The position numbers and the translations under genes are program-made. Positions 1 to 64,000 of a stretch of DNA of 64,000 nt are shown one piece after another; the first letter of the stretch is position 1, and each line of letters starts with the position of its first letter. The notes beneath the pieces are model-generated. The model did not search any database and was not told the origin of the DNA. It was given only the letters and a program-made list of their open reading frames with translations. This DNA is from Ignavibacteriota bacterium (GTDB lineage: Bacteria > Bacteroidota > Ignavibacteria > Ignavibacteriales > Melioribacteraceae), in the NCBI GenBank assembly GCA_002698995.1, contig PAAX01000026.1, positions 434,001 to 498,000 on the forward strand, given 5' to 3'.

Positions 1-234
1 GCGTTTTATAATAGACTCAGCTTCGCCTATATAAACAAGTTCTTTGCCTTCATCATCTCGTCCAAAGAGTAGGTAAATTCCTGTATTTGTCAAATCAGAT
101 CGATCAGTACAATCTTTTATTTTGATTCGTGGAATCTTATAAGCCTTCCCATTCCAATTTGATAACTCGCAAGTCATCCGTCCATTTGGATCACCGTCAA
201 TCAAGAAAATCTTTATTGTTTTTCCAAATTTCAT
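1..234 (-). CDS. GIY-YIG nuclease family protein, 3' end cut by window edge
   Basis: An open frame of 78 codons starts at ATG 234 and runs off the left edge. It carries GIY at residues 52-54 and YIG at 68-70, spaced as in the GIY-YIG nuclease fold. The N-terminal part, with FLIDGDPNGR and KAYKIPR, resembles the family of GIY-YIG proteins that often carry a C-terminal DUF4357 domain. Catalytic Arg/Glu residues would lie in the missing part. Members of this family are often found as stand-alone nucleases of unknown role. The gene is 85 bases downstream of the alcohol dehydrogenase on the same strand. The family call rests on the motif; the function is not known. Confidence 0.72.
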   Translation of the reverse strand, partial: MKFGKTIKIFLIDGDPNGRMTCELSNWNGKAYKIPRIKIKDCTDRSDLTNTGIYLLFGRDDEGKELVYIGEAESIIKR

Positions 235-319
235 AAAAACTCTAATTTAGTTTATAGTATCAAATTAATAATTAATTTTAATAAAATTCCTATAAGACGA
301 ATTTATTTTTATTGATTCT

Positions 320-1492
320 CTATACTTTCACTGCCAATTTATAAATCTCTCTAATATCATCTTTCATAAGTTTTTTTCTTCTGCCGAGAGGTAATCTTAT
401 TGCAGCATTCTCTGTTAGTTTTTCAATTTCATCTGCTGTAATTCCAAAATCATTAAGAGTAGTAGGAGCACCGATTTCCTTAAAGAACTGAGAGACTTTC
501 TCAATCCCCATTTCGGCTTTTTCCAATTCTGTTCCCTCTTTAATTCCAAATACATTTTCGGCTAACTGCGCAAATTTACTTGGATTATCTTTATAGACAT
601 ATTTCATCCAAGCGGGAAACATTACTGCTAATCCGGCACCATGTGCAACATCATAAAAAGCAGAAATAGAATGTTCCAAAGTATGTGTTGCCCAGTCGCC
701 GTAATTTCTTCCGGAACCTATTACTCCGTTAAGTGCATTTGTGGCTGACCAGCAGAGTTCAGCTCTTGCATCATAGTTTGAAGGATCATTCAACAGAATT
801 TTTGTGTTTTTCATTACTGTTCTGATTATACCTTCAGCAAATTCATCAACAAGATTTGTATTTTCGGTTCCATCAAAATAGAGTTCAAAAACATGGGATA
901 ATGTATCAACTGCACCGTAAACAGTCTGCTCTTTGGGAAGTGAAGTCTGAATTGAAGGATCAATAATAGTTACTTTTGGATATGAATCTATTCCGGCAGT
1001 AAATGCCCATTTTTTGTTCTCTTTTTCATTAGTGATTACTGCAAAAGCATTCATTTCAGAAGCGGTCGCAGATAAAGTTAATACGGTAAATATTGGGAGT
1101 GATTTGTTTAAAGCAGCTTTCCCCTCAAATGCATCCCAGATATTCGCTTCATAAAGAGCGCCGGCAGCAACTGCTTTTGCTGTATCAATAACACTTCCTC
1201 CCCCTACAGCCAGAATTGAATCGATATTTTCGTTTTTACAGATTTCAATTGCATCCTCCACAAAAGAAAGAATTGGATTAGCTTTAATTCCACCTTTTTC
1301 AATTACTTCAACCCCATTTGAATTAAGAGATTCCATAACTTCTTTATAAACACCATTTTTGAATATCGATTTCATACCGTAAAGCATAAGTACTTTCTTT
1401 GCATTAAATTCTTTTATTTCTGCGCCTATCTTAGAAATTGTTCCCTTTCCGAACAAAACCTTTGTCGGATTATGATATACAAAATTATTCAT
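320..1492 (-). CDS. Iron-containing alcohol dehydrogenase (YqhD/BDH type)
   Basis: This 390-residue protein has the two-domain fold of group III metal-dependent alcohol dehydrogenases, which reduce aldehydes to alcohols with NAD(P)H. The nucleotide-binding motif GGGSVID lies at residues 97-103. The expected metal ligands are D196, H200, H270 and H284, with the same spacing as the E. coli YqhD ligands (D194, H198, H267, H281). The whole length aligns with YqhD/butanol dehydrogenases, so it is probably an NADPH-dependent aldehyde reductase; the true substrate cannot be read from sequence. The start has a good SD (GAGGGG) just upstream. It is divergent from the 2-oxoglutarate dehydrogenase gene, with 220 bases between them. 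Confidence 0.93.
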   Translation of the reverse strand: MNNFVYHNPTKVLFGKGTISKIGAEIKEFNAKKVLMLYGMKSIFKNGVYKEVMESLNSNGVEVIEKGGIKANPILSFVEDAIEICKNENIDSILAVGGGSVIDTAKAVAAGALYEANIWDAFEGKAALNKSLPIFTVLTLSATASEMNAFAVITNEKENKKWAFTAGIDSYPKVTIIDPSIQTSLPKEQTVYGAVDTLSHVFELYFDGTENTNLVDEFAEGIIRTVMKNTKILLNDPSNYDARAELCWSATNALNGVIGSGRNYGDWATHTLEHSISAFYDVAHGAGLAVMFPAWMKYVYKDNPSKFAQLAENVFGIKEGTELEKAEMGIEKVSQFFKEIGAPTTLNDFGITADEIEKLTENAAIRLPLGRRKKLMKDDIREIYKLAVKV

Positions 1493-1712
1493 CTTCCCCT
1501 CGTGAATTATTTTTCAATTTTTATTGTTCATTAAATAGATATAAACTCTTATTTAATCAGTGCGATGTAGATAAAATAGTGAGCCAAAAATAACTAATTT
1601 TCTTTTTATTTTAATAAGCTATTTATATGTTTGTTATTCAAATAAATGAAAAAGTTTGTGCAATAAAATAAGACTAAATCTCTTTTTAATAACTAAATAA
1701 AAACTATAAAAA

Positions 1713-4700
1713 ATGGAAGAGCAACTATCAAAGAAGTACCATCAAGAACTATTTAATCATTTCGGTTATAATTTCGGATTTGTAGCAGATTTACTAGATA
1801 AATATCTCGAAGATCATTCTTCAGTATCAGATTACTGGCAAAATTATTTTTCAGAATTGACCGGAAACGGTATTTCATCTGATCAGACAAAAAAAGCTAA
1901 AAAGAGTACCGCTGTTAAAAATAACGGAAAAGTAGAAAATAATGTTCGTCCCTACATAGCTCCTACTTATGATATATCAGAAGAAGATGAACCGCAGCTT
2001 GTAGCCGGAGTTGGTGCAAGAATTATTGAAAACATGGATAACAGTTTAACTATTCCTGTTGCTACTTCATTAAGAACTGTTTCGGTAAAGTTATTAGAAG
2101 AGAATAGAAGAATTATAAATCTACAACTCAAAAGAATTAACGGCGGAAGAAAAATTTCTTTTACTCATATTGTAGCTTATGCTTTAATACAAGCTCTTAA
2201 AAAATTTCCAAATATCAATAATTCATTTGCAGTTCTTGAAGGTAAACCGCATGTAATAAAAAAACCTTATATCAATTTAGGTCTAGCCGTTGATGTTGAA
2301 CGCAAAGATGGAAGCCGTTCGTTAATAGTACCTAACATCAAAAAAGCGGGCAAAATGAATTTCAAACAGTTTGCCGATGCTTATGATGATTTGATTCAAA
2401 GATCGAGAACAGGCAAAATTGAACCTTCCGATTTTCAAGGGACTACGTTAACATTAACTAATCCGGGTGGAATTGGAACGGTTTCTTCTACACCACGATT
2501 AATGACCGGGCAAGGATGCATTATTGCAATTGGAGCAATTGATTATCCGGCTGAATTTAAAGCCATGAGTCCTTCTGCCCTTGCAAACCTTGGCGTTGGT
2601 AAAGTAATGAATATTACTTCAACTTATGATCATAGAATTATTCAAGGTGCAGAATCGGGTGAATTTTTAAAAGTACTTGATGAAATATTATTAGGAAAAG
2701 ATAACTTCTATGAACAGTTATTTATTGATTTAAAAATTCCTCAAAAACCGGTTACATGGGGAGTTGATACTACAATTAATAAATACGGTACTTATGAAGA
2801 AAGAGATGATGTAAGAAAACAGGCAATATTACTGCAGTTAATAAATATGTACAGGGTTCGCGGACATTTAATTTCGAATGTTAATCCCCTTTCAAACTCG
2901 GCTGCATATCACGAAGAATTGGATCCTGCATTTTACGGATTTACAATTTGGGATTATGACCGTCATTTCTTTACAGGAACATTAGCCGGAATGGAACGCG
3001 GTACATTAAGAGAAATTCTTGATCTCTTGAGAAACACTTACTGTGAAAAGATTGGTGTTGAGTATATGCATATTCAGAATCCGGTTGAAAAATCATGGCT
3101 TCAAGATAAAATGGAACCGGTTCAAAACACTCCTAAATTTTCAAATGATGTTAAAATGAGAATTATGGATAAACTGGTTATTGCAGAAGGTTTTGAACAT
3201 TTCCTTCATACTAAGTTTATTGGACATAAAAGATTTTCTTTAGAGGGATCAGAGACAGTAATTCCGGTGCTTGATCATTTGCTTGGAGTTGCTGCAGATT
3301 CCGAAGTTAAAGAAGTTATATTAGGAATGGCACATAGAGGAAGATTAAACGTGCTTTCTAATCTGATTGGAAAAACTTATGAAAAGATTTTCTCTGAGTT
3401 TGAAGATCAATACAATCCTGATACACCTCAAGGTACCGGTGACGTAAAATATCACCTTGGCGCTACCGGTGATTATGAAACTTATAACAGTAAAAAAATA
3501 AAAGTTACAGTTGCACCAAATCCTAGTCACTTAGAATGGGTAAATCCGGTTGTAGAAGGAATTGTAAGAGCAAAGCAGACCAGAGCACAAAATTTAACAA
3601 GAGATCATATCATTCCGATATTGATTCATGGTGATGCGGCTTTCGCCGGACAAGGAGTTGTAGCAGAGACTCTTAATCTTTCTCAGTTAAAAGGATACAG
3701 AACCGGCGGTACAATTCATTTGATTATCAATAATCAAATTGGATTTACAACAACTCCTGAAGATGCGAGATCTTCGCCCTATGCAACAGACGTTGCAAAG
3801 ATGGTGCAGGCTCCAATATTTCATGTAAACGGAGATGATCCGGAAGCAGCAATTTGGGTTACTCAGTTAGCTTTTGAATACAGACAAAAATTCAATAAAG
3901 ATGTAGTTATTGATTTATTCGGTTATAGAAGACACGGGCATAACGAAGGGGATGATCCGGTTTATACTCAACCGTTAATGTATAAGAAAATTAAAGAACA
4001 TCCATCAGTTAAAAAGATTTATCAAACAAAACTTATTCATGATGGAATATTAACTGAAAAAGAAATAGAAAAATTAGATAGTCATATTTATGATTCATTA
4101 GAAAAATCATTAAAGAATTCGAGAAAGAAATCTTTAGAATTCAAAGCTGACAGACCTTTGGCAATCTCCGAAGAGGAACTTAAGAATGCTTATAAAACAG
4201 AAGATACAAGTATGCCGTTTGATAAGCTTGCTCTTGTTGTTAAAGGAATTACTAAATTCCCCGAAAATTTTTCAATTAATCCGAAACTCAAAAAACATAT
4301 TGAAAAGAGAAGAGAATTTTTAACCGGCAATGCTAGAATTGATTGGGCATTCGGTGAAGCTCTTGCATTCGGAAGTTTATTGATTGAAGGAACGCCGGTT
4401 AGACTGAGTGGACAGGATTCGGCAAGAGGGACCTTTAGTCAAAGGCATTTAGTATTTACCGATATAAACACAGGAGAAGAATTTCTTCCTCACAATTTTA
4501 TTGAAGAAGGTCAGGCAAATATAGAAGCATTAGACAGTCTTCTTTCCGAAGCTGCAGTTCTTGGATTCGAATTCGGTTATTCAGTTTCTGATCCTTTAGC
4601 TTTAGTTATGTGGGAAGCTCAATTTGGAGATTTTGCAAATGGAGCTCAAGTTATAATTGATAACTTTATAGTGGCTTCAAAAACAAAATGGAATATCCCA

Positions 4701-5363
4701 AATAATCTTGTGATGCTTCTTCCTCATGGACAAGAAGGACAAGGACCGGAGCATAGTTCTGCAAGATTAGAAAGATTTTTAATTCTTTGTGCAGAAGATA
4801 ATATGTTTGTTACAAATCCAACTACACCAGCTCAATATTTCCATTTGTTAAGAAGACAGGTCCTTAACAGAGTTGATAAACCTCTTGTTGTTATGACACC
4901 AAAAAGTTTATTAAGACTTCCGGCAGCAAGATCAGTTAATTCAGAATTTACTTCGGGTAAATTTATGGAAGTAATTGATGATAATTCAATTAAGGATAAG
5001 AAATCAATAAACAGAGTAGTTTTAACTAGCGGTAAAGTTTATTATGAACTTCTGAAGTATAAAGAAATTAATGAAATTACAGATACTGCAATAGTTAGAT
5101 TAGAACAGTACTATCCTTATCCGGGTAATCAAATAAGAGAGATTCTAAAATCATATCCATCTGCAAAGAAAGTAAACTGGGTTCAGGAAGAACCGCAGAA
5201 TATGGGAGCTTGGAATTTCTTATATCCTAGATTAATGAATGATTTAGCAAAAGGACAAAAGATTAACTATGTAGGAAAACCTGAAAGTCCAAGTCCATCA
5301 CCGGGATCTGCTAAAATATTCAATCAAATGCAGGAAGATTTGGTTAAAAAAGCATTCAAGTAA
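1713..5363 (+). CDS. kgd: Multifunctional 2-oxoglutarate dehydrogenase E2-E1 fusion
   Basis: This is a single 1216-residue chain. It starts with the short helical N-terminal segment of OGDH E1 (about 15-50) and a linker. An E2 succinyltransferase catalytic domain follows (about 100-330), with the active-site DHRxxxGA motif at 306-313 (His307). The rest is a full thiamine-diphosphate E1 region, including GMAHRGR, GDAAFAGQG and SGQDSARGTFSQRH. There is no lipoyl domain, so acyl transfer must use a separate lipoylated protein. The layout and length match actinobacterial KGD (about 1230 residues), which makes succinyl-CoA in the TCA cycle and may also act as a decarboxylase or synthase. No SD precedes the ATG. 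A TATGTTTG box at 1626-1633 resembles a Bacteroidetes -7 element, but no partner TTG is seen. A strong terminator follows. Confidence 0.95.
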   Translation: MEEQLSKKYHQELFNHFGYNFGFVADLLDKYLEDHSSVSDYWQNYFSELTGNGISSDQTKKAKKSTAVKNNGKVENNVRPYIAPTYDISEEDEPQLVAGVGARIIENMDNSLTIPVATSLRTVSVKLLEENRRIINLQLKRINGGRKISFTHIVAYALIQALKKFPNINNSFAVLEGKPHVIKKPYINLGLAVDVERKDGSRSLIVPNIKKAGKMNFKQFADAYDDLIQRSRTGKIEPSDFQGTTLTLTNPGGIGTVSSTPRLMTGQGCIIAIGAIDYPAEFKAMSPSALANLGVGKVMNITSTYDHRIIQGAESGEFLKVLDEILLGKDNFYEQLFIDLKIPQKPVTWGVDTTINKYGTYEERDDVRKQAILLQLINMYRVRGHLISNVNPLSNSAAYHEELDPAFYGFTIWDYDRHFFTGTLAGMERGTLREILDLLRNTYCEKIGVEYMHIQNPVEKSWLQDKMEPVQNTPKFSNDVKMRIMDKLVIAEGFEHFLHTKFIGHKRFSLEGSETVIPVLDHLLGVAADSEVKEVILGMAHRGRLNVLSNLIGKTYEKIFSEFEDQYNPDTPQGTGDVKYHLGATGDYETYNSKKIKVTVAPNPSHLEWVNPVVEGIVRAKQTRAQNLTRDHIIPILIHGDAAFAGQGVVAETLNLSQLKGYRTGGTIHLIINNQIGFTTTPEDARSSPYATDVAKMVQAPIFHVNGDDPEAAIWVTQLAFEYRQKFNKDVVIDLFGYRRHGHNEGDDPVYTQPLMYKKIKEHPSVKKIYQTKLIHDGILTEKEIEKLDSHIYDSLEKSLKNSRKKSLEFKADRPLAISEEELKNAYKTEDTSMPFDKLALVVKGITKFPENFSINPKLKKHIEKRREFLTGNARIDWAFGEALAFGSLLIEGTPVRLSGQDSARGTFSQRHLVFTDINTGEEFLPHNFIEEGQANIEALDSLLSEAAVLGFEFGYSVSDPLALVMWEAQFGDFANGAQVIIDNFIVASKTKWNIPNNLVMLLPHGQEGQGPEHSSARLERFLILCAEDNMFVTNPTTPAQYFHLLRRQVLNRVDKPLVVMTPKSLLRLPAARSVNSEFTSGKFMEVIDDNSIKDKKSINRVVLTSGKVYYELLKYKEINEITDTAIVRLEQYYPYPGNQIREILKSYPSAKKVNWVQEEPQNMGAWNFLYPRLMNDLAKGQKINYVGKPESPSPSPGSAKIFNQMQEDLVKKAFK

Positions 5364-5393
5364 ATAGAATAAAATTCAGTAATATTAAGAAAT

Positions 5394-5423
5394 CGCAATT
5401 AATTGTAATTGCGGTTTTTTTTT
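5394..5423 (+). terminator. Intrinsic terminator of the KGD gene
   Basis: An 8-bp perfect stem (CGCAATTA at 5394-5401 with TAATTGCG at 5406-5413) has a 4-base loop and is followed by nine T residues. It lies 31 bases after the stop codon. Confidence 0.9.
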
Positions 5424-5513
5424 GATTTCGAAAAAATCCTACTTAATAAGGCTCTTGAAATAGTCTGCTTTTTTTCGTCAATTTAGGTTAACATAAATAC
5501 AAAGTGGATTATA

Positions 5514-6383
5514 ATGAAAGCCTCTAGAATTATACTTTTAATCGCAGTTTTATTTTTTTCATTATCTTGTAAAGAAGAGACAGCAAATTCATCAAATGAA
5601 GAAATTGATTACAATGATTTCAGCAAAAGAAGTTTTGAAGTTTATGTTCCCCCTACATATAATGAAAATAATCCAATTCCTCTTGTATTTGCCTTTCATG
5701 GTTCAGGAGGAAATGGAGCTGAAATGAGATCAATAACTGCATTTAATGATCATGCGAATGAAAGAAATTTTATTGTATGCTATCCATATGCAGCTTCGGT
5801 AAACTGGAATGAAGGATGCAACTGCAACATAGCCAGCCGCTTAGGTATTGATGATATTGGATTTATTGAGTATTTGATTGATAAATTTTCAGAGAATTAC
5901 AATATAGATACTACAAAAATATTTGCAGCCGGATTTTCACAAGGGGGATTTTTTACTAATAATGTAGTATGCAAACTCTCCGGAATATTTTCAAAAGCTG
6001 CTATAGTAGGTGGAGCAGTATCTAGACAACTTTCTAATGATTGCTTCCCTTCACAGAAAACATCCGTGCTAATGATTCAAGGGACTAATGATCAGGCAAT
6101 TTTATATAACGGAGTTCCATCAGGAAATTTTTCATATTTATCGGCTTCTGAGAATGCAGAATTTTGGGCAAATAAAAATGGATGCAGTAGTGAGCCTTTA
6201 ATCGAAAGTATTCCCGATAAAGGTGATCCTTCAATTTCGGTTAGAAGAGATACTTATTTAGATTGTGATAATGATGTTTCCGTAGTTTTATATACTGTAT
6301 TTAACGGAGGACATAGCTGGTATAAAAGTCCGGATCTAAATTCAACTGAAACAATAGTAAATTTCTTTTTTGGAGATGAATAG
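5514..6383 (+). CDS. Secreted PHB depolymerase/feruloyl-esterase-like lipoprotein
   Basis: A 289-residue alpha/beta hydrolase of the LpqC / CE1 esterase type. The N-terminus is a lipoprotein signal with the lipobox FSLSC, placing Cys19 as the lipidated residue, so it should sit on a membrane facing the periplasm or outside. The oxyanion-hole motif HGSGG is at 62-66, the nucleophile is Ser142 in GFSQGG, and Asp193 (GTNDQ) and His267 (NGGHSW) complete the triad. The family hydrolyses short polyesters or feruloyl/acetyl esters on plant polymers; the substrate here is not known. Several Cys residues (89, 102, 104, 153, 177) could form disulfides. The gene appears monocistronic after the KGD terminator. 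Confidence 0.85.
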   Translation: MKASRIILLIAVLFFSLSCKEETANSSNEEIDYNDFSKRSFEVYVPPTYNENNPIPLVFAFHGSGGNGAEMRSITAFNDHANERNFIVCYPYAASVNWNEGCNCNIASRLGIDDIGFIEYLIDKFSENYNIDTTKIFAAGFSQGGFFTNNVVCKLSGIFSKAAIVGGAVSRQLSNDCFPSQKTSVLMIQGTNDQAILYNGVPSGNFSYLSASENAEFWANKNGCSSEPLIESIPDKGDPSISVRRDTYLDCDNDVSVVLYTVFNGGHSWYKSPDLNSTETIVNFFFGDE

Positions 6384-6449
6384 TCCTTTAACAGCTAAAA
6401 CTCATTATTATATTCAATATATTTAGCAATATAAAATTTAGGAGAAATA

Positions 6450-6947
6450 ATGGCAAAAAATGCATCGTTCGATATAGTTTCGGAAATTGATTTTCAAGAA
6501 GTTGATAATGCTATCAATCAAGCTAAAAAAGAGATTATACAGAGATATGATTTAAAGGATTCTCAGACAGAAATTGAGCTGAACAAGAAAGATAAATTAG
6601 TTAACATCAATACTAAGGATGATTATTCATTAAAGCAGTCGATTGATATTCTTCAAACTAAATTTATAAAAAGAGGATTATCAATTAAATCTTTGAAGTA
6701 TGGAGAACCTGAACCGGCATCCGGCGGCAGATTAAAACAAAAGATCGATCTGCAGCATGGAATTTCAAAGGAAAACGCCAAGAAGATCACCAGCTTAATT
6801 AAGGAGCTGAAACTGAAAGTAAATGCTCAGATAATGGACGAAAAGATAAGAGTTCAAGGAGCAAAGATTGATGATTTACAGGCGGTTATAAAAGCAGTTA
6901 AAGAAGCAGAGTTAGATTTTCCTACACAGTTTGTTAATTATCAATAA
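6450..6947 (+). CDS. yajQ: YajQ family cyclic-di-GMP-binding protein
   Basis: The 165-residue protein matches YajQ/UPF0234 over its full length. It begins with the characteristic ASFDIVSEIDFQEVDNA region and has an internal RYDLKDS motif. The family has two ferredoxin-like half-domains and is known in Xanthomonas and Pseudomonas as a c-di-GMP-binding regulator; the E. coli protein binds nucleotides and RNA. It is a soluble cytoplasmic protein. A clear SD (AGGAG) sits 6 bases before the ATG. It is 66 bases after the esterase gene and ends in a strong hairpin terminator. Confidence 0.94.
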   Translation: MAKNASFDIVSEIDFQEVDNAINQAKKEIIQRYDLKDSQTEIELNKKDKLVNINTKDDYSLKQSIDILQTKFIKRGLSIKSLKYGEPEPASGGRLKQKIDLQHGISKENAKKITSLIKELKLKVNAQIMDEKIRVQGAKIDDLQAVIKAVKEAELDFPTQFVNYQ

Positions 6948-6953
6948 ATAGAA

Positions 6954-6990
6954 AATCCCGCAACTTCTAATATTGCGGGATTTTTATTTT
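6954..6990. terminator. Terminator between yajQ and the convergent membrane peptide gene
   Basis: A 10-bp stem (AATCCCGCAA at 6954-6963 with TTGCGGGATT at 6973-6982) encloses a 9-base loop. T residues follow on the + strand; a weaker TTTTC tract follows on the - strand, so it may act in both directions. Confidence 0.88.
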
Positions 6991-6998
6991 AAATCATC

Positions 6999-7088
6999 CT
7001 AAAAGAAAGATGAGTAGCTTGCATAAACAGCTGACGCAACAACTACCAACCACAAAAACAAATAAGTAAAAAGAGCCCATTTTTTCAT
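6999..7088 (-). CDS. Predicted 29-residue single-span membrane peptide
   Basis: A short open frame reads MKKWALF...YSSFF. Two lysines are followed by a hydrophobic stretch rich in L, V, F and A (about residues 4-23), as in a one-pass membrane microprotein or an uncleaved signal anchor. A strong SD (AGGGGA) lies 7 bases before the ATG. The frame starts 16 bases after the stop of the giant T9SS protein on the same strand and ends just before a hairpin terminator, so it looks like the last gene of that transcript. No homolog is recognised and no function is assigned. Translation is inferred from the SD, the start and the hydrophobic profile. Confidence 0.55.
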   Translation of the reverse strand: MKKWALFTYLFLWLVVVASAVYASYSSFF

Positions 7089-7104
7089 TGATATTCCCCT
7101 TTTC

Positions 7105-10100
7105 TTATTTTATCAAAATCATTTTCTTAGTTGCTACATCTTTACCGGCAACAATTCTGTATATATAAGCGCCGCTCGCTACTTTATTTCCAAAGTTATC
7201 ATCGCCATTCCATTGAAGATTATATGTACCTGCATTTCTAACATCATTTAAGAGTGTTTTAACTTCCTGTCCGAGCATATTGTATATTTTAACAGAAACA
7301 GCAGTCTGTTCAGGTAACCCAAATTTAATTATGGTTGTTGGGTTAAAAGGATTAGGATAATTCTGCTCAACAGTAAATTTATCCGGAATTAATAACTCTT
7401 CAACAGAAGTAACATTATCCCCTACTTTGAATTTACCGATTCCTGAATAATAAGAATAAGTTCCATCTTCAGTCTTACTTCTAACTCTCCAGAAATAGTT
7501 TTTATCCTTTTCTAAAGATTCTGCTGACTCATAAAATGAAGTAGAGATTTCATTTACAAGAACTGCATCATTCATTTCTGCATTATCTGCTATTTCCAAC
7601 TCGTAAGTTAAACCGTTTACAGGCTGTGAGGTAATAACCCAAGATAAAGTTGGATTTGCCGAGTTAACGATTATATTGTTAGTCGGTCCGCCAATCTTAG
7701 GCTGAAGCGGTGAATTAGTACTTGAATTAATTACAAACGAATATGTTGAAGAATAATTAGAATAAGTAGAACCTCCGTACCAAGATCTAACTTTCCAGTA
7801 ATAAGTAGCACCTACAGTTAAACCGGAAATTGAGACCGATGAAGATGTTTGTCCGTTTGGACCAACAGTGTTTGTTGCTGCCGGAGCAAAAACATCTGAA
7901 TTACTGTAAACAACTTCATAACCTTGAATGCCTGCAGATGAACCATTTAAATACCATGATAAAGTGACATCAGTACCAAAAATTAAAGTGCCATCAAAAG
8001 GATAAGAAAGAATTGGTTCTCCTGCACTTGCACCTCCAACAACTTTAAAACTTCCTTCTGCCCAATCTGTATAATCGGTTCCGTTAAAAACTGCAGCTAC
8101 ACCCCAATAATAAGTTTCACCGTAAGTTAAGCCAGTACCAAAAGTGTAGGTTGTTGTATTTGGATCTAAAATATCTGTTTGACCATCAAAATCAGAACTC
8201 CAATCAGATGAGTTTGAACCTGCTTTCCATTTAACATGATATTTAGAGAAGTTTGCTCTTGAGCCATCCAAGTACCAGCTTAAAGTAGGAGTATTTGAAT
8301 AAACTGTTACTCCGCCGATGGGCCAATTTGCATAAACATAACTGTAGGTAGAGCCGCCAAAGACTGTAAATACTGCAGTTGATGACCAAGCTGAAGTTGT
8401 AGTTCCGTTATCTGATCTGACTCTCCAGTAGTATGTTTCGCCAGGACTTAAGTTAAATGTTGCATTTGCATACGAAGCGACATCTGTATAATTAGTAACG
8501 CCTGCAGAAAAATCTGAAGTTGTGCTTAATTGAACATCGTAAACTAATCCGGCACCTGAAGCTCCCAAGTACCAGTAAGGTTGAATTGTAGTATTGTAAA
8601 CTAACAATCCTCCGGTTGGATAAGAAGGAGTTGGAACAACTAAAGTACCTGTTCCATTAGTAGTAAACGAATTCCACGAACTCCATGAAGCTATTTCTTC
8701 ATCAGGTGTTCCACGTTTGTAAACTGATCTTACTCTCCAAGAGTATTGAGTTCCGGGTAAAAGATTAACTCCAACTGTATGGAAAAGTCCGTTAATATTT
8801 GTCGCACTGTAATCGGCAATACCTGATTGATCTTGATCAACTTCAATATCAAAAGTAAGGTCTGTGCTTGCTCCCATTAGATACCAATATAAAGTCGGAG
8901 CATTAGTATAAACAGTCGGATTACCAATAGGCCAAGAAGGATAAGGAGTAACCGCTCCCCCTTTTGTTGTAAAGTAAAATACTGAAGAATGTGTTACAAC
9001 TTCTTCATCATCATTAAGAACTAAAACTCTCCAGTAATATTTAGTACCGCCGGCAAGCTGAAGGGTTCTGCTTAAGGATGTTTCTGTAGTATCATATTCT
9101 GCAGTTAACCAATCGGTATCAGTTGGGACAGTATTAGAAGCTTTAACTTGTAATCTGAATTTTAATCCACCTGTTCCTTGGTTCAATGACCAAGTGAAAG
9201 TAACATTAGTTGTTGTTGATTCAAATCCGTTTGCCGGATTCCAAGCAAAAACTGTTTTATGCGGGAAAGTTGTAAAATGCCAAATTGGTGAACTTAAAGT
9301 AACACCGCTTACATTATCATGAGCCTTTAACTGCCAATAATATTTAGTACTATTATTTAATGGGAAAGGATATGTTCCAGGATTGGCATCATCTTCAGTA
9401 GCCCATGTATATCTTATAGAATCTGTATCTTGAGGGATATTCAAATCTGTAAAAATTACATTAGCATCAAAAGCTATTTGACTTCCTCCTTGAGTTGAGA
9501 TTCTTAGTTCATAATAATCTTCAAAATTTGTTTCCGTCCATTCGAATGTAGGTTCAATTGCAACTCCAGTTAAACCAAGTATTGGCCAAGTAATTTCTAA
9601 AGGAGTGTAAAACGCTCTTTCAGTACTTTGTTTTTCTTCACCATCGTTCAATGCTGTACCGTCATTAACTCTGGAGTTAATCGACCAGAAATATTTAGTA
9701 GCAGGATTTAACGGTGCTGCAGGTTGAATTGAAAGACTTCCAGGATTAACAACAGTAGTATTGTTTACATCTGCCGGTGAAGCTGTCCCATCAGTTGTAT
9801 TTAAGAGTAGTTCATGCTCAACATTCGAAATGTTTGGATTCATCGTCCATGTAAAAGTTGGAGTAAAAGTATTAAGAATTGCATTATCTGCCGGTGCATC
9901 TAAAACCGGAGTATCTAAAATAGTTACAAACGACCAAACATCAGATCTTAGGTTACTTGCTGTAACTCTCCAATAATATCTGGTATTATAAACCAAAGGA
10001 CCAATTTGCTGTGTAGTACCGGCAACTGTGTTATCAAAAATAACTGTACCGGAAAAGTTAGCTGCAGTATTTACTTCTAATCTGTAATTATCAGCACCCC

Positions 10101-12597
10101 CAAGAGAAGTCCATTCTAAAGTTGGATTAATAGCAACTAAAGTCTGTTCATCGGTGGTTACAACTAATGTCTGTTTAATTGTTGAAAAACTCAAAGTATC
10201 TGAAAATAAGCTGGTATTAGAAGCTATGTTTTTAGCTCTGAGTCTCCAATAAAATGTTTGATTATCTTGAATTGTATTTGTCGGATCATCTAAAGTAAAT
10301 GTAGTTACGTTACCAAGATTTGTATTGGTATAAATATCTGTACCTGAGAAATCGCTGGCAGTATTTACTTCAATTTCATAATTATCAGCACCAGGAACAG
10401 CATCCCAAGTAAAAGTTGGATTTAATGGCTGATTTACAGCATTATCTGTCGGAGCTGTTAAGTTTGGAGTTGCCAAATGCGTTGTAAATGAACTTGCTGC
10501 AGATCTTGTATTCCTTGCCGTAACTCTCCAGTGATAAGTTGTGTTATTAGCTAATCCCGTTAATGCTTTAGAATTTGTAGTTTCAGTATAACTTGATGCA
10601 GTTCCAAAGTTGCTATCAGTATCAATTTCTAAAAAATATTCATTAGCACCGGTAACTGCCGGCCAAGTTAAAGTTGGATTGATAGAAATTGAATATGCTC
10701 CGTCACTTGGAGTGGTTAAAGTTTGCTGAATAGTAGTAAAACTAAAAGGACCTGCAGGAAGACCAACATTACCAGAGACGGAATTAACCGGGGTTAATTG
10801 CCAGTAATATGTCGTGTTATCTTCAAGCGGAATAATAGGATTATCCAATATGAATGATGCTACATTTCCTACGTTTGAGTTAAAATATTCTGTACCTAAA
10901 AAATCATTTTGACTATTTACTTCCAGAATATAGCCGTCAGCTCCCGATACTTGAGTCCAAGTAAAAGTTAAATTCAAATCTTGATTTATTGCATTATTAA
11001 TAGGAGAAGCAATAGGCGGAACAGCCAATTCAGTAGTAAAAGAAAATGTCTCTGAAGTATAAGTATTATTTCCTGCATCTTCAGAAGTCACTCTCCAAAA
11101 ATATTCAGTATTATTTGAAAGCGGAAATCCGGTATCTGTATTTAGTGACTGGTAGTTTGATGTATTTCCAGAATTAATATTGGAAACTATATTATTGAAT
11201 TGATCATCAGTTGCCACTTCAATTGTGTAAGTAACATTACCAGGAAAATCTAACCAGTCAAAATTAGGTAATACGGATTCTCCAATAAAATTATCTGTAG
11301 GTAAAGATAAAACCGGCACAATTGGATCATTATTAATTCTTGCTATAAACCAATCTTCTTGACTGTTAACACCAAATCCACTTACCAGCATTTTCCCATC
11401 ATTTTGAAGAGCCATGCTTCTAACAATTTGATAACTTCCATTCAAGTCAATTATTGAATGGCCATTAGTTCCAAAACTATTATCTAAGGAACCATCAATA
11501 TTGTATTTAACTGCTAAAACTCTATTATTTGCATAAGTTCCACCGGGATTAGAATAATTTCCTACACCAACAATTTTCTGATCAGCCATTACTTGAATAT
11601 CAAAGAGATTATTTTTAATTCCAGGCTGCTGAAAAATTACTCTTCCTGAATTGATAGGATCGCCAAAATTATTTGTCGCAAAGCCATTAGATGATAACTT
11701 TCTTAAAAAATAACCTTCTGCTCCTCCTCCTAAATCTAATCGACCAGCAGCAATAACTTCATCACCTGATATAACTTCCAAATCCTCAACAAAATCGTTT
11801 GCAAGATTATCTTCATCAATAAAGGAGAAACCTAAAACCATACCATAAGTATTATCAAGTGTCCCATCAGAATTTATTCGTGCGTATAATGAGCTCCCAT
11901 TTGTATCATAGCCGCCAATAATAAACTTACCTGTAGATAATTTTTTAGCAGCATTTAAGTATTGATCTCCAATACGTGAAATTATGCTTATTCCATTTGT
12001 ACCATATGAATTATCTAAATTGCCATTATCGTCAATCTTTGCAGAAAAAATGTCATAATCTACTCCACCAGCATTAGTTGCTCCAAAAACGAAAATATCA
12101 TTTCCATCAATTATAATGGACCTCACATATTCAGCTAAACCACCAGCTATGTCAACTTCAAGAACACCATCACCATTAAACGTCGGGTCTAAAGTACCAT
12201 CACTTAAAAAGCGAACAACAATAAAATTATCTCCTTCTCTAGAAGATTTACCTGCTGATATGAATTTATTACCTTGTTTAGCAAGAGTATAAACAATATA
12301 ACTCGCCCCAAACAATTGATATGCTTCAATTGTAAATGTAGGATCTAATGTCCCATCAGGTAAATATTTTACAAGTCCAAGTCTGTCAGTTAAACCAGCA
12401 TTTTTTCTATTTGCAGTCATAACAATGGAGCCATCATTTAATACAACTAATCCTCCATTATGAAACTCTCTTGTTCCAGAAGAATAATAATTAAAACCAT
12501 TTGGAGAATTGAATGTGTTATCAAGCGTTCCCTGCTGCCCCCAAACAGAAGAAAAAGCTAGAAGTAATCCTACTGCAAGTAGTTTTATTTTATTCAT
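7105..12597 (-). CDS. Giant secreted protein: delta-60 repeats, fibronectin-like domains, T9SS sorting domain
   Basis: About 1830 residues from the ATG at 12597, chosen because it has an SD (GAGGG) and opens a signal peptide ending near SSVWGQ; the frame is open further upstream without such signals. Residues about 20-440 hold repeated DGTLDxTF blocks, the delta-60 beta-propeller-like repeat. At least ten fibronectin-III-like units follow, each with a YYWRV/YFWRV signature, spaced about 100 residues. The last ~85 residues are a type IX secretion sorting domain (NYPNPFNP, then VKIYNMLGQEV, then a GxYIYRI end). The protein should cross the outer membrane by T9SS and be cell-attached or released; adhesion or polymer binding is only a guess. 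It has its own promoter and leader hairpin. Confidence 0.88.
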   Translation of the reverse strand: MNKIKLLAVGLLLAFSSVWGQQGTLDNTFNSPNGFNYYSSGTREFHNGGLVVLNDGSIVMTANRKNAGLTDRLGLVKYLPDGTLDPTFTIEAYQLFGASYIVYTLAKQGNKFISAGKSSREGDNFIVVRFLSDGTLDPTFNGDGVLEVDIAGGLAEYVRSIIIDGNDIFVFGATNAGGVDYDIFSAKIDDNGNLDNSYGTNGISIISRIGDQYLNAAKKLSTGKFIIGGYDTNGSSLYARINSDGTLDNTYGMVLGFSFIDEDNLANDFVEDLEVISGDEVIAAGRLDLGGGAEGYFLRKLSSNGFATNNFGDPINSGRVIFQQPGIKNNLFDIQVMADQKIVGVGNYSNPGGTYANNRVLAVKYNIDGSLDNSFGTNGHSIIDLNGSYQIVRSMALQNDGKMLVSGFGVNSQEDWFIARINNDPIVPVLSLPTDNFIGESVLPNFDWLDFPGNVTYTIEVATDDQFNNIVSNINSGNTSNYQSLNTDTGFPLSNNTEYFWRVTSEDAGNNTYTSETFSFTTELAVPPIASPINNAINQDLNLTFTWTQVSGADGYILEVNSQNDFLGTEYFNSNVGNVASFILDNPIIPLEDNTTYYWQLTPVNSVSGNVGLPAGPFSFTTIQQTLTTPSDGAYSISINPTLTWPAVTGANEYFLEIDTDSNFGTASSYTETTNSKALTGLANNTTYHWRVTARNTRSAASSFTTHLATPNLTAPTDNAVNQPLNPTFTWDAVPGADNYEIEVNTASDFSGTDIYTNTNLGNVTTFTLDDPTNTIQDNQTFYWRLRAKNIASNTSLFSDTLSFSTIKQTLVVTTDEQTLVAINPTLEWTSLGGADNYRLEVNTAANFSGTVIFDNTVAGTTQQIGPLVYNTRYYWRVTASNLRSDVWSFVTILDTPVLDAPADNAILNTFTPTFTWTMNPNISNVEHELLLNTTDGTASPADVNNTTVVNPGSLSIQPAAPLNPATKYFWSINSRVNDGTALNDGEEKQSTERAFYTPLEITWPILGLTGVAIEPTFEWTETNFEDYYELRISTQGGSQIAFDANVIFTDLNIPQDTDSIRYTWATEDDANPGTYPFPLNNSTKYYWQLKAHDNVSGVTLSSPIWHFTTFPHKTVFAWNPANGFESTTTNVTFTWSLNQGTGGLKFRLQVKASNTVPTDTDWLTAEYDTTETSLSRTLQLAGGTKYYWRVLVLNDDEEVVTHSSVFYFTTKGGAVTPYPSWPIGNPTVYTNAPTLYWYLMGASTDLTFDIEVDQDQSGIADYSATNINGLFHTVGVNLLPGTQYSWRVRSVYKRGTPDEEIASWSSWNSFTTNGTGTLVVPTPSYPTGGLLVYNTTIQPYWYLGASGAGLVYDVQLSTTSDFSAGVTNYTDVASYANATFNLSPGETYYWRVRSDNGTTTSAWSSTAVFTVFGGSTYSYVYANWPIGGVTVYSNTPTLSWYLDGSRANFSKYHVKWKAGSNSSDWSSDFDGQTDILDPNTTTYTFGTGLTYGETYYWGVAAVFNGTDYTDWAEGSFKVVGGASAGEPILSYPFDGTLIFGTDVTLSWYLNGSSAGIQGYEVVYSNSDVFAPAATNTVGPNGQTSSSVSISGLTVGATYYWKVRSWYGGSTYSNYSSTYSFVINSSTNSPLQPKIGGPTNNIIVNSANPTLSWVITSQPVNGLTYELEIADNAEMNDAVLVNEISTSFYESAESLEKDKNYFWRVRSKTEDGTYSYYSGIGKFKVGDNVTSVEELLIPDKFTVEQNYPNPFNPTTIIKFGLPEQTAVSVKIYNMLGQEVKTLLNDVRNAGTYNLQWNGDDNFGNKVASGAYIYRIVAGKDVATKKMILIK

Positions 12598-12651
12598 GTG
12601 CACCCTCATTTTATAAATAAAAACTAATCTCTCAATCAATTTGAGAAAAAC

Positions 12652-12671
12652 TTTTGGCTGGCAAGCCAAAA
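12652..12671. promoter_or_regulatory. Perfect inverted repeat in the leader of the giant T9SS gene
   Basis: TTTTGGCT at 12652-12659 and AGCCAAAA at 12664-12671 form an 8-bp perfect palindrome with a 4-base spacer. It overlaps the predicted -10 box and sits 55 bases before the start codon. It could be an operator, or an RNA hairpin in the leader (a GTTTTT tract follows on the minus strand). Which of the two cannot be told from sequence. Confidence 0.5.
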
Positions 12672-12696
12672 TATGACACATAGTCTTATTTGTCAA
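12668..12696 (-). promoter_or_regulatory. Predicted promoter of the giant T9SS gene
   Basis: On the minus strand, TTGACA (12691-12696) is followed after 17 bases by TATTTT (12668-12673). The same layout, TTGAC(A/T)-17-TATTTT, is found before rplU in this window. Transcription would start near 12661, giving a leader of roughly 65 bases. Confidence 0.5.
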
Positions 12697-12750
12697 GAAA
12701 AATATCGAAATTTGGAGTTTTTTTATTTGTGAAATGATTATAAAATGAAG

Positions 12751-12779
12751 ATAGGTGCACAGAAATTCTATGCACCTAT
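12751..12779 (-). terminator. Hairpin after pta, probable terminator
   Basis: ATAGGTGCA (12751-12759) pairs with TGCACCTAT (12771-12779), and AGAA/TTCT extend the stem across one mismatch. It begins 7 bases after the pta stop codon. The T tract on the minus strand is poor (CTTCATTTTA), so termination may be weak or factor-assisted. Confidence 0.5.
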
Positions 12780-12786
12780 AAAACTT

Positions 12787-13767
12787 TTAAGCCATTAAAG
12801 CGGCAATTGCTGCTGTGCTAACTATGTCATCAACACTGCATCCGCGGCTTAAATCAAAGAGTGGTTTTTTGAGTCCCTGTACAACCGGACCAACAGCTTC
12901 AGCTTTACCCATTCTTTGAGCAATTTTGTAACCTATATTTCCAGCTTGAAGATCAGGGAAGATCAATACATTTGCTCTTCCGGCAACATCACTTCCAGGA
13001 GCTTTTTTCTTTCCAATTGAATCAACAACTGCAGCATCAAACTGCAATTCACCGTCAACTTTTATATCCGGTCTTTTTTGTTTAACTATTTCTGTAGCTT
13101 CAAGTACTTTGTCAATTAATTCATGTTTAGCACTTCCCTTAGTTGAAAAAGAGAGCATTGCAACATAAGCTTCTTCACCGGTTAATTTTTGATGATTAAC
13201 TGCGGTAGAAATTGCAATATCTGCCAATTGATTCGCATCCGGATTTGGAACCACAGCACAATCTCCAAAACTGTATGTCTTTTCCGGGAAGATCATCAAG
13301 AAAAATGAAGAGACAATTGAAATACCTTCAGGCATACCAACACATTGAATTGCAGCTCTAAGAACATCTGCTGTTGAAGCAGTTGAGCCGGCAACAAATC
13401 CATCCGCCATTGATTCTTTAACAAGCATCGCACCAAAAAACAAATCTTGTTTCATTGTTTCTTTTGCTTGTTCAATAGTAACCCCTTTATGTTTTCTCAT
13501 ATTAAAAAAGATGTTGGTAAAGTCACTTAGTTTTTCCGATTTCTCAGGATCAATTATTCTAACACCGGTTAAATCAACTCCCAAGTTTTTTGCACTTACT
13601 CTAACTTTTTCTTCGTTCCCAATTGTAATTACTTGTGCAATTTTTTCTGCAGATAAAATACCGGCAGCCTTTATAACTCTATCGTCATGTGATTCCGGTA
13701 ATACAACGGTTCTCTTTTTTGCTGATGCTTTTTCTTTAATTGTTCTTATTAATTCTAATTCAGCCAT
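12787..13767 (-). CDS. pta: Phosphate acetyltransferase
   Basis: A 326-residue enzyme of the PTA_PTB family, the short single-domain form lacking the N-terminal regulatory part of E. coli Pta. It interconverts acetyl-CoA plus phosphate and acetyl phosphate plus CoA. Visible signatures are VVLPESHDDRV near the start, AGSTASTADVLRA in the middle and SDVAGRANVLIFPDLQAGN near the C-terminus. The ATG at 13767 is preferred over an upstream in-frame start because AAGGGA lies 7 bases before it. A TATATTTG box at 13795-13802 may be its -7 element. No acetate kinase gene is next to it in this window. Confidence 0.95.
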   Translation of the reverse strand: MAELELIRTIKEKASAKKRTVVLPESHDDRVIKAAGILSAEKIAQVITIGNEEKVRVSAKNLGVDLTGVRIIDPEKSEKLSDFTNIFFNMRKHKGVTIEQAKETMKQDLFFGAMLVKESMADGFVAGSTASTADVLRAAIQCVGMPEGISIVSSFFLMIFPEKTYSFGDCAVVPNPDANQLADIAISTAVNHQKLTGEEAYVAMLSFSTKGSAKHELIDKVLEATEIVKQKRPDIKVDGELQFDAAVVDSIGKKKAPGSDVAGRANVLIFPDLQAGNIGYKIAQRMGKAEAVGPVVQGLKKPLFDLSRGCSVDDIVSTAAIAALMA

Positions 13768-13981
13768 AATATTTCCCTTATTTATTACGAATAACAAATA
13801 TAATATAATTGCGAGACTCTTATCTCATATTTAATAAATTTAACATGATTTTAACTCACAAACTTTATTTAGATGATAAGTTTTGAGATGAATTTTGATA
13901 TTTTTGTGAATATTTGTTTCTACTTCAATGCTAAAATTGTAAATTAGAAGATCAATCATTTAATCAGAAATAGAGATTTAA

Positions 13982-15037
13982 TTGAGCGAAGAATTTATCA
14001 AAAAAGGAATTAAAGCTTTATCTTTTGCTGCTATTGCCGCTTTAATAATTTATTTCTCCGTTGTAGTGCTGGATATTCTGATTATGCTTGTAATCTCTAT
14101 TCTTATTGCATTCATCTTCGATCCGATTGTTTCTTTTTTTCAGAGAAAAGGAATCAAAAGGATATACTCAATTCTAGCTGTCTTCCTCCTTAGTGTTGTT
14201 GTTTTAAGTTTTGGATTTTCGGTTTTAGTCCCAAAAATAATTACTCAATTTAATGCTATCAGCAAAAATTTTACTGAAGAAAATGTTACTCTGTTTATAA
14301 CTAATACTTTAACCAGTTTGGAATCATTCTTCCCTTTTATTGATGTGCAGCAGACAACAAACAAATTTTCCACATATTTATCAGAAATGATTGTTGGTTC
14401 GGTTGATAATGTTAGTCAAATAGTTACAAGTTTATTCTCCATTCTTGCTATTATGGTTATAGTGCCTTTTATGACTTTCTTTATTCTTAAAGATAAAACT
14501 TCCATCATAAAAGGGATAATAAACATTATGCCTAACAAATATTTTGAAGTTTCATATTCTGTTTTGAAGAAGATGGCAAAACAGTTAGGTCGTTTTGTGA
14601 GAGGATGGATTTTAGATGCTTTTATTGTTGGTTTTCTTTCTGCAATTGGATTAACAATTTTAGGAATTGATAACTCTGTAACAATTGGATTTATTGCTGG
14701 GGTTGGACATTTAATCCCCTATTTTGGACCGGTTATCGGCGGACTGCCGGCAATTATAATTGCGATAATCCAGTTTGGCGATCTTTCTATGCTTCCCAGT
14801 ATAATTGTTATGTTTGTTATAGTATATACATTTGATAATGGTTTCATTCAACCGAATGTTTTTTCAAAATCTACCGATCTTCATCCGCTAATAATTATTC
14901 TTCTAATTCTTTTAGGAAGCAAGCTTTTGGGAATTTTAGGAATGCTGTTAGCCGTTCCCGTTGCAACCGTTGTAAAAACTGCAGCCAAAGAAATTTATTT
15001 CGGATATAAAAACTACAGAATAATCAAACAAGAATAG
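13982..15037 (+). CDS. AI-2E family transporter (PerM/YdiK-like membrane protein)
   Basis: A 351-residue integral membrane protein with paired hydrophobic helices at the N-terminus, a hydrophilic segment (about 90-140) and a C-terminal helical bundle. The family motif PYFGPVIGGLPA is near residue 255. Members include the AI-2 exporter TqsA, sodium/proton antiporters and PerM-like permeases, so the substrate cannot be assigned. Translation starts at a TTG codon (13982) with no strong SD. It is divergent from pta and stands alone. An AT-rich hairpin overlaps the stop codon. Confidence 0.88.
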   Translation: MSEEFIKKGIKALSFAAIAALIIYFSVVVLDILIMLVISILIAFIFDPIVSFFQRKGIKRIYSILAVFLLSVVVLSFGFSVLVPKIITQFNAISKNFTEENVTLFITNTLTSLESFFPFIDVQQTTNKFSTYLSEMIVGSVDNVSQIVTSLFSILAIMVIVPFMTFFILKDKTSIIKGIINIMPNKYFEVSYSVLKKMAKQLGRFVRGWILDAFIVGFLSAIGLTILGIDNSVTIGFIAGVGHLIPYFGPVIGGLPAIIIAIIQFGDLSMLPSIIVMFVIVYTFDNGFIQPNVFSKSTDLHPLIIILLILLGSKLLGILGMLLAVPVATVVKTAAKEIYFGYKNYRIIKQE

Positions 15038-15055
15038 TTTTATAACTATTTTTTT
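15033..15055 (+). terminator. AT-rich terminator overlapping the AI-2E transporter stop
   Basis: AATAGTT (15033-15039) pairs with AACTATT (15044-15050) around a 4-base loop and runs into seven T residues. The stop codon lies within the left arm. The stem is AT-rich and so may be leaky. Confidence 0.5.
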
Positions 15056-15131
15056 CTACTCAACTTTTAACAAGAATCTATCTTAATTCTTTAATAACTT
15101 TATTGTTATTCATTCAATAAAATTGCGGATT

Positions 15132-16529
15132 ATGGAAATTAAATTTATCGGAGCTGCCAAAACTGTAACCGGTTCAATGCATTTAGTTAAAACCGAGAAC
15201 GAAACTTTTCTTTTGGACTGCGGACTTTATCAAGGTAAAAGAAAAGAAGCTTTTGAAATAAACAGAACTTTCGATCAGTTTGATCCTAAAGAAATTGATT
15301 TTATTATTCTATCACATGCTCATATTGATCATGTAGGAAATCTTCCTACACTTGTAAAAAACGGTTTTAAAGGGAATGTTTATTCCACTTTTGCAACTAG
15401 AGATCTCGCTTCATTATTACTTAGAGATTCCGCTCACATTCAGGAAAAAGATGTTGAATTTGTTAACAAGAAAAGAAAGAAACAGGGTAAAAATCTTTTT
15501 GAACCTTTGTATGTTGAAAAAGATGCAAATGAAGCTTTGAAAAGATTTATAGCTGTTAATTATCATAACGAATTTGAAATAACGCCAAATATTAAAATTA
15601 CCTTTTTTGATGCCGGACATATTTTAGGCTCTGCTGCAACTTTTATAAGGATAAATGAAAGTGGTACAATTACTAATCTTGGATTTACCGGCGATTTAGG
15701 AAGAGACGGCTTACCAATCTTAAAAGATCCCGAGAAAATTCCGGATGTAGAATATCTAATCTGCGAAAGTACTTATGGCGGCAGACTTCATGAAAATTAC
15801 GGCGATGCTGAAGCAAGATTGGCAGAGATAATTAAACAAGCAATTGAAAAGAAATCTAAAATCATTGTTCCCGCTTTTAGTGTAGGAAGAACTCAAGAAG
15901 TTGTCTTTTCATTGAATAAAATATTTGATGAAAACCAAGCACCAAGAATTCCGATTTATGTTGATAGTCCTTTAAGTACAAATGCAACAAGCATATTCAG
16001 ACTACATGCCGAATGTTTTGATAATGAAACTGCCGATTTTCTTGTAAGAGATAAAGATCCGTTCGGATTCAGTAAGCTGAATTATATAACCGATGTTGAA
16101 GATTCCAAAGCACTGAATGAAAAAGACGGACCTATGATGATCATTTCAAGTTCAGGAATGTGCGAAGCCGGAAGGATTCTTCATCATTTAGCAAACAATA
16201 TAGAAAATCCCAACAACATAATATTAATGGTTGGTTATTCTGCAGTGCATACTTTAGGAAGAAAATTAATTGACGGAATTGATCCCGTAAAGATTTTTGG
16301 CGATGAATTTAAGGTTAATGCCGAAGTTATTAGATTAGATTTTTTTAGTGCCCATGCAGATTCTAATGAACTGACAAAATACTTAGATCAATTTGATAAA
16401 AGCAGAATGCGTAAAATTTTTCTTGTTCACGGAGAAGAAGAACAACAGGAACAATTCAAAATAAAATTAGAATCAATAGGTTTTAATGATGTTGCAATTC
16501 CTTCTAAAGGGGAAATTTATTCTCTTTAA
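15132..16529 (+). CDS. Metallo-beta-lactamase/beta-CASP RNA-processing-type nuclease
   Basis: About 465 residues from the ATG at 15132; a TTG three codons upstream is less likely because MEIKFIGAAKTVTGS is the usual family start. The zinc motif HAHIDH is at 62-67, a later DAGHILGSA holds another ligand, and the beta-CASP part shows DSPLS, SSSGMCEAGRILHHL and a C-terminal VHGE block. The family is the bacterial relative of CPSF73/Ysh1, acting on RNA, and is cytoplasmic. Whether this member is an endo- or exoribonuclease is not known. Its last 44 bases overlap the start of the next gene in another frame. Confidence 0.92.
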   Translation: MEIKFIGAAKTVTGSMHLVKTENETFLLDCGLYQGKRKEAFEINRTFDQFDPKEIDFIILSHAHIDHVGNLPTLVKNGFKGNVYSTFATRDLASLLLRDSAHIQEKDVEFVNKKRKKQGKNLFEPLYVEKDANEALKRFIAVNYHNEFEITPNIKITFFDAGHILGSAATFIRINESGTITNLGFTGDLGRDGLPILKDPEKIPDVEYLICESTYGGRLHENYGDAEARLAEIIKQAIEKKSKIIVPAFSVGRTQEVVFSLNKIFDENQAPRIPIYVDSPLSTNATSIFRLHAECFDNETADFLVRDKDPFGFSKLNYITDVEDSKALNEKDGPMMIISSSGMCEAGRILHHLANNIENPNNIILMVGYSAVHTLGRKLIDGIDPVKIFGDEFKVNAEVIRLDFFSAHADSNELTKYLDQFDKSRMRKIFLVHGEEEQQEQFKIKLESIGFNDVAIPSKGEIYSL

Positions 16530-17493
16530 CTTAGCTGTGTTGTTAATGTTCTCAAGTTGTAAAAGAGATGAACTGATTGTAGATCAAGATGCAAGCAGAC
16601 TTCCAGTATCTGACTTAAAAGTTGATTATGCTTTTGATATGCAGATTGGTCTTTCTTGGGGTGATGCTGATTACGACGGTACTTATTATGTTTACATGGC
16701 AAAAAATACTTCAGATATCGACTCAATGAAATTTTTCACTTGGTCATCTGAGAAGTTTGTAGATATTACTGTTAGTAGTTATGATACAGAGTACTTTTTT
16801 ACAGTAAGTAAATCGATGGAAAATACTATTTCAATTTTTTCAAATATAGTAAGTGCAAAACCTGTAAATATTTATAAACCCGGTTCTCCAATTTTTATTA
16901 ATTCACAATCATTTAATACTGATTCGATGGAAATTGTTCTTAGTTGGGAAAATAGAGATTCTGATATAAGCAATGCAGAAATATATAGAAACGAATCCGG
17001 TATATTTAACTATGAAACTGATTTATTAGCAGTTAATGATCATTATCCGTCGACATTCAATGATACAATAAATCTAAAAGTAAATACAACTTATTATTAC
17101 TCAATTATTCTTTATGATTTTGGCGGATTAAAAAGCCAGCCAAGTATTCCTTTTTCTAATTTTATAATGGATAAACCGGAAATTATTTTCCCGTTAGATA
17201 ATCAAGATATAAGTCCGAACGACACCATAATTTATAAAACGAATTCATCCTTAAGAAAACATTTTTTAAATATTATGTTGGAGAACAATGATACTCCAAA
17301 TGATGAACTTATAACAATTGAGCATTCGCCAAATTCAGCTAGTGAAATTGTAAAAGTACCAATAAAGGGATTAGGTTTATCTCTTAATAAAATATACAGA
17401 ATTGTACTTTTTGCCGGAAGAATGAATGGTTTACAAGGTGCAAATAATCATGACCAGTATTCCAATACACTTATTAACTTTAGGATAAAATGA
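16486..17493 (+). CDS. Predicted lipoprotein with fibronectin-like fold
   Basis: The 335-residue product has an N-terminal hydrophobic segment ending in the lipobox FSSC (Cys25), so it is probably anchored in a membrane. The rest looks like three beta-rich units (for example LKVDYAFDMQIGLSWGDADYDG and TDSMEIVLSWENRDSD), similar to fibronectin-III folds; no known family is recognised. The start lies inside the end of the nuclease gene (44-base overlap), with AGG six bases upstream; a shorter form after the AAAGGGG at 16505-16511 would need a rare ATT start. Its stop overlaps the next ATG (ATGA), so the two are translationally coupled and probably work together. Confidence 0.72.
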   Translation: MMLQFLLKGKFILFNLAVLLMFSSCKRDELIVDQDASRLPVSDLKVDYAFDMQIGLSWGDADYDGTYYVYMAKNTSDIDSMKFFTWSSEKFVDITVSSYDTEYFFTVSKSMENTISIFSNIVSAKPVNIYKPGSPIFINSQSFNTDSMEIVLSWENRDSDISNAEIYRNESGIFNYETDLLAVNDHYPSTFNDTINLKVNTTYYYSIILYDFGGLKSQPSIPFSNFIMDKPEIIFPLDNQDISPNDTIIYKTNSSLRKHFLNIMLENNDTPNDELITIEHSPNSASEIVKVPIKGLGLSLNKIYRIVLFAGRMNGLQGANNHDQYSNTLINFRIK

Positions 17494-19397
17494 AATTTTA
17501 TTTGAGAATACTGTTATATATAATATTGTTTTCTTCAAGTATGTCTGCTCAAATAATAAAAGATAGTCTCAGCTTTCTTCAATCTAACTATCAGAAAAAT
17601 TATATTCATTCCGATTTAAATAAGCAGTTAAACACCTTAAATTATATTGGTGCTCTCCAATATCATATAAAATCAGAAAGAATTTTTGCCGGAGTTGAAA
17701 CAAGATTTTTATCAACAATAAATAAAGGAACAACTAAGAATATTAAAGATGAATCACATTTAAGTTTTCTCGGAGAATATGATCTTTCCGAAAAAATGAG
17801 TCTTGGTACTTTTGTTACTAACAATATTTATTCGGATGATAGGAAACTGGATATCAATAAATCGAACAATGTAAACGCTTCTCTTTTTTCAAAATTAAAG
17901 CCGATAGAAAATATAAGACTTATTCCTTATTATGGTTATTCAATAAATAAACAAGTTGATGAATTTGACAGCGGAAATATTTATGGAATTGAAGGGATAG
18001 TTGATGATTTAAGAATGAGCGATTTACTTTTTTATTCGTCCGCTAAATTTGAGAATGAAGATATTCTTCCAAGAAGAAATCTCCAGAGAATGATTAACTT
18101 GAATTTACTAAGTGAAATAGAAACATCAATCAATAATATTGTAAGTACCGGTTATGCTCAGCAGAGAAGAGACTTTTACATTCAAAGTGATTCAATAACT
18201 TCAGCCCAGTTTAATGTCAAAAATAATATCCAGAGCAGAATTGAAACAAATTATTTCATAAGTGACAGAATAATATTTAACTCCCCTTCTTCCGATATAG
18301 CGTTAGATATTACCGGAAGTGCTGCATGGAGAAATATTGATAGAAATACAAGATATATTTCACTCAGCAACATCACATCATCATCTTACGATGCGTTGGT
18401 TGAAGAATTTAAAATTGATTTATCTTCAGCTGTCGAGTATCAAGCAGATTGGTTTAGAACACTTCTAAGATTATCAGTTGCAGAAAGAGAAGAAATTCAT
18501 AAGCCAAAATATATTGAAGGAACAAACAGAATATTTTTTGAAGAACGCGAGAGATTGGAAAATCAAAAAAATAATCAATCGCTGCTTACTACAATTTCAT
18601 TGTCATCCCGATTTGAACTAACAGAAAAAAGTGATATCACGGTAAGTATGTTTCATAGAAAATTAAAATATGATACACAAAGCGAAGAAAACTTTGATGA
18701 TAGAGATGAATTATTAAGTTTATTTAGAATAATTTATTCTAACCAATTAACTCCGGTTTTCAAATGGTTTGTAAATACCGAAGCGAGTCTGCAGCACATT
18801 GTTTATTTGTTTTCCGAAAGAAGTTCAAACAATAACCGGCAAAGATTTATAAAACTTTCTTCAGGCGGATATTATAGAACAAAAAAAATAAGGTCATTTA
18901 ATTCAGCAGAAGTTTCTGCAAATTATACTACTTATGATTTTGAAGATATAAATCCAACTTCAAGAAGTTTTTCATTCCGTCAGTTTTATTTCGTTGATTC
19001 AACACAAATTAATTTATCTAAAAATATTGCTTTTGATTTCAGCGGATATATTAAGCTATCGGAACAAGGTGAATTTAAGTGGGATAATTTTACCGGAAAG
19101 CCAGTAAGGTTTCTAGAAGAAATTTACCTTGAACCAAAGTTTGTTTATTTTTACTCAGACTGGAAATTTGGTGTTGGTTTAAGAAGATTTACGTTAACTA
19201 CTTTTAATTATCAGAACGGTAAAGATAGAATTAAAGATACCGAATATAACAGCACCGGTCCTTTAGCAGAAATCACTTATTTCTCTGATTACAAATTTAA
19301 TATTCTGCTTTACGGATGGTACGAATTTATATCAACTCAGGATAATATTAAAAGAGAGACGGCAAATCTAAACTTAAATATAAAGTGGAACCTATAA
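17490..19397 (+). CDS. Predicted outer-membrane beta-barrel protein
   Basis: A 635-residue protein with a signal peptide ending near SSSMSAQ. The mature part alternates hydrophobic and polar residues in short strands, is rich in N, S, Y and F, and ends in NLNLNIKWNL, all common for an outer-membrane barrel. No family is recognised. It is coupled by a 4-base overlap to the lipoprotein gene before it, which suggests a lipoprotein/barrel pair at the outer membrane. An RsbW-like kinase gene follows after 66 bases. The function is unknown. Confidence 0.6.
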   Translation: MKFYLRILLYIILFSSSMSAQIIKDSLSFLQSNYQKNYIHSDLNKQLNTLNYIGALQYHIKSERIFAGVETRFLSTINKGTTKNIKDESHLSFLGEYDLSEKMSLGTFVTNNIYSDDRKLDINKSNNVNASLFSKLKPIENIRLIPYYGYSINKQVDEFDSGNIYGIEGIVDDLRMSDLLFYSSAKFENEDILPRRNLQRMINLNLLSEIETSINNIVSTGYAQQRRDFYIQSDSITSAQFNVKNNIQSRIETNYFISDRIIFNSPSSDIALDITGSAAWRNIDRNTRYISLSNITSSSYDALVEEFKIDLSSAVEYQADWFRTLLRLSVAEREEIHKPKYIEGTNRIFFEERERLENQKNNQSLLTTISLSSRFELTEKSDITVSMFHRKLKYDTQSEENFDDRDELLSLFRIIYSNQLTPVFKWFVNTEASLQHIVYLFSERSSNNNRQRFIKLSSGGYYRTKKIRSFNSAEVSANYTTYDFEDINPTSRSFSFRQFYFVDSTQINLSKNIAFDFSGYIKLSEQGEFKWDNFTGKPVRFLEEIYLEPKFVYFYSDWKFGVGLRRFTLTTFNYQNGKDRIKDTEYNSTGPLAEITYFSDYKFNILLYGWYEFISTQDNIKRETANLNLNIKWNL

Positions 19398-19463
19398 TAA
19401 TTTACTTGATTTGAATGCCGAGTAATGATATTTTTTTATTCCTTATAAAATTCGGGTATTATA

Positions 19464-19874
19464 TTGGCAGTTAAAGTACTGAAAAGAGAAATAGTGAGCG
19501 ACCCGGTTTTACTGCCGGAGCTTGAAGAATACGTTATTAATGCTGCAGTAGCAAATAATGTAAACGAAGATAAAATCAACAATCTGGCTTTAGCCTTTTC
19601 CGAAGCGGCTTCCAATGCTGTGCTTCATGGGAATAAAAATAATCCGTCAAAAAAAGTTTTTATAGTAATCACAATTGATGATGATTTTTTTAAAGTCTCA
19701 ATTAAAGATGAAGGAAACGGCTTTAAATTAGACCAAGTACCCGATCCTACTAAACCGGAAAATATACTTAAAGAAAGCGGACGCGGAATTCATATTATGA
19801 AATCATTTTTAGATGATTTACAATATAAATTTTCGGAAACCGGAACAGAAGTAATTCTCGTTTTAAGAAAATAA
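19464..19874 (+). CDS. RsbW-type ATP-binding anti-sigma regulatory factor
   Basis: A 136-residue single-domain GHKL ATPase. The N-box is EAASNAVLHGN (about 47-57), the G1 box DEGNGF (about 77-82) and the G2-like box SGRGIHIMKSF. This is the RsbW/SpoIIAB family, serine kinases that bind sigma factors or STAS-domain anti-anti-sigma proteins in partner-switching stress control. No partner STAS or sigma gene lies nearby, so its target is unknown. Translation starts at TTG (19464), with GGGT upstream. Confidence 0.9.
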   Translation: MAVKVLKREIVSDPVLLPELEEYVINAAVANNVNEDKINNLALAFSEAASNAVLHGNKNNPSKKVFIVITIDDDFFKVSIKDEGNGFKLDQVPDPTKPENILKESGRGIHIMKSFLDDLQYKFSETGTEVILVLRK

Positions 19875-19883
19875 TTACCGGAA

Positions 19884-19903
19884 TAGTTTATAATTATAAA
19901 CTA
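19884..19903. other. Perfect 20-base palindrome after the RsbW-like gene
   Basis: TAGTTTATAATTATAAACTA is fully self-complementary and lies 10 bases after the stop codon. With no GC in the loop and a poor T tract, it may be a weak terminator or simply AT-rich sequence. Confidence 0.3.
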
Positions 19904-19938
19904 CTTCTTTATAATTTCCTTATCTAACCCAATGATAA

Positions 19939-20961
<1,023 letters not shown>

Positions 20962-20982
20962 GTTAATTCTTGAGAAGCACAT

Positions 20983-21014
20983 AAAAAAACCCTCTCAAAT
21001 TGAGAGGGTTTTTT
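20983..21014. terminator. Bidirectional terminator between mdh and rpmA
   Basis: ACCCTCTCA (20989-20997) pairs with TGAGAGGGT (21001-21009) around a 3-base loop, flanked by an A run (20983-20989) and a T run (21009-21014). Both mdh and the convergent rplU-rpmA transcript can use it. Confidence 0.92.
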
Positions 21015-21037
21015 ATTTTAAAGCTTGCAACGGAAAG

Positions 21038-21298
21038 TTAGTTTAATTCAGCTAAAACGTTAATAAATTTTCTGTTATTTCTTTTAGTTTCAAATTTTAC
21101 GTAGCCTTCAATTACCGAAAATAATGTATCGTCTCCGCCTCTTTTAACGTTTTCACCGGCGTGAAATTTAGTTCCTTTTTGTCTTACTAAAATAGAACCA
21201 GCACTAACTTTTTCACCGCCAAATCTTTTAACACCAAGATATTGAGGATTACTATCTCTACCGTTTCTTGATGAACCTTGACCTTTTTTATGAGCCAT
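21038..21298 (-). CDS. rpmA: 50S ribosomal protein L27
   Basis: The 86-residue protein starts [16 protein letters not shown] and has the conserved GVKRFGGE and RQKGTKFH segments near the N-terminus. L27 lies by the peptidyl transferase centre and helps place tRNA. There is no N-terminal extension of the kind that Firmicutes cleave. It follows rplU by 16 bases on the same transcript and ends at a strong terminator. Confidence 0.97.
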
Positions 21299-21314
21299 TT
21301 ATTACCTCTTCTAA

Positions 21315-21623
21315 TTATCCAATCTTTGTAACTTCAATTCTTGTCAATAATTGTCTATGACCATTCATTTTTTGATAAGATTTTCTTCTTTTTTTCTTAA
21401 ACACCCATACTTTTTCATCTTTTAAATGTTCAAGAACTTTTGCTTCTACTTTTGCTCCATTAACTAATGGACTACCAATTTTTGTTTCTTTACCATCAGA
21501 TAGAAAATGAACGGAATCAAAAGTAACGCTAGAATCAACATCTGCTTTTAATCTTGGCACATATACTTTGTTTCCTTCAGAAACTTTAAATTGTTGACCA
21601 GCTATATCAACAACTGCAAACAT
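21315..21623 (-). CDS. rplU: 50S ribosomal protein L21
   Basis: A 102-residue L21, starting MFAVVDIAGQQFKV. The ATG at 21623 is chosen because GGAGG lies a few bases upstream; an ATG four codons earlier overlaps the SD itself. L21 binds 23S rRNA, and the C-terminal KKKRRKSYQKMNGHRQ block is the usual RNA-binding end. It is paired with rpmA, as in most bacteria. Confidence 0.97.
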   Translation of the reverse strand: MFAVVDIAGQQFKVSEGNKVYVPRLKADVDSSVTFDSVHFLSDGKETKIGSPLVNGAKVEAKVLEHLKDEKVWVFKKKRRKSYQKMNGHRQLLTRIEVTKIG

Positions 21624-21654
21624 CAAATCCTCCATTTCATCTAGTTTAGACTGA

Positions 21655-21685
21655 CAAAAATAAAAAATCTATTTTAGGAAGTCAA
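21655..21685 (-). promoter_or_regulatory. Predicted rplU-rpmA promoter
   Basis: On the minus strand, TTGACT (21680-21685) and TATTTTTG (21655-21662) are 17 bases apart. This fits a Bacteroidetes-like layout (TTG at -33, TAnnTTTG at -7) and also a loose sigma-70 pattern. The leader to the ATG would be about 25 bases. Confidence 0.55.
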
Positions 21686-21770
21686 TAAAATATAAAATAT
21701 AAGTTTAACTTCCTATTTAGATAATTTTATCTAATATTGTGAAAAGAAATCCAGAAAATATTGTGATGCG

Positions 21771-23690
21771 ATGCCTAAATCTCTTAACAAGATATTTATT
21801 TCTATAATTGTTCTATTTCTGCTAGTAGGAACTATTGCTTTATATCTTGTTTATGAAAATGTGAAGAGTGATCAAATCAATAATTACGGCGAAATTTTAA
21901 GTCTCTACACCAATAAATCCGCAGAAACTTTAGAATCCTTTCTTAATGAATATGAAAGTGATCTAAAATTCACCTCATCTCTAAAAGATATACGTTTAAT
22001 GAACCAAAGCGGAAAAGAAATTCTTGCAAACTTTTACAACGGAAAGAAAGAATATTTAGCCGGTATCACAAGAATTGATAAGGAAGGTAAAATTATTTTT
22101 ACCGTTCCCCTAAATAATGAAGTAATTGGGTTGGATGTTTCTAATCAAGATCATAACCGAGAGGTTATGTCAACTAAAAAACCGGTAATTAGTGAAATAT
22201 TTACCGCTGTACAAGGTTTTAAGACAATTGCTTTAGCTTTCCCAATTTTTGATGAGAATAATAATTATGACGGAACTTTAAGCACACTAATTCCTTTTAG
22301 GCACATTTCTGAAAAAATAATATCGGATTTATATTTTACTGAAAAAGCAAATGTAAATTTAATAAGTGATCAAGGCACAGTTATATACAGCGAAAAAGCA
22401 GATCAAATTGGCAAAAATATTTTGGAAGTTCAGAAATTCAAATTTCTTGAAAAAATTTTTTCAGCTCAAAAATCTGTAGATAGAAATAAAGGAGTTTATG
22501 AAGCGCTAAATGCTGATTATGTTTTTGCTTATTCAACTGTGCAGTTATCCGATAAAGAGTGGATTGTAGTTTTATCTGTTCCGTTTGAGAAGGCACTTGA
22601 AAGTATGCAGTCTTTTCAATCAAAATATATATTAATAATTCTTTCTTTTGGAACAGCTATTCTTTTATCATCTATAATATTTTTTAGAATTAGAAGAAAA
22701 TTCGAACAGGAAAATATAGAGCGTCAATTATTCTTTAATTTGGTCGCAGAAAGAACCGGACAAATTATTTATGATTATAATTATTCCACAGGTGTTATAA
22801 ATTGGGCAGGTGCAATTGATGAACTTACCGGTTTTTCAAAAGAACAATTTGAGAAATTTACAATTGCCGATTGGAAAAATTTGATTCACGTTGAAGATAA
22901 AGAACAATTAAACCATTTTGAAACAATTGAAAAAGCTAATAAATATCAAAACGTGCAGTACAGAATTAAGAAATCGGATGGAAATTTTATTTTTGTTGAA
23001 GATAGAAATGTTATACTAGAAAACGCATCAAAGCATTCTCTAAGAATAATAGGAACAATAAAAGATATAAATGATCAGAAATTAGCAGAGCAGAAACTGA
23101 TCAGAAATAAAGAAGAGTTGGAATTAATTGTTCATCAAAGAACAAAGGAACTGGAAAAACTTAACAAAGCTTTAGAAAAAGATATTGAAGATATAAAGAA
23201 ACGTGAAATTGAATTACAAATTGCCAAAGACAAAGCTGTTGCAGCAGATAAGATTAAGTCAGATTTTCTAGCCCAGATTTCACATGAAATCAGAACTCCA
23301 ATTTCAGCTATAATAAACTTTACTCAACTGTTATTTGATGAATTTAAAGAGAAGGAAAATGATACTTTTCAAATCGCCTACAACTCAATTAACAGTGCCG
23401 GTAAAAGAATGATTAGAACAATTGACCTGATATTAAACGTCTCCGAAGTACAAGCGAAAAGTTATGATTATCTTCCTGAAAAATTTAATATTTACAACGA
23501 TTCACTTTTACCTCTGTTTTACGAATTTAAGGCTGCAGCAAATAATAAAAATCTTACTTTAGAAATAATTAAGGAAACCGACGATTTAATTATAACTAGG
23601 GATTTATACAGCACTACCCAAATTTTTGCTAACTTGATTGATAATGCTATTAAATATACCAAATCGGGGGGGAGTGAAAATTATAATTAA
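21771..23690 (+). CDS. Sensor histidine kinase, N-terminal part up to a frameshift
   Basis: The frame encodes 639 residues before a premature stop. Domains in order: membrane helix (about 8-28), periplasmic dCache-like sensor (about 35-280), second helix (285-306), PAS domain (about 320-435), coiled coil (435-490), HisKA domain with the phospho-acceptor His505 in SHEIRTP, and the first part of the ATPase domain with its N-box near DNAIKYTK. The frame shifts in a run of seven G residues, and the G-box half of the ATPase continues in another frame. With the frameshift repaired the protein would be about 717 residues. No response regulator gene is adjacent on this strand. Confidence 0.8.
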   Translation: MPKSLNKIFISIIVLFLLVGTIALYLVYENVKSDQINNYGEILSLYTNKSAETLESFLNEYESDLKFTSSLKDIRLMNQSGKEILANFYNGKKEYLAGITRIDKEGKIIFTVPLNNEVIGLDVSNQDHNREVMSTKKPVISEIFTAVQGFKTIALAFPIFDENNNYDGTLSTLIPFRHISEKIISDLYFTEKANVNLISDQGTVIYSEKADQIGKNILEVQKFKFLEKIFSAQKSVDRNKGVYEALNADYVFAYSTVQLSDKEWIVVLSVPFEKALESMQSFQSKYILIILSFGTAILLSSIIFFRIRRKFEQENIERQLFFNLVAERTGQIIYDYNYSTGVINWAGAIDELTGFSKEQFEKFTIADWKNLIHVEDKEQLNHFETIEKANKYQNVQYRIKKSDGNFIFVEDRNVILENASKHSLRIIGTIKDINDQKLAEQKLIRNKEELELIVHQRTKELEKLNKALEKDIEDIKKREIELQIAKDKAVAADKIKSDFLAQISHEIRTPISAIINFTQLLFDEFKEKENDTFQIAYNSINSAGKRMIRTIDLILNVSEVQAKSYDYLPEKFNIYNDSLLPLFYEFKAAANNKNLTLEIIKETDDLIITRDLYSTTQIFANLIDNAIKYTKSGGSENYN

Positions 23691-23925
23691 AAAACATGAG
23701 AAATTAGAAATCAAAGTTTCCGATTCCGGAATAGGAATTTCCGATGATTATCTACCTAGTTTATTTGAACCATTTACTCAAGAAGAAACCGGATATACAA
23801 GAAAATTTGACGGAACTGGATTGGGTATGGCTTTAGTCCATAAATATTGCGAACTAAATAATCTTTCCATAAAAGTTGACAGTAAAAAAAATATGGGTAC
23901 TACATTTACAGTTATTTTTAATTAA
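23638..23925 (+). CDS. Sensor histidine kinase, C-terminal ATPase fragment after the frameshift
   Basis: This frame supplies the missing ATPase end of the preceding kinase: SDSGIGI (G1), LFEPFTQEE (F box) and FDGTGLGMALV (G2). The join is at the G7 run (23666-23672): with six G residues the two frames fuse as KSGGVKIIIKK. The fragment would hardly be made alone because its first residues are out of context. It ends next to the convergent PhoR-like kinase gene with no gap. It is either an assembly or sequencing error, a true pseudogene, or a slippage switch. Confidence 0.75.
   Translation: MIMLLNIPNRGGVKIIIKKHEKLEIKVSDSGIGISDDYLPSLFEPFTQEETGYTRKFDGTGLGMALVHKYCELNNLSIKVDSKKNMGTTFTVIFN
23666..23672 (+). 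other. G7 homopolymer at the kinase frameshift
   Basis: Seven consecutive G residues in an AT-rich gene. Removing one G restores a single open frame through the whole kinase. Confidence 0.85.
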
Positions 23926-24879
23926 TTATTTTTTCAAGAGAAAAGAAAACTCAGAACCAACGCCTACTGTACTTTTAACTTCAATTCTGGATCCATGAGC
24001 TTCAACAATATGCTTAACAATAGCTAGTCCTAAACCTGTACCTCCAACTGCTCTTGATCTATCTTTATCAACTCTGTAAAATCTTTCAAATATTCTTTCT
24101 AAATCATTTTCAGAAATACCAAGTCCTGTATCTCTAACAATAATTTTCCCCTGCTTTTTAATTTCTTCAACTAAAACTTCAACACTTCCCTTTTCGGTAT
24201 ATTTAATTGCATTCTGAATTAAATTTACAAACACTTGTTTTAGTTTTATTTTATCGCCGAATAATTGAAGATTATCTTTTATCGGATGAAGAATTAATTG
24301 AAGATTTTTTTCATCTGCCTGAGGTCTCAAATCATTGCAAATTTCTTCCAAATATTCAGCTATATTAAAATATCTGAAACTCATATGCATTTGACCCGAT
24401 TCAATCATAGAGATATCAATCAATTCATTAAGTAAAGTATTTAGATTATTAGTGTGATGATTAGCTTTTTCAAGAAAGTTTCTGTTTACTTTTTTATCAT
24501 CGATAGCACCGTTAAGAAGAGTTTCCAAATAACCTTGAATTGCAAAAATTGGTGTGCGAAGTTCATGAGATACATTTCCTAAAAATTCCGTTCTAACTCT
24601 TTCAAGCTTTTTAAGATTTGCAATATCATTCTGTGTTCTTAGGAACATCGATTTTATTTCTCCTTCAAGTTCAACCAACTGTTTTTCAAGTTTAATTTCT
24701 TCGGGAGATTTGAATCTGTTGTTTCTAATTCCGTTTATAATCAGTTTAATATTGGAAAGTTCGTAATTCCTTTTTTTTCCGATATAGCTTAAAGTTACAA
24801 CAGTAAAAAAAAGAAGAAGAATAAATAGCGTGATTATTTGACTAAAATTGAGTAAAAGTATAAATGAGGAACTAAACAA
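23926..24879 (-). CDS. PhoR-like sensor histidine kinase
   Basis: From the TTG at 24879 the protein is 317 residues. It has a membrane helix (about 14-32), HisKA with His105 in SHELRTP, the N-box NLIQNAIKYT, the G1 box RDTGLGI, an F box and GGTGLGLAIV. It is the partner of the PhoB-like regulator just upstream. The frame stays open for about 30 codons before the TTG and reaches into the regulator gene; that stretch encodes a basic start and a further hydrophobic helix, making a two-helix membrane hairpin typical of PhoR-type kinases. No ATG, GTG or TTG is present there, so the true start may be ATC at 24969 or another rare codon. Confidence 0.88.
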   Translation of the reverse strand: MFSSSFILLLNFSQIITLFILLLFFTVVTLSYIGKKRNYELSNIKLIINGIRNNRFKSPEEIKLEKQLVELEGEIKSMFLRTQNDIANLKKLERVRTEFLGNVSHELRTPIFAIQGYLETLLNGAIDDKKVNRNFLEKANHHTNNLNTLLNELIDISMIESGQMHMSFRYFNIAEYLEEICNDLRPQADEKNLQLILHPIKDNLQLFGDKIKLKQVFVNLIQNAIKYTEKGSVEVLVEEIKKQGKIIVRDTGLGISENDLERIFERFYRVDKDRSRAVGGTGLGLAIVKHIVEAHGSRIEVKSTVGVGSEFSFLLKK

Positions 24880-24949
24880 AATTAATATGCTTAGAACAAA
24901 TAATTCCCAAGCAAAAATTTTTGCTGATTTTAAATTACTTATAAATCTG

Positions 24950-25630
24950 CTAAATGATTTTGAAGCGATAACCTACGCCTTTAACTGTTTCTATCAAATC
25001 AGCATGTTTGCCGAGTTTTTCTCTAATTTTTCTTACATGTACATCGATTGTTCTTTCAACAACAAAAATATCAGAACCCCAAACATCAGACAATATTTTT
25101 TCTCTTGGAAATACTTTACCCGGACTTTGCGAAAGGTAAGCTAAAATTTCAAATTCTTTTTTGGGAAATATTATATTTTCACCGTCAACATAAATTTTAT
25201 ACTGGTCTCTATCAATAGTAATTGGACCAATTTTATAAACAGTATTTTCCGAATCTTTCCCTTTTAATTTGCGTAGGTTTGATTTAACTCTAGCAACAAG
25301 AAGTTTTGGAGAAATTGGTTTTTGAATATAATCATCAGCTCCAATCTCTAAACCTTTAACCTCATCAAGTTCACCCGACTTTGCTGTTAAAAATATTATA
25401 GGTTTTTCTTCAAAACCGGAAATATTTCTAATTCTTTTAAACGCTTCAAATCCATCCATTTTCGGCATCATTACATCAAGAATTATTAAATCCGGTTCTT
25501 CCTTGATTTTATCAATAGCCTCTAAACCATCATTGGCAGAAATAACTTCAAAGCCTTCCTGCTCAAGATTGTATTGCAGAAATTCCACAATATCTTTTTC
25601 GTCATCAACTAATAAAATTTTTGTTGCCAT
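24950..25630 (-). CDS. PhoB/OmpR-family response regulator
   Basis: A 226-residue regulator with a receiver domain (1-120: acidic D9 and D10, phospho-acceptor D52 in ILDVMMPKMDG, T82, K104) and a winged-helix DNA-binding domain (about 130-226, ending RTIDVHVRKIREKLG...GVGYRF). It should be phosphorylated by the kinase encoded next to it and bind direct-repeat sites in target promoters. The inputs are unknown; by layout it resembles phosphate- or envelope-sensing pairs. It is immediately downstream of the Gfo/Idh/MocA gene on the same strand. Confidence 0.93.
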   Translation of the reverse strand: MATKILLVDDEKDIVEFLQYNLEQEGFEVISANDGLEAIDKIKEEPDLIILDVMMPKMDGFEAFKRIRNISGFEEKPIIFLTAKSGELDEVKGLEIGADDYIQKPISPKLLVARVKSNLRKLKGKDSENTVYKIGPITIDRDQYKIYVDGENIIFPKKEFEILAYLSQSPGKVFPREKILSDVWGSDIFVVERTIDVHVRKIREKLGKHADLIETVKGVGYRFKII

Positions 25631-25632
25631 AA

Positions 25633-26634
25633 TTATAATTTGATTTCCCTATTTTCTTCGGCTGATTTATAAATTGCCTCCAGCATTTGCATTCTTCTTA
25701 GTGCATCTTTACTTGATGATTGAACCGGATTATTTCCAATAATAGCACCAATAAAATGCTTCAGTTCATTTTCATATGATTTTTTATACATATTCTTGGT
25801 ATTGACTGATGAAGTTGGAGAATAATCAACTATCTCACCCTGCAGTCTTTTATAAACTCTAATAGGATTTAAATGAGCAGTACCATTCTTTCCGAATGCT
25901 CTCAATCTTAAACTATCTTCATCCGAATCCAAAGACCAACTTACTTCAAAACTTATCACCGATTGATTTTTGAATTTTATGAATCCAACTGCAGAATCTT
26001 CAACGCCTTTGGTATTTAAATTAAATGTCTTTACAGTTACGGAATCTAAATCCGGGAAATCTAAAAACCATGTCGCTAAATCCAGCAGAGCTACGCCAAG
26101 ATCAATTAAAACACCACCGCCGGATTGATCTTTACGCATAAACCATTTTTCGCTGCTGCTTTGTTTTCTGTACCAATTGCATCTTATATAAAAAATATTT
26201 CCAAGTTCACCACTGTTAATTAGACTCTTGATAAGCATTGCATCAGGACGAAATCTCAAGTTCATTCCTACAAATGCAAGAAGTTTATTTTTTTCAGCAA
26301 GATCATTAATTGCCTTTGCTTCTTGAAAATTTCTTGCAATTGGTTTTTCTACAAAGATGTGCTTGCCTGCTTTAAGGGCGGCAATTGATATTTCATGATG
26401 TGTACTTGTAGGAGTTGCAATTATTACCGCATCAATATTTGTTTCTTTAAGGAGTTCAGTGTAATCGGTAAATCTTTTAGGAATATTAAATTTTTCACCT
26501 AATGCCAGAAGTCTGTTTTTATTAATTTCTGCTACAGCTTCAATGCTTACATTTTTTAATTTACTAAAAATCGGAAGATGAACAACTTGTGAAATTCCTC
26601 CAAGTCCAATAATGCCAAGTTTTAATTTCTCCAT
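25633..26634 (-). CDS. Gfo/Idh/MocA family oxidoreductase
   Basis: A 333-residue NAD(P)-dependent sugar-type oxidoreductase. The N-terminal Rossmann motif is GLGGISQVVHLP, and the family EKP motif lies in HIFVEKPIARN (near 95). A C-terminal substrate domain follows. Substrates in this family range from glucose-fructose to inositol and UDP-sugars, and cannot be assigned here. The start overlaps the dxs stop (TAATG), indicating translational coupling in a dxs-oxidoreductase-regulator transcript. Confidence 0.88.
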   Translation of the reverse strand: MEKLKLGIIGLGGISQVVHLPIFSKLKNVSIEAVAEINKNRLLALGEKFNIPKRFTDYTELLKETNIDAVIIATPTSTHHEISIAALKAGKHIFVEKPIARNFQEAKAINDLAEKNKLLAFVGMNLRFRPDAMLIKSLINSGELGNIFYIRCNWYRKQSSSEKWFMRKDQSGGGVLIDLGVALLDLATWFLDFPDLDSVTVKTFNLNTKGVEDSAVGFIKFKNQSVISFEVSWSLDSDEDSLRLRAFGKNGTAHLNPIRVYKRLQGEIVDYSPTSSVNTKNMYKKSYENELKHFIGAIIGNNPVQSSSKDALRRMQMLEAIYKSAEENREIKL

Positions 26635-28556
26635 TAAACAGAAACCTCGTGTTCAATTCCTTTATCGCGATTAATAAATGATTTAACTTTTGATGCTATA
26701 GAATCGGGATCAAGACCAACAATTTTATGCAATTCTTCTTGAGTACCATGGTCTACAAAATTATCAGGTAAACCTATTCGTAAAATATCATTTTTCAAAT
26801 TATTATCTATAAAATATTCTGCAACACCAGAACCAAATCCACCGACAATAGAATTTTCTTCAAGAGTTATAACTTTAGAAAATCTTTTTGCAACATCATT
26901 TAATTTTTCTTCATCAAGCGGTTTTGCGAATCTCATATTTACAACTTCTGCATGGATTCCATCTTCTTCCAACTTTTCAGCAGCTATAACAGCATATTCT
27001 ACCATTGAGCCTAGAGCCAAAATAGCTATATCATTTCCTTCTTTAATTGTTTCACTTTTTCCAATTTCTATATTTGTAAAACCTTCTTTAAGCTCAACAC
27101 CAAGTGCAGAACCTCTTGGATATCTTAAAGCAACCGGACCTTTTTTGTAATTTACAGAAGTGTATAGCATATCTCTTAATTCTGCTTCATCTTTTGGTGC
27201 CATAATAACTATTTCAGGAATAAATCTTAGATAAGAAAGATCAAATGCACCATGATGCGTTGGTCCGTCGGCACCAACCAAACCTGCTCTATCCAGCACA
27301 AATACTACATGAAGATGCTGCAAAGCAACATCATGCATAATTTGGTCAAATCCTCTTTGCAAAAATGTAGAATAAATAGCAACAACAGGTATTACCCCTT
27401 GAGTTGCCATACCGGCTGCAAAAGTAACAGCATGTTCTTCAGCAATTCCAACATCAATATATCTATCCGGCGCATTCTGCTGAACAATATCTAAACCAGT
27501 TCCATCCGGCATAGCAGCTGTAATTCCAACAACTTTTTCATTATCCTTCATTATTTCAACTAAAGCTTCACCGAATATTTTTGTATAAGATGGTGCTCCA
27601 CCAGGCTTTTTATGGGCTTTACCCGTAATTTTATCAAATGGAGTGGATGCGTGCAATTTTTGAACATGGCCCTCTGCAGGTTTATAGCCTTTTCCTTTTT
27701 CGGTAATTGCATGAACTAATATAGGTCCGCTTAATGCTTTTACCTGCTCAAATAATTTAGTGAGCTGACCAACATTATGACCGTTTACAGGTCCAAAATA
27801 TCTGAAGCCTAAAGCTTCAAAAAGCATTCCCGGAGTAATAACAGCTTTAATACCGCTTTCTAATCTAGCTGCAACTTTTCTTAATCTATCACCAAAATTA
27901 TCAAGCTTCCCGGTTAAATCCCAAATAGCTCCTTTAAATCTATTGTATTCGGGATGCGAAATCATTTCAGTAAAATAATTTGAAATTTGCCAAACATTAG
28001 GAGCAATAGACATTTGATTATCATTTAGAACAACAATTAAATCTTTTTTAAGAATACCGGAATTGTTCATTGCCTCATAAGCCATTCCGCCTGTCATAGC
28101 GCCATCGCCAATAACAGCAATAACTTTTTTCTTTTGTCCCATAAAGTCTGCAGCCGCAGCCATACCAAGAGCTGCAGAAATTGAAGTAGAAGCATGACCG
28201 GCACCAAACGTATCAAATTCACTTTCAGATCTTTTTAAGAATCCGGAAATTCCGTTTAATCTTCTTATCGTTCCTAATTTATCTCTTCTTCCGGTAATAA
28301 TTTTATGCGGATAAGCTTGATGACCGGTATCCCAGACAATTAAATCATCCGGGGTGTTAAAAACTTTATGAAGTGCTACGGTTAATTCAACTGTACCTAA
28401 TCCACCGCCAAAGTGACCTCCAATTTGAGAAATCACATCCACCATATATTCTCTAATTTCAAAACAAAGAGTTTTAAGCTCCGTTACATCAAAATTTCTA
28501 ATATCTTTTGGACTATCAACATTAAACAATACTTTGTATTTAGATTTGTCAACCAT
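26634..28556 (-). CDS. dxs: 1-deoxy-D-xylulose-5-phosphate synthase
   Basis: This 640-residue thiamine-diphosphate enzyme makes DXP from pyruvate and glyceraldehyde-3-phosphate, the first step of the MEP isoprenoid pathway. Its TPP-binding motif is GDGAMTGGMAYEAMNN (near 150), the catalytic Glu is in IAEEHAVTFAAG, and HGAFDLSYLR marks the transketolase pyrimidine domain. Length is normal (about 620-640). The cluster xseA-xseB-dxs is common in bacteria, and the spacing is 12 bases after xseB. Confidence 0.97.
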   Translation of the reverse strand: MVDKSKYKVLFNVDSPKDIRNFDVTELKTLCFEIREYMVDVISQIGGHFGGGLGTVELTVALHKVFNTPDDLIVWDTGHQAYPHKIITGRRDKLGTIRRLNGISGFLKRSESEFDTFGAGHASTSISAALGMAAAADFMGQKKKVIAVIGDGAMTGGMAYEAMNNSGILKKDLIVVLNDNQMSIAPNVWQISNYFTEMISHPEYNRFKGAIWDLTGKLDNFGDRLRKVAARLESGIKAVITPGMLFEALGFRYFGPVNGHNVGQLTKLFEQVKALSGPILVHAITEKGKGYKPAEGHVQKLHASTPFDKITGKAHKKPGGAPSYTKIFGEALVEIMKDNEKVVGITAAMPDGTGLDIVQQNAPDRYIDVGIAEEHAVTFAAGMATQGVIPVVAIYSTFLQRGFDQIMHDVALQHLHVVFVLDRAGLVGADGPTHHGAFDLSYLRFIPEIVIMAPKDEAELRDMLYTSVNYKKGPVALRYPRGSALGVELKEGFTNIEIGKSETIKEGNDIAILALGSMVEYAVIAAEKLEEDGIHAEVVNMRFAKPLDEEKLNDVAKRFSKVITLEENSIVGGFGSGVAEYFIDNNLKNDILRIGLPDNFVDHGTQEELHKIVGLDPDSIASKVKSFINRDKGIEHEVSV

Positions 28557-28568
28557 TTACCAACCCTA

Positions 28569-28781
28569 TTATTCTTCTACTTCATTAATTAAATCTGCAT
28601 TTAGCTCAGTAATTTTCAGTTCAGCATCCTTTAGCTTACTATAACAAATTTTTGAGATATTAATTCCCTCTTCATATAATTTTATTGATTCATCGAGACC
28701 AATATCTTCTTCTAATTTTTCTGAAATTTCTTCTAATCTTTGAAGAAGTTCTTCAAAAGATTTCTCATTTTTTTTTGCCAT
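28569..28781 (-). CDS. xseB: Exodeoxyribonuclease VII small subunit
   Basis: A 70-residue XseB with the family core SFEELLQRLEEISEKLE and LDESIKLYEEGI. It forms a stable complex with XseA that trims single-stranded DNA in repair. Its ATG follows directly after the XseA stop codon, so the two are coupled; dxs follows 12 bases later. Confidence 0.94.
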   Translation of the reverse strand: MAKKNEKSFEELLQRLEEISEKLEEDIGLDESIKLYEEGINISKICYSKLKDAELKITELNADLINEVEE

Positions 28782-29954
28782 CTAATTTAACTCAATTTCG
28801 TTATCAAAAAACTTGATTTTTATTTTTTTGTTAGAGTCAATTTTTGAAGCTCTATCAATATAATGATTTTCTTGTGAAACTACGGTGTAACCTTTTTTTA
28901 GAATTTTAGTAAAGTTATTTGCATCTAATATTTTTTCGAACAACTCTAATTTATTCTTATTATCAGAAAAAATCCTCTTGATATTATTCTGTAATTTATA
29001 TGTGGTTGAATCTAAAAATTGATATTTATTTTTGATATTATCTTTTACAATTCTAAATCCGTAAGTATTAATTAGGTTATCTATTTCGAGCTTTTTATCA
29101 ACAATAATTTCCTTCATTCTTTTACTGTGAGAATATGAAAACTCCTTTAAATAATCAAAAATTTCTAATTGATCAGGAGTAGCTAATTCCATAGCTGCAG
29201 TTGGAGTAGGTGCCCGTAAATCGGCAACAAAATCTGCAATAGTAAAATCAACTTCATGACCAACTCCGCTTATAATCGGAATCTTTGAAGCAAATATAGA
29301 TCTGGCTGTTATTTCTTCATTAAATGCCCAAAGATCTTCTAAAGAACCACCTCCCCTGCCAATAATGATAAGATCAATATCTTTCTGTTTATTCAATAAT
29401 CCAATTTTGTTTGCTATATCTTCAGCGCTTCCCTGTCCTTGAACTTTAGCTCCGGCAACAATTAACTCAACTAAAGGAAATCTTCTGTCAGCAACACTTA
29501 TCATATCTTTTAAAGCAGCGCCATCTATGGCAGTTACTATTCCAATTTTTTTAGGGAATGCTGGAATTGGGACTTTATATTGCTCATCAAAAAGTCCTTC
29601 GTCAGAAAGCTTTCTTTTCAGTTTTTCGAATGCCTGCTGAAGTTCTCCTTCACCGGCAGCTTTCATCGATCTTACATCAATCTGATAATTTCCTCTTGGA
29701 GGATAAACAGTAATTCTTCCGGTTATAATCACCTTCATTCCGTCTTGCGGAGTGAAAAAAACATAGTTGTTTATTCCTTTCCACATTGTACAGCTTATTT
29801 GAGCATTACTGTCTTTTAAAGTAAAATACCAATGTCCAGAATAATGTGCTTTGAAATTGGATAATTCACCAACTACTTTTATCTCTTCAAATTCTGTTTC
29901 TAAAATCTCTTTTATTTCCGAAGTTAATTCGGATACGGTTTTAATGAATTCCAT
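28782..29954 (-). CDS. xseA: Exodeoxyribonuclease VII large subunit
   Basis: The 390-residue large subunit starts with an OB-fold DNA-binding part (about 20-100, GELSNFKAHYSGHWYF). The catalytic core contains GIVTAIDGAALKDM, GRGGGSLEDLWAFNEE and GVGHEVDFTIADFVADLRAPTP. A coiled-coil C-terminal region follows. It is somewhat shorter than E. coli XseA (456). It stands directly between the DNA methyltransferase gene and xseB without gaps. Confidence 0.95.
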   Translation of the reverse strand: MEFIKTVSELTSEIKEILETEFEEIKVVGELSNFKAHYSGHWYFTLKDSNAQISCTMWKGINNYVFFTPQDGMKVIITGRITVYPPRGNYQIDVRSMKAAGEGELQQAFEKLKRKLSDEGLFDEQYKVPIPAFPKKIGIVTAIDGAALKDMISVADRRFPLVELIVAGAKVQGQGSAEDIANKIGLLNKQKDIDLIIIGRGGGSLEDLWAFNEEITARSIFASKIPIISGVGHEVDFTIADFVADLRAPTPTAAMELATPDQLEIFDYLKEFSYSHSKRMKEIIVDKKLEIDNLINTYGFRIVKDNIKNKYQFLDSTTYKLQNNIKRIFSDNKNKLELFEKILDANNFTKILKKGYTVVSQENHYIDRASKIDSNKKIKIKFFDNEIELN

Positions 29955-30815
29955 TTATCTATCTTTTCTAAAAATTAAACAATATTGATGATGTCTGTTC
30001 CCAACCCAAGCATTATTTACACCAAGAGCAATAAGTGGTTTGTCATCATGAAGCCAAATTTTTTCATCCTTTAGAATCCAGCTTTTATTTCCTCTTTTTA
30101 TTAAACTTGCTGCAGTATCAAACGCTAAAGGAAAAAGTCTCCCATCTGCATAAATGTTATTAGTAATGATTGTTAAATAGCCGCCGGGTTTCATTACATC
30201 ATAAATATTGTCGAAAATTAATGATTGCTGATCTAAAAACTCGTTGTAATCTTTCACATTTCCTAAATCATTTTTTGATTTAGAATAAATTGTATCAAGT
30301 CCGTTCTCTTTTCTATTTTTCTGTCTGATCGAGTTTCTCTCGAGTTGATTCCAATAAGGAGGAGAAGTAATGCAGTAATCAAAGTCTTGTTGAATATTTT
30401 TTTTAATTAACAGTTTATTTAACTCAAATGAAGAACCTAAAAGAGGAATAATTTTATTATCCGTTTCCAACTTATTAATTCTATCTGAAGAAATTTTATG
30501 ATATTTTTTTTGAAGCTCAATTCCAACACAATTTCTTTGTGATTCTGCGGAAGCAATTAAAGTACTTCCTGTCCCCATGAAAGGATCAATTACCCATTCA
30601 TTTTTCTTTGTAAAAAATTCTATAAATTCTTTTACAAGACTTTCAGGGTACTTTGCCGGATGAAGTATTTCAGTCTCTTTTCTTCTGGGAGGTTTATGAA
30701 TGAACCAGCTTTTAGTAAATTTTATCCACTCTTTTCCGGTTAATTCATTCAACTTATTTTTGATATTAAATCTACCCCGTTCACCAAAATCAATATAGTT
30801 TGAATCGTTCTTCAC
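29955..30815 (-). CDS. Site-specific DNA methyltransferase, N4-cytosine/N6-adenine type
   Basis: A 286-residue methyltransferase. The S-adenosylmethionine motif is DPFMGTGS (77-84), preceded by HPAKYPESL (52-60), and the catalytic motif is TSPPYW (150-155). SPPY/TSPPY forms are typical of N4-cytosine enzymes, though N6-adenine enzymes with similar motifs exist. No restriction nuclease or specificity subunit lies nearby, so it looks like an orphan methyltransferase. Its stop codon abuts the xseA start, so it is probably transcribed with xseA-xseB-dxs. The recognition sequence cannot be predicted. Confidence 0.87.
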   Translation of the reverse strand: MKNDSNYIDFGERGRFNIKNKLNELTGKEWIKFTKSWFIHKPPRRKETEILHPAKYPESLVKEFIEFFTKKNEWVIDPFMGTGSTLIASAESQRNCVGIELQKKYHKISSDRINKLETDNKIIPLLGSSFELNKLLIKKNIQQDFDYCITSPPYWNQLERNSIRQKNRKENGLDTIYSKSKNDLGNVKDYNEFLDQQSLIFDNIYDVMKPGGYLTIITNNIYADGRLFPLAFDTAASLIKRGNKSWILKDEKIWLHDDKPLIALGVNNAWVGNRHHQYCLIFRKDR

Positions 30816-30904
30816 TTGTGATCTTTTTAGGGTGAAAAATAATAACTATATGTGACTTCTGAAAAATTCTTTTAAAATTTTATGAATAAACTAAACACTT
30901 ATTC

Positions 30905-33439
30905 TTAAAACTTCACATTAAATCCTAATGTTGGAAGAATTGGGAACATTGTATTTCTTTCTCTTTCGAGTCTTAAATCTCTTGAAACGCCGTAATCATA
31001 GCCAATAACATTTGCACGATTATATACATTAATTACATCTAGATAAAAAACCCAATCAAATCCCCAATAATCAGCAGCAGCAGAAAATCTTATATCCAAT
31101 CTATGATATTCAGGTTTTCTGGATTGGAAACGATTATTAGTCCCTCCAAAATCTACATCATAAATTACTTCGGAAGTTTCTCCTTCGGCTCTTGTTCTGG
31201 TAGCAACTACAGGTGACTCGGGAATAAAATCCGCATTATTATCTTCTAGAATTATTCGGGGTTTTATACCAACAGCTTCAGTAATTGGAAATCCGGATCC
31301 ATATTGAAATCTGACACCAACTTCCAGCCAAGAATTTATTTTATAATTCATCACAAAATTAAATGTATGTCGCTGATCAAATCTGAACGGAAGTTTTAAA
31401 TCTTTCTCATATCTATCAGCCCAAGATAAAGCATAAGAAACCCAGCCGTTTATTTTATCATCTCTGGAAGTATTTCTCTTTTCGAGTAAAAATTCTAATC
31501 CGTATGCTTCACCAAAAGAACCATTAATTGGAATTTGAGTTGTAGAATCTCCTCTAACGGGAACTGGTCTAGTCCAAGCATCTACAAATCTAGGATCTTT
31601 ACCCGGGATTGGTTCTGTGGAATAATTGGTTCCGGTTAAAATATTCTGTACTATCAAGTTATCAAACTTTTTGTAATAAGCTTCAGTTCTCGCTAGCCAT
31701 TCATTATTTAGCCATCTTTCAAAGCTCAAAACGTAATGAGTTGATCTTTCAGCATCAAGATTTTCAGTGTACTGTGGTGAAAAATCAAGAAATAAATTTT
31801 GATCTCTTAGTTTTTCATAACCTGGTGATTGATAAAATATTCCCCAAGAAGCTCTTAAAGTAGTAATTTCATCAAGGGCATAAGAAAACGAAAGTCGTGG
31901 TGCAGCATAACCTTTATTGAGTATTTCATAATAATCATATCTTAATCCGGGTTTGAAGAATAATTTGTCACCAATTTTAAAATTATTATCGATGTAAGCT
32001 CTATACCTTTTATAAGTCTTGGAATCAAAAAGATCATTAATACTTGCTCTAATATTTGGATTAGCTTCAAAAAAGGACTGCAGATTTTCATCAAGCTGAA
32101 AATCAAAATCAAAAATTGTAGTCAATTCATCAACGCCAATACCGGCTTCAAAAATATTTTCTTCACCCCAGAAGGCTGTAAATTTATTATCCAATGAATA
32201 TTTACTAAAAGTATAATTTGAGTTAAATCCAAATCCCAATAAATAAGAAGATAGCGTATCAGTATCGGCATCTTCAAAATCATTTCTGCTTAGAGAAGGA
32301 TCAAGAAATCTGGAACTGAAATCAGTATCACCACCGTTTCTATACCAAGAAAAAATAACTTTATTTAGAATATTATTATTTGGAGTAAAATGCCAAGCAA
32401 AACTTGCGACATCATTTTTAGTAATATCAAACACTCCAACACTATCGGGGGTTTCACGATCTTTTGGACTTACAAGCTGCACACCGTCTCTTGAATAAAT
32501 TCCATTTAGAAAAAATTTATGTCCGTCAAAAGGACCGAAAGCGAGTTTAGCTTGAACATCATAAAAGTTTGGGAATGAAACATTATCTTCAACAAGTCCA
32601 GAGTTCTTAACAAACGGTTCAATTATTAGATCATAATAAGTTCTTCTTGAATTTACAAGCCAGCTCCCAGGAATATTAAAAGGATTTTTACCTTCAAGTA
32701 CTAAATTTGCACTAACAATACTTGCGTTTAAATTTCCCGCCAGACTTTCCTTTAATGTACCTTGTCTATTTGTAACATCTAAAACTGCTGAAAGTCTATC
32801 ACCATATTTTGCCGGAAATCCACCGGTAATTAAGTTAACATCTGAAACAGCTTCAGGATTGAACATACTAATTACACCGTAAAGTCTGTATGGATTAAAA
32901 ATTTCCACATCATCCATTACAATTAAATTTTGATCCGGTCCGCTTCCTCTAACAACCAATTGTGAAGAAAAATCATTTGGGGCTAAAACTCCGGGTAAAG
33001 ACTGCAAAGTTCTTAATACATCGGTCACAGCTCCGGGTAAAGTTCTAGCAGCTCTGGGTTGAATATTAATAACACTTACTCTTGTATCCGATTGTTCTTG
33101 AATTTTTTGATCTATTACTTCAATCTCGTCAACTTCAATTGCTTCCATTTCTAATTTAACATTTAGTTCAATGGTTTTATTAGCTTCAATATTCAACTCA
33201 AATGTTTTTGTTGAAAACCCAATTGCGCTAAATCTTACAATACAATTGCCGATTGGAATATTAGATATTTTATAATTACCGTTTTTATCAGTTATACCGC
33301 CAATTTGGGTATCCAAAACAATAATATTAACACCAGGAATTGGATTAGAATTTTCCTTAACAAATCCTTGTATACTGCCGGTTTGTGCTGTTAAATCTAT
33401 AGCAGAAATTATTAGTAAAATCAGAATCAGAGTTTTCAT
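30905..33439 (-). CDS. TonB-dependent receptor with carboxypeptidase-like domain
   Basis: The 844-residue outer-membrane protein has a signal peptide (MKTLILILL..LTAQ), then a carboxypeptidase regulatory-like domain (about 23-105). The plug domain (about 125-240) contains LPGVLAPNDFSSQLVVRGSG. A large beta-barrel ends in FPILPTLGFNVKF, with a terminal Phe as expected. It imports a substrate with TonB energy; the ligand is unknown and no SusD-like partner is next to it. It appears monocistronic. Confidence 0.93.
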   Translation of the reverse strand: MKTLILILLIISAIDLTAQTGSIQGFVKENSNPIPGVNIIVLDTQIGGITDKNGNYKISNIPIGNCIVRFSAIGFSTKTFELNIEANKTIELNVKLEMEAIEVDEIEVIDQKIQEQSDTRVSVINIQPRAARTLPGAVTDVLRTLQSLPGVLAPNDFSSQLVVRGSGPDQNLIVMDDVEIFNPYRLYGVISMFNPEAVSDVNLITGGFPAKYGDRLSAVLDVTNRQGTLKESLAGNLNASIVSANLVLEGKNPFNIPGSWLVNSRRTYYDLIIEPFVKNSGLVEDNVSFPNFYDVQAKLAFGPFDGHKFFLNGIYSRDGVQLVSPKDRETPDSVGVFDITKNDVASFAWHFTPNNNILNKVIFSWYRNGGDTDFSSRFLDPSLSRNDFEDADTDTLSSYLLGFGFNSNYTFSKYSLDNKFTAFWGEENIFEAGIGVDELTTIFDFDFQLDENLQSFFEANPNIRASINDLFDSKTYKRYRAYIDNNFKIGDKLFFKPGLRYDYYEILNKGYAAPRLSFSYALDEITTLRASWGIFYQSPGYEKLRDQNLFLDFSPQYTENLDAERSTHYVLSFERWLNNEWLARTEAYYKKFDNLIVQNILTGTNYSTEPIPGKDPRFVDAWTRPVPVRGDSTTQIPINGSFGEAYGLEFLLEKRNTSRDDKINGWVSYALSWADRYEKDLKLPFRFDQRHTFNFVMNYKINSWLEVGVRFQYGSGFPITEAVGIKPRIILEDNNADFIPESPVVATRTRAEGETSEVIYDVDFGGTNNRFQSRKPEYHRLDIRFSAAADYWGFDWVFYLDVINVYNRANVIGYDYGVSRDLRLERERNTMFPILPTLGFNVKF

Positions 33440-33560
33440 AAATCCTTATTAATATTTTTTTAGATAACACATAGATAAGAAATATCATTCCCAAAAAAGG
33501 TGTATAAATTTGGTTTTGAATAAAATAATGGAAATAAATTTTTTACTAAATCAATAATGC

Positions 33561-34376
33561 TTAAAAATTGATTGAGAAAAAATTAGAATAAAGTCCAATG
33601 GAAACAGAATGATAATTAAGCAAATTATTTGAAGGAAGAACTGTATAACTATATTTAGTATAAAAAGTAAATACATTATAGATTCTGAAAAGTCCCAGAC
33701 TAAGTTCAGGAGAAAAGCCATTTCCACCTTTAAAATCTGTAAGAGCTGAAACTCCCGGCGAAATATATTCGATTAAATCAGTTTGAAAAATATGTTTGTA
33801 CCCAAGTTTAAGTGTGTTATTTGTATTAGAATTAAAAATATAGGTGTACTCAATTCCTAAATAACCCGAAGGATAATTATATCCCGACGAATAAAAAGAC
33901 ATGATTGGAATTTCTTTTGACAGTGCGAAATAAGATTCTTTATTATTAAAAATAATTGTAGGAGATGGAAGACCAAATATTACTCCTCCAAAACAGCAAA
34001 CCGTAAAAAAGGATTGTGAACCTCCAACCAGCAATTCATCAGCTTCCGGCAGACTAATTTGATATTTTTCACTTTTAAATTGATTTCCAGATTTATCATT
34101 TCCTATTATTTGAAAAGGGACATAAAGGGAATCAAATTTAAGATTTGTTAATGGAATTTCTGTTTTATGCATGTCGGATAATTTATTCGAAATTTCGATT
34201 TCATATTTTTCGTTAAGAATAACTTTTGATGTTGTACTATCACTTGTAAAAAAAGAAAGAATAATTTTATGAGGTTTTTCCGGAGTTACATATGAATCTA
34301 TTAAATAAACTTCTATTTCAGATTGACAAAATAAAGATATAGTATAAACCAAAACTGCTAATAGGAATTTTTTCAT
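33561..34376 (-). CDS. Secreted or outer-membrane hypothetical protein
   Basis: A 271-residue protein from ATG 34376, with the signal peptide MKKFLLAVLVYTISLFCQ; an in-frame GTG two codons earlier is less likely. Residues about 20-110 look like a beta-sandwich, and the rest alternates like outer-membrane strands (LGIEYTYIF, LKLGYKHIF), ending NFFSINF with a terminal Phe. No family is recognised. It lies 121 bases upstream of the TonB receptor gene on the same strand, but there is no sign of a shared operon beyond this. Confidence 0.58.
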   Translation of the reverse strand: MKKFLLAVLVYTISLFCQSEIEVYLIDSYVTPEKPHKIILSFFTSDSTTSKVILNEKYEIEISNKLSDMHKTEIPLTNLKFDSLYVPFQIIGNDKSGNQFKSEKYQISLPEADELLVGGSQSFFTVCCFGGVIFGLPSPTIIFNNKESYFALSKEIPIMSFYSSGYNYPSGYLGIEYTYIFNSNTNNTLKLGYKHIFQTDLIEYISPGVSALTDFKGGNGFSPELSLGLFRIYNVFTFYTKYSYTVLPSNNLLNYHSVSIGLYSNFFSINF

Positions 34377-34511
34377 AATCACTTTTATTTTTCTTTACAA
34401 TTTAATGAACTTTATTAACAAATATATTTTTGCTTTCTTGAGTAATCTTAAAAGATAAATTATATTGGATTCTCAAATCTTAAAATATTTTCCATTTTAT
34501 GCGAGGTAAAA

Positions 34512-35282
34512 TTGAAGATTCTTATTAGTAATGATGACGGAATTAATTCATTAGGAATTTATGCGTTAGCTAAATCATTAAAAGAAATTGGTGATGTAAC
34601 CGTAGTTGCACCAATAACAGAACAGAGTGCTGTGGGGCATGCAATTACAATGAAAGCTCCTTTAAGAGTAGTTGAACATTATATCAATGGTGAGTTTTTT
34701 GGATATGCAGTTGAAGGAACTCCCGCTGATTGTGTTAAAATGGGGATTAGAAATATTCTTAAAAGTCCGCCCGATATAGTTGTAAGCGGTATTAATCATG
34801 GTTCAAATACAGCAATAAATATAATTTATTCCGGAACAGTTTCGGCAGCTAGAGAAGCAGCAATTATGGATGTACCGGCAGTTGCTTTTTCATTAACAAG
34901 TCACATTTCAAGAGATTTTTCTTTTGCTGCAAAAATTGCACAAGATATAGTAAAAGAAGTTGTAAAGAATAATCTTCCTTTAGGTACATGTTTAAATGTT
35001 AATATTCCTGCTGTTCCCGAAAATGAAATTAACGGAGTTCTATTAACTAAACAGAGTAAATCTAAATGGGATGATATTTACGAAGAGCGGACTGATCCTT
35101 ATGGTAAATCTTATTACTGGTTAACAGGCAGTTTAGTAGAAGTTGATGATAATTTGGAAACAGATCAGTTTGCAATTAAAAATAATTATGTTGCCGTAAC
35201 TCCAATTCATTTTGATTTAACAGATTATAAGACTTATGAAGAAATGAAAAAATGGAACATTGAGAGGAAATTTGTTGAATAA
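34512..35282 (+). CDS. surE: 5'/3'-nucleotidase SurE
   Basis: A 256-residue metal-dependent phosphatase that hydrolyses nucleoside monophosphates. The acidic metal motif NDDG is at 7-10, GTPADCVKMG lies near 75, and SGINHGSNTA near 95. It starts at TTG (34512), where GAGG lies a few bases upstream. It is the first gene of a run with the VWA membrane protein (6-base gap), hemerythrin and comF. A TATTTTTG box at 34425-34432 may be its -7 element. Confidence 0.96.
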   Translation: MKILISNDDGINSLGIYALAKSLKEIGDVTVVAPITEQSAVGHAITMKAPLRVVEHYINGEFFGYAVEGTPADCVKMGIRNILKSPPDIVVSGINHGSNTAINIIYSGTVSAAREAAIMDVPAVAFSLTSHISRDFSFAAKIAQDIVKEVVKNNLPLGTCLNVNIPAVPENEINGVLLTKQSKSKWDDIYEERTDPYGKSYYWLTGSLVEVDDNLETDQFAIKNNYVAVTPIHFDLTDYKTYEEMKKWNIERKFVE

Positions 35283-35288
35283 CAAATT

Positions 35289-37418
35289 ATGATTTTTGCT
35301 TCCGAGATAAATATTTCTTTGAGTTTTAGTCCGGTTTATTTAGTAATTGGAATAATCCTATCCATTTTATTTTCCGTTTGGATTTATAGAATTACTCTTC
35401 CTAAAATATCTGTTCCGTTGAAAATCTTTTTAACAATTTTAAGAAGTGCCGCAATAGTATTGATTTTACTGGCGATTTTTGAACCGGTAATCAGTATAAT
35501 CAATAAAGAAAATATCAAGCCGAAAACATTTCTGTTTTTTGATAATTCCACTTCAATAAAAAACTATAGTGAAACCGATTCTTCAGAAATTATAAGTGGT
35601 ATAAATAATCTATCAAATGAAATAACTTCTGAAACCGAAATCTATTCATTTGGAAACGTTTTAAGAAAATGGGATCAGGAAAAGATCGGAGAGATAAAAT
35701 TTGATGATTCCATTACAAACATATCCAGCATTAAAGATGAAGTAATTAATAAGAAAAACGAAATCGCTTCAATAATTATATTAAGTGACGGCAATTATAA
35801 TTCTGGCTCCGATCCTTCTGGTGAATTGAATCAACTCGGAATTCCAATTTTTGCAATTGGAGTTGGTGATACGGTTTCACAAAAAGATATTGAATTAAGA
35901 AAAGTACTTTATAGCAAATATTTATATGCGGAAACTGAATCAACTATTAAAGCCGTTTTATTAAACAATGGATTTGTCGGCGGGAATGTTGTAGTCACTT
36001 TATCCGAAGGTAATTCTATAATTGAAAGAAAAACTATTGTTCTTTCGGAAACGGGAATTGATTATGTTGATTTCACATACAAACCGATGACCAGCGGAGA
36101 GAAAAAACTTAGAGTTGATATTTCAAGATTAGAAAATGAATCTTCTTTTTCAAATAACAGCAGATCATTTTTTGTTAATGTAATCGACAATAAATTAAAA
36201 ATAGGATTTGTCTCAGCAGCCCCTTCTTCGGATGTCAAATTTATTTATAACAGTCTAAAGTTAGATGAAGATTTGGAAATTATGAGATCGATTCAAATAA
36301 GCAGAAATAAATTTTTTGATGACTTTGACAATTCCAAATTGAATGAAGCTGACATTCTATTTTTGATTGGTTTTCCCGGAAAAGATACACCACAAAATTT
36401 AATTAATTTGATAAAACAAAAATTGTCTAACAATTCTCCATATTTAATAACTGTAAATGAGAATACCGATTTAATCAAATTGAAGGAATTTAGTCAATTT
36501 CTTCCTTTTGAAATAAATCAAATAAGAAATGATTTTACTCGGGTTATGCTGAATGTTAATGATTTTAATTCTCCTCTATTGGGAAGTGATTTAAGAGAAA
36601 TTAATTTATGGAATGAACTTCCGCCGGTATTAAAAAACAATTCAAATTTTTCTGCAAAGCCTCAAAGTAAGGTTATATCTAAAATAAAAATCGGAAATAC
36701 GCTAATTGATGAACCCCTTTTAATAACTAATAATGTCGGTCAAAAATCAATTGCAATTTTAGCCGGTGAAATTTGGAAGTGGAAATTGAATAATAAAAAA
36801 GAAGATAATTTTTTATTCGATAATTTATTTAATACTTCTGTAAAATGGCTGCGAGATGAAAGCAGCAGAGATAAATTTATAATTTCATCAGATAAGAAAA
36901 TTTATTCTAATGTAGAATCAATTTTTCTAACTGCAGAGTTGTATGATGAAGCATTAAATCCAATTGCTAATGCAGAGATTGAAGCAGAACTTATCAATTC
37001 AAAAAATGAAAAAATACCTTTTAGATTTACTTATGATTCTGATGGACTTTATGAATATCAGATTGAAAATCTTATTGCCGGTGACTATAAAATAATTGCT
37101 AATTCCTATGTAAACAATTCTCTCTATAAAAATGCTGAGTTAAATTTCAGCGTTGAAAACCAAAATTTAGAACAAAACAGTTCACAGATGGATTTCGAGT
37201 TCTTAAATAATTTAGCAACTGTTTCAAATGGAAAATTTTATTATCTTGGAAACATAAATAATATCTCAACATCCATTAATAATATTAATAGTACATTTAG
37301 CAGAGAAACCATTAATAGAATAGAATTTAGATTTTGGTCAAATGAAATAGTTTTAATAATTGTGATAATTTTGTTAGCTATTGAATGGTTTATACGAAAA
37401 CGTGCTGGTATGCTTTAG
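35289..37418 (+). CDS. Membrane-anchored VWA-like domain protein
   Basis: A 709-residue protein with two N-terminal membrane helices (about 14-33 and 44-66) and one at the C-terminus (about 684-702). A von Willebrand A-like domain lies between (about 80-210), with DNSTS fitting the DxSxS metal site and LSDGNYN as a second site strand. Beta-sandwich regions follow at about 210-310 and 530-620. It resembles BatA-like proteins or membrane proteins linked to aerotolerance clusters, but no other Bat genes lie nearby. It sits six bases after surE and 27 bases before hemerythrin. Confidence 0.7.
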   Translation: MIFASEINISLSFSPVYLVIGIILSILFSVWIYRITLPKISVPLKIFLTILRSAAIVLILLAIFEPVISIINKENIKPKTFLFFDNSTSIKNYSETDSSEIISGINNLSNEITSETEIYSFGNVLRKWDQEKIGEIKFDDSITNISSIKDEVINKKNEIASIIILSDGNYNSGSDPSGELNQLGIPIFAIGVGDTVSQKDIELRKVLYSKYLYAETESTIKAVLLNNGFVGGNVVVTLSEGNSIIERKTIVLSETGIDYVDFTYKPMTSGEKKLRVDISRLENESSFSNNSRSFFVNVIDNKLKIGFVSAAPSSDVKFIYNSLKLDEDLEIMRSIQISRNKFFDDFDNSKLNEADILFLIGFPGKDTPQNLINLIKQKLSNNSPYLITVNENTDLIKLKEFSQFLPFEINQIRNDFTRVMLNVNDFNSPLLGSDLREINLWNELPPVLKNNSNFSAKPQSKVISKIKIGNTLIDEPLLITNNVGQKSIAILAGEIWKWKLNNKKEDNFLFDNLFNTSVKWLRDESSRDKFIISSDKKIYSNVESIFLTAELYDEALNPIANAEIEAELINSKNEKIPFRFTYDSDGLYEYQIENLIAGDYKIIANSYVNNSLYKNAELNFSVENQNLEQNSSQMDFEFLNNLATVSNGKFYYLGNINNISTSINNINSTFSRETINRIEFRFWSNEIVLIIVIILLAIEWFIRKRAGML

Positions 37419-37445
37419 CAACAAAATAAATAGGGAGAGAAGAAA

Positions 37446-37856
37446 ATGTCATTTATTAATTGGAATGAAAAAACTACGGTAGCAGTGGAAAAAATCGATT
37501 CGCAGCACAAAACAATGGTTGATATTGTAAATGATCTTTATGAATCTCATTCAATTTATTCTAAAGAAAGAATTATCGAAATACTTCATGGTTTGCTGGA
37601 AGATTTAAAATTCCACTTTTTTACCGAAGAAGATTATATGAAGAAGTATAAGTTTCCCGGTTACATTTCTCATAAACTTGAACATGATCGATTTATCAGA
37701 AACTTTATTGATTATATTGTAAAATTAGAAAGCGGCGATAAAGAATTTGATATCGATTTCTTGAATTCATTTAGAAATTGGTTTATTAATCACCTTGAAC
37801 TAAATGATAAAAAATGTGCAATCTTTATTAAAGAAAAAGAAGAGGAATGCGCTTAA
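37446..37856 (+). CDS. Bacteriohemerythrin
   Basis: A 136-residue four-helix protein with all the expected iron ligands: H21, H57, E61, H76, H80, H116 and D121. It reversibly binds O2 at a diiron centre and may store or sense O2, or protect iron enzymes. A good SD (GGGAGAG) precedes the ATG. It overlaps the comF start by 10 bases, so the two are coupled although no functional link is known. Confidence 0.94.
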   Translation: MSFINWNEKTTVAVEKIDSQHKTMVDIVNDLYESHSIYSKERIIEILHGLLEDLKFHFFTEEDYMKKYKFPGYISHKLEHDRFIRNFIDYIVKLESGDKEFDIDFLNSFRNWFINHLELNDKKCAIFIKEKEEECA

Positions 37857-38539
37857 GCAATTTCATAAAAAATTTTGCTGATATTATTCTTCCAAGATTT
37901 TGTCTTCATTGTAAATCCAAACTTACTTTAATGGAAAACACTCTTTGTAAAGAGTGTTTTTCGCGTATTAATTTTGCTTCAAAAGAAAGAATGCAAGATG
38001 AGTTTCAAAGAAAATTTGCAGAGCACAAAATAATATCTGATTTCCAATCATTATTTTTATTTGAAGTAACATCACCAATAAAAACTGTTCTGCATGAATT
38101 AAAATATGAAAAGAAATTTATGATTGGGAAATATATCGGAAGTCTGATAAACGATTATTTAGCAGAAGAAATATTCAATTGGAAAGCTGATTATATAATT
38201 CCGGTACCACTGCATAAATTAAAAAAAGCTCAACGCGGATATAATCAATCGGAATTTATTGCCAAGGAGATAAGTAAACTATTTAATGTGAAATTGAAAG
38301 CAAATCTAATAAAAAGAGTAAAATACACTGAAACACAGACGAGTATGAATCTTACTGAAAGAAGAGAAAATATGAAAGATGCTTTTGTGTTAAACAGTAA
38401 GATCGACTTAAAGAATAAACGAATAATAATTTTAGATGATGTTATTACTACAGGTGCAACAATTGAAGCTTGCGGGAAAATTTTAAAGGAAAAAGGAGCT
38501 GCAGAAGTTTTTGCACTTTCCGCAGCTTTAACAGATTAA
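37847..38539 (+). CDS. comF: ComF family phosphoribosyltransferase-like protein
   Basis: The 230-residue protein has an N-terminal zinc ribbon (C19, C22, C34, C37) and a type I phosphoribosyltransferase fold with the PRPP loop ILDDVITTGAT. ComF-like proteins take part in DNA uptake or recombination in several bacteria. AGAGG lies just before the ATG, which overlaps the hemerythrin end. It converges on argS with one base between the stops. Confidence 0.92.
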   Translation: MRLSNFIKNFADIILPRFCLHCKSKLTLMENTLCKECFSRINFASKERMQDEFQRKFAEHKIISDFQSLFLFEVTSPIKTVLHELKYEKKFMIGKYIGSLINDYLAEEIFNWKADYIIPVPLHKLKKAQRGYNQSEFIAKEISKLFNVKLKANLIKRVKYTETQTSMNLTERRENMKDAFVLNSKIDLKNKRIIILDDVITTGATIEACGKILKEKGAAEVFALSAALTD

Positions 38540-38540
38540 T

Positions 38541-40172
38541 TTACATTCTTTCCGGTGCCGATAAACCTAAAATCGATAATCCATTTTTAAGAACTTGTTT
38601 TACAGCTGTTACTAAAGCTATTCTTGCCTCAGAAAGTTCTTTTGATTCCGCACGAATTATGCGGCACTCATTATAAAATTTGTGGAACAATCCGGCTAAT
38701 TCTTCTAAATAATTTGCAATTCTATGCGGTTCAAAATTTTCGGAACTGTAAAGAATTTCTTCTTCAAATTGATAAATCTTTTTTAGAATATTTTGTTCAG
38801 CTTCAGTAATTAATAAATGCAGATTTTCTACACTTAATTCTAATTTCTCTTCTTCGGTCATTCTTAAAATTGAACAGATTCTTGCATGTGCATATTGCAG
38901 ATAGAAAACTGGATTTTCATCTGAATGTTTTTTTGCAATATCCAAATCAAAATTCAAATGACTTGAAATACTTCTCATTATAAAAAAGTATCTAACTACA
39001 TCGGCTCCAACTTCTTCCATAAGTTCATCAAGAGTAACAAAGTTTGCTTTTCTAGTGGACATTTTCACTACTTCACCTTTGTCCATTATTGTTACAAATT
39101 GGTGAATCAATACTTTTACTTTGTTTATATCATAACCTAATGATTTTAATCCGGCTAATACATCAGGATAAGTAGCATTATGATCCGAACCGAATAAATC
39201 AACCATTAAATCATAACCGCGCTCAAATTTAGTTATATGATAAGCTATATCAGGAAGTCTATATGTCGGTTCACCCGAAGATTTTACTATAACTTTATCT
39301 TGATCATTTCCAAGTTCAGAAAGTTTTAACCAAACAGCTCCATCTTTTTCATAAGAAAGATTTTTTTGTTTGAATAAATCCAAAAGCTTTTCTACTCTTC
39401 CATCAACATAAAGTCTGTACTCATTAAAATAATAATCCATTTTGATATTAAGATTATTAAGAGTTTTTTCTATATCGGCAAAAATTTCTTTTTCGGCTTG
39501 TTCTTTAAAAAACTCTTCCGCTTTTTCGTCTTTATATTTATCGCCATCATTTTCATAAATCTTTTTTGCAATATCAACAATGTATTCACCTTGATAATAA
39601 TCTTCAGGGAAGTCAATATTTTGTCCGATAAGCTGAAGATATCTCAATCTCAGTGAATCCCCCAAAACACGCATTTGTCTGCCGGCATTGTTGAAGTAGT
39701 ATTCTTTGTCAACTTTGTAACCAATCCATTCAAGCATATTTGAAACAGTATCACCAATTACGGCATTTCTGCCATGTCCAACAGTTAATGGTCCGGTTGG
39801 ATTTGCAGAAACAAATTCAACCATTGCTTTTTTACCAGAGTATTTTTCTGATTTACCGAAGTTCTCTTTTTGATCTAGTACTACATTTATTATTTCTGTT
39901 GTAGCTGAATTATTAAAATAAAAATTTATAAATCCGGGACCGGCTATTTCCATTTTGGAAATTACTTTTTCATCAACTGTAAGATTTGAAATTATTTCTG
40001 CGGCTAGTTCTCGCGGATTTCTTCCTAATTTTTTAGCTAAAATTAAAGCTGCATTTGATGAATAATCTCCATGCTCTTTCTGATTAGGAACTGTAAAAAC
40101 AAGATTAATATCTTTCAGATATTCAAGTTTACTTGATGCTTCTTCAAAAATCTGCAATATGTAATTTTTCAA
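38541..40172 (-). CDS. argS: Arginyl-tRNA synthetase
   Basis: A 543-residue class I synthetase. It has an N-terminal Arg-S domain (about 1-95), a HIGH-like motif VGHG (131-134) in TGPLTVGHGRN, and KMSTRK as the KMSKS loop. The anticodon-binding C-terminal domain ends GLSILGLSAPERM. It charges tRNA-Arg using ATP. Size and order are normal. It is 23 bases downstream of rsfS on the same strand. Confidence 0.97.
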   Translation of the reverse strand: MKNYILQIFEEASSKLEYLKDINLVFTVPNQKEHGDYSSNAALILAKKLGRNPRELAAEIISNLTVDEKVISKMEIAGPGFINFYFNNSATTEIINVVLDQKENFGKSEKYSGKKAMVEFVSANPTGPLTVGHGRNAVIGDTVSNMLEWIGYKVDKEYYFNNAGRQMRVLGDSLRLRYLQLIGQNIDFPEDYYQGEYIVDIAKKIYENDGDKYKDEKAEEFFKEQAEKEIFADIEKTLNNLNIKMDYYFNEYRLYVDGRVEKLLDLFKQKNLSYEKDGAVWLKLSELGNDQDKVIVKSSGEPTYRLPDIAYHITKFERGYDLMVDLFGSDHNATYPDVLAGLKSLGYDINKVKVLIHQFVTIMDKGEVVKMSTRKANFVTLDELMEEVGADVVRYFFIMRSISSHLNFDLDIAKKHSDENPVFYLQYAHARICSILRMTEEEKLELSVENLHLLITEAEQNILKKIYQFEEEILYSSENFEPHRIANYLEELAGLFHKFYNECRIIRAESKELSEARIALVTAVKQVLKNGLSILGLSAPERM

Positions 40173-40195
40173 AAATACTCTCCTTAGTTAACAGC

Positions 40196-40549
40196 TTATG
40201 ATTCTTCTACAATTTCAATTGGAGCATCACCCCAGAATTTTTCTAAATTATAAAATGCTCTTGCTTCAGTTCTAAAAATATGAACAACCACATCAACATA
40301 ATCCAACAGAACCCAATTCAAGGTATCATAACCTTCTTTATGGTAGCATTTAATTCCATTATCTCTAAGTTCTTTATCAATATTGTCTGCAATAGCTTTT
40401 ACTTGAGTTGTCGAATCACCGGTGCAGATAATAAAATAATCTGCGATGGTTGTTAAGCTTTTCAGATCTAATATTTTTATATCAAAACCCTTTTTCGAAA
40501 GAATTAGTTGAGCAATATTTCTTGCTAATTCATGTGAATCCAAAATCAC
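40196..40549 (-). CDS. rsfS: Ribosomal silencing factor RsfS
   Basis: This 117-residue protein of the Iojap/RsfS family binds L14 and blocks subunit joining during starvation. The family signature DYFIICTGDSTTQVKAIADNI is seen here, together with GYDTLNWVLLDYVDVVVHIF. It lies between the LytR-C-like gene and argS, close-packed on one strand. RsfS usually neighbours such a LytR_C protein in related bacteria. Confidence 0.95.
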   Translation of the reverse strand: MILDSHELARNIAQLILSKKGFDIKILDLKSLTTIADYFIICTGDSTTQVKAIADNIDKELRDNGIKCYHKEGYDTLNWVLLDYVDVVVHIFRTEARAFYNLEKFWGDAPIEIVEES

Positions 40550-40552
40550 CTC

Positions 40553-41044
40553 TTATTTTAACGGATTTAATTTATAATAATCTTTGCCAATAACAATTGT
40601 TACATCTAAAAAAAGATCTTCATTCAACTGTGTAATTGAATTTGATTTTCTTGTTATCCCAAGTAAATCGGCTACTTTGAAAGCATTAGCTTTATTACCA
40701 ACTCTGTCAATTACAAAAGTTTCTTCAATATCAAAAGAAGAATAATTACCAATATTAACCACATCAACATTTTTGTTTCTTAAAAAATCAGTAAACCTAT
40801 CAGCCACGCCCGAAATACCGCATCCGTTTAGAACTTCTACTTGAATAATTTCTGCCGGTTGATTTTTAAGATTTTCAACCTCTTCAACTATTTTTGGTTT
40901 ATCATTCAATTTAATTATAATAGAATAACCAAGATAAATAGTTAAAGACGCTAAAAAAAATATTATAATGTTCAGCGATAAATTAACTACGGAAGTTTTG
41001 GAATCTACTTTTTTTGATGAAGAATTATTTTCGTTTTTAGCCAA
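40553..41044 (-). CDS. LytR C-terminal domain membrane protein
   Basis: A 163-residue protein with a short cytoplasmic tail, one membrane helix (about 24-45) and a periplasmic LytR_C domain (about 68-150, IQVEVLNGCGISGVADRF). The domain is common in cell-wall-associated LytR-CpsA-Psr proteins but its molecular role is unclear. There is no LCP catalytic domain here. It precedes rsfS by 3 bases. Confidence 0.86.
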   Translation of the reverse strand: MAKNENNSSSKKVDSKTSVVNLSLNIIIFFLASLTIYLGYSIIIKLNDKPKIVEEVENLKNQPAEIIQVEVLNGCGISGVADRFTDFLRNKNVDVVNIGNYSSFDIEETFVIDRVGNKANAFKVADLLGITRKSNSITQLNEDLFLDVTIVIGKDYYKLNPLK

Positions 41045-41075
41045 TTCTGATGTGCTGTTTTATAGATTAATAAAT

Positions 41076-41585
41076 TTATCTTTCATTAAAAGCATCATTG
41101 CTCCAAAACGAATTGTTCCAGAAACTGTTATTATAAAAACCGTTATAATAATTACCGTAACCATATCCGGTTGGGAGCTGACGATATTGAATAGAAAGAT
41201 TTGTGTTATCACTGATTTTATAATTCAACGCAGCTTTAGTAATATATATTCCGTTAATCTGTTTTGAAAAATCATTCCCCAATGAACTGTATGGAGAATT
41301 TACAAGACTTACATCAGCTTGAATATTTATATTATCGGAAAATTTATACATCATACTGTTTGTATAAACACCAAGAGCATAACCGTATCCACCGCCGGAA
41401 GTGTAAGACATGCCAACAGAGTGATTCATGAAAAAATTCTCCGGATTAAAAAATCCTAATAATGAAGGGGAAGGATTACTGCTTAAAATCCCGGATTTTA
41501 TATCTACATTTTTATCTAAATCAGATTTGAACTGCCCGAAAATAGAAACTGAAAGTAGAATGAAGATATATATAAATTTTTTCAT
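41076..41585 (-). CDS. Secreted hypothetical protein with Asn/Trp/Phe-rich tail
   Basis: A 169-residue protein from ATG 41585 (AAAGG upstream) with a signal peptide ending near SIFGQ; two earlier in-frame ATG/ATT codons are less likely. The body has Gly/Ser-rich and alternating segments suggestive of a small outer-membrane barrel or repeat. The end is striking: GNYYNGFYNNSF, followed by WNNSFWSNDAF. No family is recognised. It lies between panD and the LytR_C gene on the same strand. Confidence 0.6.
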   Translation of the reverse strand: MKKFIYIFILLSVSIFGQFKSDLDKNVDIKSGILSSNPSPSLLGFFNPENFFMNHSVGMSYTSGGGYGYALGVYTNSMMYKFSDNINIQADVSLVNSPYSSLGNDFSKQINGIYITKAALNYKISDNTNLSIQYRQLPTGYGYGNYYNGFYNNSFWNNSFWSNDAFNER

Positions 41586-41628
41586 GATTTTACCTTTCAT
41601 TTTTCTTTTCTTTAACAAAGAAGTATAA

Positions 41629-41985
41629 TTAAAGTTTCGCTTTAATTTTATTTTTGTCGTCAACTACAATAACTGTCGGCTTAAATTTTTGGGCTTCTTC
41701 CGGAGTCATTTGAGCATAAGAAATAATTATAATTTTATCTCCCGGCAGACCTAATCTTGCTGCAGCACCGTTTAATCCTATAACTCCGCTTCCTCTTTCA
41801 CCAATAATAGTATAGGTTTCAAATCTATTTCCATTATTGATGTTTACAACCTGCACTTTTTCGTTCGGCAAAATTCCGGAAGCTTCAAGTAAATCCATAT
41901 CAACTGTCAAACTACCTTCATAATGAAGATCAGCTTGAGTAATAGTTGCTTGATGAATTTTTGCCTTAAATATTTCCAATAACAT
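41629..41985 (-). CDS. panD: Aspartate 1-decarboxylase
   Basis: A 118-residue pyruvoyl enzyme that makes beta-alanine for pantothenate and CoA synthesis. It self-cleaves between Gly24 and Ser25 (YEGSL) to form the pyruvoyl group; [14 protein letters not shown] forms the active-site strand. The other pan genes are not nearby. It follows ridA by 12 bases on the same strand. Confidence 0.97.
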
Positions 41986-41997
41986 CAGAAATCCTTT

Positions 41998-42456
41998 CTA
42001 ACTTTTAACTTTCACAATCATTTCAATTTCAACCGGAGCATTAATAGGTAATTCGCTAACACCTACAGCACTTCTGGCATGTTTACCACTTTCACCAAAT
42101 ATTTTAACAAGAAGTTCCGATGCACCATTTGCTACAATTGGCTGATTTGTAAATCCTTCGGCACTTGCAACAAACACAGTTAATTTTACAATTTTTTCGA
42201 TATTATCCAAATTTCCTATTAACATTTTTACCGTACTTAAGCAATTAATTACGCATACTTCAGCCGCTTTTTTTGCTTCTTCTTCGGAAACTTCTATACC
42301 TACCTTCCCTTCCTTATATAATTTACCTGAAATCATAGGGAGCTGGCCGGCGGTAAAAATTAAGTTATCAACTCTGTTTGCAGGAACGTATGCTGCCAAA
42401 GGTTTTGGCGCTTCTGGTATTTTAATCCCAAGTTCATTTAGTTTTGCTTCAAACAT
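41998..42456 (-). CDS. RidA family (YjgF) enamine/imine deaminase
   Basis: A 152-residue trimeric RidA-like protein. The family end region [24 protein letters not shown] includes the Arg usually needed to bind the carboxylate (RSAVGV). It would clear reactive enamines from PLP enzymes. The slightly long N-terminus suits the Rid2/YjgH-like subgroup with GQLP. It is divergent from mazG. Confidence 0.9.
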
Positions 42457-42472
42457 AATCGCATCCGATTAA

Positions 42473-42501
42473 TTGTTATTTTATTTTTATACAAATATAA
42501 T
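42473..42501 (+). promoter_or_regulatory. Predicted mazG promoter
   Basis: TTGTTA (42473-42478) and TATAAT (42496-42501) are separated by 17 bases, a canonical spacing. Initiation near 42508 gives a leader of about 37 bases before the mazG ATG. Confidence 0.5.
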
Positions 42502-42544
42502 AATAATTAATTTTGATTTTCATTTATAAAGAAAGGTATTACTA

Positions 42545-43306
42545 ATGTCCGGTGAAAAATTTGAAAACTTGATGAAAATAATGTATAAACTTAGAAAAGA
42601 ATGTCCATGGGATAAAGAACAGACACATGATTCTATTAAATCTGCTTCAATTGAAGAAGTTTATGAATTAGTAGAAGCAATTGATGAAAAAGATTACAAT
42701 GAAATAAAAACCGAACTCGGTGATATTTTACTTCATATCGTATTTCATTCGGTAATTGGAGAAGAAGAGGATCATTTTACAATAAATGATGTAATTGATT
42801 CAATTTCAGAAAAGTTAATTAGAAGACATCCGCATGTTTTTGGAGATGTTAATGTAAAAGATTCATCAGAAATTATGAAAAATTGGGAGATGATTAAATT
42901 AAGTGAAGGAAGAAAATCTGTACTTGATGGTGTTCCAAAACAGCTTCCTGGGCTTCACAGAGCCTTCAGGCTGCAAGAAAAAGCCTCGAAGGTAGGTTTT
43001 GACTGGGATAAGAAAGAATTAGCATGGAAGAAGTTTGAAGAAGAAATTACTGAATTCAAGGAAATAGAAAAGTCGGATAACAAAATTGAAACAGAAAAAG
43101 AAGCCGGTGATGTTCTCTTTGCTTTTGTTAATTACCTAAGATTTTTGGGAATAAATCCGGAAAATGCTTTAAGACTTACCAATGAAAAATTTATTAACCG
43201 TTTTGGTTATATTGAAGATAGATTAAAAGAAAACGGAAAGGAAATCGGAGATTCTAATTTAGAGGAAATGGATAAATTTTGGGAAGAAAGTAAGAAAAAT
43301 TTCTAA
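42545..43306 (+). CDS. mazG: Nucleoside triphosphate pyrophosphohydrolase MazG
   Basis: A 253-residue two-domain MazG that hydrolyses NTPs to NMP and PPi, limiting damaged or excess nucleotides. The first domain has ECPWDKEQTHDSI and the EEVYELVEAI/ELGDILLHIVFH metal-binding helices; the second repeats the pattern with EITEFKE and EAGDVLFAF. AAAGG precedes the ATG. It converges with phoH, overlapping it by 4 bases at the stops. Confidence 0.96.
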   Translation: MSGEKFENLMKIMYKLRKECPWDKEQTHDSIKSASIEEVYELVEAIDEKDYNEIKTELGDILLHIVFHSVIGEEEDHFTINDVIDSISEKLIRRHPHVFGDVNVKDSSEIMKNWEMIKLSEGRKSVLDGVPKQLPGLHRAFRLQEKASKVGFDWDKKELAWKKFEEEITEFKEIEKSDNKIETEKEAGDVLFAFVNYLRFLGINPENALRLTNEKFINRFGYIEDRLKENGKEIGDSNLEEMDKFWEESKKNF

Positions 43307-44265
43307 TGCTTTTCTTCACCGTTATTGAATTTTTCGTAAGCATCAATAATATCTTTAACAAGTTTATGTCTAACCACATCGGACTTTTTAAAGTAGACAA
43401 ATCCAACACCTTCAACAGTTCCAAGTATTGACTGAACTTGAACTAGTCCGCTTTGAGTTTTTGAAGGCAAATCAATTTGAGTTATATCTCCGGTAATAAT
43501 TGATTTAGAATTTGGACCTAATCTTGTTAAAAACATTTTCATCTGAGTTGTGGTAGCATTTTGCGCTTCATCAAGAATAACGTATGCATTATTTAATGTT
43601 CTTCCGCGCATGTATGCAAGCGGAACAATTTCAATTATTCCTTTTAGCATATAATTCGAAAGCTGATCAGCAGGAAGCATATCTTGAAGTGCATCGTATA
43701 AAGGACGCAGATAGGGATCAATTTTCTCTTTGAAATCACCCGGAAGAAAACCCAGGCTTTCTCCCGCTTCTACTGCTGGTCTTGCTAAAACAATTCTCTG
43801 CACTATTCCTTTTTTAAGAGAAGCAACTGCTAGAGCAACGGCAAGATAAGTTTTACCGGTTCCGGCGGGACCAATAGCAAAACAAATATCATTTTTCTGA
43901 ACGATATTTACATATTCAATTTGGGTTGGAGTTTTTGCTTTGATAACATCTTTTTTAGTATAAAGAATTATGTTATCAATCTCTTTTTCATTTATAACTT
44001 CTTTACCTTGCGATGTAAGATTAATTATTGTTCTAACATCATTTTCGGATAACTTACCGGAAGTATTAAGCACATAAATCATTTCTTTAAATACTTTTTC
44101 TACGGATTCAACTTCTTCCAAAACCCCTTTTATATAAACATTTTCACCTCGTACGGTAATAATAGTACTAAATCTTTCTTCAATTGGTTTGATGTTTATA
44201 TCGTTAAATCCAAGCAGGGCAAGTTGATCAACAGTATCAATCTTTAGAATTTTTTCGGTTTGCGT
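43303..44265 (-). CDS. PhoH family ATPase
   Basis: A P-loop protein with Walker A GPAGTGKT, Walker B VILDEAQN, and LPGDFKEKIDPYLRPLYDAL and MRGRTLNNAYV in between. It is cytoplasmic and probably RNA-associated. The usual canonical start (TTG 44121) gives 272 residues and cuts the family's N-terminal domain. The frame continues 48 codons upstream through LKIDTVDQLALLGFNDINI, a normal PhoH N-terminus, to a perfect SD (AAGGAGG at 44275-44281) with no ATG, GTG or TTG. ACG at 44265 (9 bases after the SD) gives 320 residues, as in the family; ATT 44274 is too close to the SD. Confidence 0.85.
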   Translation of the reverse strand, partial: TQTEKILKIDTVDQLALLGFNDINIKPIEERFSTIITVRGENVYIKGVLEEVESVEKVFKEMIYVLNTSGKLSENDVRTIINLTSQGKEVINEKEIDNIILYTKKDVIKAKTPTQIEYVNIVQKNDICFAIGPAGTGKTYLAVALAVASLKKGIVQRIVLARPAVEAGESLGFLPGDFKEKIDPYLRPLYDALQDMLPADQLSNYMLKGIIEIVPLAYMRGRTLNNAYVILDEAQNATTTQMKMFLTRLGPNSKSIITGDITQIDLPSKTQSGLVQVQSILGTVEGVGFVYFKKSDVVRHKLVKDIIDAYEKFNNGEEKH

Positions 44266-44282
44266 AGTAAAAATCCTCCTTC

Positions 44283-44310
44283 AAAAAAGGCTGTCTTTTT
44301 TAAGACAGCC
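44283..44310 (-). terminator. Terminator between the LysM gene and phoH
   Basis: GGCTGTCTT (44289-44297) pairs with AAGACAGCC (44302-44310) and is followed on the minus strand by six T residues. It lies only a few bases before the phoH SD, so phoH would need read-through or a promoter inside or next to it. Confidence 0.9.
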
Positions 44311-44325
44311 CTAAAATTAAATTAC

Positions 44326-45021
44326 TTATTGAGCATTATTTTGAGCAGGTGGAGCAGGTTTATAATTTCTTCTCAATTTTTCGTATTTAGCTTTTTCTTC
44401 ATCAGTTAGATTAGGAATTTTAAATACTTGTTTAGGATAAATTAAATCCGGGTTCTTAATTTGATCTCTATTTGCTTCATAAATTTTTGGCCATGCAAAT
44501 GGGTTGCCGTAGTGTTGTTCTTTTTTAGCAATACCCCATAAGTGATCACCTTTAACTACAGTGTAGTTAACTTCAGCCGGTTTTTCTTCCCAAGCATCTA
44601 ATTTTCTTTGCATTTGATTATGTACTCTGTCAAAGAATTCCGGTAATGCACTAATCTTATTTGATTTAAGAGCATCAAGTTCAGCTTGTCTATCAGCTTT
44701 TGGTGATTCTTTTCTATTAATTTTGCCGTCAAGCATATTAACTTTATTTCTGAAATCATCTACATCAGATTTTGAAGCACCAACTATGCTGTATAAATCA
44801 TCCATACAATCTTCGTAAGTCTGCATGCCTTCATATTTAGCTTTTAAGCTGTTTACATCACTTTGTAATGCATTTAATTCTTTTGTAAGTTCAGCTTTTT
44901 GCTGAGTTAATCTGTTAATTTCATTTTGCCATTCTTCGTAAGTCATCTCTTCTTGAGCAAATAAGTTTGCAGTTAATAGAAGAGCGGCTAAAAGAAGGCT
45001 CATCAATTTTAATGTTTTCAT
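44326..45021 (-). CDS. Secreted LysM-domain coiled-coil protein
   Basis: A 231-residue protein with a signal peptide (ends near NLFAQ), a long coiled coil (about 28-130) and a C-terminal LysM domain (about 150-205) starting YTVVKGDHLWGIAKKEQ. LysM binds peptidoglycan glycans, so it probably links or monitors the wall. It ends with a Pro/Ala-rich tail. It follows the small coiled-coil lipoprotein gene by 24 bases; the two likely form an envelope pair. Confidence 0.88.
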   Translation of the reverse strand: MKTLKLMSLLLAALLLTANLFAQEEMTYEEWQNEINRLTQQKAELTKELNALQSDVNSLKAKYEGMQTYEDCMDDLYSIVGASKSDVDDFRNKVNMLDGKINRKESPKADRQAELDALKSNKISALPEFFDRVHNQMQRKLDAWEEKPAEVNYTVVKGDHLWGIAKKEQHYGNPFAWPKIYEANRDQIKNPDLIYPKQVFKIPNLTDEEKAKYEKLRRNYKPAPPAQNNAQ

Positions 45022-45045
45022 TTTTCCTCCTATTATTCAAACTTG

Positions 45046-45318
45046 TTATTTAATTTTTTCAAGATTAGCTTTTGCAGCTTCTTGAGCTTTTTGACACTCT
45101 TCTAATTTTGCATTTCTTTCAGCAATTTCTCTTTCCAATTTAGTTTTTTCAGCTTTCAACTGATCAACTTCATTAGAAAGTGATCTTACTTCAGATCTTA
45201 AAGCTTCCAATTGAGCCATTTCTTCTTCGCTTACGCCCCCGCAAGCTGTAAATGACAATCCTAGAGCAACTACTACAATCATCAATACTGCTCTAGAGTT
45301 TTTCAACACGTTTTGCAT
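45046..45318 (-). CDS. Small coiled-coil lipoprotein
   Basis: A 90-residue protein whose signal ends in the lipobox FTAC (Cys26), followed by a single heptad-rich helix (about 31-90: LEALRSEVRSLSNEVDQL). It resembles Lpp-like or Pal-partner lipoproteins in shape but no conserved C-terminal Lys/Arg is seen beyond the final K. It has an AAGGAGG SD. It is co-transcribed with the LysM gene downstream. Confidence 0.83.
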   Translation of the reverse strand: MQNVLKNSRAVLMIVVVALGLSFTACGGVSEEEMAQLEALRSEVRSLSNEVDQLKAEKTKLEREIAERNAKLEECQKAQEAAKANLEKIK

Positions 45319-45372
45319 GTTTCCTCCTTGTTATTGTTAGTTAACTAAAAAAAATACAGCCAAATAATATAA

Positions 45373-46050
45373 TCAAATTAAGCGTTTTTCTACAAAGCTT
45401 AAATATTGATTTCCTGCAATTATTATATGATCAAAGATTTCTATACCTAATATTTTTCCGCTTTCTACCAGTTTCTTTGTAATTGATATATCTTCATTAC
45501 TCGGCTCCGGATTTCCACTCGGATGGTTATGCAAGACAATAATATTAGCAGAATTATTGTCAATTGCAACTTTAAAAACCTCTCTTGGATGTACAACACT
45601 CGAGTTTAAATTTCCTATAGATATATTTTCATACTTAATAATTTTGTTAGCTGAATTTAAGCATAACACAAAAAAATGTTCTTTAATTTCATCTTTTAAC
45701 AAAGGAATGAAAATTTTTGCTACTTCTTCTGGAGAAGTTATTTTTACATCACTAAACCATTTAATTTGTGCGTTAACTCTTTTTGCAATTTCAAAAACGG
45801 CAGCTAATGTTGCTGCTTTATCTTTTCCAATTCCTTCATCTTTTGTAAATGCTGATACAGTTTTAACAGCTAAGGAGGCTAAGTTTCCACTCTTTTTAAT
45901 AATTTCTTGGGATATTTGAACAACAGATTTCCCTTTTGTTCCCGTTCTCAAAATAATAGCAATAAGTTCGGAGTCGCTTAAACTTTGAGGTCCTCTTAGA
46001 ATTAATTTTTCTCTCGGTCTGTCATCAAGTGGTAAATCTTTAATTTTCAT
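45373..46050 (-). CDS. radC: DNA repair protein RadC (JAB/MPN domain)
   Basis: A 225-residue RadC. The N-terminal UPF0758 helices (RPREKLILRGPQSLSDSELIAIILRTGT) are followed by a JAB domain with the JAMM motif HNHPSGNPEPSNED. The role is uncertain; it is linked to recombination-related processes rather than proven repair. It overlaps the TPR gene by 4 bases (ATGA). Confidence 0.93.
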   Translation of the reverse strand: MKIKDLPLDDRPREKLILRGPQSLSDSELIAIILRTGTKGKSVVQISQEIIKKSGNLASLAVKTVSAFTKDEGIGKDKAATLAAVFEIAKRVNAQIKWFSDVKITSPEEVAKIFIPLLKDEIKEHFFVLCLNSANKIIKYENISIGNLNSSVVHPREVFKVAIDNNSANIIVLHNHPSGNPEPSNEDISITKKLVESGKILGIEIFDHIIIAGNQYLSFVEKRLI

Positions 46051-46886
46051 TTTTGATTTGAACCGTATTCTTCAAATTCCTTTGCCTTTTTGAAATAAAT
46101 ATCGGCTTCTTTCTTTCTGTTCATTTTTTCGTAAGTTTTTGCAAGCAGGTTATAATCTTCAAAATCCGCTTTAGAATTTCTAATATAATTCTTTAAAAAG
46201 AATTCTGCTTGTTTAAACGCACTTAATTCATACATAATTTTAGCTGCTATTTTTTGAAGGGTCATTTCGGATGGATCTAAATCAAATGCCTTATTGATTG
46301 CTTCGTTAGCGTGTAAATACATTCCCTTTTTTATGTATGTTTCTGCATAGGTCTTGTATAAATCCATACTTCTTGTAGAAATATTTTCTGCCGACCTTAA
46401 GCTATCAAGTGCGGCATCTAAATCGTTCTGCATAATACTTACTTTTGCAAGATATACATAGGCGTCCGGTAATAGTTCAGACGTTTTATTTTTCTTAATA
46501 AAATCATTAAAATTAATCTTTGCTACTTTATAATCACCCAGATTATAATTAGCCATTCCAATTAAAAAAAGTATTTCGGGGTGTTCTTCTTTTGATATTT
46601 CAGAAACAACGTCAAGTGCTTTATCATGAAATCCATGTCTAACTAAATAATGAGTATAGATTTTCCTTATTTCAATATCTTCATTACTGTTTAAATAATT
46701 ATCTATCAGATTTAATGAAGCACTAACATTATTAAGTTTTTCATAAATGGAGATCAGCTTAATTAGAACAGTTCTTTTAACAGCATCAGAATTGAAAAGA
46801 TTTTTATAAATCTGAATTGCATGAATTAACTGTCCTTCTTTTTCATATTGTTCAGCTTTACGTAATAAATATTCATCTTGATTCAT
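46047..46886 (-). CDS. TPR repeat protein
   Basis: About 279 residues, helix-rich with multiple tetratricopeptide repeats such as ALDSLRSAENISTRS and ANEAINKAFDLDPSEMTLQ. It has no signal peptide and is likely cytoplasmic, acting as a scaffold. The start is uncertain: ATG 46901 would overlap guaA by 10 bases, whereas ATG 46886 lies just past the guaA stop. It is coupled to radC by a 4-base overlap. No specific function is recognised. Confidence 0.8.
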   Translation of the reverse strand: MNQDEYLLRKAEQYEKEGQLIHAIQIYKNLFNSDAVKRTVLIKLISIYEKLNNVSASLNLIDNYLNSNEDIEIRKIYTHYLVRHGFHDKALDVVSEISKEEHPEILFLIGMANYNLGDYKVAKINFNDFIKKNKTSELLPDAYVYLAKVSIMQNDLDAALDSLRSAENISTRSMDLYKTYAETYIKKGMYLHANEAINKAFDLDPSEMTLQKIAAKIMYELSAFKQAEFFLKNYIRNSKADFEDYNLLAKTYEKMNRKKEADIYFKKAKEFEEYGSNQK

Positions 46887-46891
46887 ATATA

Positions 46892-48433
46892 TTATTCCCA
46901 TTCAATTGTGGAAGGAGGTTTGGAACTAATATCATAAACAACTCTATTAACACCTCGTACATTTCTAATAATTTTATTTGAGACTTGTTCTAAAAACTCT
47001 GGATTAAATCTGTACCAATCTGCAGTCATTCCATCGGTTGAAGTAACAGCTCTTAAAGCAATTACATTTTCATAAGTTCTGCTGTCTCCCATTACACCTA
47101 CAGTTTTAACAGGGAGCAAAACTGCAAAAGCCTGCCAAATTTCGTTATAAATTCCAGCCGATTTAATTTCGGAAATAAAAATATCATCAGCTTCTCTTAA
47201 AATTTCCAACTCATCTTTTGTGATATCTCCTAAAAGTCTTACGGCCAAACCCGGACCCGGGAAGGGATGTCTTTCAATAAAACTTTCGGGCAATCCAAGT
47301 TCTTTACCAATTGCTCTAACTTCATCCTTAAACAATTCTCTGAAAGGCTCAATAAGTTTGAGATTCATTTTTTCCGGCAATCCGCCAACATTATGATGAG
47401 TTTTAATTGTAACCGAAGCTCCTTTAACAGAAACCGATTCTATTACATCCGGATATAAAGTACCTTGTACTAAAAACTGAGGATCATCAAATTTTTTTGC
47501 CTCCTGCTCAAATACATCAATAAATGTGTTCCCGATTATTTTTCTTTTCAGTTCAGGATCGCTTATTCCTTTTAATCTTTCTAGAAATAATTCGGAAGCA
47601 TCAACATGTATAACTTTTAGATGATAATTTTCATCAAACATTTTCACTATATCAGCAGACTCATTTTTTCTCATCAAACCAGAATCAACATGAATACAAA
47701 TTAACTGATCACCAATCGCTTTATCAACCAGAATTGCTGCTACAGAAGAATCAACACCGCCGCTTAATGCACATAAAACTTTTTTATCTCCGACTCTTTC
47801 TTTTATTTCAATAATACTTTGTTCCACAAAATTATGAGGAGTCCAGCTTCCGCTGCAAGTACAAATTTCAAAAACAAAATTGGATAAAATTCTTTTCCCT
47901 TCAGTTGAATGAACTACTTCCGGATGAAATTGAACACCAAAAATATTCTTCTCTTCATTTGCTATTGCGCAGATAGGAGAGTTTTCTGTTTTAGCAATAA
48001 CATCAAAATTGTTTGGAAGATTTGTTATATAATCTCCATGACTCATCCAAACTATTGATTTGTCATTTACATTTTTAAAGAGAGAATTATTTGAAATCAC
48101 TTCAAGATATGCTTTTCCATATTCTCTATTTTTTGCAGGTTCAACTGTTCCTTCAAAATTTTTACATATTAATTGAAGTCCGTAACAAATTCCTAAAACC
48201 GGAATATTCAAAGAAAATATCTCGTTCGAAATCTGTGGAGAATCTTCATCATACACACTCATTGGTCCGCCGGAAAGAATGATTCCAACAGGATTTAATT
48301 CTTTTATTCTTTCTAAAGAAAAGTTAAAAGGATGAATTTCAGAATAAACATTTAATTCTCTAATTCTTCTGGCTATTAACTGGGTATACTGAGAACCAAA
48401 ATCTAATATTAAAATAGTTTCATGATGGGACAT
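46892..48433 (-). CDS. guaA: GMP synthase (glutamine-hydrolysing)
   Basis: A 513-residue enzyme converting XMP to GMP with ATP and glutamine. The N-terminal class I glutamine amidotransferase has DFGSQYTQL at the start and the Cys nucleophile in GICYGLQ. The ATP-pyrophosphatase part has [10 protein letters not shown], followed by the dimer domain ending in [10 protein letters not shown]. The ATG at 48433 is chosen over an earlier in-frame ATG because GGAG lies 8 bases before it. A terminator-like hairpin sits right upstream. Confidence 0.97.
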
Positions 48434-48451
48434 TAAAAAACTCCAAATAAA

Positions 48452-48483
48452 CAAAAGGCAAAATCCCTTTTAGAGATTTTGCC
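48452..48483 (-). terminator. Terminator-like hairpin between gcvH and guaA
   Basis: GGCAAAATC (48457-48465) pairs with GATTTTGCC (48475-48483), with TTTTG following on the minus strand. It ends 18-19 bases before the guaA start codon, leaving no room for a promoter after it. Confidence 0.75.
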
Positions 48484-48510
48484 CTCAAATAAAATTTTCA
48501 AAAAAGTTTA

Positions 48511-48888
48511 CTAAGCAAGCTGTGCTTTGTAATCATCGCTACTTAATAATTCATTAAGCTGATCCGGATTAGTAATTTCTATCTTAACTAACCATCCTTC
48601 GCCGTACGGATCTGAATTAACTGCCTGTGGTTCATCGGCTAATTTAGTATTAACTTCTAAAATTTTACCGTCACATGGAGCAAATAAATCACTCACTGTT
48701 TTAACGGCTTCAATTGTTCCAAAAGCATCTCCGATAGAGATTTCAGTTAGGTTAGGATCGATATCAACAAAAACTACATCACCTAATTCACCTTGAGCAT
48801 AATCTGTAACACCAATAATTCCGGTATTTCCTTCTACCTTAATCCATTCATGATCTTTAGTGTACTTCAAACTTTCTGGGATATTCAT
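48511..48888 (-). CDS. gcvH: Glycine cleavage system H protein
   Basis: A 125-residue lipoyl carrier. The lipoylated lysine is K63 in IEAVKTVSDL, within a typical biotinyl/lipoyl fold; YTKDHEWI near residue 10 is diagnostic. It shuttles the aminomethyl group between P, T and L proteins, none of which are in this window. It may instead carry lipoyl transfer roles. It follows accC by 3 bases at the end of the efp-accB-accC run. Confidence 0.96.
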   Translation of the reverse strand: MNIPESLKYTKDHEWIKVEGNTGIIGVTDYAQGELGDVVFVDIDPNLTEISIGDAFGTIEAVKTVSDLFAPCDGKILEVNTKLADEPQAVNSDPYGEGWLVKIEITNPDQLNELLSSDDYKAQLA

Positions 48889-48891
48889 TTT

Positions 48892-50244
48892 TTAACCTCG
48901 AGAATTATTATTTAACGCTAAGTGATCTATAAAGGAAGTATCATAATCTCCCTTCACAAATTTATTATTTTCTAAAACAAGTTGGTGGAAAGGAATTGTA
49001 GTTTTAATTCCTTCAATCTGAAACTCTTCAAAAGCTCTTTTAGCTCTTGATATTGCGTGCTCTCTATCAGTGCCCCAAACAATTAATTTTGCAATTAATG
49101 AATCATAATAAGGTGGAATTACGTAATCATTATAAGCATGAGAATCAACTCTAACACCAAAGCCTCCGGGAAAATGGAGATACTCAATTTTACCGGGAGA
49201 TGGTCTGAAATTAAAATCAGGATCTTCAGCATTTATTCTGAATTCAAAAGCATGTCCATTTGGTTCTTTTGGCAGATCGGCAATTTTTTGTCCGGCAGCA
49301 ACTAAAATCTGCTGTTTAATAAGATCAAGATTGTTTACCATTTCGGTAACCGGATGCTCAACCTGAATTCTAGTATTCATTTCGATGAAATAAAAATTCA
49401 GATGTTTATCAACGAGATATTCAATAGTGCCGGCACCTTCGTAATTAACTGCTTTAGCACCTTTAATTGAAGCGTCCCCCATGGCTTTTCTTAATTCGGG
49501 AGAAACAACCGGAGAAGGAGATTCTTCAATTAATTTTTGATGTCTTCTTTGAACGGTACAGTCTCTTTCATTATAATGATAAACATTGCCAAATTGATCT
49601 CCCATAACTTGAATTTCGATATGACGAGGGTTTTCAATATATTTTTCTAAATATAATTCAGGGTTTCCAAAAGCGGAATCAGCTTCATTGCTTGCGGTTT
49701 TAAATGCGTTTTCTATATACTTTTCTTCCCAAACAATTCTCATTCCTTTACCGCCGCCGCCGGCAGAAGCTTTAAGCATAACAGGATAACCAATTTCTAA
49801 AGCAATCTTTTTTGCTTCAGCAACAGATTTAACAGCTCCATCGCTTCCGGGAACTACAGGAACACCGCATGCTTTCATAGTCTCTTTTGCTAAAGCTTTA
49901 TCCCCCATTTTACGAATCATATCAGGAGAAGGACCTATAAATTTTATATTTGATTCAGCACAAATTTCAGAAAAATCAGCATTCTCTGCTAAAAATCCGT
50001 ATCCAGGATGAATTGCATCCGCTCCGGTAACTTGAGCAGCAGAGATTATACTTGGAATTTTTAAGTAACTTTCTTTGCTATTAGCGGGACCAATACAAAC
50101 AGCCTCATCTGCAAATACAGTATGTAAAGAATCTTTATCGGCAACAGAATAAACAGCAACAGTTTTAATACCTAGTTCTTTACAAGTTCTAATTATTCTT
50201 AAAGCGATTTCGCCCCTATTGGCAATTAGAATTTTATTGAACAA
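48892..50244 (-). CDS. accC: Acetyl-CoA carboxylase biotin carboxylase subunit
   Basis: A 450-residue ATP-grasp enzyme that carboxylates biotin on BCCP. It shows [16 protein letters not shown] near the start, the glycine-rich ATP loop [14 protein letters not shown], then [16 protein letters not shown] and [14 protein letters not shown]. Length is normal. It lies 23 bases after accB in a classic accBC pair; accAD are not seen here. Confidence 0.97.
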
Positions 50245-50267
50245 AATAACCTCTTATTTAAGGAGCA

Positions 50268-50768
50268 TTAATCTTTCTTAATTAAAAAGAGCGGTTGATT
50301 GTATTCAACAGCAGTAGCATTTTCTACTAAAATTTTAACAATCTTACCATTAATATCAGATTCAATTTCATTCATTAATTTCATTGCTTCAACAATGCAA
50401 AGCACAGTTCCCGATGCAACTGTATCACCAATTTGAACATAAGGATCAGCATCCGGAGCAGGTGATCTATAAAATGTTCCAACAATTGGAGATTTTATTT
50501 CGTGAAGATCACTTGTTTTTTCAGCAGCCGAATCTTTAGCATCAATAGGTTGAGAACCTGATTCATTTCTAGTTTCAGGTTGATGTGACGGTAATGATAC
50601 ATGATGAAATTGAGGATTACCGGGTAGAGAAAACTGCTGAGTTACAGGAGAATTTTTGGATACTTTTAATTTAATTTCCCCTTCTTGGTAAGATAACTCA
50701 GTTATCTCACTTTTCTCAACAACTTTAATAATTTTCTTTATGAAATCTAATTTTTGATTATTGTCCAT
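50268..50768 (-). CDS. accB: Biotin carboxyl carrier protein of acetyl-CoA carboxylase
   Basis: A 166-residue BCCP. It has an N-terminal helical segment, a Pro/Ser-rich linker (about 40-90) and the biotinyl domain with the target K130 in VEAMKLMNE. It carries carboxybiotin from AccC to the transferase. Its start is 10 bases after the efp stop, so efp and accB are co-transcribed. Confidence 0.96.
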
Positions 50769-50778
50769 GTGAACTCAA

Positions 50779-51345
50779 TTAATTTTTAATTCTTTCAACA
50801 TAACTGCCGGTTCTAGTATCAATTTTAAGTTTATCTCCTTCATTAATAAATAAAGGAACATTGACGGTAGCGCCGGTTTCTAATTTAGCCGGTTTCATAG
50901 CATTTGTTGCAGTATCTCCTCTAAAACCGGGTTCTGTTTCTACTACTTCCAACTCAACAAAAATCGGAGGTTCTATAGTAACAATTTGTTCTTTATCATC
51001 CAAAAGTAATTCAACTTCTGTGCTTTCTTTTAAGAATTTTTGGGCTTCTCCAAAAAGTTCTTCTGCAACGGTCATCTGCTCATAAGTTTCATTATCCATA
51101 AGCACATAACCGCCGGATTCTTTATATAAATATTGATATTTTCTTCTCTCAACTCTAACAATATCTATACTTTCACCCGATCTAAAAGTATTTTCAAGAA
51201 CTCTTCCGGTTCTAAGATTTTTTAACGTTGATCTAACAAATGCTCCCCCTTTTCCAGGTTTAACATGCTGAAATTCGGTGATAGTATATAGATCATTTTT
51301 GAATTTAATAATAAGCCCATTTCTAAAATCTGAAGTATCTGCCAT
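50779..51345 (-). CDS. efp: Elongation factor P
   Basis: The 188-residue three-domain EF-P relieves ribosome stalling at polyproline. The tip loop is KPGKGGAF, with Lys32 as the likely residue for modification. The C-terminal domain ends in GDKLKIDTRTGSYVERIKN. No EpmA/EpmB genes are in the window. It heads the efp-accB-accC-gcvH run; an upstream TTG-21-TATATTTA pattern resembles the promoter layout. Confidence 0.96.
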   Translation of the reverse strand: MADTSDFRNGLIIKFKNDLYTITEFQHVKPGKGGAFVRSTLKNLRTGRVLENTFRSGESIDIVRVERRKYQYLYKESGGYVLMDNETYEQMTVAEELFGEAQKFLKESTEVELLLDDKEQIVTIEPPIFVELEVVETEPGFRGDTATNAMKPAKLETGATVNVPLFINEGDKLKIDTRTGSYVERIKN

Positions 51346-51430
51346 AAATCTACTCTATATAATTAATAAAAAATTTAACAAGCCGTAAATATAAAATCAA
51401 GGAGTAATATTAATCAAGAAATTTGGAATA

Positions 51431-51466
51431 AAAAAGAAAAAGCCGTGAAAAATTAATTTCACGGCT
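51431..51466 (-). terminator. Terminator of the second T9SS protein gene
   Basis: AGCCGTGAAA (51441-51450) pairs with TTTCACGGCT (51457-51466) around a 6-base loop. TTTTTCTTTTTT follows on the minus strand. A T run on the other side could make it bidirectional. Confidence 0.9.
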
Positions 51467-51483
51467 TTTTTATTAAAGCTTGA

Positions 51484-53304
51484 TTATTTCACAAGCATCA
51501 TTTTCATAGATTTGCTGAAATTACCATATTTTAATGTATAAATATACATTCCAGTTGAAACTTTACTTCCGAAATTATTAGTTCCATCCCAAGTAACTTC
51601 ATAAGAACCTTTTTGAAGTTCTTCGCCGCTTAGTAAAGTTTTTACTTCTCTACCTAAAGCATCATAAACTGTAAGAGTAATGTTATTATTTACTGGTAAG
51701 CTGAATCTGATATTTGTTGTAGGGTTAAAAGGATTTGGGAAATTTTGTTCTAAAACATAATCACTAGGAAGAACAATATCCATTTCTTTTAATTCAACAC
51801 TAGTTGCACCATCAGCTTCTAGAATTTTTAATCCCCATCTCTTTTCAGCTTGAATTTTTGAAGTAACTGTATCGTATTTTGTACCATTCCATGTTAAGTT
51901 AAGAACGTCAATACTATCAACAGTACCTTGGTAAGGCATGATTATGTCTTGTTTTCCATCTTTATCAAAGTCAGTATTTTTTGCATATAATTTTGAAACG
52001 AATTCACTTGAATAAGTATAAGCAGTATCCAAAACGCCAACTGAATCTTTGTAAACTATTCTTCTGTAGGTACCTTCTTCTCTTTCAAATAAATTAGCTA
52101 CAGTCCAGTTTGCTGGATCGGTAATATCACCACCTTGGAATTCGGCAGTATTAATATTAACACCATTACCACCGCCAACATAAACATTAGGTTTTCCGTT
52201 ACCATCTAAATCACCATAACCAATACCAAATTGATCTAGAGTAGTAATTTCAGACATGTCAATTACGGTAGCGTTTTCAGCAGTAATTTCGTTTGTAGCT
52301 TCACCATCACCATAATGAATGATATGCAGCCAACCAATATGTGGATAACCACCTTCACCATCTTGACCAGGATAAGTTGGAAGATAAATTTCTTCTCTAC
52401 CATCGTTATCTAAATCAGCAGCAACACCACTGAATAAAGCAACATCATCAATACCTTCACCTAATTGAAGGTTACCGTTAGTTGTGTTTGGTAAATTATA
52501 AGTATTAGCACTTGGTACTGTAATAGGAACCACGTTTTTTAAGTTCCAGTTGTGTAATAAGATTTCTTTTTTACCATTGCCATTTAAATCAGCAGAAATC
52601 ATTGCATAAGGAGAACCGCCGTCAACTGCATAATCTGCCATATTAGTTCTAACAAATTCACCTTCTAAAGTGAAACCTGAAAATCCAGGTTGGTTAGTAA
52701 TCCAATTTCCAACTGCACTAATAATATAATATCTGTCATTTTCATTAGGTGATGAGTTTAAAGCAATAACTAATTCATTTTCACTATCACCGTCAACATC
52801 GGTAATTTCGAAATATTCAGCATGACCGCTATTGCTTGCACTTGCTAATGCTTCAAAATTAACAATTTGAGAAGGTTGTGTACCAAAATTATAACTTCCG
52901 GCAACTCCGTCCCATTCAAAAATTGCAACGCCAATACCGGCTAATTGAACTATTACTTCGTTTAATCCATCGTTATCCAAATCGCCAAAAGCTACGTAAC
53001 GAGGAGTAGAACCACCTGCAGAAATATCAGTAGGTGAAATCCATTTTAATTCAATTTGATTATCAGTTCCGGTGTTAGCAAAAACTTGAACTGTTCCATA
53101 ATTGTAGTTTGTAACAGCAATTGCAGAATTACCGTCACCTAATAAATCGTCAATATAGTTTGCGCCTCTAAGACTAGTTAAGCCTGATAATACTGAATCT
53201 TCGGCTGCTGTTGGTGCATTATAATATGCAACAACACCTACATTTTGTGCATATATTGATGAAACCATCATCAATACAGCTAATAAAGTTAATACTTTCT
53301 TCAT
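51484..53304 (-). CDS. Secreted FG-GAP/VCBS-repeat protein with T9SS sorting domain
   Basis: About 606 residues from ATG 53304 (AAGGAG 7 bases upstream), with a signal peptide ending near SSIYAQ. Repeated acidic calcium-binding-like loops such as DLDNDGLNE, DVDGDSENE and DLDNDGREE match FG-GAP/VCBS propeller repeats. The last ~80 residues are a T9SS sorting domain (QNFPNPFNP, VYDALGREV, then GMYIYTLKYG). It should be exported across the outer membrane; the ligand is unknown. It follows a TPR membrane protein gene. Confidence 0.9.
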   Translation of the reverse strand: MKKVLTLLAVLMMVSSIYAQNVGVVAYYNAPTAAEDSVLSGLTSLRGANYIDDLLGDGNSAIAVTNYNYGTVQVFANTGTDNQIELKWISPTDISAGGSTPRYVAFGDLDNDGLNEVIVQLAGIGVAIFEWDGVAGSYNFGTQPSQIVNFEALASASNSGHAEYFEITDVDGDSENELVIALNSSPNENDRYYIISAVGNWITNQPGFSGFTLEGEFVRTNMADYAVDGGSPYAMISADLNGNGKKEILLHNWNLKNVVPITVPSANTYNLPNTTNGNLQLGEGIDDVALFSGVAADLDNDGREEIYLPTYPGQDGEGGYPHIGWLHIIHYGDGEATNEITAENATVIDMSEITTLDQFGIGYGDLDGNGKPNVYVGGGNGVNINTAEFQGGDITDPANWTVANLFEREEGTYRRIVYKDSVGVLDTAYTYSSEFVSKLYAKNTDFDKDGKQDIIMPYQGTVDSIDVLNLTWNGTKYDTVTSKIQAEKRWGLKILEADGATSVELKEMDIVLPSDYVLEQNFPNPFNPTTNIRFSLPVNNNITLTVYDALGREVKTLLSGEELQKGSYEVTWDGTNNFGSKVSTGMYIYTLKYGNFSKSMKMMLVK

Positions 53305-53335
53305 AAGCACGCTCCTTGCTTTTTTTTTGTGAGAT

Positions 53336-54022
53336 TTAGTTGATACTTGTTAAATATTTATCTGCTTCCCTGGAAGCATTTGATGCAGCATAATCAGTTT
53401 TAATCATTTTAAATAATTCATTAGCCTCTTCTACTTTACCGGCTTTTTTATAATTTATTCCCGATTTTAGTATGAAATCTGAGTTTAATGGATTGAATTT
53501 ACTAACAAAAGCTGCTTTTTCAAAATATTCGGCAGCGTCTAAATTTTTGCCCTCTGCTGAGTAGCATGATGCAATACCAGCTAATGCAGTAGCTTTATGT
53601 AAAGGATTGTCTCCACTGTAATCTTTGTATACTTCCATTGCTTCATTAATTTTTCCGATGCTGTACAATGAGTTTGCCAAATAAATTTTTGCAATTTCAC
53701 CTTGATCCGTACTTCCGTATTCATCAACTATTTCTTTTAATCCTATTAACTCTGTACCGGGCTGTCCGTCAATTGCTAATTGATATTGTGCCTGATCGTA
53801 CAAAGGCATAACTTTGGCAAGTAATTGAGAAGCAACCAAATCATTATTGCTTCTATTGCTCTGATATACAAAAATTAGTGCAACTACAACCGCTATAGCA
53901 CCAACTGCAATTAAAATTTGATTTTTATTGTGCTCGAAATAATCATATGCTTTATAATAAGAGTAAACCAAACCGTCTTGTTTGATTTCTTTTTTCGACA
54001 ATTTTTTCTTTTTTTCTAACAC
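53336..54022 (-). CDS. Single-pass membrane TPR protein
   Basis: A 228-residue protein with a cytoplasmic N-terminus rich in Lys, one membrane helix (about 37-52) and tetratricopeptide-like repeats in the periplasmic part (IYLANSLYSIGKINEAMEVYKDY, KNLDAAEYFEKAA). The shape resembles YfgM, which assists the Sec translocon, but the family match is by shape only. It lies 31 bases upstream of the T9SS protein gene on the same strand. Confidence 0.75.
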   Translation of the reverse strand: MLEKKKKLSKKEIKQDGLVYSYYKAYDYFEHNKNQILIAVGAIAVVVALIFVYQSNRSNNDLVASQLLAKVMPLYDQAQYQLAIDGQPGTELIGLKEIVDEYGSTDQGEIAKIYLANSLYSIGKINEAMEVYKDYSGDNPLHKATALAGIASCYSAEGKNLDAAEYFEKAAFVSKFNPLNSDFILKSGINYKKAGKVEEANELFKMIKTDYAASNASREADKYLTSIN

Positions 54023-54079
54023 ATTCTCTCCTGAAATATTTAATTAAGTAATTTAATAAAAAATATGCAATTATCTAAC

Positions 54080-55123
54080 TCATAAACCTACTCTGATGTG
54101 GTTAGAATAGATCCATGCTTTATCCTCTAAGTATACTTCAACCCTGTATGCACCTGAATTTGAAACATTAAATTCTGCGTCGTAATTATCCACTTCATCT
54201 ATAATAATTCCGTTTCTTAATAATTTTATTTTACCGCTTATATTCGGAAGCATAACTCTCAATTTCACTTTTGAAAAATCTTCAATATTATCCCCCATTT
54301 GATATATTTTCTTATTTGATTCAGCAAAAAATCTAAATCCTCTTGCATCACCATTATAATAATTAGCAACAAAGCATCTTCCATATCCAAGTGATTTGTA
54401 TATTTGTGTTTTTGCTTTTGTTAAATTCCTTTCATCCAGATTGATTTTTTCTTCTGTAAGAATATGAGTACGGATAGATTTGAATAGTACTTTGTAAGGA
54501 AAAACTTCTACTTCAAAAAAACCAAGCAGATTTATTTTGTGAGCATGAGCATCAATACCGCCAATGCCAACTACTTTTCTTTTCTGATTTAATTCATCCC
54601 AAATTTTAAGTGTTTCTTCGGGGGGTGAAACAATCGATTTTAAAGGATGAATAAAATAGTTGTACTTATTTTCTTCGGTTAATCCTTCCATCCATTCAGA
54701 CATATGATTCCAGATTTCAATTCCGGTAAAGTCTTCCGATTTCCATTCATTCCAAGGATAAGGAGGATGCTCCTTCATCGAACTTCTTTTTTCATGCGGA
54801 TGTGCAAGAAAACCTATTCCACCGGCTTCATTAACTTTTTTTACGTATTCAATAGCCGGAAGTCTGGTAGAAATTGTCTCTTCTATATTAAAAGCTAAAT
54901 AATGATTTTGATTTAACTTGTCGTTTATTTCGCAGCCTACAAGAAGTAGAGTATTACCATACCAGCCTTCATAACCTTCATGAAGCGCCCTTAATGTGTT
55001 ATGGTCTGTTAATATTATAAAATCCAGTCCAACTTCATCCGCAGTTTTTGCTATTTCATCTGCTTTACCGGAGCCGTCGGAAAAAACAGAGTGCATGTGC
55101 AATGCACCTACATATTCAAACAT
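54080..55123 (-). CDS. PHP domain phosphoesterase-like protein
   Basis: A 347-residue protein with a PHP fold. The metal motif HMHSVFSDG is near residue 9, then TDHNTL near 41, HPHEKRS near 108 and IGGIDAHAH near 190. The C-terminal ~80 residues look like a beta-sandwich. Members hydrolyse phosphoesters; the substrate is unknown. It is close to dapF and an ABM gene on the same strand. Confidence 0.87.
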   Translation of the reverse strand: MFEYVGALHMHSVFSDGSGKADEIAKTADEVGLDFIILTDHNTLRALHEGYEGWYGNTLLLVGCEINDKLNQNHYLAFNIEETISTRLPAIEYVKKVNEAGGIGFLAHPHEKRSSMKEHPPYPWNEWKSEDFTGIEIWNHMSEWMEGLTEENKYNYFIHPLKSIVSPPEETLKIWDELNQKRKVVGIGGIDAHAHKINLLGFFEVEVFPYKVLFKSIRTHILTEEKINLDERNLTKAKTQIYKSLGYGRCFVANYYNGDARGFRFFAESNKKIYQMGDNIEDFSKVKLRVMLPNISGKIKLLRNGIIIDEVDNYDAEFNVSNSGAYRVEVYLEDKAWIYSNHIRVGL

Positions 55124-55132
55124 AATTATAAA

Positions 55133-55429
55133 CTATATTTCGTAAAGAGTTGTGTACTCAGTTGACTGCTGCTTAATCATATCTGTTAATTTATTCATAA
55201 GAATATTTGTTCTATCATCCGGATCATCGTCAAAATCTTCAAAAGCTTCTTTGTTTGTAAAAAGATATATTTCCTGAAATGTATTCTGTTTTCCTTTTAG
55301 TTCAAAAACGGAATAACTTTCCAGTCCATCTGCTTTAACTAGATTTTTTAATTCTCTTACAACAACTAAATATTCTTCCCTCTTTTCCGGTTGAATATCA
55401 TACTTGATAGAAAAGATTACTTTACTCAT
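55133..55429 (-). CDS. Antibiotic-biosynthesis-monooxygenase-like (ABM) domain protein
   Basis: The 98-residue product has the dimeric alpha-beta barrel look of ABM or related small proteins: an initial strand (VIFSIKYDIQ), helix and a second strand region (QEIYLFTNKEAFEDF). It lacks clear catalytic residues, so the function is uncertain. It lies 9 bases from the PHP gene and 14 bases from dapF, likely one transcript. Confidence 0.6.
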   Translation of the reverse strand: MSKVIFSIKYDIQPEKREEYLVVVRELKNLVKADGLESYSVFELKGKQNTFQEIYLFTNKEAFEDFDDDPDDRTNILMNKLTDMIKQQSTEYTTLYEI

Positions 55430-55443
55430 TTTTTCCTCATTTA

Positions 55444-56298
55444 TTAAATTAAAATTTCTCCAGAAAAAACTATTTCTGCCGGTCCGGTTAAGGACAAATT
55501 TTTAACTTTCTGATTTTCTACTTCAAAGTTAACAATTAACTCTGAATTACTCTTGGTAATTATTTTTATAGGGGGATTTAATTTAAAGATTACGCTGCTT
55601 ATTAAAGCGGCGGCTGTTGAACCTGTACCGCAGGCTAATGTCTCGTTTTCAACACCTCGCTCATAGGTTCTTATTAAAATTTTATCACCATCAATTTTTA
55701 TGAAATTTACATTAACTCCTTCATCCAAAATATCTTTTGAGTATCTTAATTCCTTTCCCAATTCATAAACCGGAAAAGAATTAATATCGCTGTAAAAGTT
55801 GTTTGCATTTTTCGAATCTACTAAAACATCTTCAATATTTATGATTAAGTGCGGAGAACCGGTATCGGCAAAATGAGAATTTATCATTTGATTTGCCGCT
55901 TTTACCTTAAAATTATATTTTAAGTTTTTTGGCGAATTCAAATAAAAAGTTACATTGCCATCCTCATTAATCTTACCGGAATATTTAATCCCATTATTCA
56001 CAAAAACAGCATTATTAGAATTTATCCATCTATTTGCAAAACTATACTTTAATATTGATCTTGCACCATTTCCACAAAGCGAACCTAATGATCCGTCGGA
56101 ATTATAATAATCCATATTGAAATCAACTTCATCAGATTCCGAAATAATTAGAATTCCATCAGCACCAATCCCAAAATGTCTATCGCATAATTTCACAATT
56201 TGATCTTCAGATAAATCTATTTGCGGATTGATTTTGGAATCAAATAAAATAAAATCGTTTCCTGCGCCCGTTAGTTTTGTAAATTTTAATTTTTTCAT
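55444..56298 (-). CDS. dapF: Diaminopimelate epimerase
   Basis: A 284-residue PLP-independent epimerase converting LL- to meso-diaminopimelate for lysine and peptidoglycan. The two catalytic cysteines are C75 (SLCGNGAR) and C223 (LACGTGST). Length and order are normal. It is followed by the ABM and PHP genes on the same strand. Confidence 0.97.
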   Translation of the reverse strand: MKKLKFTKLTGAGNDFILFDSKINPQIDLSEDQIVKLCDRHFGIGADGILIISESDEVDFNMDYYNSDGSLGSLCGNGARSILKYSFANRWINSNNAVFVNNGIKYSGKINEDGNVTFYLNSPKNLKYNFKVKAANQMINSHFADTGSPHLIINIEDVLVDSKNANNFYSDINSFPVYELGKELRYSKDILDEGVNVNFIKIDGDKILIRTYERGVENETLACGTGSTAAALISSVIFKLNPPIKIITKSNSELIVNFEVENQKVKNLSLTGPAEIVFSGEILI

Positions 56299-56400
56299 AG
56301 CAAGAATGCAATTTAATCTTATCGTTATTGCTTTTCAATATAAATTGATTAAAAAATTAGTGAGGTTTTTATAAGCAGAATAATAAATGATCCTTAATAA

Positions 56401-56859
56401 TTAATTTGGTCTTTTAACTCTTTCAATTTCCAATTCAGATTTTATCTTTAATATTTCTTGTATGAACTGATTTTCTTCTTGTGGGGAAATTGTTAACCAT
56501 TTGATTTTATTATTAACTCTGTATTTTATAGTTAAAGTTTTGTGCGACATAGAAAATTTCCAAACGGCAGGTGTGCTGAATAAAGTAAACTTATCTGTTA
56601 TTTTCTCGATATCATCAATATTAATTTTTATTTGAAAAAATAACTGCTTTGCTATAATTAAATTGTCAGAGATTTCATAAGAAATGGAATTGTACATCAT
56701 TAAGAGATATACTATAAGTCCGAATGTAAATAAAGCGATTAGAACAACAAAAAAATTTATGGGACCCATTAGGACAAAATAAAGGGTTACGACTAAAATA
56801 AAAATTGTAAAAAAATTAAGGTAAATATATAATTTATCAATTGCAGGTTTGAAAATCAT
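56401..56859 (-). CDS. Membrane protein with PH-like domain, hypothetical
   Basis: A 152-residue protein. Two adjacent hydrophobic helices (about 13-30 and 32-50) are followed by a beta-rich tail like the bacterial PH/YcxB-type membrane domains (SYEISDNLIIAKQLFFQIKINIDDIEKI). No close family name is recognised. It is the last clear host-type gene before the element boundary at 56,900. Confidence 0.6.
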   Translation of the reverse strand: MIFKPAIDKLYIYLNFFTIFILVVTLYFVLMGPINFFVVLIALFTFGLIVYLLMMYNSISYEISDNLIIAKQLFFQIKINIDDIEKITDKFTLFSTPAVWKFSMSHKTLTIKYRVNNKIKWLTISPQEENQFIQEILKIKSELEIERVKRPN

Positions 56860-56899
56860 TTTATTATCACATTTAGAATGTAATGATTGAAAATATTAG

Positions 56900-56921
56900 T
56901 GGAGGTGGCGGGAGTCGAACC
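56900..56921 (-). other. tmRNA/tRNA-Ala-like 3' end, probable attachment site
   Basis: On the minus strand this reads as a T-loop (GGTTCGACT), the 3' half of a T-stem (CCCGC) and an acceptor strand CACCTCC with discriminator A. U at position 70 fits the G-U pair of alanine-type tRNAs and tmRNA. The 5' half of the T-stem does not match, and no rest of a tmRNA or tRNA lies upstream, so this is a fragment, as left by a tyrosine integrase using such a gene. The intact gene should be at the other end of the element. Confidence 0.6.
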
Positions 56922-57162
56922 TTTAACCTCTCTAATTTTCTAACTTATTTAATATTAATAACTTACTAAACTTCATTCTTTTATTTATTACTCCGTCGTA
57001 CGAATGTCGTACAAAATCAACAAAAAAACTCCCAATTTTTCGTTTATTTGCTCCAAATATACAAAATAAAAATAGTTAATAAATATTAGCTGAGATTATT
57101 TTTTTACTGCTATTACTCAGATATTTTTACTTATAAAGACTTTTATATGTTAGATTTTCGTT

Positions 57163-57178
57163 CCGGCAAATTTGCCGG
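57163..57178. repeat. 16-base perfect palindrome
   Basis: CCGGCAAATTTGCCGG is fully self-complementary and GC-rich against AT-rich surroundings, 24 bases after the end of a small minus-strand gene. No T tract follows, so it is not an evident terminator; it could be a protein-binding site or a folded end of RNA. Confidence 0.5.
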
Positions 57179-57201
57179 GCGTGTGGTTCGCTTTCGTGGG
57201 T

Positions 57202-57474
57202 TTATTCTGCAGTTATTTTATAAACAGCTTTACTTTCTTGATTCTCAATAACTTCTCTTTCCAATGAATACTCTAAATATTGTTTTACTTTTTTAGCTGT
57301 TGATTCGAACAATCTGATAGATGAATAAAATGTTTGATTCATTTCAAATCCAACAACTGTTGCGGCACTAGCTAAGCTGCTTAATACTTCAATCTGATTG
57401 TTGAATTCCTCGATAAATTCTTCCAAATCTTGATTTTTCAAAAAATCCGGTTTTATTAATTCTTTGTTTTCCAT
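57202..57474 (-). CDS. Hypothetical 90-residue element protein
   Basis: Mostly helical, acidic, with no signal or motif recognised (LEEFIEEFNNQIEVLSSL, then TFYSSIRLFESTAKKVKQYL). The ATG at 57474 is preferred since GGGAG lies about 8 bases upstream; a TTG five codons earlier overlaps the previous gene. It directly follows the 101-residue gene and may be co-transcribed with the toxin-antitoxin pair. Function unknown. Confidence 0.55.
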   Translation of the reverse strand: MENKELIKPDFLKNQDLEEFIEEFNNQIEVLSSLASAATVVGFEMNQTFYSSIRLFESTAKKVKQYLEYSLEREVIENQESKAVYKITAE

Positions 57475-57475
57475 T

Positions 57476-57781
57476 CTATGCTCTCCCAATTTTTAAATAG
57501 ATTTGTGACATTTTATAAACATCATCAAAGACTTCAAATATTTCCTTTCCATCGATTTTTAATCGATCTAGCTCAATGAGTACTTCATACAAAAACTTTG
57601 GATTCTCTTTATTTGCTGCAAGTACTTCTTCGCATTGCTTATAAGTTAGCTGTGTTTTAATTCTTCCCACATTTGGTAACTCAGCCTGAATCCATTTTTT
57701 TAATTGGTGTTCACCGGTTGTATCCGGTGCCGGAAAATCAACTTCCTTTTTTAGAAAATTTAATTTAGGTACACCTTCCAT
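57476..57781 (-). CDS. Hypothetical 101-residue element protein
   Basis: Helix-rich, with a Lys-rich N-terminus and charged patches (QLKKWIQAELPNVGRIKTQL). No family is recognised. It starts 17 bases after the YafQ-like toxin gene on the same strand, with AAAGGAG before its ATG, and runs into the next hypothetical gene with 1 base between, suggesting one transcript. Confidence 0.55.
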   Translation of the reverse strand: MEGVPKLNFLKKEVDFPAPDTTGEHQLKKWIQAELPNVGRIKTQLTYKQCEEVLAANKENPKFLYEVLIELDRLKIDGKEIFEVFDDVYKMSQIYLKIGRA

Positions 57782-57798
57782 AATTGCTCCTTTTTTTG

Positions 57799-58065
57799 TT
57801 ATTTAAATAATTTACTGTGTGAACCGATTCTAACTAGAATCAATTGTTCTTCTTCAATTTTATAGATCAATAATAAATCCGGTTTTATATGACATTCTCT
57901 ACAGTTTACAAAATCTCCCTTCAATTGGTGGTCTCTTAACCTCTTTGGCAGCATTACTTCGTTAAAGATCAGCTTTATAATATTCTTAACAAGTGTAACT
58001 TCATCTGAATTTAGTGCTTTGAAATCTTTCTTAAATGATTTGGTGTAATGAACTGTTTTAATCAT
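57799..58065 (-). CDS. YafQ-type mRNA interferase toxin (RelE/ParE superfamily)
   Basis: An 88-residue toxin with HQLKGDF, RECHIKPDLLLIY and RIGSHSKLF. Residues H46, H59, D63, R79, H83 and F87 line up with E. coli YafQ H50, H63, D67, R83, H87 and F91, a constant offset of four; W68 is replaced by L64. YafQ cuts ribosome-bound mRNA. The gene overlaps its antitoxin gene by 4 bases (ATGA), as expected. It should be active unless bound by the partner. Confidence 0.93.
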   Translation of the reverse strand: MIKTVHYTKSFKKDFKALNSDEVTLVKNIIKLIFNEVMLPKRLRDHQLKGDFVNCRECHIKPDLLLIYKIEEEQLILVRIGSHSKLFK

Positions 58066-58322
58066 TTATTCAGGTCCTCAAACATTTCGTCAACTGAATT
58101 ATAACCGCTACTTACTTCTCCGCTTTCAACTTCCTTTAATGCTTTTAGGGTTTCTTCATTAGGTACTCTTAGTTCAAAAGGTAGTCCTTTATGAGATATG
58201 ATATTTCTATAGTAAAGTCTAACTGCTTCGGCTTCATTGAGTCCAATCGTTTTAAGAATTTTTTCAGCTTCTTCTTTTACATCTGGTTCTATTCTTACTC
58301 TTATTTCCGCTGTTTTACTCAT
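58062..58322 (-). CDS. DinJ/RelB-type antitoxin
   Basis: An 86-residue antitoxin. The N-terminal ribbon-helix-helix DNA-binding half (KTAEIRVRIEPDVKEEAEKIL) is followed by a segment for toxin binding (GLPFELRVPNEETLKAL). It should both neutralise the YafQ-like toxin and repress its own promoter. AAAGGA precedes the ATG, and a palindrome overlapping the predicted -10 lies just upstream. Confidence 0.92.
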   Translation of the reverse strand: MSKTAEIRVRIEPDVKEEAEKILKTIGLNEAEAVRLYYRNIISHKGLPFELRVPNEETLKALKEVESGEVSSGYNSVDEMFEDLNK

Positions 58323-58339
58323 CTTAATTTCCTTTTATT

Positions 58340-58367
58340 AATTGCTCCGCATCTGTGGAACAATTTA
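58340..58367. promoter_or_regulatory. Imperfect palindrome, probable antitoxin operator
   Basis: TTGCTCCGC and GTGGAACAA are arms of an inverted repeat around ATCT, matching at most positions. It overlaps the predicted -10 and lies 18 bases before the antitoxin start, typical for autorepression by a RelB/DinJ dimer. Confidence 0.55.
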
Positions 58368-58390
58368 ATAAATACTTGTTTAATAAGCAA
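58362..58390 (-). promoter_or_regulatory. Predicted promoter of the toxin-antitoxin genes
   Basis: On the minus strand, TTGCTT (58385-58390) and TAAATT (58362-58367) are 17 bases apart, the spacing seen in the other predicted promoters here. Confidence 0.45.
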
Positions 58391-58396
58391 TGATAT

Positions 58397-59122
58397 TTAT
58401 TTATCTTTTTTAGAATCAATGACGGTTAAGCTTTCCGAGTTCTGAACCTTACCAAAATTTTCAAAGACTTTGTTTACCAGATCAAACTTTTGTTGATCTG
58501 CCAACTTTATGTATTTCTGAAATGACTTGAATGATTTATGTCCGCTTAACCGCATAACTGCCGGTGCCGGAACTCCTTTTGCTAAAGCAAGCGTGATAAA
58601 AGTTCTCCGCGCTGTGTGACTCCCAATCAATTCCCACTTTTCAAAAGTCTCTTGAATTTGTTCATTATTACGCAATCTAGTTACTTTAATCTTATCAGTA
58701 ATCTTTGCAAGCCTGGCAATTTGCTTTATATAAATATTTAAATTCTGTGAACTCATCTTTGGGAGTGTTCCAGAAAAGCTATATTTTACCAAAATTGATT
58801 GTGCTGCAGCATTTAAAGGAACAACAATACTTTCATTCGTCTTTTCTGAGACAAATTTCCAGTAGCCCTCTTTTATATCTTCTAAAGAAATTCTTTTAAT
58901 ATCAGAATGTCGCTGTCCTGTGAACGCTTGCAAACAAAATAAATCTCTTGCCTTTGTTAAATTCACTTTTGTGTAATACTTCTTTGTTTTTTGATCTCTA
59001 AAATTTTTGAAATTATCGAAATCAAAATTATATATTTTCAGAAGTTCATCTTCTGTAAGTGCTATTTGTTCTGATTCAACATCACTAATTTTTATCCGGG
59101 TGTAGTTCTTATTTACCTTCAA
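58397..59122 (-). CDS. Tyrosine recombinase/integrase, C-terminal catalytic fragment
   Basis: The frame holds the whole catalytic domain: Arg in FTGQRHSDI, HTARR (HxxR), LSGHKSF (His) and the Tyr in FQKYIKLAD. This matches Bacteroidetes-type integrases. The frame is open upstream to about 59194, where residues LDSTVNKKLAFLRTFLHWCN join the N-terminal fragment if the A7 run is corrected. The TTG at 59122 would not give a working enzyme alone. It acts in site-specific recombination, probably at the tmRNA-like site 1.5 kb away. Confidence 0.82.
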   Translation of the reverse strand: MKVNKNYTRIKISDVESEQIALTEDELLKIYNFDFDNFKNFRDQKTKKYYTKVNLTKARDLFCLQAFTGQRHSDIKRISLEDIKEGYWKFVSEKTNESIVVPLNAAAQSILVKYSFSGTLPKMSSQNLNIYIKQIARLAKITDKIKVTRLRNNEQIQETFEKWELIGSHTARRTFITLALAKGVPAPAVMRLSGHKSFKSFQKYIKLADQQKFDLVNKVFENFGKVQNSESLTVIDSKKDK

Positions 59123-59175
59123 ACCTGAGTCGTTGCACCAGTGAAGAAATGTTCGAAGAAAGGCTAATTTTTTAT

Positions 59176-59754
59176 TTACAGTTGAATCAAGATATTTTTT
59201 TCATCGTGCATCCATTTGATGAAGATGTCATAAAACATTTTATCGAAGCTGCTGAATTTTATTTTGATCTTCCTCGATTTTTCAAACTCGTTCAGGTTAC
59301 TACGTAACTGCTTAAATTTAGCAGCATTCACATCTTTCTTTAATAAAATGAAAAAATCAAGTGCGTCAAAAAATGATAAGCTGTTTAGATCAAATTCAGA
59401 TTCTTTACGAGTAAATTTTTCTTTTATTGCAGAACGAATTTCTTCGCTAGTAGCGTTTCCGTTTTCTGTAATAAAGATTGTATAAAATTTTCTAATTTTC
59501 TTTTCAAGTTCATGTAAATAATTATTCAATAAATCAGCTTGTGCAAACTTGTTCTTTCCTCTTGTTTTCGCTTTCTTATTATCTGAATCCCAAAAATCCG
59601 GATTGATCTTTTCGTAAGTATTGATAATAACCTGCTTTTTTCCCAATCCTCTTATGTAACAAAAAATTTGCCTTTCTGGATTATTGATTGAGCCTTTTGA
59701 ACTCAAATAAAAATTAATTTTAAGGGGGGAATGGTTAAAATTAGAATCGATCAT
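59176..59754 (-). CDS. Tyrosine recombinase/integrase, N-terminal fragment
   Basis: This frame encodes the arm-binding domain (LKINFYLSSKGSINNPERQIFCYI) and the SAM-like core-binding domain (SFFDALDFFILLK), then stops soon after the A7 run at 59195-59201. The ATG at 59754 is chosen as AGGA lies 8 bases upstream; ATG 59772 is an alternative. Joined to the C-terminal frame the enzyme would be about 452 residues, normal for its family. The state may be a lost gene, an error in the read, or a slippage site. Confidence 0.78.
   Translation of the reverse strand: MIDSNFNHSPLKINFYLSSKGSINNPERQIFCYIRGLGKKQVIINTYEKINPDFWDSDNKKAKTRGKNKFAQADLLNNYLHELEKKIRKFYTIFITENGNATSEEIRSAIKEKFTRKESEFDLNSLSFFDALDFFILLKKDVNAAKFKQLRSNLNEFEKSRKIKIKFSSFDKMFYDIFIKWMHDEKNILIQL
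59195..59201 (-). other. A7 run at the integrase frameshift
   Basis: On the minus strand seven A residues follow GATG; one extra A, or a -1 shift on A AAA AAT, joins the two integrase frames. Confidence 0.8.
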
Positions 59755-59780
59755 TTGTCGTTTCCTAATCATCTTTTAAA

Positions 59781-59826
59781 AAGTGTAAGTAAAATATAAA
59801 AATTACTTACGCCATTACCTACACTT
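59781..59826. repeat. Inverted repeat cluster before the integrase
   Basis: AAGTGTAAGTAA (59781-59792), then TTACTTAC (59803-59810) and TTACCTACACTT (59815-59826). The outer pair are inverted copies differing at one base in twelve, and the middle one is a shorter inverted copy. They lie between a small gene and the integrase start and may be integrase arm sites or an operator. Confidence 0.55.
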
Positions 59827-59834
59827 TACTTGGT

Positions 59835-60077
59835 TTAACTGGGGTTTTCAGCATATTGGTTTAACGCTGTAGCTTTCGCACAAATCAATAAAATTTCTCT
59901 AATCTTGTCATGGTGAAGGTTCTCAACTCCCCCAAATCTTTTAATTCTCACATCGATATTTTCATTAAAAATGATTTGGCAACCTTGATCAATCATTTCT
60001 GAAAATTCGTTCTTGGGGATGGAAAGTTTTTCTGCTTCTTCTTCAATTATTCTTTCAAGGATGGTTTCGGAATTCAT
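59835..60077 (-). CDS. Small hypothetical protein of the element
   Basis: About 80 residues from ATG 60077 (AAGGAC upstream), starting MNSETILERIIEEEAEKL. It is helical, charged and has no recognisable domain. The longer frame upstream lacks an SD and begins in very AT-rich sequence. It lies between the phage-tail-like genes and the integrase on the same strand. It could be a regulator, but there is no direct evidence. Confidence 0.5.
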   Translation of the reverse strand: MNSETILERIIEEEAEKLSIPKNEFSEMIDQGCQIIFNENIDVRIKRFGGVENLHHDKIREILLICAKATALNQYAENPS

Positions 60078-60144
60078 GTTTTGTCCTTTTGAAATGTATT
60101 TAAAATTAAACTTTTTCTTAATAAAATACAAAGTCTCGTTTCTG

Positions 60145-61806
60145 TTAAGCGATGGATTTCATTTCGAACATGGTTTTATCTAAATCATCCAATTCTTTTT
60201 TCGTTCTTTCATCAAAAATTGCGTTGGCGTTCGTTAATGATTTTTGATATTCTTTCTGAATCGATTTATTAACTCCAAAAACATTTTCTCGATTTTCATT
60301 TAACCATTTTGGAGCTACATTTTCCGGTGCCCCTTTTGTTAAGCCGGTTAATGTTTTATAAAAACTTCCATACCCGAATTGATGGTTTACAGATTTGATA
60401 TAATAATGAACTCCTTTGTAAACTTTTTCTTCTTCTTCGTGAAAATATTCTTTGTCTTCATAAATTAGTTTCTTACCGATCTTAAGACTTTCATCCCCTA
60501 CCCATTGAACCTGTCCGGATTCAAAGTATGGGAAAGCATTCCATTCATACGCTTTTTCTCTTTTCTCTAGCAGCATGTTAATAAGTCCGGTTTCATCTGC
60601 TATTTTATCAACCGGTTCAATTCTGTTTTCTTTTACTGCAGCATTATATTTTTCAGCAAGTTGTTTCCATCCTGCTGAATGAACCATTTTTGATGTTAAT
60701 TGGACTTGTCTTAAACCGTTTTTCTTTATTGAATTTTTTAGCAGCATCGGAAATTGAACTCCAAATTTGCCTAAAAGATTATTTGAGTTTGCTACAAGTG
60801 ATTGAGTAAAATTAACAGAAAAGAAATTTTTCAGATCGAAGTCACTTACTCCCAAATCTTCTTGAATTCTTTGAGAACTGTTTTTGGTTACTGATCTTAG
60901 ATCAGAGTCAAAATACTGCCAACCGTCTAATACAATTTTATCAACTAGAGAGTTATAAGAAGTATAACTAAATGGCTTTGGTCTAATTGTCATTGAATTA
61001 TAAGCTAGTCCATCGTCACCGGTTTCTGTATCAAAAAATAATTCATAAAAATCTAGATCAATTGCTGCATGTAAGTATTCTAGAATATTTCCTGAATAGG
61101 TCGTTAAATTTGAATCAAAAAGATACTCACCTTTCAAAAATTTCAAGATCAACATCGGATCACCATTTTCAAGAGTTTTTTTCTTCGGATCGAAAAATGT
61201 TTTAGCTATTAATCCGGTTGCTGAGTTGGGATCTCTGGATAAAACAGTTGAATTAGTTGCAACTGCATTTTCTAATATCCATTTTACTGCTTCAATTGGT
61301 TCTGCTGTAAAAACATTTCCCCCCTTTATCGTGGCTCCTCGTCCCCATTCAAAAAAATTAATTCTCTCTCCGAAAAAATTTCTCATTTCTTCCGATTCTG
61401 ACAATGCTGGGGAATTAGCGATAAAATCTCTGAGTAATAATTTCGGCAGCATCATTGAGGCATTAACTTTTAAGACTCTGCTATTGCTATTGTTATTAGC
61501 AACAATGCTTTCATATCTGTGATCTATTCTGCCTAAAAACGTGTGTGATTTAGAGAATTTATCAATCTTAATTGAAATTATTGAATTTATCTTTAGCAGC
61601 TTCTTAACGTGATTTAAGATTTTGTTATGTGTAATATTTGTAGATAACTTTCCGGTATTGCTCGGATTAAAAGTTAAATGTGCTGTTCCAACCGGCATAT
61701 CAAGTGAATTTTGTGTAAAAATTGTCTGTACAAATTCACTTACATCATGAAATCCATCTTCATTAAAAATAAAAACTTCCGGTTCTATGTGTCTTATGTT
61801 TTGCAT
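60145..61806 (-). CDS. Phage tail/baseplate-hub-like protein
   Basis: A 553-residue protein without a signal peptide. The N-terminal ~120 residues are beta-rich (SEFVQTIFTQNSL, FLGRIDHRYESI), like hub or VgrG-type tail proteins; the middle is mixed and the end is coiled (QKEYQKSLTNANAIFDE). No exact family is recognised; the guess rests on shape and its place after the tape-measure-like gene, where hub proteins usually lie. ATG 61806 lies 20 bases after that gene's stop. Confidence 0.55.
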   Translation of the reverse strand: MQNIRHIEPEVFIFNEDGFHDVSEFVQTIFTQNSLDMPVGTAHLTFNPSNTGKLSTNITHNKILNHVKKLLKINSIISIKIDKFSKSHTFLGRIDHRYESIVANNNSNSRVLKVNASMMLPKLLLRDFIANSPALSESEEMRNFFGERINFFEWGRGATIKGGNVFTAEPIEAVKWILENAVATNSTVLSRDPNSATGLIAKTFFDPKKKTLENGDPMLILKFLKGEYLFDSNLTTYSGNILEYLHAAIDLDFYELFFDTETGDDGLAYNSMTIRPKPFSYTSYNSLVDKIVLDGWQYFDSDLRSVTKNSSQRIQEDLGVSDFDLKNFFSVNFTQSLVANSNNLLGKFGVQFPMLLKNSIKKNGLRQVQLTSKMVHSAGWKQLAEKYNAAVKENRIEPVDKIADETGLINMLLEKREKAYEWNAFPYFESGQVQWVGDESLKIGKKLIYEDKEYFHEEEEKVYKGVHYYIKSVNHQFGYGSFYKTLTGLTKGAPENVAPKWLNENRENVFGVNKSIQKEYQKSLTNANAIFDERTKKELDDLDKTMFEMKSIA

Positions 61807-61825
61807 TAATTATTTTCTCTTTTTC

Positions 61826-64000
61826 TTATTGGATTGTGTTGGCAATTTCTCTTGTTCCGTCTGGATGCTGCAGATAAACAGTAATTCCTTTTTGTAGTGT
61901 TTCACTCAACTGTCGAATAGTCGGCTCTAAATTTTCTGAATAAGTATTAATAGGCTGAGGATTATCTCTTAAATGCTCAGGAATGGGTAACTTATTATCG
62001 ATCCAGCTTTGGCGTTGTCGTTGTTTTTCTTTAAAATTTCTGTTTTCTATTAAATCTTTTTCATCATCAGTCAAATAACCTTTTCCGGCTCTCCATGCGT
62101 CCATTGCATCTAAACCGGATAAAACTCTTTCATAAATAAATTGCTGCATCTCCGGTACTTTACTCATCTTGTTCCAAAACTCGGCTGTTTCAACCTCAAT
62201 TTGTCTTATTGTTGATCTCCAACCCTTTGCAGCTTCAATTTGAATGTTTTTTACTTCCTCAATCATTCTTTCGGTTTCTGATATTGCTTTGTTGGCTTGC
62301 TGTGTATATTTATTTAATATTTCATCATTCCCGGAATATCCCATCTGTTCGGTTTGGTATCTTTCTAATAATTTGCTTCTATCTCCTTCGGTTAAACCGG
62401 CTTCTTTAAGCAGATTAATCATTGAGTTCTGTTCTTCTCTCATTCTCTGTAATGTCATGGTAACAGTTTCATTTTCACCATAAATAAAATTACCGCTGTT
62501 CTTATCAAATCCGTTTATTGCTCTTCTTGTAATCTCTACTCCATTTCCATCAATCATGTTTGTAAGCTGTGGAATAAATCCTTTTGGTGCGTTTGGCATC
62601 ATTTCAGATAAGGCGAAGTAATTTAACATCTGGTTTCCGCCGGTCCATTGATTAACTCCCCCTAGAATTTTTCCGATATTATTAACATCATCATAAATCC
62701 CCCCTTTCATAATTTCAGAGAAATTTACTAGTCCTTCTCCCCCAAACATTGAGAATAGAAAAGCTTCATGTGCTTGGGTTCTGGGCTGCATTAATCCCTC
62801 TAAAAGTTTTAAGGTTGTTCCCCCTAAATCTGAAATTCTTCCGTATGGATTTGATATTCCGAATAAACTTTCCGGCACCGCTGCAAACTGCATAGCTTTT
62901 GTGGGATCTGCTTCAATATTTATTTTAAGCATATCCTCATTAATTTTCTTTATCTCTTGTAAAACTTCAATAATTCTTGATGGGGAAACATCATCACCAA
63001 AAATTCTATTTGTGAAATTCTGTCCTCTTGCTAGTCCGTCAATACTTGTGTCCATGCCGGTAACTCTAGCAGATAAGTTTAATCCATAAATTTCACCCGG
63101 ATTTAAGCCTAAAGCTCTTGCAAAAGTTGTTTGATCTCTGTATAAATCCTCAGTAAAAAATCCGGCAGAGTTTGCGAATGCTTCTCTAAACTGCAGTTCT
63201 TGTTCTGGGGCATAACCTAAATTAAGACTTCCTATTGCTCCTTGTCCTAATCTTGCTCTTGTTCTAGCTCTTAAAACATCATAATTACCGGTTGCATTTA
63301 CATATCCTGAAAGTGTTCCATAAGTCTGCTGCAATTTCTTTAATTCTTCCTCTGCTTCGGCTTGCGTTTGGATGTTAAAAATATCAGCAACTCCGCTTCC
63401 TACCATTCCCCCAAATCCAGCACCGGCTAAAGCTCCTAGTGGACCTCCAATAGCACCAAGTGCGCCCCCTAAAAGAGTTCCTATTAAATGATAATTCATC
63501 TCCCTGCTTTTAGTTTCGGAAAATGCTTCAAACATTCTTCTTTCGGAATACATTGAAATGGGGTTGGTTAAATTAAAGCTCGTTAAATCTTTTGCACCAA
63601 TTTCAGCTTCACCTCTTATATACCGCATTGTTTCATTAACAACCATTCCCCCTAATGCGGGTAAAGAAAGCTGCTTTAACTGATCGAAAAGTCCTCTAGC
63701 TTCTTCCTTTGAGTGATTAAGTGAATCGGCAAAATCCATGAATCTGTTTTTAAGCTCATCAATCTCGTCTTGGGCTTCCCTTGCTCCCTCAACAATTGTT
63801 GTTCTTAAAATATCTTTCTTTTCAGCACCTAAAAAATCAAAGTAAGGATCATCTAATTCGTCCAGTAAATTCTGTTGTAATTCTTCAACTTTATATTTTT
63901 GTTTAGAGAACTTTCTTAGATATTTCTTTCTCTGCTGTAAATTGAGGCTTCCGGTACTTGCATCAATATCAAGTTCCTCTAAAATTTCGGCTGCCTGCTC
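61826..64000 (-). CDS. Tape-measure-like phage tail protein, 5' end beyond window
   Basis: The frame is open from the right edge for 724 residues; an ATG at 63739 is internal, not the true start. It is coiled-coil at the N-terminal side (LQQRKKYLRKFSKQKYKVEEL), then has a Gly/Ala-rich hydrophobic region (IGTLLGGALGAIGG, GAGFGGMVGSG) like the membrane segment of tape-measure proteins. The end (VYLQHPDGTREIANTIQ) resembles tape-measure tails. Such proteins set tail length and help DNA entry. No capsid gene is visible in the window. Confidence 0.6.
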   Translation of the reverse strand, partial: EQAAEILEELDIDASTGSLNLQQRKKYLRKFSKQKYKVEELQQNLLDELDDPYFDFLGAEKKDILRTTIVEGAREAQDEIDELKNRFMDFADSLNHSKEEARGLFDQLKQLSLPALGGMVVNETMRYIRGEAEIGAKDLTSFNLTNPISMYSERRMFEAFSETKSREMNYHLIGTLLGGALGAIGGPLGALAGAGFGGMVGSGVADIFNIQTQAEAEEELKKLQQTYGTLSGYVNATGNYDVLRARTRARLGQGAIGSLNLGYAPEQELQFREAFANSAGFFTEDLYRDQTTFARALGLNPGEIYGLNLSARVTGMDTSIDGLARGQNFTNRIFGDDVSPSRIIEVLQEIKKINEDMLKINIEADPTKAMQFAAVPESLFGISNPYGRISDLGGTTLKLLEGLMQPRTQAHEAFLFSMFGGEGLVNFSEIMKGGIYDDVNNIGKILGGVNQWTGGNQMLNYFALSEMMPNAPKGFIPQLTNMIDGNGVEITRRAINGFDKNSGNFIYGENETVTMTLQRMREEQNSMINLLKEAGLTEGDRSKLLERYQTEQMGYSGNDEILNKYTQQANKAISETERMIEEVKNIQIEAAKGWRSTIRQIEVETAEFWNKMSKVPEMQQFIYERVLSGLDAMDAWRAGKGYLTDDEKDLIENRNFKEKQRQRQSWIDNKLPIPEHLRDNPQPINTYSENLEPTIRQLSETLQKGITVYLQHPDGTREIANTIQ

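Follow-up and report, generated by a model that had tools for sequence, protein, structure and literature searches.

The 3′ end of the tmRNA gene (ssrA) of the Ignavibacteriota bacterium studied here very probably harbors two site-specific elements integrated in tandem, in the order ssrA, E2, an 18-bp core, E1, a 26-bp core, a gene for a bPH_4-domain protein, and dapF. The case is built on the attachment cores, the repeats, the gene content, the boundaries of E2 in three genera, and the undisturbed gene order in relatives. The window, that is, the whole 64,000-nucleotide stretch analysed, spans positions 434001–498000 of contig C31 of the source genome (G000), to which contigs C25 and C35, discussed below, also belong. 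The first-pass annotation had described a single element at this site; there are instead two of them, E1 and E2.

The ssrA fragment and the undisturbed site

The left attachment core of E1 is a 3′ fragment of ssrA on the minus strand of the window (56896–56921). Its 26 bp (minus-strand sequence GGTTCGACTCCCGCCACCTCCACTAA) are identical to the 3′ end of the intact gene (L012:763-788), and the 22-mer at 56900–56921 occurs only twice in the 4.23-Mb genome, namely in the window and at the 3′ terminus of the one full-length ssrA (C25:124933–125286; tag GENNYALAA). Neither ARAGORN nor Rfam called a gene in the window, so that ssrA is present there as a fragment only, and other sequence stands in place of the 5′ T-stem half (TTAAAGGTTCGACTCCCGC versus GACGCGGGTTCGACTCCCGC in ssrA), which identifies the copy as the 3′ part of the gene. 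The genome thus contains a 26-bp core repeat and one intact ssrA, the pairing expected of an ssrA island. These results bear out the initial view that the T-stem is mismatched because only the 3′ part of a tmRNA-type gene lies at 56900–56921; a tRNA-Ala, which had been offered as another source, was rejected in favor of the tmRNA gene. The search for an intact gene ending in the same 20–22 bases, proposed at that stage, succeeded on C25 with a match of 26 bp. The intact gene had been expected at the right end of the element; although an ssrA with the same core does exist, the right end of E1 itself is an 18-bp partial core.

The ssrA loci of relatives (n = 29, each with 1.5-kb flanks), compared by tblastn, display the order cobalamin adenosyltransferase (cobAT), ssrA, dapF, with all three genes in the same direction. 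The dapF gene was within reach in 7 of the 29 loci, and the next host gene was also visible in L021 and L042. L021 represents the empty site that the first-pass annotation had suggested looking for, and others are likewise undisturbed. In the source genome, the adenosyltransferase gene and ssrA are located near the end of C25, whereas dapF (55444–56298, minus strand) lies to the left of the fragment on C31, a split that is expected if DNA has been inserted between them. The prediction that the intact gene would be on the same strand as the fragment fits this one-directional order; as the assembly leaves C31 and C25 separate, the orientation of ssrA with respect to the window is taken from the relatives. 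Between dapF and the core, on the host side of the junction, there is a gene for a bPH_4-domain protein (56401–56859, minus strand; PF06713). No counterpart was found in 37 relatives, which makes the gene unusable as a flank marker, and dapF was taken instead; the bPH_4 gene may itself have been inserted here at an earlier time.

E1 is a phage-like element without detected head genes

E1 extends over 15.8 kb (C31:490896–506665), from the 26-bp core in the window to a third core copy, a partial core of 18 bp with a 17-base heart, located at C31:506648, 15.75 kb to the right of the window core. This inner core lies between the divergently oriented genes of two tyrosine integrases, IntB and IntC. 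Within the 75 kb of C31 examined, the motif GTCGTAC has four occurrences (raw counts), arranged as one pair spaced by 11 bp near each end of E1. One arm-site-like pair is at 56995–57015 of the window (plus strand) and the other at C31:506506 (window coordinate 72506), at the opposite end. The sequences searched contain no close DNA-level relative of E1, and its boundaries are therefore drawn solely from the cores and the repeats.

Gene content changes sharply at the window core, as had been noted, with dapF and the bPH_4 gene on its left side and genes for a toxin–antitoxin pair, a tyrosine integrase, and tail proteins on its right. All genes of E1 within the window are on the minus strand. 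Proteins of 95 aa (57202–57489) and 101 aa (57476–57781), without assigned family in Pfam and PHROG searches, are followed by a YafQ-family toxin (57799–58065; PF15738, E = 5e-30), a RelB-family antitoxin (58062–58322; PF04221, E = 3e-17), and the second tyrosine integrase of E1, IntA (58397–59772; PF00589, E = 4e-15). Further to the right are a 98-aa protein, also without family in the same searches (59835–60131), a tail hub-like protein (60145–61806; phrog_1015, E = 1e-14 in PHROGs), and the 3′ part of the gene for a tape measure protein (61826–64000; phrog_167, E = 4e-8, and tblastn matches to prophages), which starts outside the window at L013:1229 and encodes about 800 aa. The remainder of E1 encodes an HTH protein, several small proteins, DnaB, a DnaD-like loader, an HTH_17 Xis-like protein, and IntB.

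An integrase is located near the left end, as had been proposed, although a frameshift in an A7 run near 59190 divides its gene, IntA, in two. A one-base backward shift would rejoin the two halves, and the relatives are single frames; the split could reflect a pseudogene, a sequencing error, or programmed slippage. Searches of E1 with Pfam and PHROGs retrieved only tail, replication, and integration families, with no capsid, portal, terminase, or lysis family detected, so that the head, portal, terminase, and lysis gene set of a complete prophage is not seen. Judging from its genes, E1 is a phage-derived 15.8-kb element without detected head genes. The first-pass annotation was thus right to place the left end of an integrated element here at a tmRNA site, whereas the term prophage is only partly apt, given two tail genes and a phage replication module without detected head or packaging genes.

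The boundary integrases IntB and IntC are tyrosine recombinases (PF00589) with SAM-like and arm-binding domains, and their genes begin about 200 bp away from the inner core, next to a boundary, a feature expected of ssrA islands. An alignment showed that the tyrosine-recombinase residues are retained in IntA, IntB, IntC, and two relatives. Among 19 integrase loci tested, the ssrA 3′ end or a fragment thereof was found with 0–2 mismatches near the integrases of G096, G009, G084, and G029, in addition to the source and the two other copies of E2, against best values of 5–8 mismatches in shuffled controls (five per locus). At some of the remaining loci the end coincides with a tRNA-like sequence, indicating that this integrase family uses more than one target and not ssrA alone.

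E2 is a metal-efflux island shared by three genera

E2 occupies the interval between the inner 18-bp core and ssrA, with its left end on C31 and its right end on C25. In the stretches examined, the repeat TTGTGAGA(N3)TTGTGAGA occurs only near these two ends (raw counts). The left end is 99.84–99.88% identical to sequences in G013 and G135, which represent two other genera of the same family; the match begins exactly at the core, and the left flanks beyond it differ in all three genomes. At the right end, E2 and its counterpart in G013 have 0 differences in the 2694 columns (about 2.69 kb) following ssrA, despite the fact that the ssrA genes themselves differ at 103 of 363 alignment columns (28%), which argues that E2 moved recently between genera and ends where predicted.

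The assembly contains neither a contig that spans the distance from ssrA to E1 nor a continuous E2; the contigs break near copies of insertion sequences. A single insertion sequence bridging the ends of C25 and C31 was considered and rejected, as the orientation of the transposase pieces does not fit. The contig G013:C125 bridges the end of C31 and the first base of C35, which are separated by a 7-bp gap, and its match continues to C35:18065, where the contig ends in Illumina adapter sequence (last bases of L131), an assembly artefact; accordingly, C35:18065 was rejected as the end of the shared stretch. G135:C115 matches the same stretch up to C35:15839. The bridged region encodes a CcmF/NrfE-type protein, an ABC exporter, a CusA/CzcA-family pump, a CusB-like adaptor, a TolC-like channel, and a sigma-54 response regulator, and the contig overlap thereby places genes for CusCBA-type efflux and cytochrome biogenesis in E2. 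Reading the large E2 genes as alternative complex III was abandoned because family searches returned the CusA/CzcA pump, CusB, TolC, and the CcmF/NrfE-type protein. Based on these alignments, E2 is a recently transferred island that carries metal-efflux and cytochrome-biogenesis genes.

The whole of C35 (125,896 bp; L147-L152, L158) contains three large efflux-pump genes and an IS21-like pair near its right end, with no tRNA gene in the first 120 kb. Further frames resemble metal-resistance genes, including those for mercury and copper, most of them recognized by translation alone, and family searches identified QatBCD, PrimPol-like, and HerA-like proteins. Genes that may bear on conjugation in the incompletely assembled E2 comprise that for a Replic_Relax protein and those for the PrimPol-like and HerA-like proteins on C35. 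Matches of at least 94% to C35:84520–98244 were restricted to G013 and G135 among 164 genomes. About 100 kb of additional metal-resistance cargo, corresponding to most of C35, is probably part of E2.

Alternative readings of the locus

The three cores and the integrases all lie in one foreign stretch, and IntA is already a relic inside E1, so that the region from window position 56896 to ssrA might be viewed as one large composite element whose inner core and additional integrases were left by past insertions inside it. This is improbable: in two other genera the left end of E2 stands without E1 and begins precisely at the inner core, which largely refutes a composite, and each element has a separate set of repeats at its own two ends. 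Even less credible is that the sharing of E2 arose from binning or assembly, for example, through assignment of the contigs of one element to three genomes. Some contig breaks do coincide with insertion-sequence copies, and adapter sequence terminates one G013 contig, yet E2 is joined to its own flank in each genome (the left flanks are of three kinds and the ssrA bodies at the right end of two), and the identity of the shared cargo varies from 94 to 100%, unlike that of one duplicated sequence.

The nature of E1 is a separate question. Rather than a decayed prophage, E1 could be a phage satellite that uses its own tape measure and tail hub with the heads of a helper phage, although we consider this rather unlikely. 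Its frames are compact except for IntA, and it combines an integrase, an Xis-like HTH protein, and a DnaD/DnaB module with two tail genes but no head genes. Its relatives in other hosts are limited to two partial ones, both cut by contig ends. In L063 (79–3998; G123), tape measure and hub genes are followed by an HTH_17 gene and an 18-bp ssrA fragment, with a dapF-family gene further on, so that the tail gene pair adjoins the fragment; L066 (G060) is a 3.8-kb contig with genes for DnaB, an integrase, an HTH protein, and the hub. However, head genes may lie beyond the ends of both contigs, IntA is broken, and E1 could be the remnant of a full prophage, since the order has some that carry both tail genes. 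In a search of 164 genomes of the order, relatives of the hub were found in 8 other genomes. The hub and tape measure genes lie alongside head and baseplate genes in G054 and alongside baseplate genes in G057. These contractile-tailed prophages (L059/L060 in G054; L065 in G057) resemble E1 in having the tape measure gene followed by the hub gene, with products about 36–43% identical, but possess sheath-region, baseplate, and, in G054, head genes, whereas E1 has two tail genes only. Still more doubtful is that E1 belongs to a family of ssrA-entering phage satellites with their own tape measure and tail hub, of which L063 would be the second case; if so, such satellites could build or resize tails while borrowing the heads of the helper. 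In any event, another genus carries an E1-like element in L063.

With the E1 hub alone or IntB alone as the query, scans of viral contigs gave no match, whereas the hub alignment matched four phage contigs of 28–96 kb. Named phages showed weak partial matches to the hub only (about 25% identity) and plasmids distant integrases only; neither gives a name to E1 or E2.

Proposed integration history and known ssrA islands

In prophages and islands that enter tRNA or tmRNA genes by means of tyrosine integrases, the intact gene lies at one end and the displaced 3′ fragment at the far end, with the integrase gene and arm-site-like repeats near the ends. E1 and E2 share this layout but differ in that two elements occupy one site and in the shorter inner core, the 18 bp of which would be explained by both of its flanks coming from element DNA. 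On the tandem arrangement favored here, each element would have been inserted by its own tyrosine integrase, IntB for E1 and IntC for E2, each probably binding an 11-bp-spaced pair of arm sites at both ends of its own element. Strand exchange would take place within the shared T-arm/acceptor sequence of ssrA. Element DNA would thereby restore a complete ssrA 3′ end upon integration, with the displaced fragment ending up on the far side. E1 would have arrived first, followed by E2 beside ssrA, and both may still be mobile.

Tandem ssrA islands are already known; the present case is new and unusually well bounded. In Dehalococcoides, islands including vcr-GI are arranged in tandem downstream of ssrA, with direct repeats of ~20 bp of its 3′ end between them (PMC3146451). 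Several elements in tandem with intervening copies of the gene end are thus common to both systems, the Dehalococcoides cargo being linked to a groundwater lifestyle (PMC3146451). The integrase there is the serine recombinase DsiB (PMC3146451), whereas the present boundaries have tyrosine integrases and no DsiB module, and the cargo there consists of reductive dehalogenases (PMC3146451), as opposed to metal efflux with a phage-like neighbor here. In Dehalococcoides, adjacency to ssrA was read as marking the latest arrival (PMC3146451); by the same logic E2 would be newer than E1, which fits its near identity across genera. The heavy-metal resistance islands of Mucilaginibacter, a member of the same broad bacterial group, resemble E2 in cargo and host group (PMC6316836).

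The locus represents a natural experiment in tandem ssrA integration, with separate integrases and repeat sets, one element bounded across three genera, and undisturbed relatives. Its main interest is the recent cross-genus transfer, as the comparison of E2 points to a metal-efflux island moving within one family, and with the attachment sites defined exactly, excision and transfer are amenable to direct tests. Traces of other insertions may persist in the relatives: a second 18-bp ssrA core, 323 bp past the intact ssrA and before dapF, was observed in L042 and L048 (2181–2521; G022) and is perhaps the scar of a lost element.
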